30,857 nucleotides of DNA from a virus, in the IMG/VR virus record IMGVR_UViG_3300009285_006501, positions 1 through 30,857 of that record; one strand, 5' to 3'. The position numbers and the translations under genes were made by a program. This document shows positions 1-30,857 of the stretch, piece by piece. Numbering within the stretch: position 1 is the first letter of the stretch; each line of letters begins with the position of its first letter. Below the pieces are notes generated by a model. That model saw nothing but the letters and a program-made list of their open reading frames with translations. It did no database searches and was not told where the DNA came from.

Positions 1-24
1 ATGAGAAGGGCAGACCCCCTAAAA

Positions 25-40
25 CTGAGTAACCACTCAG
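25..40. repeat. Palindrome CTGAGT-N4-ACTCAG, copy 1
   Basis: A perfect inverted repeat (6-bp arms, AACC spacer) identical to the copy at 86-101. Because the dyad has a short spacer and recurs once with identical spacer bases, it resembles a binding site for a dimeric repressor such as a TetR-type protein rather than a chance hairpin. No regulator gene is visible in the window, so the binding protein is unknown. Confidence 0.55.
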
Positions 41-85
41 GATTATGCCGTAAGCGTATGGGAAATAAGGGGATTTAGCGTTTTT

Positions 86-101
86 CTGAGTAACCACTCA
101 G
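86..101. repeat. Palindrome CTGAGT-N4-ACTCAG, copy 2, flanked by T runs
   Basis: Identical to the 25-40 palindrome, 61 bp away centre to centre. It is preceded by five T residues (81-85) and followed by five T residues (102-106). It could therefore also act as a small rho-independent terminator, though a 6-bp stem with two or three G-C pairs is weak. Operator or terminator cannot be separated from sequence alone. Confidence 0.5.
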
Positions 102-186
102 TTTTTGGCATTCAGACCGGCAGAAAGCCCTCCTCGCGCGGGAGCGGCAGAGCGGCGGCGCTTAACATAACATGGTGGGGTAGGCG

Positions 187-342
187 ATGAATCAGAGGCG
201 GAGGATGTTTGATTTGGGTCATAAGAGGGGCTTGGGGCGGGATAAACGAAGGGCATTCCTGCAAGCCATTGATTACATTGGTGATACTAAATCAGTCCTG
301 TTTAACATAATCACTATTATAGGCAGTAGGGGGTTTAAATGA
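187..342 (+). CDS. Possible small basic protein (51 aa)
   Basis: An ATG at 187 follows GGTGGGGTAGGCG, a plausible purine-rich ribosome binding site, and opens a 51-codon frame ending in TGA at 340-342. The product is Arg/Lys-rich in its first half (RRR near residue 4, RDKRR near residue 18), with a hydrophobic isoleucine-rich end. I do not recognise it. AGG, CGG and GGG codon use resembles the next three genes. It could be a real small phage gene, the broken start of a DNA-binding protein, or chance. Confidence 0.33.
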   Translation: MNQRRRMFDLGHKRGLGRDKRRAFLQAIDYIGDTKSVLFNIITIIGSRGFK

Positions 343-370
343 TAGGCAGGACGATTACCGACGACCGCTG

Positions 371-413
371 CCCCCCCCCACCCCTCTCGCGCCAGGGACC
401 CCCACCCCGCCCC
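371..413 (-). other. Putative G-quadruplex-forming tract (minus strand)
   Basis: The + strand carries cytosine runs of 9, 4, 5, 4 and 4 (371-379, 381-384, 399-403, 405-408, 410-413). On the minus strand this gives five guanine runs of at least four, with loops of 1, 1, 14 and 1 nucleotides, which fits the classical G4 pattern. It lies about 45 bp upstream of a gene block whose + strand is itself G-rich, so strand asymmetry flips sharply here. A run-length sequencing error in the C9 tract is possible. Confidence 0.5.
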
Positions 414-458
414 ATATTTCTATACCACCCATACGTGCCGATGCTGAGGAGGTGAGAG

Positions 459-683
459 ATGAATGAAGTAGCGAAGAAGGCAGTGGAGAGTCGGACGGTG
501 AAGGTGACGCAGGTAGGGGAGGACGTACGGATTGAGACGAATATGAGGGATGTGCGGCAGTTGGCGCAGGTGTTGTTGATGGGGTTGAATGTGCTGATAC
601 AGGGGCCGATGTTAGGGAGTGTGGTAGAGGAGGAGAAGCGGGTGGTAGTGCCTCAGATGGTGATGAGGCGGAGAGATGGGTGA
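459..683 (+). CDS. Hypothetical protein (74 aa)
   Basis: The start is set by the near-perfect Shine-Dalgarno AGGAGGTGA just upstream. The small protein has an N-terminal stretch rich in Lys, Val and Glu, then a hydrophobic centre (LAQVLLMGLNVLIQGPMLG, about residues 35-53) and a basic tail ending RRRDG. The centre is amphipathic and too short and polar-flanked to call a membrane segment. No family is recognised. The stop overlaps the start of the next gene, so the two are probably translationally coupled. Codons are strongly biased to G-ending and G-rich forms, as in the next two genes. Confidence 0.7.
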   Translation: MNEVAKKAVESRTVKVTQVGEDVRIETNMRDVRQLAQVLLMGLNVLIQGPMLGSVVEEEKRVVVPQMVMRRRDG

Positions 684-1239
684 TACGGAGCATGCTCGGA
701 AGGTAGCGGAGTTTATAGCGGCGCGTGGTGGAGTAGAAGGGATTAAGGTAGCGGAGGGTGGTCGGCAAAGGTGGTCATGGAGTAGAGAGAAGCGGTTTCT
801 GAACCAGTTAAAATTACAGCGAGCGATAGGGGAGTTGCAGCGTAGGAAGAGGGAATGGGAGGAGCGGAGGCAGGCGTTGAAAGATGAGGTGATGGTGGAG
901 TGTGGAGCTGAGGCGGAGGGGTTTTTAGAGGCGAAGGGGATAGTAGGAGCGGCGAAGATAACGGTAGAGGTGGTGGCGAACCTGATATATTTGATGCGGA
1001 ATGGGAGTCCATCGGCGGTTCAGTTAAAGGCGGCGGAGTATTTAGGGAACATAGATGGGCGTTTGGGGTTAAAGGCGACGGTGGCGGCGGTGCAGGAGGA
1101 GGAGGAAGAGGGAGGAGAAGGGAAGGCGTCTGTGGGCGAGTTAGTGGCGGAGATGATGGGGGACCCGGAGTTCAGGGCGGAGGTGGAGCGGCAGCGGGTA
1201 GCGGGGGGGTTGGGTGATGGCAAAGAAGGTTCCTCGTAG
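676..1239 (+). CDS. Helical protein, possible terminase small subunit (187 aa)
   Basis: The protein is predicted almost entirely helical. A basic, Arg/Lys-rich N-terminal third (about residues 30-70) could bind DNA or form a coiled coil. The middle (about residues 95-130) includes AVQLKAAEYLGNIDGRLGLK, which resembles the AA-x-x-L-x-x-x-G helix pair seen after the DNA-binding part of many small terminases. An acidic poly-Glu stretch follows (about 140-147). Small terminases are usually 140-200 aa and lie upstream of terL; here terL is 3.4 kb further on with adhesin genes between. I see no clear helix-turn-helix at the N-terminus, so the assignment is tentative. It overlaps the preceding gene by 8 nt. 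Confidence 0.75.
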   Translation: MGDTEHARKVAEFIAARGGVEGIKVAEGGRQRWSWSREKRFLNQLKLQRAIGELQRRKREWEERRQALKDEVMVECGAEAEGFLEAKGIVGAAKITVEVVANLIYLMRNGSPSAVQLKAAEYLGNIDGRLGLKATVAAVQEEEEEGGEGKASVGELVAEMMGDPEFRAEVERQRVAGGLGDGKEGSS

Positions 1240-1441
1240 TTATCCCTTTGCAAGTGACAAGGATGGGGACTACACGATGCACAAGGGCGGTGCGGCGGGG
1301 AAGGTTCACAAGGTGATGCACGAGTTCAAGGGAAGGACGCTGAAGAGCGGGAGTGGGGCGACGGTGACGAAGCGTGGGCAGGCGGTGGCGATAGCGATGA
1401 GTGAGGCGGGGCTGAGCAAGAAGAAGGGGAAGGGGCGATGA
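1217..1441 (+). CDS. DUF6496 family small protein (74 aa)
   Basis: The C-terminal half carries the signature of DUF6496, a family of about 60-80 aa common in phage genomes near structural genes: a KVMHEFK motif, then a Leu-x-Ser-Gly-Ser segment, then QAVAIAMSEAGLSKKK. The product is very basic (KKKGKGR at the end), suggesting nucleic-acid contact or virion packing, but the family's function is not established. I prefer the ATG at 1217 to the adjacent GTG at 1214. It overlaps the end of the previous gene and its TGA overlaps the next ATG, so translation is probably coupled. Confidence 0.85.
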   Translation: MAKKVPRSYPFASDKDGDYTMHKGGAAGKVHKVMHEFKGRTLKSGSGATVTKRGQAVAIAMSEAGLSKKKGKGR

Positions 1442-1806
1442 ATATAGTAAAGGCGCATTCAGTGTTTTCCGCCATGGTTGTAGGTGCGTCGCTAACCGTG
1501 CGGAGCGCGGCGATAGCGTTAGGCAACGAGATGGTAGAAGGGTTTTTTGACTTGCAAATCACTGCCACGACGGGGACGGGGACGGCCCGCATCCAGTATG
1601 AGTTGAGCAATGATGGGACGAACTATGTAACGCCCACAGGTGCGGCAGACATAGTGACGGCGCATACGGTTACCTCTGGGCCGGGCAGTGATGGCAAGGA
1701 CATGTACAGTTTCACGCCGGAGGTGGCGCAGTTTATGCGGTTGCTGATCACAGAGACCGGCGGCGTGAACCCGATAACGATAACGGGAATACTGGCGGTC
1801 CAGTAG
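1438..1806 (+). CDS. Beta-rich putative virion protein (122 aa)
   Basis: A short protein with alternating hydrophobic/polar residues and many Thr, Gly and Ser, as expected for a beta-sandwich. A central segment (about residues 50-65) reads RIQYELSNDGTNYVTP, the pattern of phage structural proteins that compare a measured value with its surroundings in a jelly-roll-like fold. The end contains FMRLLITETGG followed by strands. No lysozyme, protease or metal motif is seen. It starts inside the stop of the DUF6496 gene and precedes a long fibre gene, so a small decoration or fibre-associated role fits, but this is inference. Confidence 0.75.
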   Translation: MNIVKAHSVFSAMVVGASLTVRSAAIALGNEMVEGFFDLQITATTGTGTARIQYELSNDGTNYVTPTGAADIVTAHTVTSGPGSDGKDMYSFTPEVAQFMRLLITETGGVNPITITGILAVQ

Positions 1807-1816
1807 GAGGCGATAG

Positions 1817-3697
1817 ATGGCTGGTAGATTTGGCGCGTGGGATACCATCAGACAGTTGGTGGGCAAAGCCTGGACATGGGTTGCCGCGCAGACTTTTAAT
1901 GGGCTTCTCATCGGCGCTTGGGATGGACAGGCGGCGCTTGTTGGCGGCGGTGCACTTGTCGTAGATGGTGATTTAGAGGTCATAGATGCAACCACCCTTG
2001 GTAGTGAGTCGCTCAATGAGGTTGGCTTTGCTACTCACGCTGATTGGGATGTGACTGGCGACTTTGACGACAGTGGCGGCAATGCCGCTTATACCCACTC
2101 TGCCGGGTCTGGGACATTAACTCAAACTTCGGCGAACATGGCGATAGCTGGCGTCGGGAGTAGGTGGTATAAGTTTGTATACGCTGTTGCGTCAGTGGTG
2201 GCTGGCTGCTCAGGCACGATTACTTCTGCGTTCGCCTTGGCTGCACAAACGTTAGACTTGTCAGCTGGCACTCATACTCTCTACTTTAAGTCGGCGGCAT
2301 CGCCTGGTAACTTCGTCATATCAGTTACGTCTACCGCAGGTGGGTTCACTTTAGATAATCTAACTCTAAAGGAAATTCAGGGTGGCGACGTAACGGTGTA
2401 TGGCAAGCTCCTGGGTGGTGGTACTCTTGGCCTTAAAGTGTATGCCAGTGGCATAGTCGTAATCGACAAGACTGGTCAGGACGCCTTCCAGGTTGGCACT
2501 GGTGGCAACGCTGATGCCTCACTGAGCGTGAATGGTATTGCTATGTATGGCTACCACCATACTTATACCACCCCGCCTGGAGTAGCTTCAGCCCTCATGC
2601 AGGCTGGCTTAGCTCGGATTTTGGAGTTTCGTATAAACAGTGATACGTTTGGGGCTGGTTTGTTGGTAGCCTACACGGACATCAGCGGCGCCTGGTATAT
2701 TCCCAGCGAAGGGACTACTGGCTCTATTATTATTGGCTCCGGCACAAATGCCAACATGCACGTCAATGTAGGCGGCGGCGGCGCTGGCTCTGGGTGGGCG
2801 AGGTTAGGCTACCTTTATGACGGGACCGGCAAATCACAGCGGGCCTACCTGGAGGGCAACTCGACCATCGGCCTGCAACTGGCCGTGAACGGCGCCACTT
2901 ATGGGGCCGGGACGGTGGTATTCGATGCCGGGCCGGACGCTAAGCCAGCCGTCCCATCCTTGGATGTGGCTGACCAGAGCTCGCTCGGCGCCGAGAAGTG
3001 CGGCAACACGGTTTTTACTACGGGCTGGACTGTCCCTGCTGGATGGGCGGTGGCAGGCGGCGTGGCTACCCATACTGGGGGAGGCGGCGTAGGAGCGTTA
3101 GAGCTTGATGTAAGCGCTGTAGCGGGCGAGTTTTACCTGGTCAAAATCACGATGGGTTCCGGCAGCGTGGGCAGTGTTACCCCGCAGGTGGGCGGCGTAA
3201 ATGGCGAGCTCATCAACTTTAACCAGAACGGCCCGGTCATCTATCAGCGCATCAGGGCCACCGGTACGGGCAACTTGAAATATACGCCGACAAACGACTT
3301 TGCTGGCAGCGTTACCCTGCCCTCGGTGAAGAAAATCACCGCTGGCGCTGCAAGGGCCATAGGCGGCTTCGCATCGCCCTATAATGTTGTGGCTTATGGG
3401 GCCAATATCACCATTGATTGCTCGCAGGGCGTGAACAACCAGATAACGCTTACCGGCAATACCAGCATCACTTTTACTAACGTGCCCGATGGCGGCGAGA
3501 TGAGTCTGCGGCTCATTCAGGACGGTACGGGCTCTCGCCTCGTTACTGCATGGAACAGTACTATAAATGCGCCGGGTGGCGTCGCGCCCACGCTTTCCTC
3601 GGGGGCCAACGACGTAGACGTGCTGACGTTCAGGGGCAACAGGAGCGGCGTGGCGGAACTCATAGGCCAGGCGCTTGACCAGGGGGTTATTGCATAA
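1817..3697 (+). CDS. Large tail fibre / adhesin (626 aa)
   Basis: A Gly/Thr/Ser-rich fibre-type protein with an AGGAGG ribosome binding site. Visible parts in order: an N-terminal region with tryptophans (about 1-45); a beta-sandwich, carbohydrate-binding-like module (about 63-187) ending with the 'TLDNLTLKE' strand typical of such modules; a fibre shaft (about 190-380); a second, unrelated-looking beta-sandwich (about 390-510) with GWTVPAGWAVAGG; and a C-terminal domain (about 520-626) with the pattern 'ITLTGNTSITFTNVPDGG ... LIQDGTGSRLVTAW', common at the ends of phage fibres. The first half (to about 2760) is more T-rich than the second, suggesting mosaic assembly. Probable role: receptor binding. 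Fibre genes ahead of terL are uncommon. Confidence 0.88.
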   Translation: MAGRFGAWDTIRQLVGKAWTWVAAQTFNGLLIGAWDGQAALVGGGALVVDGDLEVIDATTLGSESLNEVGFATHADWDVTGDFDDSGGNAAYTHSAGSGTLTQTSANMAIAGVGSRWYKFVYAVASVVAGCSGTITSAFALAAQTLDLSAGTHTLYFKSAASPGNFVISVTSTAGGFTLDNLTLKEIQGGDVTVYGKLLGGGTLGLKVYASGIVVIDKTGQDAFQVGTGGNADASLSVNGIAMYGYHHTYTTPPGVASALMQAGLARILEFRINSDTFGAGLLVAYTDISGAWYIPSEGTTGSIIIGSGTNANMHVNVGGGGAGSGWARLGYLYDGTGKSQRAYLEGNSTIGLQLAVNGATYGAGTVVFDAGPDAKPAVPSLDVADQSSLGAEKCGNTVFTTGWTVPAGWAVAGGVATHTGGGGVGALELDVSAVAGEFYLVKITMGSGSVGSVTPQVGGVNGELINFNQNGPVIYQRIRATGTGNLKYTPTNDFAGSVTLPSVKKITAGAARAIGGFASPYNVVAYGANITIDCSQGVNNQITLTGNTSITFTNVPDGGEMSLRLIQDGTGSRLVTAWNSTINAPGGVAPTLSSGANDVDVLTFRGNRSGVAELIGQALDQGVIA

Positions 3698-4018
3698 ATG
3701 AAATATCGCGTAACAGGCGAACTCTACGGGGCGGCGCTGACCGCAACGAAGGTGCGGAACCAACTGGCGGGCTACTCATTTTTGGATATAGACACCATAG
3801 AGGACGCCGTTGATGAGAAAGGCGCGGCTTATGTGCTGGTGGATTTGGTGCTGGCCGTGGACGGGAACAAGGCGGCGATAAAGACGAAGCTCCAGAATGC
3901 AGTCAGCGCCTATGGCATCACGGGCCGGTTGTCCTTCCACGAGTGCACCCACGGGTCCTATGAGAGCGACGCTGTGACGAAGCCCTGCGTTAATGAGGAG
4001 GTGATTCTTGGTGGCTAA
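3698..4018 (+). CDS. Hypothetical protein (106 aa)
   Basis: The ATG begins immediately after the stop of the fibre gene and the stop overlaps the start of the LamG gene, so it sits inside a tight operon. The protein has a mixed alpha/beta character, two cysteines late in the chain (in HECTHGS and KPCVNEE) and no transmembrane segment. I do not recognise a family. Between two adhesins, a fibre chaperone or assembly role is possible, but nothing in the sequence proves it. Confidence 0.75.
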   Translation: MKYRVTGELYGAALTATKVRNQLAGYSFLDIDTIEDAVDEKGAAYVLVDLVLAVDGNKAAIKTKLQNAVSAYGITGRLSFHECTHGSYESDAVTKPCVNEEVILGG

Positions 4019-4661
4019 GGCATGGGGGCTCTTGGCTGAATACCTCTTGGAGGGGAACGCCGACGACAGCAGCGGGAGCGGCTTGAACGGAGTTGTCAGC
4101 GGGGCTGTGCTTGCCGCAGGCCGGTTTGGGCAAGGCTATAGTTTTGACGGCGCCGACGATCAGGTAACGGTTGCCCGCAACGTCATCCAGGAGCCGGCCA
4201 ACATCACTGTAGCGGCGTGGATTTATCCCTTGGCGGGTTATGGGGAAGTAGCGCCGAAGATTGTCAGCAAACTTGCCCTGGTCCCTTTGAAGGGCTACGA
4301 CTTTTTTATCACCCCGGCGACCGGCATTCTCTCATGGTCGTTGGTTTTAGGGGCGGATGTAGCCGCTACGACGATAGTCTCCGCTGCGGCCATAACGACC
4401 GACGCGTGGTCTCATGTGATAGGCACTTATGATGGGGCGACCATGAATCTGTTTGTCAACGGAGCGCTGAGCGCTACGCAAGGCGGGCTTAGCGGCAATA
4501 TTGCCCATGCGACGGCGGTGAACATGGGCATCGGCTGCATTGCAGCAGCCACCACAAGGACTTTCAAGGGCGTTATAGATAGCGTAACCATCTGGAACCG
4601 CGCGCTGCCCATTGGCGAGGGGAAGCAAGCGCGCAGCGGATTCATCCACGGGGGCATGTAG
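4011..4661 (+). CDS. LamG / concanavalin A-like lectin-domain protein (217 aa)
   Basis: Almost the whole chain is one LamG-type jelly roll. It begins with the classic opening LLAEYLLEGNADDSSG and RFGQGYSFDGADDQVTV, continues with ITVAAWIYPL, then WSHVIGTYDGATMNLFVNG, and closes with GVIDSVTIWNRAL. These are the standard landmarks of the LamG_3 family, which binds carbohydrates or proteins. No catalytic residues or signal peptide are seen, so it is probably a virion adhesin acting outside the cell. AGGAGGTGA (3996-4004) is 6 nt from GTG 4011, favouring that start over TTG 4008. The gene directly precedes the terminase. Confidence 0.9.
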   Translation: MAKAWGLLAEYLLEGNADDSSGSGLNGVVSGAVLAAGRFGQGYSFDGADDQVTVARNVIQEPANITVAAWIYPLAGYGEVAPKIVSKLALVPLKGYDFFITPATGILSWSLVLGADVAATTIVSAAAITTDAWSHVIGTYDGATMNLFVNGALSATQGGLSGNIAHATAVNMGIGCIAAATTRTFKGVIDSVTIWNRALPIGEGKQARSGFIHGGM

Positions 4662-4663
4662 AG

Positions 4664-5389
4664 GTGGCGATAGGAATATATAGCCAGATTCAGCAACGCA
4701 TAAATGAACGGAGGGTTGAGCGGGCTCTGGTTGACCCCCACTACTGGTTCAGCCATTTTTGTTATACCTATGACCCTCACAGGAGACCGGCGGCTATTCG
4801 ACCGTTCGGCAATGTGTGTTACGCTGACCGGCCCGATTATAAGGGATACCTGGCGGAATTGATAAAGGTCATCCATGAAAACAACAGGGTGCTCATACCT
4901 AAATCGCGTCAAATGCAGGTTACGTGGACGGTTATCGGCTATTTTGTATGGGAGTCTATCGCCAGGGGGATGAGTTATACCTTTTTCCAGGCCCGTAAAG
5001 AGGGTGATGCCGGATGGGGGTCGGAAGGCAAAGGCGCTTTGGGCGGTGGATTCGAGCAGTTGCCGGGGCTTTCCCATTTGGCCCGCGCCAAGACCATCTT
5101 TGAGAATATGCCCGTTGATTTTGGATTGAAGATAAGCTGTCCGAAGAAACCGCCGAAGCTGATATTCAGCAATGGATCAACGCTCCATGCTGTCTCTCAG
5201 GATTCCGACGCCTTCAGGCAGTATACGGCCAGCGGGATATTCGCTGATGAAGCGGCTTTTCAAGAGAACGCCGGGCGGGCATTCACGGCGGCGTTGCCAT
5301 TGCTGGATGCCGGGTCGAAATATGTAGCCGTATCATCGGTGAACGGCAAAGACGAGTTTTTTTATCCGAAGGTGCACGACCTTGACTAA
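4664..5389 (+). CDS. terL: Terminase large subunit, N-terminal ATPase part
   Basis: This carries the packaging ATPase half of a large terminase. Residues 78-88 (IPKSRQMQVTW) are the variant Walker A of phage terminases, with K80, R82 and Q83 where the family has KSRQ-x-G; the usual glycine is Q85 here. Residues 191-196 (GIFADE) are Walker B with catalytic D195/E196, and AVSSVNG near the end fits the coupling motif. The frame stops at TAA 5387-5389, right after FFYPKVHDLD, where family members continue into the nuclease domain. That domain is encoded in the +1 frame from 5382. Start is GTG at 4664. Whether the split is real, programmed or a sequencing artefact is open. Confidence 0.9.
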   Translation: MAIGIYSQIQQRINERRVERALVDPHYWFSHFCYTYDPHRRPAAIRPFGNVCYADRPDYKGYLAELIKVIHENNRVLIPKSRQMQVTWTVIGYFVWESIARGMSYTFFQARKEGDAGWGSEGKGALGGGFEQLPGLSHLARAKTIFENMPVDFGLKISCPKKPPKLIFSNGSTLHAVSQDSDAFRQYTASGIFADEAAFQENAGRAFTAALPLLDAGSKYVAVSSVNGKDEFFYPKVHDLD

Positions 5390-6233
5390 TGGCATACAGA
5401 TTTCTCAGAACGCAAAGAACAAATTCACCATCATGCGGCTGCATTACTCCGCTGACCCCGAAAAGGATGAGAGATGGATGCAGGGCATCCGGTCGCAATA
5501 CAGCCCTGAAGCGTGGGACCAGGAGTATGAGATTGATTGGAATGTCTATATCGGTAAGCGGTTCTTCCAGGGCTTCAAAATAGACCTGCACGTAAAGCCC
5601 GTGCAGCCGGTGAAAGGAAAGCCGGTCATCAGAGGATGGGATTTTGGGTTCAGGTTCCCCGCGGTGGTTTTCTGCCAGAAGGTAGAGCTTCAGGGTGAAG
5701 CGGACCGGCTGTTGATATTTGACGAATACTTTATGCCGGACATTGAGTTGGAGGATTTCGCCGAGCGGGTTATTAACTATTCACAGAAAGAATACTCGGG
5801 GTTCAGTTTTAGGGATTTTTGCGACCCTGCTGGCAGTCAGGTAACAGATAAAGGCCCCCGCACAAGCATTGACATTCTCAATAAATATGGTGTCTGGCCG
5901 GGGTATAGGTATCTCAGAGATGAAAGCTATGGCTGGGGCATCATCCGGCAACAGTTGATACAGCGGCCAAGCGGAGAGGTGGGTTTGCACATTGCCCCTC
6001 GGTGCGCCTTGCTGTTACAGGGGTTTGGGGGAGAACTGCATTTCCCCGCTTACCGTGAAGGCCAGCGCATGAAAGACACCCCGGCGGAGAAGCACCCCTA
6101 TATAGACCTTTTCGATGCGTTGAAATATGCTGGCGTAGGACTCTTTGACATCAGGGAACAGCGTCCCATGGATAAAGAAGACCCCTACAAATATAAACAA
6201 ACTTCACCAGTTTACTCCTACATGGCGATGTGA
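5382..6233 (+). CDS. terL: Terminase large subunit, C-terminal nuclease part
   Basis: This continues the terminase in the +1 frame. It opens with a segment matching the bridge between the two domains (FTIMRLHYSADPEKDE) and then the RNase H-like nuclease. Metal-binding acidic residues are visible in GWDFGF (D87), FCDPAG (D148) and HPYIDLFDAL near the C-terminus. The first possible start is TTG 5382, 9 nt after a weak GAAGG, overlapping the ATPase frame by 8 nt. The frame is open upstream to 5343, so a +1 shift anywhere in 5343-5389 would fuse the halves. The enzyme cuts concatemers at packaging initiation and termination. Its TGA overlaps the portal ATG. Confidence 0.9.
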   Translation: MTNGIQISQNAKNKFTIMRLHYSADPEKDERWMQGIRSQYSPEAWDQEYEIDWNVYIGKRFFQGFKIDLHVKPVQPVKGKPVIRGWDFGFRFPAVVFCQKVELQGEADRLLIFDEYFMPDIELEDFAERVINYSQKEYSGFSFRDFCDPAGSQVTDKGPRTSIDILNKYGVWPGYRYLRDESYGWGIIRQQLIQRPSGEVGLHIAPRCALLLQGFGGELHFPAYREGQRMKDTPAEKHPYIDLFDALKYAGVGLFDIREQRPMDKEDPYKYKQTSPVYSYMAM

Positions 6234-8062
6234 TGGCAGACGAAATTATAGAAGGCGTAGCTAAACAGGTCGATTCATGGTTTGAGGAATCGGGTGAGGC
6301 GGAGCGGGAATTGCGCCAGGCGATGGCTAAGGATTTCCGATTCTATTTGGGCGACCAATGGGAGGGCGCTGACAAAACCAAACTAAATGAAGAAGGACGT
6401 CCGATACTGACCATCAATAAGATTCGACCGGTTGTGAAAATTATCATGGGCTACCAGCGGCAGAACCAGACCGATATAAGGGCGTTGCCGGTGGAGGCGT
6501 CCGATTTCGCTGTCACGGATGTCCTGAATCAGACGTTCAAGGTTATTTTGGAGCCGAACGGCGCGATGGCGGCCTCTCTGATATTTCTGGATGGGTTGAT
6601 ATGCGGCAAAGGGTGGGGATACCTTTACCTGGATAATGAGCGGAACCCTTATGACTTGACGGGCGACCTCGTTTTCAAGCATATTTCGCCTTTCCATGTC
6701 TTTTGTGACCCGTGGAGCGTCGAACCAGACCTATCCGATGCGCGGTACGTCATCAGATATATAAAAATGACGCTCCCGCAGTTGAAACGGCTCTACCCCA
6801 AAGCGGCAGATGCTCTCAACATAACAAACACGGTCTCGGCCATGACTGATGAGGCGCCCGGCAGATATAAAGGGTATCAGAGCGACCCCTACGGCCATGC
6901 AGCGGCGGAGAATACCGCCGAGGCTAACCTTAGAGATGACCGGTTGGCAGTGAAGGAGTGTTGGTATCGGGAATATAAACGGGAAAAGTTCATCTACAAC
7001 ACTGAATCAGGTGAATTTTATCCTGCAAATCTGACAGATGAAGTTTTGGATGCGTTGACGGCGCGAGTTCCTACGTTGAAGGTCTTGAAACGCATTATCC
7101 CGCGGGTGCGCGTGGCGACAGTGGCAGGCGGCGTCGAATTAGAAGACCACGAATCACCCATCGAAGGCAACATATATCCACTGCTTCCTTATTATTGTGA
7201 TTTTGTGCCCTCAGCTCAGAAAAACGAATGGCGATACCAGGGCATTGTCCGCTCGCTCATCGACCCTCAACAGGAAAAGAACAAACGCCGCGCCCAAATG
7301 CTCCATATTGTGAACACTTCGGCTAATAGCGGCTGGATAATGGAGAGCGGAGCGGTGCAAAATAAAGGTATTTTGGAAAAATTTGGCAGCAAGCCAGGCA
7401 TAGTAATCGAAGTGAACCCTGGCCGCAAATTAGACAAAATAGAGCCTTCCAACGTCCCCCGCGCCTACACCGATTTGGAGCTTATGAGCGACGCTGATAT
7501 TAAGCAGATAAGCAACATCAATCCTGATATGTTGGGCCAGTATGAGAAAACTGCGTCTGGCATAGCGGTGCAAATGAGACAAAAACAGGGCATAACATCC
7601 ATTCAGGAGATTTTTGATAATTTTAGTTTTATGAAAAAGAATTTGGGCAAATTGCTTCTCCACGCTATTCAAAGTCTCTATACGCCTCAGAAACTTATGC
7701 GGATCGTCGGGCCAAACCACCAGATAGAGCAGAAATATCAGTTGCCGATGGAAGTGATTGTCGGTCTGCTGTCAACGAAGGATTTAGCGCATTATGACGT
7801 AAGCATAGATGAGGCTGCTGCGTCGGCTAATTATCGCATGGCGCGGTTCCAGCAGTTGTTACAGTTGGCGCAGGTGATGCCTGGTCTCATCCCGCCGGAA
7901 ATACTCATCGAAGCCTCTGATATATCGGGCAAAGAAGAGCTTTTGAACCGGTTGAGTCAGAATCAGGGACAACCGGCGCCGCCTGCTGACGGGGGCCAAA
8001 ACCCGGCATTGAATCAGGCTATCCAGCAAACAGGTGAAATCGTGGGTGCGGGGACATTATAA
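6233..8062 (+). CDS. Portal protein, P22-type (609 aa)
   Basis: The dodecameric portal is the DNA channel at the head vertex. The N-terminal region (about 25-110) has the features of P22-like portals: FYLGDQW, then RPILTINKIRPVVKIIMGYQRQN, then a DVLNQTFK segment. A central stem/clip region follows, with ISPFHVFCDPWSVEPDLSDA (about 150-170) typical of the family. The C-terminal third includes a long helix rich in Gln and Met, and a Pro/Gly/Gln-rich tail. About 610 aa is a little shorter than P22's 725-aa portal, which has a long C-terminal barrel. The ATG at 6233 shares a base with the terL stop; the in-frame GTG at 6230 is less likely. Confidence 0.93.
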   Translation: MADEIIEGVAKQVDSWFEESGEAERELRQAMAKDFRFYLGDQWEGADKTKLNEEGRPILTINKIRPVVKIIMGYQRQNQTDIRALPVEASDFAVTDVLNQTFKVILEPNGAMAASLIFLDGLICGKGWGYLYLDNERNPYDLTGDLVFKHISPFHVFCDPWSVEPDLSDARYVIRYIKMTLPQLKRLYPKAADALNITNTVSAMTDEAPGRYKGYQSDPYGHAAAENTAEANLRDDRLAVKECWYREYKREKFIYNTESGEFYPANLTDEVLDALTARVPTLKVLKRIIPRVRVATVAGGVELEDHESPIEGNIYPLLPYYCDFVPSAQKNEWRYQGIVRSLIDPQQEKNKRRAQMLHIVNTSANSGWIMESGAVQNKGILEKFGSKPGIVIEVNPGRKLDKIEPSNVPRAYTDLELMSDADIKQISNINPDMLGQYEKTASGIAVQMRQKQGITSIQEIFDNFSFMKKNLGKLLLHAIQSLYTPQKLMRIVGPNHQIEQKYQLPMEVIVGLLSTKDLAHYDVSIDEAAASANYRMARFQQLLQLAQVMPGLIPPEILIEASDISGKEELLNRLSQNQGQPAPPADGGQNPALNQAIQQTGEIVGAGTL

Positions 8063-8256
8063 AATTTAACGAATAGGCTAAACGCGGGGTCGCTCCCCGT
8101 TAAAGCCCAGCAATCAGTAGACGCCTTTTTTGTTGGGCAAGCGGAAAAGACACGGCGGCTTCCACCGATTGGAAGCGAATCGGCGCCCCCTGCCGTTACA
8201 GGGGAGAGCGGGTATGTCCTCCGTAAATGGGACATTTAGAGATGAGGAGATAGGCG
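8063..8256 (+). other. Structured intergenic region between portal and scaffold
   Basis: The 194-nt gap contains five successive hairpins: 8081-8101 (7 bp with one bulge); 8105-8113 with 8130-8138 (9 bp, one G-U); 8158-8163 with 8171-8176 (GCTTCC/GGAAGC); 8187-8192 with 8199-8204 (CCCCTG/CAGGGG); 8214-8220 with 8229-8235 (ATGTCC/GGACAT plus a G-U). The third is enclosed by GGCG/CGCC (8154-8157, 8184-8187). Its loop (8165-8170) is fully complementary to 8178-8183, so a competing hairpin can form. No ORF of note lies here. It could be a leader RNA, an mRNA-processing or attenuation element, a packaging-related site or an undescribed small RNA. It ends at the scaffold ribosome binding site. Confidence 0.5.
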
Positions 8257-9099
8257 ATGGCGGACGAAGCTAAGATTGAAGGGCAAGAGTCGGTTCCTGG
8301 CGGAGATGCGCTGACCTATGAGGCGTATCAAAACTCTATCCTTGCTGAGGATAAGCCGCTGGTCCTGGATGAAGACATGGCGGACGAAAAGGGGGCAGCC
8401 CAGGTGGAGCCTGCGTTTGCGCTCGAAGAGGGAGTCCCAAAGCAGGAAGAGAAAGTCGTCCCTTTGGCGGCGCTCCATGAGGAACGGCAACGGCGGCAGA
8501 AACAGGACGCGGAATTGCAGCAGCAACGCGAATTGAATCTCCGCTTGTTGGAGATGCTGAGCAACCCTGCGCCGGAACCAGTCGAACAATTACAGCGAGA
8601 CCCTTTAGACTATGTAACCTATGCTGACTTGCAGGCGCTGAAAGCTGAGCAAGCCAAAGAGACGCTCCCCACTTTTAAGGCTTTGATCGAGATAAAAGAG
8701 GATATGGAGCGCATCAAACATGCCGATTATGACCAGGTGGTGGATGATGCTTTTAAGGGGCTTGTCAAAACGACTCCCTGGCTCAGTCAGCGTATTTTTC
8801 AAACCGCCAACCCAGCGCAGGAAGCATACAAGGCCGCCCGCGAACTGAAAATGTTGACTCAAAACAACAACAACGCGGTCCCGCCGCCCGCGCCTGAAGG
8901 CGAGATAGACCTCAGGTTGCAGGCACAGAAAGTAGCCAACCAGCAGAGACAACCCGCTACAGCCGGGGCCGGGGCCAATGCAGCGCCTGCTAACCCGCTC
9001 GGCATCGAGGCGTTGTTGGCTCTGCCAAACGACCAGTTCAGTCAGGTAATCAACAGTTTGACAGAAGCGCAAAAGCGCAAGCTGTTCAGCGGAGGATAA
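8257..9099 (+). CDS. Scaffolding protein (280 aa)
   Basis: Position directly before the capsid gene and composition both fit a scaffold, the internal core for procapsid assembly that is removed or recycled later. The N-terminal 60 residues are very acidic. A Glu/Arg/Gln-rich helix follows (about 70-100) beginning VPLAALHEERQRRQ, the coiled-coil signature of many P22-like scaffolds. A helical middle, then a Pro/Ala-rich linker (about 205-245) lead to a short C-terminal segment ending AQKRKLFSGG, where scaffolds usually bind the coat protein. GAGGAG lies 8 nt before the ATG. No protease motif is seen. Confidence 0.85.
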   Translation: MADEAKIEGQESVPGGDALTYEAYQNSILAEDKPLVLDEDMADEKGAAQVEPAFALEEGVPKQEEKVVPLAALHEERQRRQKQDAELQQQRELNLRLLEMLSNPAPEPVEQLQRDPLDYVTYADLQALKAEQAKETLPTFKALIEIKEDMERIKHADYDQVVDDAFKGLVKTTPWLSQRIFQTANPAQEAYKAARELKMLTQNNNNAVPPPAPEGEIDLRLQAQKVANQQRQPATAGAGANAAPANPLGIEALLALPNDQFSQVINSLTEAQKRKLFSGG

Positions 9100-9102
9100 T
9101 AA

Positions 9103-10113
9103 ATGGCTTTAACACCAGCGAACACCAATATGGTTCAAAAGCTGTATGCCAAACAGCTATACAAAGAAGCCCGTGATGAACTTTTCTGGCAGAAGTTCAT
9201 CGGTGAAAAAGAGTCAGACATCATCCAGATGATGACCGACCTCAAGAAGGAAAAAGGAGACCAGAAAACTTTTGGATTGGGCATGGACCTGGTTGGAACA
9301 GGCGTTATCGGGGACAACGAACTCGAGGGTAACGAAGAAGCATTGATCACGTATACCGATAGCGTCACCATCGACCAAATACGAAACGCCGTGCGGGTGC
9401 AGGGCAGGTTGGAGGAACAGAAAGCATCTTACATGATCAGAGAAACAGCCAAGGAACGGCTCAAGTTCTGGCTCCAGGAGACCGTCGACCGAAAGATATT
9501 CAACCATCTGTGCGGTGACACCTCGGAGATCTTCCCAGCAACAGCCCTGGCGCCTGACAGCAGCCACGTCGTCTATGGAGGCAACGCTACAGCAGATAAT
9601 GACATCGACGCCGCTGACATCATGAGCATGACGGTTTTGAACAAGGCCAAATTGAAAGCTGAAACGCTTTCACCCAAGCTCAAACCTGTCAATGTGGATG
9701 GAAACGGTTATTGGCCGGTGGTGATACACCCGTATCAGGCTTACGACCTGCGACAAGATACGGAATGGCAGAACTCCCACTACTATGCCCATGAGCACGG
9801 GTTGAAGAACCCCATTTTCACCGGCTCGATGGGTGTTATTAACGGGATGGTCATCCATGTCCATCAGAAAATCTACACCACGGCGCTGTGGGGGGCTGGC
9901 GGCAATGTCGAAGGCGCTCGCGCCATTCTGTTAGGGGCGCAGGCCGCTCTATTTGCCGTGGCAGGCGAGCCAACCTGGGTAGAGAAGGATTTTGACTACT
10001 CGAACCAGACAGGCGTGGCTACAGGGATGATATTCGGGGTCAAAAAGACGCGGTTCAACAGCCTTGATTTTGGCGTGGTGGCTATGGACACGGCAGCCGA
10101 TTCTACCCCGTAA
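9103..10113 (+). CDS. Major capsid protein, N4-gp56 family (336 aa)
   Basis: The N-terminal half shows the landmarks of the N4-gp56/DUF4043 coat family (HK97 fold): KTFGLGMDLVGTGVIGDNE and LEGNEEALITYTDSVTIDQI, then a helix with ETAKERLKFWLQETVDRKIF. The middle has WPVVIHPYQAYDLR and the C-terminus GMIFGVKKTRF, both conserved. At 336 aa it is a little below the family's usual 380-400, with no obvious truncation. A very strong ribosome binding site (GGAGGATAATAA) suits the most abundant virion protein. It immediately follows the scaffold gene and is followed by a decoration-like gene. Confidence 0.93.
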   Translation: MALTPANTNMVQKLYAKQLYKEARDELFWQKFIGEKESDIIQMMTDLKKEKGDQKTFGLGMDLVGTGVIGDNELEGNEEALITYTDSVTIDQIRNAVRVQGRLEEQKASYMIRETAKERLKFWLQETVDRKIFNHLCGDTSEIFPATALAPDSSHVVYGGNATADNDIDAADIMSMTVLNKAKLKAETLSPKLKPVNVDGNGYWPVVIHPYQAYDLRQDTEWQNSHYYAHEHGLKNPIFTGSMGVINGMVIHVHQKIYTTALWGAGGNVEGARAILLGAQAALFAVAGEPTWVEKDFDYSNQTGVATGMIFGVKKTRFNSLDFGVVAMDTAADSTP

Positions 10114-10151
10114 ATAACCTTTCAACTCTTAACCAAAGAGGATGACGGAGC

Positions 10152-10649
10152 ATGGTTGATAGTGGAACAGTACAGCGTGCTATGCTGCGGCAAGCCTATA
10201 ACTCGCCGCGGATAATAGAGGCGCGGGTGGTCAACTACGCCGATATTATCGGCACAGCCCCGCCCAAGACGTATGAGTTAATCGATGCGGGGGGCAACTA
10301 TCTGACAATCCCCGCCCGGGCCGTTCCCATGGCTGTCTATATGTTTGTGACGGCCACCTTTACATCGGGCGGCGCGGCCACCATTGAATGCGGCTGGAGC
10401 GGCGGCACAGAGGATGACGACAATATCTTCTGGGATACCACCATGGGCGCCATAGGTAAATTTACTGCCCGAAGTCTCTCCGGCGCGCCTACTGCTCAGG
10501 ATTTTACGGTGGCTACCGCTGGTGAGATTCCTCTCCTTTATGACACCCTGGCGCGGAAAATCACCTTAAAGGTTGCTACCGCAGCCCTGACCGCAGGCGA
10601 AGGTATCCTGGTTGTCGAGTATGTAGCCTTCGACAAGGCGCAGGCATAA
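10152..10649 (+). CDS. Putative head decoration / virion protein (165 aa)
   Basis: The protein is beta-rich, with alternating hydrophobic residues and a Gly/Ala/Thr-rich stretch around TSGGAATIECGWSGG (about residues 74-88). I see no catalytic or metal motif and no signal peptide. Its place directly after the major capsid gene is where decoration or cement proteins sit, so a surface role on the head is the best guess. It could instead be a small fibre-like subunit. The family is not recognised. Confidence 0.75.
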   Translation: MVDSGTVQRAMLRQAYNSPRIIEARVVNYADIIGTAPPKTYELIDAGGNYLTIPARAVPMAVYMFVTATFTSGGAATIECGWSGGTEDDDNIFWDTTMGAIGKFTARSLSGAPTAQDFTVATAGEIPLLYDTLARKITLKVATAALTAGEGILVVEYVAFDKAQA

Positions 10650-10663
10650 GGAAGGGGAACCCT

Positions 10664-10960
10664 ATGCGTGTCGCATTGCGTTACGTTGGACGGAAGCCGA
10701 GAGGACAACGGAACCTCGTTCACCCCGTGGAAAGGAGGCCCTATCAGTTCTTTGCTGATAGGGCTTTGCCCGCCACGCCGGTAGACGAGACATGGGCGAA
10801 GGAACTTGTCGCCATGAACGATAAAGAGGGCCGTGCTCTCTTTATTGCCGAGCCGCTGGTGGCGGAGACTGTTAACGTCCGATGTAAACGGTGCGATGCG
10901 GAGTTCAGCAATAAAGGGTTTCTTCTGGCTCATTTGCGGAAGGAGCATAAGCGTAAATGA
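10664..10960 (+). CDS. C2H2-type zinc-finger protein (98 aa)
   Basis: The N-terminal half is basic, and the middle segment beginning PYQFFADRALPATPV looks like a compact conserved domain. The C-terminus is a single C2H2 finger: C74 and C77, twelve residues, then H90 and H95 (CX2CX12HX4H), with Phe81 and Leu87/88 at core positions, ending in a basic tail. A single finger in a gene between capsid and adaptor genes could aid DNA or protein contacts during head completion. GGAAGGGG supports the ATG at 10664. The stop overlaps the adaptor start. A perfect 10-bp hairpin lies within its coding sequence. Confidence 0.85.
   Translation: MRVALRYVGRKPRGQRNLVHPVERRPYQFFADRALPATPVDETWAKELVAMNDKEGRALFIAEPLVAETVNVRCKRCDAEFSNKGFLLAHLRKEHKRK
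10738..10764 (+). other. Perfect 10-bp hairpin inside the zinc-finger gene
   Basis: GCCCTATCAG (10738-10747) pairs with CTGATAGGGC (10755-10764) around a 7-nt loop and is followed by TTTG. It looks like a transcription terminator or RNA-processing hairpin embedded in a coding region, and it lies just after AAAGGAGG (10731-10738). The reading frame runs through it and encodes plausible protein, so it may act on the mRNA without ending the gene. Confidence 0.5.
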
Positions 10961-11583
10961 CCACCTTGTTAGAAATCAGCAACGAGATACAGACGGCTAC
11001 CAAGCGAAGCGACCTGAGCGCTGAAATAGCCGTCTGTGTGCAGCGCGCCCTGGAAGCGATCGCCGACGCCTGGGATTGGAAACAATTACAGGGCGTTACG
11101 ACCTATGCGCTAACGGCAAGCACGGCTTCGGTGGCCCTAACAACGCTTGTGCCAAACGTCCCGCTACAGAAAATCCGGCGGCTCCGCTATGAGAAATCGG
11201 CGGATAACAGTTCATGGTGGCTCGAACCATTGTCGCTTGATCCGTTCATGGAGAAATGGGGTTATTCCATCCTCACAAGCAGCGATGGCACACCAGTCAA
11301 CTACATGGAGGACAGCGGCAGCGTCCATTTCGGGCCTGTGCCTGACGCCGCCGCCACCATCCGCATCTACTACAAAAGAGCTGCTCCAACATCGGGCGAC
11401 ATCCTGATACCAGCCCGCCATGCAGTGAAATTGAAGGCTCAACAGGTCTTCTGGTTGGAATATGCCGACCTGCCTGAATTGGCGGCTAAATATGAGCTTT
11501 GGCATCAGGGTGAACTTCAGCGTGTTATTGCGGCCCAACCGCGTGATGACGAAGTAACAGTGGTCCAATATAGGGACCTATGA
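10957..11583 (+). CDS. Head-tail adaptor-like protein (208 aa)
   Basis: Phage adaptor proteins that dock beneath the portal have an N-terminal helical bundle and a beta-rich part. The helical N-terminus (about 1-45) includes ALEAIADAWDWKQL, and the middle has YMEDSGSVHFGPVPDAAATI followed by RIYYKR (about 111-136), which matches the G-x-I-x-F-x-P-x-P-D pattern of podoviral adaptors. The end is a helical region with QGELQRVIAAQP. Length and location between head and tail genes agree with that role. The ATG overlaps the preceding stop (ATGA), so translation is coupled. Confidence 0.8.
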   Translation: MTTLLEISNEIQTATKRSDLSAEIAVCVQRALEAIADAWDWKQLQGVTTYALTASTASVALTTLVPNVPLQKIRRLRYEKSADNSSWWLEPLSLDPFMEKWGYSILTSSDGTPVNYMEDSGSVHFGPVPDAAATIRIYYKRAAPTSGDILIPARHAVKLKAQQVFWLEYADLPELAAKYELWHQGELQRVIAAQPRDDEVTVVQYRDL

Positions 11584-11595
11584 GGAGATAACTAA

Positions 11596-14115
11596 ATGCG
11601 AAAAAGAATTGTTCTGTTTTTAACCCTCATGCTCCTGGCGTCAGGCTTGATGGCGCGCGACGTGAGCGCTAACCAATGGGGCACAAATCCCGATAGGGGC
11701 ATCCTGAAAGAGGTGCAAGCCCCCTCCGGTAATCCACTTTCCAATACTATCTGGATTTACGCTAAAGATGTCAGCGGCGTCGCCCATCTGTTTGTCGAGT
11801 ATGACGATGGGACGGTTGTTGACCTGGGCACAACTGCCACCGTCACCCTTGACGAGGCTTACACCAATGGGCGAACCATCACCCTGGACGCTACTGGTGA
11901 TATGGTCATCAGAACGGACCCGGACACTAATCCGAATGAGTTAGTGTTTGATGTGGTGACCGGCGTGGGCGCTCTGGCGGATATGATAATTGTCCAGACC
12001 ACTTCGGGCACGATTACCGATTTTATCGACTGCACGGATGCGGGCGTAACCAACTGCCTGAACATCGGCGGCAACTCGATACTCGGGGCTGGCGGCATCA
12101 TCAATTTCAACGAGTTTGATGTCTCCGGCACGACGGGCGCCATCACCATTAACGACGGCGGCGACCTGGGGGCTATCACTATCGAAGGGACGGTGTTGGA
12201 CATCAATACGCTCCGCTTCGTGGGCGCGGGCAACGTCGTCTCGGCTGCTGGGACTGCTATCACCCTGGACGCCGATAGCGGCAACCTGGCTGCGGAAGAC
12301 CTCATTGTCACGGCCAATAACTTCTCCGTCACCGCAGCGGGCAACGTGACGGTAGGGAACGACCTGGCAGTAACCGGCGCCATTACAGCGGCCAGCTTTA
12401 AGCAGGATACTATTCAGCCTGCAACCGCCGCACCCGCCGATTTGACTGTTCAGGGCAACGGAGCGGGCAAAGTAAAAATCGCTCCAAACGCCGCCTCAAC
12501 CGGCAACATTGAGCTTGGCGGGACGGGCGGGGCCACAACCATAGATGTGCTGGCGGGCGCTGACCTTCAGGTTTCAGAGGGCAAGCTGACCGTCACTAAT
12601 ACCGCTAACGAAAATGTTGTCACTGTTACAGCGAATTCGGTTGTAGGCAACAAAGTCATCGCTGTAACGGGCAATGGAATCACTACCGGCGACATGCTCT
12701 ACCTCGAGACGAGCGACGCTGGCTTGACCTCCGGCAACTATATCAGAGCCTATAACGGCGCGGCGAATGTCTTTACAGTGGCCGATGAGGGCGCTACGGT
12801 CATTACGGGTGTCGTAGATACAGACGTGCTTACCCTGACCAATGGCGATATAAAGGTCACCTTGGGGGACATCCGCCTCAGTAACGGCATTCTCACGGCG
12901 GATTGGGACACAGACCAGGCGAGCCATTTTATTCGCAACTTTGCCGGGGCAGGGACCAACCCGGTTGTGACCGTGCGTGATGACAATACAGCCAGCACCA
13001 ATGTCGCTATGTTAGTTGACCAGGATGGAACAGGGGCGTCTACGGCGCTCAAGGTAGTCCATGACGGCGACAACCCTGCCATAGACCTGAGCGCAGGCGT
13101 CGCGCGGACGGGCGATGTCATCGCTGTAGCCATGGCGAACCAGTTGGGCCAGCGGGCCATTAACATCACCGGCGCCATGACCTCTACAGCCGGTGGCGGC
13201 GTGATCGAAGTGCACGGGACAGGGGTAATCCCTGCCACCGCTTCCTTGCTCAGGCTGGACGCTGATACGGCCCAGCCAGGCGACGGCGACGGGTGGATGC
13301 TAAACATTGACGATGATAGCCTGGTAGTGGCGACGCCGGATAAATACGCCGTGCTCATCGACTCAGCGAACAACGAAGCCCTCCATGTGGCTACCGGCAA
13401 GGCGCTTTTTGATGAGATGCCCACCTTCACCCTGGGCGTCGATATTAACAGCGATGTGGATATTGACCTGGCGGCTAACTCCAACGAAGTGGATATTACG
13501 GCGGCGGCGACGGACTATGCAGCCAACTCCGGCGTCGTCCAGATTTACGGGTCGGGGGCGGGCGGCCAGACCAACGCCAGTTATCTACTCAGGCTGGCTC
13601 GCAAGGCCAACGGCGACGCTCAAGACAACTTTATCCAGGCGGTAGATAACTCCACCGGCGCAGCGGGCAACGGCGCAGTCGTGTTCAGTCTGGACAGCGG
13701 CGGCGCGATGACCGTGGCAGGCACAATCACTCCGCAGGGAGCTATCACAGGTGATGGCGGCGGCGCCCTGGGCGGGATGCTCATTACTGTTACCAATGAC
13801 ACTAACGGTAAAACCGTGGCTATCGCTGAATCGCAAAACATCAACACCAACTCCGGTGCGGGAGCCCCCGGCGTCTGGGACCTGCCGGAATGTTCGACGG
13901 CTATCGGGGCGGTCTTTACTTTCGTGGTCATGGCCGCTCAGAACATGGACATCAACCCTGATACCGGCGACCAAATTCAGATACTCACCAACGCCGCAGG
14001 GGACGCTGTGAGGGCCTCCACTGTCGGCTCAAGCATTACGCTGACCTGCATGGATGCCACCAACATAGCCGTGTTGAGCATCTATCCCGTGGCGAACTGG
14101 ACAGATGTGAACTAA
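11596..14115 (+). CDS. Large fibre-like virion protein with signal peptide (839 aa)
   Basis: An unusual combination. Residues 1-25 form a textbook Sec signal: a basic MRKR, a hydrophobic core (5-20) and a VSA cleavage site before N26. The rest is a Gly/Ala/Thr/Asp-rich, beta-repetitive chain with many 'VTGAITAASF'- and 'TLGVDINSDVDIDLAAN'-type strands, as in phage tail fibres and beta-solenoids. The C-terminal 80 residues (IGAVFTFVV ... QILTNAAGDAVRAS) look like the closing domain of such fibres. GAGGAGAT gives a strong start. It follows the adaptor and precedes a hairpin. It may be an exported adhesin acting at the host surface, or a virion fibre that carries an unused hydrophobic N-terminus. 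Confidence 0.85.
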   Translation: MRKRIVLFLTLMLLASGLMARDVSANQWGTNPDRGILKEVQAPSGNPLSNTIWIYAKDVSGVAHLFVEYDDGTVVDLGTTATVTLDEAYTNGRTITLDATGDMVIRTDPDTNPNELVFDVVTGVGALADMIIVQTTSGTITDFIDCTDAGVTNCLNIGGNSILGAGGIINFNEFDVSGTTGAITINDGGDLGAITIEGTVLDINTLRFVGAGNVVSAAGTAITLDADSGNLAAEDLIVTANNFSVTAAGNVTVGNDLAVTGAITAASFKQDTIQPATAAPADLTVQGNGAGKVKIAPNAASTGNIELGGTGGATTIDVLAGADLQVSEGKLTVTNTANENVVTVTANSVVGNKVIAVTGNGITTGDMLYLETSDAGLTSGNYIRAYNGAANVFTVADEGATVITGVVDTDVLTLTNGDIKVTLGDIRLSNGILTADWDTDQASHFIRNFAGAGTNPVVTVRDDNTASTNVAMLVDQDGTGASTALKVVHDGDNPAIDLSAGVARTGDVIAVAMANQLGQRAINITGAMTSTAGGGVIEVHGTGVIPATASLLRLDADTAQPGDGDGWMLNIDDDSLVVATPDKYAVLIDSANNEALHVATGKALFDEMPTFTLGVDINSDVDIDLAANSNEVDITAAATDYAANSGVVQIYGSGAGGQTNASYLLRLARKANGDAQDNFIQAVDNSTGAAGNGAVVFSLDSGGAMTVAGTITPQGAITGDGGGALGGMLITVTNDTNGKTVAIAESQNINTNSGAGAPGVWDLPECSTAIGAVFTFVVMAAQNMDINPDTGDQIQILTNAAGDAVRASTVGSSITLTCMDATNIAVLSIYPVANWTDVN

Positions 14116-14124
14116 CCCGTATTC

Positions 14125-14150
14125 AAGGGGAGGGTTTCGGCCCTCCCCTT
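14125..14150 (+). terminator. Strong intergenic hairpin (terminator-like)
   Basis: AAGGGGAGGG and CCCTCCCCTT form a perfect 10-bp stem around the loop TTTCGG in the 56-nt gap after the long fibre gene. There is no U tract, so it is not a textbook rho-independent terminator. It may protect or process the mRNA, or attenuate transcription. A small second hairpin, TTATC-CCT-GATAA (14149-14161), runs straight into the ribosome binding site of the next gene. Confidence 0.6.
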
Positions 14151-14171
14151 ATCCCTGATAAGGAGACATAA

Positions 14172-15044
14172 ATGCCTGGGGTGATAGCCGCATGGGACGC
14201 CAACAAACCCGCCGGGAGCACCGACGTTAACACAGGCGATGATGACATTCGGGCCAACAACGCCGCCTTAGCGGTGATGATGGGCGCTGAGATGCTCAAT
14301 CTCGTCGTTCAGTGGGCCTCTGTCACTACGGTTGATATAGACGCTGACCGCATCCCGCTTTTTAATACCGCTGGGACGCCGCTCTGTCTGGCGGCGCGGG
14401 CGGTAAATTTGACGGCGGCGATCACCACCGACGGCGCTAATGGACTTGACGCGGGGGCCGCCACCGAGGCCAACAGCACCTGGTATTATATCTGGGTCAT
14501 TTATAATCCTACTACTGACGTTGTGGCCGCTCTGCTATCGGTGAGCGCCACCAGCCCCACCATGCCAGCCGATTATACTTTCAAACGACTGGTGGGCGCG
14601 GTCTATAACAATAGCAGCGGGGACTTCTGGGATTTCATACAGCATGGAAACAAAGTTACTCACGTCACCCCGCGTGAGTTTATAAGCGCTGGCCGCTCCG
14701 ACGCAGCGTGGACGGAAGTGGCCCTGGGCCCATACGTCCCTATGGCTACTATGGGGACACTGGCGCTTCCGTTTACAAAGCACATTGATGGTTATATTGA
14801 AATGACCCATAACCAGGCGTCAGGAAGTTATGCGATCACCTGGGAAATAGCAGCCAATTCAGGCGGCAATTATTTAGGCACAAAAATCTCAGCATTGCTT
14901 TTAAGTTCCAGCGGGACTGTTAATATCGGGGGCGCCTTTGAGCAGATGACCTTCCAGTCGAGCGTTTGGTACCGGACGACTGACGGCGCACCGGCCACCA
15001 TTTCCGTGGACGCCTATGTGCAGGGCTATGAGTTGCGGATATGA
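14172..15044 (+). CDS. Tail fibre-type protein (290 aa)
   Basis: The N-terminus (about 5-35) reads AAWDANKPAGSTDVNTGDDD followed by an IRANNAAL helix, the W-x-P-x-G-S ... D-D-I-R pattern common where short fibres attach to the tail. A beta-rich body follows (about 70-170) with NSTWYYIWVIYN. The C-terminal domain (about 190-290) is a beta-sandwich ending DAYVQGYELRI, as in several fibre knobs. No enzyme motif is seen. AAGGAG precedes the ATG, and the stop overlaps the nozzle gene. It is probably a second receptor-binding component. Confidence 0.82.
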   Translation: MPGVIAAWDANKPAGSTDVNTGDDDIRANNAALAVMMGAEMLNLVVQWASVTTVDIDADRIPLFNTAGTPLCLAARAVNLTAAITTDGANGLDAGAATEANSTWYYIWVIYNPTTDVVAALLSVSATSPTMPADYTFKRLVGAVYNNSSGDFWDFIQHGNKVTHVTPREFISAGRSDAAWTEVALGPYVPMATMGTLALPFTKHIDGYIEMTHNQASGSYAITWEIAANSGGNYLGTKISALLLSSSGTVNIGGAFEQMTFQSSVWYRTTDGAPATISVDAYVQGYELRI

Positions 15045-16945
15045 GTACTTACGAAGTTGAGATGATGCGCGGCCTCGTCAAAGATGTGTCACCTCTGCCC
15101 ATACTGCGGCAGAATCCCGAAAAGGCCGTAACAGCCAGCTATATAGAGAACTACCGCTTTAATAAAAGCCTGGCTGGCAGCGCAGAAAAGCTGGGAGGCA
15201 GATTAAGACTGGCCGCCTCCGCTTCACCGGCTATGTTCGCTAACAAGCTGCTTGGCCTCTATGAACTTCGTCTATCGGCGGCGAACTACCTTGTCGCTTG
15301 TTCTACTTCGGAAGTGAAAAAGATTGAGTATACCACCATTGGCGACCCCTGGCAGAGCACAGGGACGGGGCTAAGCGACCTGACCACTACAGGGACATAC
15401 ACGGGCACTGCTACAAAGGCTTATGCAATTAAAATCACTAATGCCGTCTCCGACCCTGATGAATTTCAATGGAGCAATGACGGTGGAGCTACGTATAACG
15501 GCCTCGACATAGGAATTACCGGCGCAGCGCAAGCGCTTGAAAGCGGCATCAGCATAACCTTTGCGGCGATAAACGGCCATACCCTGAATGATGTATGGTC
15601 GTTCATGGTAGACCCGTTCTGGGTGGCGTCGCAAATCAACCGGGTGGCGGCGGTGGGCTCGTATGTTCCGGCCTGTTCCACTGGCAGGCGGTGGAGCTAT
15701 GCCGCCTTGAACGATTTGATGATAATGAGCGATTTCGGCGTGAGCGCGTTGGAGAAGTGGAGCGGCGCGGGCGGCACGGCGGCGTTGGGCGTTACCGGCC
15801 TTGGCGTGACAACTTTGAAAGCCCGCTATCTGGCTACTGTGGGACAATTTGTCTTTCTGGGTTATACAGATGAGGACGCGAGTGTTTTCAGGAGCCGGGT
15901 GCGCTGGTCAGACGCCGGACTGCCTGAGTCGTGGACCTCCAGTTATCGCGCAGATTTGGGCAGCAATGATGATGACATAATCATGGGTATAAGCAACCTG
16001 CAAAATCTGGCGGTGGTATTCAAGCGAAGGTCAGTCTGGGTAGGCGGGTATGTGGGCGACCCTGATATTTATTTGTTTGAAAAGATAGTAGAGGGCCGAG
16101 GCTGCTATGCCCCATTCAGCATCACCGCAAAAGACAACATGGTCTATTTTGTCAGCAACGACGGCGTTTATCTCTTCGACGGTTCATCAAGACCAACAAA
16201 AATATCGGGCAACAGGGTGAGTAAACTCATTATGAACAATTTTACGGAAGAGAAAGGATATTCCATCTGGGCCAAAGCGCATCCGTCGTTGCCTGAGATT
16301 TGGTTCTGTTCCGAAGATACGCCCATAGCGGGGACCCCCACCTGGATTTATAATTATCAGACAGACGATTGGTCATTATCCACCATGCAGTTTAATGCCC
16401 TAACCCAAACACACCGGGCGACAAGTCTTACGTGGGACCAGGTGCCAGCAGGCATTACATGGGACGACGTAAACCGGCCCTGGGATACGGCTTTTGCCGA
16501 CCCAGAAACAGAAATCTTTGTCGGCGCCGACAATACAAACAAATATCTCTATGAAATCAAAGACAACATCTATTATGAAAATACTACCGCAACACCGATA
16601 ACATCTTTATATGGCTGCAACCCTATAGATTGCGGGACACCCAACGCTTTTAAGCGGTTCAGCCGCATGGATTTGAAATTCGCCAGTTCTGACATGCTGA
16701 AACATCATCATTTTACTATTCGCATCTGGCAAGACAGCTCGCTTGATCCATTGATTCTGACGGTAACTAAGGATTTGACAATCGAGACAGAGCACGTGGG
16801 GGCGCGGGAATACTATGTAACGCCGGTCTATTTCAATATCGTGGCGCGGTCCATCATCATTCAATTTATTAACAATAACACAACCGAGGCAGGTATAATT
16901 TTGGGGTTCGACCTCTACTATACCCGGCGCGAGTTAGAGAAATGA
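15041..16945 (+). CDS. Tail nozzle/hub beta-propeller protein (634 aa)
   Basis: The N-terminus (SYIENYRFNKSLAGSAEKLGGR) and the repeated aromatic strands (LNDLMIMSDF, GQFVFLGYTDE, NDGVYLFDG, PTWIYNYQTDDW) mark the beta-propeller family that includes P22 gp10 and T7 tail-tube-B-like nozzle proteins, which plug the DNA exit channel. One insertion (about residues 117-192) is different: a compact module with the pattern GTYTG ... YAIKITN ... FQWSNDGGATY ... LESGISITFAAINGHTLND, a domain seen inside many unrelated phage proteins. Length fits the family plus this insert. ATGA overlaps link it to both neighbours. Confidence 0.82.
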   Translation: MSTYEVEMMRGLVKDVSPLPILRQNPEKAVTASYIENYRFNKSLAGSAEKLGGRLRLAASASPAMFANKLLGLYELRLSAANYLVACSTSEVKKIEYTTIGDPWQSTGTGLSDLTTTGTYTGTATKAYAIKITNAVSDPDEFQWSNDGGATYNGLDIGITGAAQALESGISITFAAINGHTLNDVWSFMVDPFWVASQINRVAAVGSYVPACSTGRRWSYAALNDLMIMSDFGVSALEKWSGAGGTAALGVTGLGVTTLKARYLATVGQFVFLGYTDEDASVFRSRVRWSDAGLPESWTSSYRADLGSNDDDIIMGISNLQNLAVVFKRRSVWVGGYVGDPDIYLFEKIVEGRGCYAPFSITAKDNMVYFVSNDGVYLFDGSSRPTKISGNRVSKLIMNNFTEEKGYSIWAKAHPSLPEIWFCSEDTPIAGTPTWIYNYQTDDWSLSTMQFNALTQTHRATSLTWDQVPAGITWDDVNRPWDTAFADPETEIFVGADNTNKYLYEIKDNIYYENTTATPITSLYGCNPIDCGTPNAFKRFSRMDLKFASSDMLKHHHFTIRIWQDSSLDPLILTVTKDLTIETEHVGAREYYVTPVYFNIVARSIIIQFINNNTTEAGIILGFDLYYTRRELEK

Positions 16946-18732
16946 AAGTAGCTGCTGGCCCTGAGATAAACAGCATGAGCGCGTTGCAGTCGAGGATGAG
17001 GCAGGTTATCAGCGCTATTAACAGCGCCGATACCGAGCAGTTTCTCAGCATCGGCCCATCAGATGATGTAGATAACGCCATAGAGGATGTTGACGACCAA
17101 AACACCGTCCTTATTTTTCGGCCAGGCAATTACCATTTAGCGGGCAATCCTGCAATGGATATCCTTAACCGCACTCGGATTACGCTTTGGTTCATGCCAG
17201 GCGCGACGATTATGACGGAGGGGGCAGGCCACGGCATTGATATTAACGGCGGAAGCGAGATAACCCTGATTGGCCTAAACCTTGATGGAGTGGGGAACGC
17301 AGACGGTCAGACGGCGATTTGGGTCCGGAACGAGGCCGCCGATATAAGGTTTATCAATACTCGGTTCTGGAACTGGCCCGCTGGCCCTTGCATCACATTA
17401 CGTGAATGCGACCGGGTGACCGTAGATGATGCTTGGTCTCTCGATACGCCTAACAGCTCTGGCTTTATGAATATCTTTGGGGGCCAGGGCGTAACTCTAA
17501 ATAATTGCCACATGAGACCGGCCACCATCACAGGAAGCCATACAGGGGCCAATAATCAACTAACGGTTATGACGGATTCAACCAAGGCATGGGCGGTAGA
17601 TGCTCTTGCCGGTCAAATCATCACCAATATCACCAAAAATGTCATTGGAACAATTACGTCAAATACTGCAAATACAGCTACCTGCACGGCAGGTTTGACA
17701 GGCGGCGCCGATTGGGACACAGGCGATACCTACATCATCAGGGCGAATTGCGACCAGCATATAGATATTAAGGCGCTCGATAGGGATGTCGGCGATATTC
17801 ATATCAGCAACGTCTCCGCCACTGATTGCGTTGACCTCATCGGCATCGGGACAGAGATGGGCAATGGCACGGTTATAGAGAATGTCACCGTCGTAAACGG
17901 GACAACCCGCAGATGCACTTATCCAGTCTATATCAAGGCATACAAGTATGACGCTGGTTACACTCAGGGGATAGTGCGCGGTGTGAGCATGAAGAACATA
18001 GTGTTTGAAGATGCGCTTGGCGCGAAATTGCTGAACGGCCTGAAAATAATGAGCGAGGACGACCATAGCGGTCTTGCTGATGTTTACGGCCTCGATATTC
18101 AAATGAGGGGCCGGGGCTGTTTCGCTTCGCCTGCTGGCGGCTCAAGCACTGCGTTCTGGATAGGGAATGTGAGCAAGAGCAAATTAGACCTGGCCTTTGA
18201 GGGCGTCAATGGAACGAATGATTTATCCGCTGTGATGGCTTTCAGGGGGTTGGCCCGCGACCTGGATATAACCGTCCAATCTACCGGCTTTGCGGCAGGC
18301 AAAGGCATAGATGCCTATGACACAGAATGCGACATAGATGATATATTTATCCATGATTTCAACCTGAAAACCGTGCCTGCGGGCACTACTTGGATGGAGA
18401 CCCAGGCGGGGGCAACGGTAGGGACGATTTATCTCCGTAGGGGCTTTGTGCCGGTGGGCGCTATCCGAACCATCGGACCGGGCACAATCAACCAGCATGA
18501 CGTGATAAACTCGCTCACCGAAGTCAAGGGCAGGGCGACCCTCGTGGCTGGCACGGTAACAGTGAATAACGCTAACGCCGCCGCCGCAAGGGACATAGAG
18601 GCCTTTGCCATCGACAATAATACGACCGGCGCACTGAGGATTTCCGCCGTCGTTGACGGGGTGAGTTTCACCATCACATCAAGCAACCTCTTGGATACTG
18701 GCGTGGTGGCTTGGGAGATTAAGGAGCCATAA
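16942..18732 (+). CDS. Tailspike, right-handed beta-helix (596 aa)
   Basis: The first 60 residues are helical and probably connect to the tail. The body then has the repeated turn pattern of pectate-lyase-like beta-helices: TRITLWFMPGATI, SEITLIGLNLDG, ADIRFINTRFWN, DRVTVDDAWSL. A module (about 196-268) interrupts the helix with TGSHTGANNQLTV ... DSTKAW ... TITSNTANTAT ... DTGDTYII, another domain that recurs in phage structural proteins. The helix resumes (DIHISNVSATDCVDLIG) and ends in a small beta domain (about 525-596). Such spikes bind and often cleave surface polysaccharide; I cannot assign catalytic acids. The ATG overlaps the nozzle stop. Confidence 0.87.
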   Translation: MKVAAGPEINSMSALQSRMRQVISAINSADTEQFLSIGPSDDVDNAIEDVDDQNTVLIFRPGNYHLAGNPAMDILNRTRITLWFMPGATIMTEGAGHGIDINGGSEITLIGLNLDGVGNADGQTAIWVRNEAADIRFINTRFWNWPAGPCITLRECDRVTVDDAWSLDTPNSSGFMNIFGGQGVTLNNCHMRPATITGSHTGANNQLTVMTDSTKAWAVDALAGQIITNITKNVIGTITSNTANTATCTAGLTGGADWDTGDTYIIRANCDQHIDIKALDRDVGDIHISNVSATDCVDLIGIGTEMGNGTVIENVTVVNGTTRRCTYPVYIKAYKYDAGYTQGIVRGVSMKNIVFEDALGAKLLNGLKIMSEDDHSGLADVYGLDIQMRGRGCFASPAGGSSTAFWIGNVSKSKLDLAFEGVNGTNDLSAVMAFRGLARDLDITVQSTGFAAGKGIDAYDTECDIDDIFIHDFNLKTVPAGTTWMETQAGATVGTIYLRRGFVPVGAIRTIGPGTINQHDVINSLTEVKGRATLVAGTVTVNNANAAAARDIEAFAIDNNTTGALRISAVVDGVSFTITSSNLLDTGVVAWEIKEP

Positions 18733-18792
18733 ATGGCCGTTACAACACAGGCGCAACCGAATGGACGGGGTTCATACCGACGTTTGTGTTAA
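18733..18792 (+). pseudogene. Possible tiny ORF or frameshifted remnant
   Basis: The 89-nt gap after the tailspike contains a 19-codon frame starting at 18733, with AAGGAG 6 nt upstream. Around codon 10 another frame takes over with sensible residues (TGFIPTFVLRASGQ) and ends in TAA at 18809-18811, just before the next ribosome binding site. This could be a small gene broken by a short deletion near 18764, or chance. No family is recognised. Confidence 0.22.
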
Positions 18793-18821
18793 GAGCCAGC
18801 GGACAATAAGGAGATAAGACA

Positions 18822-19625
18822 ATGCCTGACCCTTTTACTATGGCGATGATGGGAATTTCGGCGGGCAGCGGGCTAGCCAGCCTCTTCACTGGCGGGCAAC
18901 GGAAACCCACCTGGTATGAGCGTGAGATGGGCGGCCAGTCGGCGCGGCTCATGCGCGGGGCGGCCCCCCTCGAGGCGGGGCGCATGGCTTCTTTAGCAGA
19001 CCTGTTAGGCGGCAGGGAATCAGCTATTGATGTGCTGACACAGATGTACGGCCCGAATCCCATCTATACACCGTCACCGTTGCTTGAGCCTATCCGCGAA
19101 GGGCTCTATGGCGCCTTTGACCCTGGGCTGGTGCGCGAATCGCCGCTCTACAAGGCGGCTAGCGAGAACATTAACATTGAAGAGGATGCGAGCCGAAAAA
19201 GCATCCTCAACGAGATGGCGGCGCGTGGTATGCTGAGCACAGGCGGCTCGGAGGTCAGACTGGAAAACCTTGAACGCGGCACAAACGAATTACTAAACAC
19301 GGCCTTTATGACCATAGCTGACATGGAGCGGCAGGAGCGCACCAACCGGATAAACCTGGCGCTGGGGCTGCTCACGGGCAATGTGACAAGCGGGGCGACT
19401 CAGTTGGCGTCTACTGCGGGGACTCTGGCAGCGAGCGCAAAGCAACCGGCTCAACCGGCGTCTGGCGGGGGCCTGAGCAGCTTGGCAAGTAGCTTGATGA
19501 TGCGGGAATATCTGAAGAAGTTAAACCCTGGCGCTGGGACGGGCGTATCTTCTTTACCGAGTGGGAGCTTTCCAACAGACTGGTGGAGATATACCAACCC
19601 TGGCGAATCAGCGGGGATGTATTAG
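18822..19625 (+). CDS. Internal virion / DNA-ejection protein (267 aa)
   Basis: The N-terminus (about 6-24) is a Gly/Met/Ala-rich hydrophobic segment, MAMMGISAGSGLASLFTGG, typical of small podoviral ejection proteins that enter the host envelope. The chain is then helical, with a Glu/Arg-rich stretch (about 120-180) and an Ala/Ser/Gly-rich zone (about 195-225) before a Pro/Trp tail. AAGGAG supports the start. It is the first of three consecutive genes of this type after the tailspike, the same relative order as P22 genes 7, 20 and 16. Sequence-level similarity to those is not visible to me. Confidence 0.75.
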   Translation: MPDPFTMAMMGISAGSGLASLFTGGQRKPTWYEREMGGQSARLMRGAAPLEAGRMASLADLLGGRESAIDVLTQMYGPNPIYTPSPLLEPIREGLYGAFDPGLVRESPLYKAASENINIEEDASRKSILNEMAARGMLSTGGSEVRLENLERGTNELLNTAFMTIADMERQERTNRINLALGLLTGNVTSGATQLASTAGTLAASAKQPAQPASGGGLSSLASSLMMREYLKKLNPGAGTGVSSLPSGSFPTDWWRYTNPGESAGMY

Positions 19626-19635
19626 GAGATAAATA

Positions 19636-20883
19636 ATGCCTGGATTAGCGGACATTTTTAGAGGCATCGACACAGCGGCGGGCGGCATCGCTCAGGGCAT
19701 GGGCGTGATAAATGAATGGCGCTACAAAACGGCCATGGAGGAAAAGAAGCGGCAACAGGACATGGAGGACAAGAAACAACTCCTCACCATGGAATACGGG
19801 CTTAAAAAGCAGGCCATCACCCACAAAATCAACGCTCAATTAAAGGCGATGGGGGAAGATGACCTTGAGTTTAATATGGACGATGTTGACCCCAGCATCG
19901 TTGACGAAATCGAATCGCAGGGCAATCTCAGTTTGGTAAAAATGGCCGGGACTAACCCGGAGAGAGTCATTCCCGCGCTAATCGGTCAGGGCGGGACATT
20001 AGGCAAACGCACGATAACAAAGAAAAGGGGCTATGGTGCGTCCGGCCCTACCAAGGAAACGACAATAACAGAGGGACCATGGTCACCCGACGAACAAAAA
20101 GCGCAGATGATCCAGGGTCTCGCCGATATAGAGCAAGGGAAAATGGCGCAGCAACGCGAGGCATACGCGGAAACTGTTATCCCCTGGGGTGCTCGTGGCC
20201 TCCAGAAGCCCGCACTGACCCTGGCAGACATCGTACGGCAACCGAGGGCGGTAGCTGAAGAAAGGGCGCGTGTAGGCTTTGCACGCAAGGAAAAAGAAGC
20301 GGAAGCCATGGCGACAGCGATGTATCGTGAGCCGCCGAGGCCGGAGGCGACGCCTGACAAAATTCAGATTTATGAATATTGGAAAGGCCAGGGTGCTTCT
20401 GATGAAGACGCTCTGGCGCGTTCCGGCATGGCCGCCAAACCGAAACGCATCACTCCGGCCATTGATGACGCGGGTAAGGTTTTATTCAAGACCCGGTGGG
20501 ACCCAAATGATGATACGCAATTTGAGGCTGCCTATAATTACGCGCAGGAGAAAAAAGTAGAGGTTATGGGTGCGGGGGCAGGGGCGACAACGGAGGCCCG
20601 CCAGAAAGTAGAATATCCCGCAGAGCTGAAAACTGAAGCGGAGTTCAGGGTGTTTACACAAGCGAAAACTGAATATTATCGTTCACACAAAATTATGCTT
20701 GACCCAACTTTACCGGGAAGTGAGGCCAAAGAAGCAACGCGAGAAAAGGCTGCTACCGCTTATGCTATGGCCGCAGTAGAAGCCTATAGGCGTGGCGACA
20801 CAGGCGCACCGCCTCCAACACCGGCTCCTGCACCTCCCACAGGTGGCAGCATTTACAGAGAGGAAAAAGAACGGTATAAATGA
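19636..20883 (+). CDS. Internal virion / ejection protein (415 aa)
   Basis: The N-terminal segment (LADIFRGIDTAAGGIAQGMG) resembles the opening of other ejection proteins. A highly charged helix follows (about 30-75: EEKKRQQDMEDKKQLL), probably coiled coil. The middle carries Lys/Arg/Thr-rich segments and the C-terminus a Pro/Ala linker (PPPTPAPAPP, near 395-405) before YREEKERYK. There is no enzyme motif and no membrane segment beyond the N-terminus. TAGGAGAT precedes the ATG; the stop overlaps the giant gene. It is probably the middle partner of the ejection complex. Confidence 0.72.
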   Translation: MPGLADIFRGIDTAAGGIAQGMGVINEWRYKTAMEEKKRQQDMEDKKQLLTMEYGLKKQAITHKINAQLKAMGEDDLEFNMDDVDPSIVDEIESQGNLSLVKMAGTNPERVIPALIGQGGTLGKRTITKKRGYGASGPTKETTITEGPWSPDEQKAQMIQGLADIEQGKMAQQREAYAETVIPWGARGLQKPALTLADIVRQPRAVAEERARVGFARKEKEAEAMATAMYREPPRPEATPDKIQIYEYWKGQGASDEDALARSGMAAKPKRITPAIDDAGKVLFKTRWDPNDDTQFEAAYNYAQEKKVEVMGAGAGATTEARQKVEYPAELKTEAEFRVFTQAKTEYYRSHKIMLDPTLPGSEAKEATREKAATAYAMAAVEAYRRGDTGAPPPTPAPAPPTGGSIYREEKERYK

Positions 20884-23800
20884 CACGCTGGGAACAAATA
20901 GAAGCTGACCCCGAATATCAGGCGGAACCGCAGGATGTAAAGGATGAGTTCAGGCGGCGCTATTTCATCCGAAACATTGCCCTTGACCCCGAATATCGCG
21001 CTGACGCTAATGCGCCGGTCGGCACACCTGAGCACAAAGCCGCCCGTGAAGTCATGGAATCCTTCTTGGGTAAAGTGCCTATGCCCACAACAGAGGAGGA
21101 AGAGGCAGGCAAGGCGGCACTGCTCAAATTGGAGATGAGCCGTCGCAACCTTGACCGCGATTGGGAAGAAAGATACGCTGAACAAAAAAGGACTGCGCCT
21201 TTCGCCCCCGAAACAATGGCTATGGGAGAATCGGGGAACCCCTACAAACTCGGCAAACTGGGCGGGAACCCGTTGGTAGGCATCTTCCAACTTGTTACGA
21301 AAGGTGTCTCAGCGGGCTATCTGGCTCCCAAAGAACCGGAGCAACGGGTATCGGAATTGGAGTTTCAGGCCGGGCATCCCGTCCAAGCGCAGGTGGCAGA
21401 GATGGCAGCGTCGACCTTTCCCGTATCCAGGGCGGCAAAGGCGGGCTCGGCGTTAAAGGCGGCGACTGATGCAGCAATAGCGGCAAGGGCGGCAAAGGCG
21501 GGAGCAGCGGCTGTCAGGAGAATCCCACAAATAGGCAAAGGCCCGGGGCTGGTATCGAAAGCTGCGGGGCTGGGTGTGGAAGGGGCTATCGGAGGGACTA
21601 TTTATGAGACTTTAGCCGACTATTTTGAAAAAGGGGGCTTTGACAAGGAGTCCCCTGAGCGGATAGCGACAAGCGCCGTCTTTTGGGCTGGTCTAAGCAT
21701 GATAGGCGTTACCCCTGCTGCTTTCAAAGAGATGAGCGGGAGCGCCAGGGGCCGCCGATTGATTGCTCAGATTATGGCGAAAGGCAGAGGCAAAGAGGCC
21801 GTTGATGTAGCGGAGAAATGGGTCGATGATGTCGGCCAATCCATAGACTTAGGCCCACCAGAAGCGCGAGTAGTAAGGAAGGCTCCTTTTGATGTTGAGC
21901 GACCAATTGAATTTGAACCCCCTCCATTAAAGGGGTATCCCCGCCGTGGCACGCCGGATATGCCCTTTACGCTCACGCGAGACATGCCAGAAAGCGGGCT
22001 TTCCCTCATGTCTAAAGAAGAACAGATGCGCCAAGCCCTTTCTGTAGGGCTTAAACAAAAATGGGAAATAGCGCCTGGGGCTGTCCGGCGAGTCCCAGCG
22101 CCTTCAGAAACTCCGGTAATCCTACCTACTGCCGCTGAGTTAGCCTTAACGAAAACCCGGCAGGCGCGGCCCCCTTCACAAATTCCCATCATAGGTGAAT
22201 CAGGCGCGGTTCAACGGGCTTTGCCGCCGAAGCGTGGGGAGGCCATCCTGCCTGAACGTCCCCCTGAGCTGCCGCCTGCTGGCACGTCGGAGTTTGACAT
22301 ACCCGAGCCCCCGCCCCCGCCCCCGCCTGCCGCGCCTACCGCTGTGGGTGCGCCGCTTACGCCCAAAGTCAAGCCGCCTACGGGCAAGCCTGTCCCCCCT
22401 AAAGTGCTGGCTGAGTATCCTGACTTGGCGAAGGGTGCAGGAGAAGTCAAGCCACTGCCTATAGCCGTCAAGGGTCGCAAGGGCAAGGGACAAGCACCGT
22501 ATGACATGCCCGCTCAGACGGCGTTGCTTAAAGAGGCTGGCGAACTGGTAGAATCCAGAGGATTGCCATACACCATAGAAAACATAAAAGCCGCCGTGGA
22601 GGAATTGGCTGGCAAAGGGGTGGCGAAGGGTGCGCCCGAAGGCAAGCCGCCTGCTATGGAAGGCAAGCCGCCTGCGTCTATTGGTCAAGAAACAGGTGAA
22701 GCAGTAGAGGGGAGCGGGCCACTATCATGGACTCCGCTGGAGCGTGTGCAATGGGCGCGGGCTGCCATTGAGAGACACCCGGCGCCGCGTTATGAGACAG
22801 AAATAATCCAGGATCTCGAAAGTGCCATTGACGCTGTAGCTCCCATAGATATGCCAGGAAAAAGAGATTTACGATTGATCCTTACCGGCACCGCAAAAGG
22901 TTTTGAGAAGACCAGCAAAGGCATCGTTTTTCACATCCCCACAAAAACAGCAGTAGCAGGGGCGCAATTATTCCACAGGTTAGGCCATTATGGGATGGTG
23001 AGCTCACGACGCCTCCCGGGACAGCAGCGTGGCAGAAACCTTCGCTTTACCTACACAAAATCGCTTTGGGATGAGCCGGAGGCTTATCTTAAAAAAGGAG
23101 AGTTATACAGCCCGGAAGGTGAATATCTTTTCTCCGGTTTTGATCCTGAACTTATCAGACTTAGGAAAAAACTTGATAGTGGAGGAAAGCTATCTGATTC
23201 AGAATACGCACGATTAGGGGAACTCAGCCGAGCGTATGTAGAAACTATTGGAAAAGAAACTGATAAAAAGATGGCTGAATGGAGGATACAAAAGAAGTTA
23301 GACGATATTGAATTTAATGCGTGGAAACAAAGCAATAAGGAGTCTTTAGAGGCGTCCAAAAAGCGGATAGCCGAGCTAAGGTTGCAGAGAGAACTACGCC
23401 GCATTGAGCATGAAGCCTATCTAAAGGAAAAGAAAGAGACTGAGGGCACTGATTTATACTCCGGGTTCGACCCCCGCCTCATCATGCGCGGCAGGGGCAG
23501 ATTAGCCGAGAGTTCCGAGGCGAAGTTTAACGCCGCTGATGTCGCCCTGAAAGCTGCACGGAGCGCCACTCGGCAGGAGCGCATAGACGCCTTCAAGCGG
23601 GCCACCTATGACATTGCCGCGCCAGTGAAAGACCGCTTACGCAAAGTTGCTGGCATCAGCGGTGAAGAGGCCGCCGCCGCCCGGGACAAAATAGCCGGAG
23701 CGACCCCACGCGCGCAGATGTATTATGACGCTTATGTGAAGGCCACCTATAAAGGGATAAGCCGCGCCGAAGAAGTGGTGCTCAATCGCTACAGGGAGTC

Positions 23801-26066
23801 ATTACGCACCATCACCATCAAAGGCTACCGCCCTGACCATCTGCGGCCTCAGACGCTGGATGAGGCGAACGCCTTTATCGCCGGAGTCCGCCAGATGCCG
23901 GAGCTGCGGACCAAACTCGACAGAGCGATCCAGACGGAGCAAACGTTCTATCTCAAAGAACTTGAACGAGCGCGTGATGAGGGGCCCGGGCTCATCCGCC
24001 CGGAAGATTTCGACGCCATGCAGATGCGCATAAAAGACGGCATTTATAGTCCCTCGGAATATATCGAGTTTATCGACCCACCGGTCTCCTATCAGGTAGG
24101 CGGCAGGACCATTAACACCACGGAGAGCGGCATTCCTTACCGCCTTAAAAAAGGCTCGGAGAGTGTTTTAGAGAATGATGGGCGCAAGCTGGCAATGGAA
24201 TACGTCATGCGCATGGAGAACCGCATCAACCGGAACAAGGCGCAGGATTCCATTTTCGAGATAGCTGAGCAACAGCCTCAGAATGGCATAGTTTCGCGCG
24301 ACCCAATATGGGGCGCGGACTCCGTTAAAATGGGCGTCAAGCGCAAGGGCAATATGTATGATTTTTACATGGAGCCAGAAGCCGCCAGGACATGGATAAC
24401 GAGCGACCCGCTCATCAATCAGACCCTGGCGAAGGTCATCGGCTGGTCAACAGGGGTTATCCCTCTCAAGATGGCTGCCACAGGTTACAACGCCGCCTTT
24501 GGAGCGATACAGCTTGTGATGGATTCGGCCCACCTGATGATGAGCAGCGGGGCATACAGCCGCCACCTGCCGAAAGCCTACGCGCAACTCAGCGTGGACT
24601 ATATTCAGACCATGAAAGACGCCTGGCGGCGCGGCCCCAAATACCGAGCATATATTGAAGCGGACGGCGGGCTGAATTTCCTTACTTCACAGGGCAGATT
24701 AGGCGGTGGGGATATCTTAAACCCTGCCCTGCGTCAACTGGACAATATCGCCAGCTACGTCCCTAACGCGACTGAAGCGTGGACACGGCTCGCACACGTA
24801 AACCGGCTTGTTAAAAATGGTGTCCCTTATAATGAGGCGGTATATCAGGCGCGGATGCGCGTTGACTACAGCCAATACGGGGCAGGCGTAAAGGCGGCGG
24901 ATGTAGCTATCCCTTATCTGAACGCTGCTTTTCAATCCATGCGCGCGCCATTGAGATATGCCAGGGAGCACCCCGGCGCGTTTACCTACAAATTGAGCCA
25001 ATACGGAACGGCGTCGATGCTCCTCTATCTGGCTAACCGTCAGAACAAGGAGGCTTACGACTCCATCCCTGCGGAGATTAAAGCCGGTTATTGGGTCATC
25101 ACCACACCGTTCTATCACAAGGACAAGGAAGGGAACCGGCGGCACGTCTATTTTACTTTCCGCAAAGAGCCGATACAGCGGGTTGTAGGCAGCGCCTTTG
25201 ACGGAGTGACCGCCGCAGTAGTAGGTGATGAGGTTGACCCTGCTCAGATGAAAAGGGCGCTTGCTGATTTGGCACCTGTTGACCCTACAAGCGGGGGTCT
25301 CCTGCCGCCTGCGTTCAAGGCGCTGGTGGGCTACGTGGGCAATGTGGACCTATACAGGAGGCGGCCAGTAGTCCCCGGCAAAATCGGCAATGTGGAATTG
25401 CCGGAGGAATATATACCCGGGCAAACCCACCCACTCGCTGTCGCCATGCGGCATTTAGGGCTATCGCCCATCCGCACGGAATATGCCGCCAAACAGGTAT
25501 TGACTTATTCAAACCCGATTGGTGATGTAGTCGGCATGGGTCTTAGAGAGATACTTGATACGATGCCGCCCGATGAGCGCGACCGTGCCATGGCGGAGAT
25601 AATGGCGCAGACCCCTCTTCTGAAACGCATTGTCAGGGAGACGAAGCCCGACCTGCCTTACATTAAACTGGCTAACGAGGTGCAGGTGGAGGTCAACACC
25701 GAACGCTGGAAGAAGAACCGCCAACTGGACTTTTTCGCTCAGCAATACTGGAACAAGAAGGACCCTGAATTGCTCAAAAAGACCTACTCATTCCTGGAGA
25801 AGTTCGACCCCGATGAGCAAGAACGGCTCGCCAATCGGTTCAACGCGCAGGGGGCGCTCATCGGCAAGCCAGACCGCCCGTTCTGGATGCGTCTACAGGA
25901 CTTGCCGCCAGAGGCCCGCGCCCGTGTCTATGAGGAGAAATATAAAAGCCTCAGCGACAAAGAGAAAGCCGCCATGAATGAGCGGGCCGTCAGCATTCCT
26001 GGCATTGCATCGGATGACTTCGTAGTTGAGTTTCAACGCATCAGACAAATGAGGAATCAACGATGA
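20880..26066 (+). CDS. Giant polyvalent ejection protein with LPD38-like domain (1728 aa)
   Basis: This is the largest gene, equal to about one sixth of the window. In order: helical N-terminus (1-100); Ala-rich hydrophobic zone (about 185-285) that could enter membranes; charged linker; Pro-rich hinge (about 476-485); Pro/Lys-rich repeats (EGKPPAMEGKPPA, about 590-602); a small domain (about 610-715); an AT-richer coiled-coil module (about 720-857) bounded by two SGFDP motifs (752-756 and 861-865); a helical middle (to about 1190); then a region (about 1190-1480) with AIPYLNAAFQSMRAPLRYA and ASMLLYLAN, matching my memory of LPD38 of phage polyvalent proteins. It is probably ejected with the genome. 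I see no lysozyme motif. Confidence 0.83.
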   Translation: MTRWEQIEADPEYQAEPQDVKDEFRRRYFIRNIALDPEYRADANAPVGTPEHKAAREVMESFLGKVPMPTTEEEEAGKAALLKLEMSRRNLDRDWEERYAEQKRTAPFAPETMAMGESGNPYKLGKLGGNPLVGIFQLVTKGVSAGYLAPKEPEQRVSELEFQAGHPVQAQVAEMAASTFPVSRAAKAGSALKAATDAAIAARAAKAGAAAVRRIPQIGKGPGLVSKAAGLGVEGAIGGTIYETLADYFEKGGFDKESPERIATSAVFWAGLSMIGVTPAAFKEMSGSARGRRLIAQIMAKGRGKEAVDVAEKWVDDVGQSIDLGPPEARVVRKAPFDVERPIEFEPPPLKGYPRRGTPDMPFTLTRDMPESGLSLMSKEEQMRQALSVGLKQKWEIAPGAVRRVPAPSETPVILPTAAELALTKTRQARPPSQIPIIGESGAVQRALPPKRGEAILPERPPELPPAGTSEFDIPEPPPPPPPAAPTAVGAPLTPKVKPPTGKPVPPKVLAEYPDLAKGAGEVKPLPIAVKGRKGKGQAPYDMPAQTALLKEAGELVESRGLPYTIENIKAAVEELAGKGVAKGAPEGKPPAMEGKPPASIGQETGEAVEGSGPLSWTPLERVQWARAAIERHPAPRYETEIIQDLESAIDAVAPIDMPGKRDLRLILTGTAKGFEKTSKGIVFHIPTKTAVAGAQLFHRLGHYGMVSSRRLPGQQRGRNLRFTYTKSLWDEPEAYLKKGELYSPEGEYLFSGFDPELIRLRKKLDSGGKLSDSEYARLGELSRAYVETIGKETDKKMAEWRIQKKLDDIEFNAWKQSNKESLEASKKRIAELRLQRELRRIEHEAYLKEKKETEGTDLYSGFDPRLIMRGRGRLAESSEAKFNAADVALKAARSATRQERIDAFKRATYDIAAPVKDRLRKVAGISGEEAAAARDKIAGATPRAQMYYDAYVKATYKGISRAEEVVLNRYRESLRTITIKGYRPDHLRPQTLDEANAFIAGVRQMPELRTKLDRAIQTEQTFYLKELERARDEGPGLIRPEDFDAMQMRIKDGIYSPSEYIEFIDPPVSYQVGGRTINTTESGIPYRLKKGSESVLENDGRKLAMEYVMRMENRINRNKAQDSIFEIAEQQPQNGIVSRDPIWGADSVKMGVKRKGNMYDFYMEPEAARTWITSDPLINQTLAKVIGWSTGVIPLKMAATGYNAAFGAIQLVMDSAHLMMSSGAYSRHLPKAYAQLSVDYIQTMKDAWRRGPKYRAYIEADGGLNFLTSQGRLGGGDILNPALRQLDNIASYVPNATEAWTRLAHVNRLVKNGVPYNEAVYQARMRVDYSQYGAGVKAADVAIPYLNAAFQSMRAPLRYAREHPGAFTYKLSQYGTASMLLYLANRQNKEAYDSIPAEIKAGYWVITTPFYHKDKEGNRRHVYFTFRKEPIQRVVGSAFDGVTAAVVGDEVDPAQMKRALADLAPVDPTSGGLLPPAFKALVGYVGNVDLYRRRPVVPGKIGNVELPEEYIPGQTHPLAVAMRHLGLSPIRTEYAAKQVLTYSNPIGDVVGMGLREILDTMPPDERDRAMAEIMAQTPLLKRIVRETKPDLPYIKLANEVQVEVNTERWKKNRQLDFFAQQYWNKKDPELLKKTYSFLEKFDPDEQERLANRFNAQGALIGKPDRPFWMRLQDLPPEARARVYEEKYKSLSDKEKAAMNERAVSIPGIASDDFVVEFQRIRQMRNQR

Positions 26067-26122
26067 AAAAGAAGATGCACACCAAAGAAGATGAAGAAAA
26101 AGAAAGGGTGAGCCATGGCTGA
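26063..26122 (+). CDS. Possible 19-aa charged peptide
   Basis: ATG 26063 overlaps the giant gene's stop (ATGA) and has GAGGA 7 nt upstream. It encodes a highly charged peptide (MKKKMHTKEDEEKERVSHG). It may mainly keep ribosomes moving to the next gene, whose start lies within it. Too short to judge by sequence. Confidence 0.25.
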   Translation: MKKKMHTKEDEEKERVSHG

Positions 26123-26276
26123 CCACCTCTGCCTGACGTGCAGGCATGGGCTTGACCCGCCCCAAGTGGATAGATTGGGCTGGCCCCTATGCGGGATGCC
26201 GGAGCCGGACGCCTCGGTTGAGTATCGGCGAAAGCAATTGGAACGAACGGCGATTTATCCTGTTCTACGCCTATGA
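26115..26276 (+). CDS. Small cysteine-containing protein (53 aa)
   Basis: The frame starts at ATG 26115, inside the previous short frame. It has CX2C near the N-terminus (C6, C9), a His at 11 and a third Cys at 26 in WPLCGMPEPD, then a basic helix (YRRKQLERT). The Cys pattern suggests a small zinc-binding fold with an imperfect fourth ligand. No family is recognised. Its stop overlaps an upstream alternative start of the next gene. Confidence 0.5.
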   Translation: MADHLCLTCRHGLDPPQVDRLGWPLCGMPEPDASVEYRRKQLERTAIYPVLRL

Positions 26277-26308
26277 GTTCACGGCGCGGTTTAGGGAGGC
26301 CAGCAGAC

Positions 26309-26587
26309 ATGACGCCTGAAAGTAACGATTTCCACCGACAGCAGCATGACCTGATGGCTGGATTCGTGGGCCGCATGACGGAGGCCACGGAGCATATCAG
26401 CCAGTCGCTCGACAAGAACTGGGAGCAACACGTCGCCCTGCAAAAAGGCATCGCGGAGCTCAAAGAAAAGCAGACCTTCAATGCTGGCAAATGGGTAGGC
26501 ATATCGGCAGGCATCGGCGCGGTGGCGGTCGTTATCGGCGTCCTGCTCAAGGTGCTGAGCGTCCTCAAATACGCGCTCGGCCAATAG
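26309..26587 (+). CDS. Single-TM, XhlA-like lysis-associated protein (92 aa)
   Basis: Residues 1-60 are a helical, charged segment (EATEHISQSLDKNWEQHVAL, about 25-44) likely to form a coiled coil. Residues about 62-83 are strongly hydrophobic (VGISAGIGAVAVVIGVLL), a single C-terminal membrane helix. That layout matches XhlA-type accessory holins and similar small phage membrane proteins. GGGAGG 9 nt upstream favours ATG 26309 over the in-frame ATG 26273, which would add 12 residues. It lies before the Panacea and peptidase genes, so a lysis role is likeliest. A membrane-acting toxin paired with Panacea is an alternative. Confidence 0.75.
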   Translation: MTPESNDFHRQQHDLMAGFVGRMTEATEHISQSLDKNWEQHVALQKGIAELKEKQTFNAGKWVGISAGIGAVAVVIGVLLKVLSVLKYALGQ

Positions 26588-26616
26588 AATGACATGCCTT
26601 TATGGGGGAATATAGC

Positions 26617-27192
26617 ATGGAACCTAAAGGGAGCATAGAAAAAAGCTTTACGCTTGATAGGCAAAAAATGAGAGAACTGATTATTTATATCAGTTCCAAA
26701 AATAAAGATGCACCCGAATTTGGCTCTACTGTTTTGAATAAAATGTTATTACATGCCGACATTTGGGCATATATCAGTCTTGGTAAACCCATAACAGGGG
26801 ACATATATGTTAGGAGAGAGTTTGGTCCCACGCCCAAGTCTTTGTTGCCCATTAGAGAAGAACTTGAAAATAAGGGTTGGCTTAAGGTAGTGGATGCTAA
26901 GAGGTTTAGCCATACCCAACATCGCCCTATGGCCCTGAGAATGGCAAAGAAGGAAGTCTTTACTAAAGATGAGTTGGAGGTCATAGATTTTGTAATTTCA
27001 GCACTTCAAGGGAAATCAGGGAAAGAACTTAGCGACATGACTCATCGGGAATTGATATGGAAGCACTGGCGCGAGGATGAAGAAATCTCCTATGAAGCTT
27101 TTTTTATTTCTGATATAAATCCAATATCCCAAGAGGATATGAGATGGGCGGTTAGTGTGGCGAATGAGTCAAGATTTAGTAGGACTGCTTAA
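26617..27192 (+). CDS. Panacea (SocA/DUF4065) antitoxin-domain protein (191 aa)
   Basis: Panacea is the antitoxin domain of SocA and PanAT toxin-antitoxin systems, and neutralises many unrelated toxins. Landmarks: LNKMLLHADIWAY (40-52), GKPITGDIYVRREFGPTP (56-73), LLPIREEL just after, and ELSDMTHRELIWKHW (137-151) near the end. The gene is visibly AT-richer and uses more A/T-ending codons than its neighbours, suggesting recent acquisition. GGGGGAA is 6 nt from ATG 26617. No separate toxin gene is recognisable next to it. It may serve as an anti-toxin shield against host abortive-infection systems, pair with the small membrane protein upstream, or regulate lysis. The domain call is firm, the role is not. 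Confidence 0.9.
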   Translation: MEPKGSIEKSFTLDRQKMRELIIYISSKNKDAPEFGSTVLNKMLLHADIWAYISLGKPITGDIYVRREFGPTPKSLLPIREELENKGWLKVVDAKRFSHTQHRPMALRMAKKEVFTKDELEVIDFVISALQGKSGKELSDMTHRELIWKHWREDEEISYEAFFISDINPISQEDMRWAVSVANESRFSRTA

Positions 27193-27193
27193 T

Positions 27194-27544
27194 ATGAGGA
27201 TACTCTGTAAGGAGGGCGTCTGGTTCAAGGAGTTGAATAAGTCGCTGATGGACTTCTCTGGTGTCCTCGACCGCCTATGGAGCGATTTCGGCCACGGAGA
27301 CCCCACCATCACGTCCGCCGCTGATGGCAAGCATGGCGTCAATTCCTATCATCCGCTGGGATACGCCTGGGACATCCGTATATGGGGCATGTCAGCAACC
27401 GAAGCGGAGACTGCGGCCAGCGCATTGAGGAACCAGTTGAGGGGAATCAATCCAGCCTATGACGTGGTTTACGGGGATGAGAAGCACAAGGACCATATCC
27501 ATGTGGAGTTTGACCTAAAACGGGCGGGAACTCTGGAGGGTTAA
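27194..27544 (+). CDS. Endolysin, peptidase M15 family (116 aa)
   Basis: This is a compact LAS-type metallopeptidase that probably cuts peptide bridges of peptidoglycan. Zinc ligands: H53 and D60 in HPLGYAWD (HxxGxAxD) and H103 in HIHVEFD; E96 is a candidate catalytic base. No signal peptide or binding domain is seen, so it needs a holin to reach the wall. I choose ATG 27194 because upstream in-frame starts lie inside the Panacea gene; AGGA is 9 nt away. At 116 aa it is near the single-domain minimum. A holin candidate follows after three bases. Confidence 0.9.
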   Translation: MRILCKEGVWFKELNKSLMDFSGVLDRLWSDFGHGDPTITSAADGKHGVNSYHPLGYAWDIRIWGMSATEAETAASALRNQLRGINPAYDVVYGDEKHKDHIHVEFDLKRAGTLEG

Positions 27545-27547
27545 GAA

Positions 27548-27718
27548 ATGCCTATCTGGAAGCGAAAAACATTCTGGGGCGCAGTGGTGGGGATGGCAAC
27601 GGCAACAGGGGCCTATCTATCCGGCGAGTTGACACTGGCCCTTTACATCGGGGCCATGTTTGCGGCCATGCAGACCATTTTCATTCGACAGGCCATAGAT
27701 AAACCCCCAGGAGGGTAG
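27548..27718 (+). CDS. Putative holin, two TM segments (56 aa)
   Basis: A short membrane protein: a positively charged start (MPIWKRK), a first hydrophobic helix (about 9-24), a tight turn with Gly/Glu, a second helix (about 28-46, LTLALYIGAMFAAMQTIFI), and a charged tail with RQAIDKPPGG. Two close helices with both ends probably inside resemble class II holins. Its place between the endolysin and the lipoprotein pair agrees. GGAGGG is 7 nt upstream. Confidence 0.72.
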   Translation: MPIWKRKTFWGAVVGMATATGAYLSGELTLALYIGAMFAAMQTIFIRQAIDKPPGG

Positions 27719-27720
27719 TA

Positions 27721-27975
27721 ATGGAAGGCAGCATCATCGGCATTGTCGGCATTGTGCTGGCTCTAATCCTCCGGTGGCTTAAGAAGAAGGACTCACCACA
27801 AGAAACCGAGAGGCGCATCCTTGAGGAGACGAAGGAGAAATTAGATGAACTGGCTAACGCACTTGCGCGGGGTGACCTTGACGATGCTGCTGGTCGCTTT
27901 GCTGAGTATTACAATCGTGTCCTGCTCAAAAGCCCCGCTGATAACAAGGGGCGGAACGATGGAAAAACTGGATGA
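27721..27975 (+). CDS. Single-TM protein of the lysis pair, possible i-spanin (84 aa)
   Basis: One N-terminal membrane helix (about 4-20, IIGIVGIVLALILRWL), then KKK (21-23) and a charged helix (about 28-68) likely to be coiled coil. It shares its distal part with the lipoprotein gene in another frame, the overlap seen in Rz/Rz1-type spanins. The Lys cluster after the helix would favour a cytoplasmic C-terminus under the positive-inside rule, which argues against a simple i-spanin. An antiholin is an alternative. GGAGGG gives a strong start. Confidence 0.68.
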   Translation: MEGSIIGIVGIVLALILRWLKKKDSPQETERRILEETKEKLDELANALARGDLDDAAGRFAEYYNRVLLKSPADNKGRNDGKTG

Positions 27976-28075
27976 TACTCATTATAAGGTCAACGATGTA
28001 TGGCTCTATCAGCAGTATGAGGCGGGACTCCTGCTTGAAAAGGACTTGGCGTTATGCAGAGAGGGCCTGAAATGA
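27845..28075 (+). CDS. Lipoprotein, probable o-spanin (76 aa)
   Basis: A lipoprotein signal is clear: a short start, hydrophobic core (about 11-25, VTLTMLLVALLSITIV) and a lipobox with Ile24-Val25-Ser26-Cys27. The mature part is about 50 residues, with YKVNDVWLYQQYEAG and a charged end. The gene begins inside the single-TM gene (AAGGAG 7 nt upstream), an Rz/Rz1-like overlap that points to outer-membrane disruption in the last step of lysis and to a Gram-negative host. It lacks the Pro-rich middle of classic Rz1. Its stop overlaps the next ATG. Confidence 0.75.
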   Translation: MNWLTHLRGVTLTMLLVALLSITIVSCSKAPLITRGGTMEKLDDTHYKVNDVWLYQQYEAGLLLEKDLALCREGLK

Positions 28076-28287
28076 GATGGATTACCCCGAGGGGGCTTGG
28101 CAACAGGCCCCCTGCCGGTGAGTTGCCCATCACCATCGAGGACACGCTGATTACGGTGGGGTGTGAATCTCTCACGTTGGCTGAGTGGGAGGCGTGGGCA
28201 TTAGAGCGGTATCCAATCCTTCACCAGTTGCGCGGCGCCATAGTCGCCTTAGCGCGCAGCCACCACCAAGGGGGGGTACGTAAATGA
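28072..28287 (+). CDS. Hypothetical protein (71 aa)
   Basis: ATG 28072 overlaps the lipoprotein stop (ATGA), with GAGGG 6 nt upstream; an in-frame ATG at 28054 is less likely. The protein begins MRWITPRG and has an acidic centre (TLAEWEAWALERY, about 46-58), then a short helix and a basic end. I see no membrane segment or metal site and do not recognise a family. It probably belongs to the same transcript as the lysis genes. Confidence 0.65.
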   Translation: MRWITPRGLGNRPPAGELPITIEDTLITVGCESLTLAEWEAWALERYPILHQLRGAIVALARSHHQGGVRK

Positions 28288-28400
28288 TGACACCTGAGCA
28301 CTGGTATGGTTGGCTGGCCTTGGGCTTTCTGGCGATGGGGTTTATCTGCGCCGTTTACGCCATGTTCACGGACAGGTTTGATGACATGGGGAGGCTTTAA
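28284..28400 (+). CDS. Small single-TM protein (38 aa)
   Basis: A short frame whose ATG overlaps the preceding stop. One hydrophobic helix (about 9-26, YGWLALGFLAMGFICAVYA) is flanked by polar ends, and GGGGGG lies upstream. It could be a small membrane regulator of lysis or a chance hydrophobic peptide. Start and stop overlaps on both sides make a real gene likely. Confidence 0.6.
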   Translation: MMTPEHWYGWLALGFLAMGFICAVYAMFTDRFDDMGRL

Positions 28401-28624
28401 TGAAACAACCCGTTATGCGACGCGCCTTTTCAATGAGACGGTATAAGGACAATCGCGGGGATGCGCCGAAAGGGGGGCCTCGGGGGCCACGCCCGGAATG
28501 GAGGGACATGGACTACTACTGCATTTCATACATGAACTACAGCGGGGCCGACCAGTGTGAATTTTATAAGGCCATTGGCAAGGGGCCCTGTCAGCGATGC
28601 GAGTTACCAAAGGAGCGACGATGA
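28400..28624 (+). CDS. Small Cys-containing protein (74 aa)
   Basis: The N-terminal half is Arg/Lys/Gly/Pro-rich and probably disordered or nucleic-acid-binding. The C-terminal half carries four cysteines (C41, C53, C64, C67), with the last two as CX2C, a plausible zinc-binding site. No family is recognised. The ATG overlaps the previous TAA and the stop overlaps the next ATG. Confidence 0.65.
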   Translation: MKQPVMRRAFSMRRYKDNRGDAPKGGPRGPRPEWRDMDYYCISYMNYSGADQCEFYKAIGKGPCQRCELPKERR

Positions 28625-28824
28625 CGAGTATCACGCTTAAAAGCATTGATCAGAGCAAACCCTATCGGGGTTCTCTTCAATTTCGCCAGTGGAAAGGGCG
28701 GGATGACGTATGCGTGGTTTTGCGGGGTGGACATACGTTTTCTACCACCCGGTATTTATATCTGTCATTAGAAGATATGGATATACTCCGTGACTTTCTG
28801 CAGTCATTAAAGGGGCAGCCGTGA
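28621..28824 (+). CDS. Hypothetical protein (67 aa)
   Basis: ATG 28621 has AAGGAG just upstream and overlaps the previous stop. The protein is beta-rich at first (VCVVLRGGHTFSTTRYLYLS, about 30-49), then has an acidic helix (LEDMDILRDFLQSL, about 50-63). I do not recognise the fold family. It may be a small single-domain regulator. Confidence 0.65.
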   Translation: MTSITLKSIDQSKPYRGSLQFRQWKGRDDVCVVLRGGHTFSTTRYLYLSLEDMDILRDFLQSLKGQP

Positions 28825-29075
28825 ACAGCAGCCCTGAGAAAGATGCCTTGGAAGCTATCGAAGCCGCGCTCGAACTGGCGGAGTGCTATTCAGAAGAGGT
28901 GTCAACCGACCCCTTAGCGCGGGCCATGTTGGAAATGCTGCGAGCAAACCTGGAGATAGGGAAAAGCTGTGCTCATCACATCCAGGACAGGGCGGACGCT
29001 TGGTGGGAAGCGCAGAAGGCCCGCATGTATCCCCGCCCGACGGCACGGGAGAAGGCGGAGCATAACGAGGAGTGA
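28821..29075 (+). CDS. Acidic helical protein (84 aa)
   Basis: The start is GTG 28821, overlapping the previous TGA. The chain is nearly all helical and rich in Glu and Ala, with ALEAIEAALELAECYSEEV early and CAHHIQDRADAWWEAQKARM later. I see no membrane segment. Function unknown. Confidence 0.6.
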   Translation: MNSSPEKDALEAIEAALELAECYSEEVSTDPLARAMLEMLRANLEIGKSCAHHIQDRADAWWEAQKARMYPRPTAREKAEHNEE

Positions 29076-29101
29076 CTAAACACTTAGACACGGAGGGCAT
29101 A

Positions 29102-29287
29102 ATGAGCAGGGACACTAAAGCATCAGGAGCAAAACAGGTAATCATCGAGGCGTTGCGATGGCGGAAGACGCACCCCAAGGGGAACGCTTGGTCATACATC
29201 GACCGTTGTGCCGGTGTGTTAGGCGTTACCGAGGCGGACCTGACGCCTCAACGAGAGGAGAAAGTCGATGGGGACGATAACCGTTGA
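29102..29287 (+). CDS. Hypothetical protein (61 aa)
   Basis: ATG 29102 is preceded by GGAGGG 4 nt away, and is preferred to GTG 29072, which would overlap the upstream gene. The sequence has a basic helix (VIIEALRWRKTHPKG, about 13-27) followed by WSYIDRCAGVLGVTEADL, which looks like a small helical domain that could bind DNA. No family is recognised. Confidence 0.6.
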   Translation: MSRDTKASGAKQVIIEALRWRKTHPKGNAWSYIDRCAGVLGVTEADLTPQREEKVDGDDNR

Positions 29288-29591
29288 TAACCAGCACGAC
29301 GCGGACTACTGGAAGCGGGCCTTTGCCGAGCTTATAGGAGTGCCCCCGGGGGTCGAGGGGCGATGGAACTACACCGTTACGATTACTGCCGATGACAGGC
29401 TGTTGCCGCAGGAGGCCATCGACGCCATGAAAGCCATCTATGACCGGAACAAGGGGCGGGGCCTGCCGGTAGAAATCACCAACACCACGCCGTCCATCGC
29501 GGAGCGGGAGGCGGCTACACGGTTTGCCATTCACGAGCGGACGCGCCCGAGGCGGCAAGGGCCGAAGGAGGAGGCTGAGCATGGACGTTGA
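29268..29591 (+). CDS. Hypothetical protein (107 aa)
   Basis: ATG 29268 has GAGGAG 7 nt upstream and overlaps the end of the previous gene by 20 nt. It has a short acidic/aromatic start (QHDADYWKRAFAEL), a strand-rich centre (WNYTVTITADD), a helix (EAIDAMKAIYDRN), and a very basic tail (RTRPRRQGPK). No conserved domain is recognised. Confidence 0.6.
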   Translation: MGTITVDNQHDADYWKRAFAELIGVPPGVEGRWNYTVTITADDRLLPQEAIDAMKAIYDRNKGRGLPVEITNTTPSIAEREAATRFAIHERTRPRRQGPKEEAEHGR

Positions 29592-29928
29592 GACCTGTAA
29601 GCAGATTGTCAGACGCGCTATAAGAGAAGTTGGCGCGCTTTCCGTTGGCTGCGAGGGAAGTAAATACCTGCTTGAATATATCGAAAAACGCTGGGGCCAG
29701 GTTGAGGTCAAGGCGGAGGAGGTCGCTGAGCATGTTAATCGCCTGCCAGCAGATAAGCGCCTCCCCCGGTTTAAGTTTCCAGAGTTGGAGCCTGGAATAT
29801 TACCAGGGACCATAGCGGCGAGCTTTGCGCGGATACGCCGCCTGGAGATTGCCATGCAGGAACACCTTGCCTATCATGCTGAGGCGGGGCGGCAGGAAGC
29901 AGAAAAACGGGACGGCGAAAGGTGGTGA
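29581..29928 (+). CDS. Hypothetical protein (115 aa)
   Basis: ATG 29581 follows GGAGGAGG and overlaps the preceding gene slightly; longer in-frame starts lie inside that gene. The protein is helical, with VKAEEVAEHVNRLPADKRLP in the middle and a charged C-terminal helix (RRLEIAMQEHLAYHAEAG). Four bases separate its stop from the nuclease start, so it belongs to the recombination operon. Function unknown. Confidence 0.62.
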   Translation: MDVETCKQIVRRAIREVGALSVGCEGSKYLLEYIEKRWGQVEVKAEEVAEHVNRLPADKRLPRFKFPELEPGILPGTIAASFARIRRLEIAMQEHLAYHAEAGRQEAEKRDGERW

Positions 29929-29932
29929 TGAG

Positions 29933-30562
29933 GTGGCGCGTATTATCTACAAGAACAGGGCTGGTCAACAGCTCCCCGGGGTAACTACCATTATTGCCGG
30001 TCTCGGCTGGAACAAAGAGGGGCTCATGTGGTGGGCTAACCAGATGGGGCTTGAGGGCAAGTCGCACCGAGACGTGGCGGAGAAGGCCGCTGACGCGGGC
30101 ACACTGGCCCACGCCATGATAGAGTTGGAATTGAAGGGCAGGCCCGCCCCGCAGACCGGGGACATTGACCCGGCAATAGTTAGCAGGGCAGAGACGGCGT
30201 ACCTGGGCTGGTGTCAGTGGGCGGAGCTGGTAAAGTTTCAGCTTATAGCCTCCGAGTTGAGTTTAGTGAGTGAGAAACACGGCTTTGGGGGGACGCTCGA
30301 CATAGCCGCTATCCAGGGCGTCCATTCCATCATCGACCTCAAGACATCAGGCAACATTTATCCCGACCACTGGATACAGGTTGCAGCGTACGGGCGGCTC
30401 TATAACGAAAATTATGAGGCCAAAATAGAGGCTTACTATATTCTCAGGATTGACAAATTGACAGGTGGGTTCGACCATAGTTACCGCCCGGAACTTAACG
30501 ACGCATGGGAGGCGTTCCAATGCCTGCTGAGACTGCACCAGTTGAAGAACAAAATAAAGTAG
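29933..30562 (+). CDS. PD-(D/E)XK nuclease, RecB/Cas4-like exonuclease (209 aa)
   Basis: Motifs of the RecB-like nuclease fold are complete: H60 with E64 (AHAMIE), E108, D123 in GGTLD, D135-L-K137 in IDLKTSG, and Q149xxxY153 in QVAAY. The N-terminus (LPGVTTIIAGLGW) is usual for phage members of this family. I choose GTG 29933 because upstream codons lie inside the previous gene. It probably resects DNA 5' ends or otherwise processes ends for recombination, together with the overlapping ERF gene. Cas4-type Cys clusters are absent. Confidence 0.88.
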   Translation: MARIIYKNRAGQQLPGVTTIIAGLGWNKEGLMWWANQMGLEGKSHRDVAEKAADAGTLAHAMIELELKGRPAPQTGDIDPAIVSRAETAYLGWCQWAELVKFQLIASELSLVSEKHGFGGTLDIAAIQGVHSIIDLKTSGNIYPDHWIQVAAYGRLYNENYEAKIEAYYILRIDKLTGGFDHSYRPELNDAWEAFQCLLRLHQLKNKIK

Positions 30563-30857
30563 TGAGCAAAGGCATCTACAGGGCACTACTTGGCATCATG
30601 GCTGAGATAGGGGCCATCGGCAAGGACAGCTATAATGAAGGGCAGCGTTACCATTTTAGGGGCATTGATGATGTCTATAACACGCTGAACCCTCCAATGG
30701 TCAAGCACGGTGTGTTTTGCCTGCCGCGCGTTACTGACATCCATCGCGAGGAGCGTGCCTCCAAACAGGGCGGGACACTGATTTATACGGTTGTCCATGT
30801 CGATTATGAGTTCTGCGCCGCCGATGAAAGCTCTGTTACGGTGCATGTGATGGGCGA
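30520..30857 (+). CDS. erf: ERF-family single-strand annealing protein, partial
   Basis: The first 112 codons show the ERF signature: YHFRGIDDVYNTLNPPM (44-60), HGVFCLPRV, then the strand-rich DYEFCAADESSVTVHVMG just before the window end. ERF proteins anneal single strands in phage recombination and often circularise terminally redundant genomes. GGGAGG 7 nt upstream supports ATG 30520, which overlaps the nuclease gene by 43 nt. Only the C-terminal part is missing, because the window stops. Confidence 0.9.
   Translation, partial: MPAETAPVEEQNKVVSKGIYRALLGIMAEIGAIGKDSYNEGQRYHFRGIDDVYNTLNPPMVKHGVFCLPRVTDIHREERASKQGGTLIYTVVHVDYEFCAADESSVTVHVMG

What the first reader, a model, noticed from the sequence alone, without database searches (positions are those of the whole stretch)
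26617..27192. Lone Panacea antitoxin gene embedded in the lysis cassette
A clear SocA/Panacea domain sits between a small membrane protein and the endolysin, with AT-richer composition. Known Panacea proteins neutralise varied toxins, including membrane-acting ones. Options: a phage shield against host toxin-antitoxin defence; a toxin-antitoxin pair with the upstream single-TM protein; or a control on lysis timing. None appears established for this arrangement.
Basis: partly seen in the sequence, partly recalled or inferred. Interest (0 to 1): 0.75.

Follow-up and report, generated by a model that had tools for sequence, protein, structure and literature searches.

The report
Lone Panacea antitoxin beside phage endolysin
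A virus of bacteria carries, between two of its cell-bursting genes, a recently acquired antidote gene whose relatives nearly always sit beside their own toxin, but here the toxin is missing, so it may disarm a toxin of the infected cell.

Summary
Window 26617-27192 encodes a full SocA/Panacea domain (PF13274, E=1e-16) between a single-TM coil-like protein and a short LAS/M15-type endolysin, followed by holin-like and nested spanin-like genes. It is the most AT-rich stretch of its length in the record (GC 0.40 against 0.54; GC3 z=-4.2). A distant phage locus (L004) has the same small TM gene directly followed by the endolysin, without Panacea. So this is an acquired accessory gene, not a core lysis gene.

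What is unusual is the missing toxin. Of 26 phage Panacea loci read here, 22 have a candidate toxin next door. The nearest cellular relatives (28-34% identity) carry a RelE/HigB-like toxin downstream in 11 of 11 readable cases. That toxin is absent from the window. Panacea loci beside lysis genes recur (6 others), but as two-gene pairs at the cassette edge, the usual moron sites, never inside.

Best reading: a captured antitoxin kept without its toxin, probably countering a host RelE-like Panacea-controlled toxin (0.45). The main rival is a relic of a toxin-antitoxin moron that lost its toxin. Pairing with the upstream TM protein or control of lysis timing has no positive support, but neither is excluded. 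New variant of a known kind.

The parts
26617..27192 (+). Panacea (SocA/DUF4065) antitoxin-like protein, 191 aa, stand-alone domain, no partner toxin
   Evidence: PF13274 E=1e-16; phrog_1281; AF2 pLDDT 81.5; lowest-GC stretch of the record
26604..26609 (+). Shine-Dalgarno-like GGGGGA for the Panacea gene, 7 nt before ATG 26617
   Evidence: read directly from the sequence
26309..26587 (+). 92-aa protein, polar N-terminal half and one C-terminal TM helix; XhlA-like holin-accessory by layout only (ORF may start at 26273)
   Evidence: hydropathy TM 60-92; no Pfam, PHROG or PADLOC match; weak similarity to the equivalent gene of L004, E=0.005
27194..27544 (+). endolysin, LAS/M15-type peptidase motif (H-x6-D ... 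H-x-H); Shine-Dalgarno AGGA 27181-27184 lies inside the Panacea gene
   Evidence: alignment with L004, L005, L038, 39-43% identity, motif residues invariant
27548..27718 (+). 56-aa holin-like membrane protein
   Evidence: hydropathy and position; no family match
27721..27975 (+). i-spanin-like protein: N-terminal TM helix and charged C-terminal part
   Evidence: hydropathy; layout only
27845..28075 (+). o-spanin-like lipoprotein (SITIVSC lipobox) nested in another frame of the i-spanin-like gene
   Evidence: sequence and hydropathy; layout only

Best explanation
The gene is a stand-alone Panacea antitoxin captured by the phage, without its toxin, from a two-gene Panacea toxin-antitoxin system whose toxin was most likely of the RelE/HigB-like type. 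It was inserted between the small TM gene and the endolysin of a pre-existing lysis cassette and is probably co-transcribed with it. Most likely it works as a phage-borne counter-toxin: when infection lets a host Panacea-controlled toxin loose, the phage protein binds that toxin directly and keeps translation going long enough for virions and lysis proteins to be made. Shown here: the domain, the foreign composition, the absence of a partner, the empty site in a distant relative, and the RelE/HigB-like partner of all nearest relatives. Inferred: binding, the host target, expression and benefit.
For: Intact full-length domain with all invariant core residues. Foreign base composition confined to this gene. 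Empty site in L004: small coil-TM gene, 20-nt gap, endolysin. No Panacea in any of 29 records related by capsid or endolysin (many are fragments). The nearest cellular homologues carry the same downstream toxin family in 11 of 11 cases with readable flank, and so do phage relatives vir080, L055 and L057. The toxin profile's best, weak, PDB matches are HigB-2 toxins. No ORF of the window matches that toxin profile. Stand-alone Panacea domains can neutralise toxins directly (PMC10440598), and lone phage antitoxin mimics that bind host toxins are known, such as AdfB and Dmd (PMC11481870).
Against: Identity to any relative is at most 34%. On the tree the gene is a long branch outside the RelE-partnered clade and unresolved within its larger clade, so the target toxin type is uncertain, and natural PanA proteins are specific for their cognate toxin (PMC8832971). 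A place inside the lysis cassette suggests late expression, whereas AdfB is expressed early (PMC11481870). The host is unknown. Recent acquisition alone could explain intactness.
Confidence: 0.45

Rival explanations
1. Relic: a complete Panacea toxin-antitoxin moron landed in the lysis operon and the toxin gene was later deleted. The antitoxin persists as recent, near-neutral cargo without a present role.
For: Most phage Panacea loci are toxin-antitoxin pairs, several next to lysis genes. The gene is recent by composition. Lone Panacea genes are common: only about half of 2,281 were found in conserved two-gene loci (PMC8832971). Truncated phage Panacea ORFs exist (L059, L061, L062).
Against: The ORF is full length, keeps all core residues, has a good Shine-Dalgarno, supplies the endolysin's Shine-Dalgarno, and leaves no trace of a toxin between it and the endolysin.
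Confidence: 0.27
2. Toxin-antitoxin pair with the upstream single-TM protein (26309-26587) as a membrane toxin neutralised by the Panacea protein.
For: Validated Panacea-neutralised membrane toxins can have a coiled-coil N-terminal region and C-terminal TM helices (PMC8832971); toxin-first order occurs (PMC10440598; MPV1); the gap is 29 nt.
Against: A similar coil-TM gene precedes the homologous endolysin in L004, which has no Panacea. The composition of the upstream gene is that of the phage (GC 0.58) and not of the Panacea gene (0.40), so the two were probably not acquired together. No relative of the upstream protein was found in 50,697 phage records.
Confidence: 0.1
3. The partner toxin is encoded elsewhere in the same phage genome, outside this 30.9-kb fragment, or is an unrecognised ORF of the window.
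For: The record is linear and may be a fragment. Many Panacea toxins match no known domain (PMC8832971).
Against: Panacea toxins are as a rule adjacent; none of the window's ORFs of at least 40 aa matches the RelE/HigB-like partner profile.
Confidence: 0.1
4. Lysis-timing control: the Panacea protein binds the phage's own TM or holin-like protein and delays lysis, as an antiholin-like regulator.
For: Location between the TM protein and the endolysin; Panacea can contact the region before a toxin's TM helix (PMC10440598).
Against: A comparable cassette exists without it (L004); the protein has no TM segment; full-length Panacea genes inside lysis cassettes were not found elsewhere; foreign composition.
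Confidence: 0.06

Closest known systems
Panacea toxin-antitoxin systems (PanAT; SocAB, DUF4065, GepA/ps3)
   Same: Same domain over its full length, conserved core residues, stand-alone antitoxin architecture, on a mobile element
   Different: No adjacent toxin; the downstream gene is an endolysin; at most 34% identity to any relative found
RelE/HigB-like Panacea pairs of Patescibacteria, Methanobacteriota and phages vir080, L055, L057
   Same: Closest relatives by sequence; the Methanobacteriota members also lack an HTH domain
   Different: They keep the toxin directly downstream; Patescibacteria members carry an N-terminal HTH that the window protein lacks; the window protein branches outside them
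Phage antitoxin mimics (AdfB of ICP1, Dmd of T4)
   Same: Lone, phage-encoded antitoxin-like protein without its own toxin
   Different: AdfB and Dmd show little or no similarity to the host antitoxins and AdfB is early; here the gene is a recognisable antitoxin homologue in the lysis region; function untested
Lysis-adjacent PanAT morons (Listeria B025, Staphylococcus PHB21, Streptococcus Javan231 and Javan252, P. gingivalis 024a, Serratia OS31)
   Same: Panacea gene beside phage lysis genes on the same strand
   Different: Complete two-gene pairs outside the cassette, between lysin and integrase or between Q and holin

Membership tests
SocA/Panacea domain (PF13274) | Profile match over the curated cut-off across the domain | tested here: met
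   62.3 bits against a 25.7 cut-off, profile 1-113 of 113
SocA/Panacea domain (PF13274) | Conserved core residues and helical fold with a beta hairpin | tested here: met
   12 of 12 invariant columns kept; AF2 model with helices and hairpin 64-67/70-73 plus a second hairpin; best viral fold match is a Panacea protein
[quoted passage not shown]
   Downstream gene is an endolysin; no ORF matches the RelE/HigB-like partner profile; the upstream TM gene has a counterpart without Panacea in L004
PanAT type II toxin-antitoxin system | Toxicity of the partner and rescue or complex formation by the antitoxin | not testable with these tools
   Needs expression assays; co-folding of two proteins was not available
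Phage antitoxin mimic / counter-defence protein | Phage-encoded antitoxin-like gene without its own toxin | tested here: met
   the record may be a fragment, so a toxin elsewhere in the genome is not excluded
Phage antitoxin mimic / counter-defence protein | Directly neutralises a toxin of the host | not testable with these tools
   Host unknown; needs rescue and plating assays
Antiholin / lysis regulator | Conserved in the lysis cassette and required for timing | tested here: inconclusive
   A comparable cassette without the gene exists (L004); no TM segment; timing itself was not testable

The most novel reading that the evidence does not exclude
The Panacea protein has been recruited into the lysis programme and acts on the phage's own membrane lysis proteins (26309-26587 or 27548-27718), that is, an antitoxin domain turned antiholin.
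Probability: 0.06. Interest if true: 0.85.

Novelty: new variant of a known kind. Interest (0 to 1): 0.42.

Why it matters
Panacea antitoxins neutralise dozens of unrelated toxins. A phage that carries the antitoxin without the toxin would be a natural counter-defence tool, and would show how antitoxin mimics may arise: by capture of a real antitoxin and loss of its toxin. The target question is narrow and testable, because the nearest relatives all pair with one RelE/HigB-like toxin family.

Tried and rejected
Close relatives were not found: P0001 and the C-terminal part of the 1728-aa upstream protein gave nothing in viral contigs, and megablast of the structural region gave nothing in 50,697 phage records. 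Degenerate Panacea patterns reached 1 and 10 viral loci and 11 cellular loci; a third endolysin scan only returned the same three loci. I first took the Streptococcus 'ps3' Panacea genes as lone; reading the DNA showed an unannotated MazF-like ORF overlapping each, so they are pairs. PADLOC gave no match. Promoter-like and terminator-like sites are about as many as shuffles give. Sequence search of P0001 against PDB gave nothing useful; the fold search against PDB gave only a weak match to a DarTG complex chain (E=0.033, TM 0.41), not used as evidence. A tree of 37 Panacea domains puts the window protein in the half with RelE and MqsR partners but does not resolve its neighbours.

Full report
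What is there. The window lies in a 30,857-base virus record with terminase, portal, major head and other virion genes, a lysis region at about 26.3-28.1 kb, and then small genes, an exonuclease and an Erf-like annealing protein. The ORF at 26617-27192 encodes 191 residues. It matches Pfam SocA_Panacea over the whole profile (E=1e-16) and PHROG 1281. An AlphaFold2 model from 13 sequences has mean pLDDT 81.5, and its best viral fold match is annotated as a Panacea protein. Every column invariant among the 13 aligned relatives is kept, so the domain is not visibly decayed.

Neighbours. Upstream, 26309-26587 is a small protein with a polar N-terminal half and one C-terminal TM helix. It has no family match and no relative in the phage collection. 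Downstream, ATG 27194 starts a 116-aa endolysin two nucleotides after the Panacea stop. It has the H-x6-D ... H-x-H signature of LAS/M15 peptidases, invariant in three phage relatives at 39-43% identity, but no significant Pfam or PDB match. Then come a holin-like protein and two nested spanin-like ORFs, assigned by layout only. The whole is a plausible lysis cassette.

Acquired gene. The Panacea gene is the lowest-GC 576-bp stretch of the record (0.394-0.399 against a mean of 0.544), with GC3 4.2 s.d. below the other genes; the low-GC stretch begins and ends with the gene. In locus L004, whose endolysin is 43% identical, a small coil-TM gene is followed after 20 nt by the endolysin with nothing between. 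That small protein is weakly similar to the window's (E=0.005 in a single comparison). None of 29 records related by capsid or endolysin has a Panacea domain, although many are fragments.

What the relatives do. The closest cellular relatives (28-34% identity) are in Patescibacteria and Methanobacteriota. In 11 of 11 of the best places with readable flank the gene directly downstream, mostly overlapping, belongs to one toxin-like family. The phage relatives vir080, L055 and L057 have the same partner. A profile of that family finds HigB-2 toxins as its best, though weak, PDB matches (E=0.19), and one member touches the Pfam ParE toxin model (E=0.023); I call it RelE/HigB-like. No window ORF matches it. 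Two Patescibacteria loci of the earlier scan (L041, L046) have no such ORF downstream, so pairing is the rule rather than universal. Among 26 phage Panacea loci with a full domain and readable flank, 22 have a candidate toxin next door (21 downstream, 1 upstream). Without one are the window, a Megaira phage, Cylindrospermopsis phage Cr-LKS4 and Paenibacillus phage Dash. 'Candidate toxin' here means a small ORF directly adjacent; toxicity is untested.

Association with lysis genes. Six of those loci lie beside lysis genes on the same strand: Listeria B025, Staphylococcus PHB21, Streptococcus Javan231 and Javan252, P. gingivalis 024a and Serratia OS31. All six are two-gene pairs outside the cassette, between lysin and integrase end or between Q and holin. 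L062 has a truncated Panacea-like ORF overlapping a lysozyme gene. The window remains the only full-length Panacea gene found inside a cassette.

Mechanism. Stand-alone Panacea domains can neutralise toxins by direct contact (PMC10440598), and phages are known to carry lone antitoxin mimics such as AdfB and Dmd (PMC11481870). The most economical functional reading is therefore a captured antitoxin that protects the infection from a host Panacea-controlled toxin, most likely RelE/HigB-like. Steps shown: domain, foreign composition, missing partner, empty site, partner type of relatives. Steps inferred: binding, target, timing, benefit. The tree puts the protein outside the RelE-partnered clade on a long branch, and natural Panacea antitoxins are specific (PMC8832971), so the target is a lead only. 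The strongest rival is a relic of a pair that lost its toxin.

Verdict. A real feature, correctly read by the first stage. It is a new variant of a known kind: a Panacea antitoxin without toxin inside a phage lysis cassette. Function is untested; interest is moderate.

Noticed in passing
L070:2914-3429 and L071:2914-3429 (Streptococcus phages Javan231, Javan252): The 'ps3' Panacea gene after the lysin looks lone in the annotation, but an unannotated 140-141-aa ORF resembling the MazF-like partner of Listeria B025 overlaps its 3' end by 43 nt.
   Followed up: partly
L069:1736-2652 (Mycobacterium phage prophiGD12-2): The Panacea gene is annotated 'GepA-like toxin' and the next gene 'antitoxin', although the latter carries a Fic/Doc-like HAFFDGNKRTAW motif: the labels look swapped.
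   Followed up: no
L061:6001-6333, L062:5983-6183, L059:1300-1569: Phage ORFs that hold only the N-terminal half of a Panacea domain, without a toxin; the one in L062 overlaps a lysozyme (SLT) gene.
   Followed up: partly
L082:1822-3389 (Cylindrospermopsis phage Cr-LKS4): A lone Panacea gene lies between two annotated CRISPR arrays.
   Followed up: no
BFVD hits A0A3Q8Q497, A8TKI0, A0A2H4RBN9: Uncharacterised proteins of Sulfolobus viruses (SPV2, SSV4, SEV1) have predicted folds like the window's Panacea model (E 0.002-0.015, probability 1.00).
   Followed up: no
window 4664-6233: The terminase large subunit is spread over two overlapping ORFs (4664-5389 and 5382-6233) that match adjoining parts of phrog_2: natural split, frameshift or sequencing error not resolved.
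   Followed up: no
window 27721-28075: Spanin-like pair with the lipoprotein ORF nested in another frame of the TM ORF.
   Followed up: no
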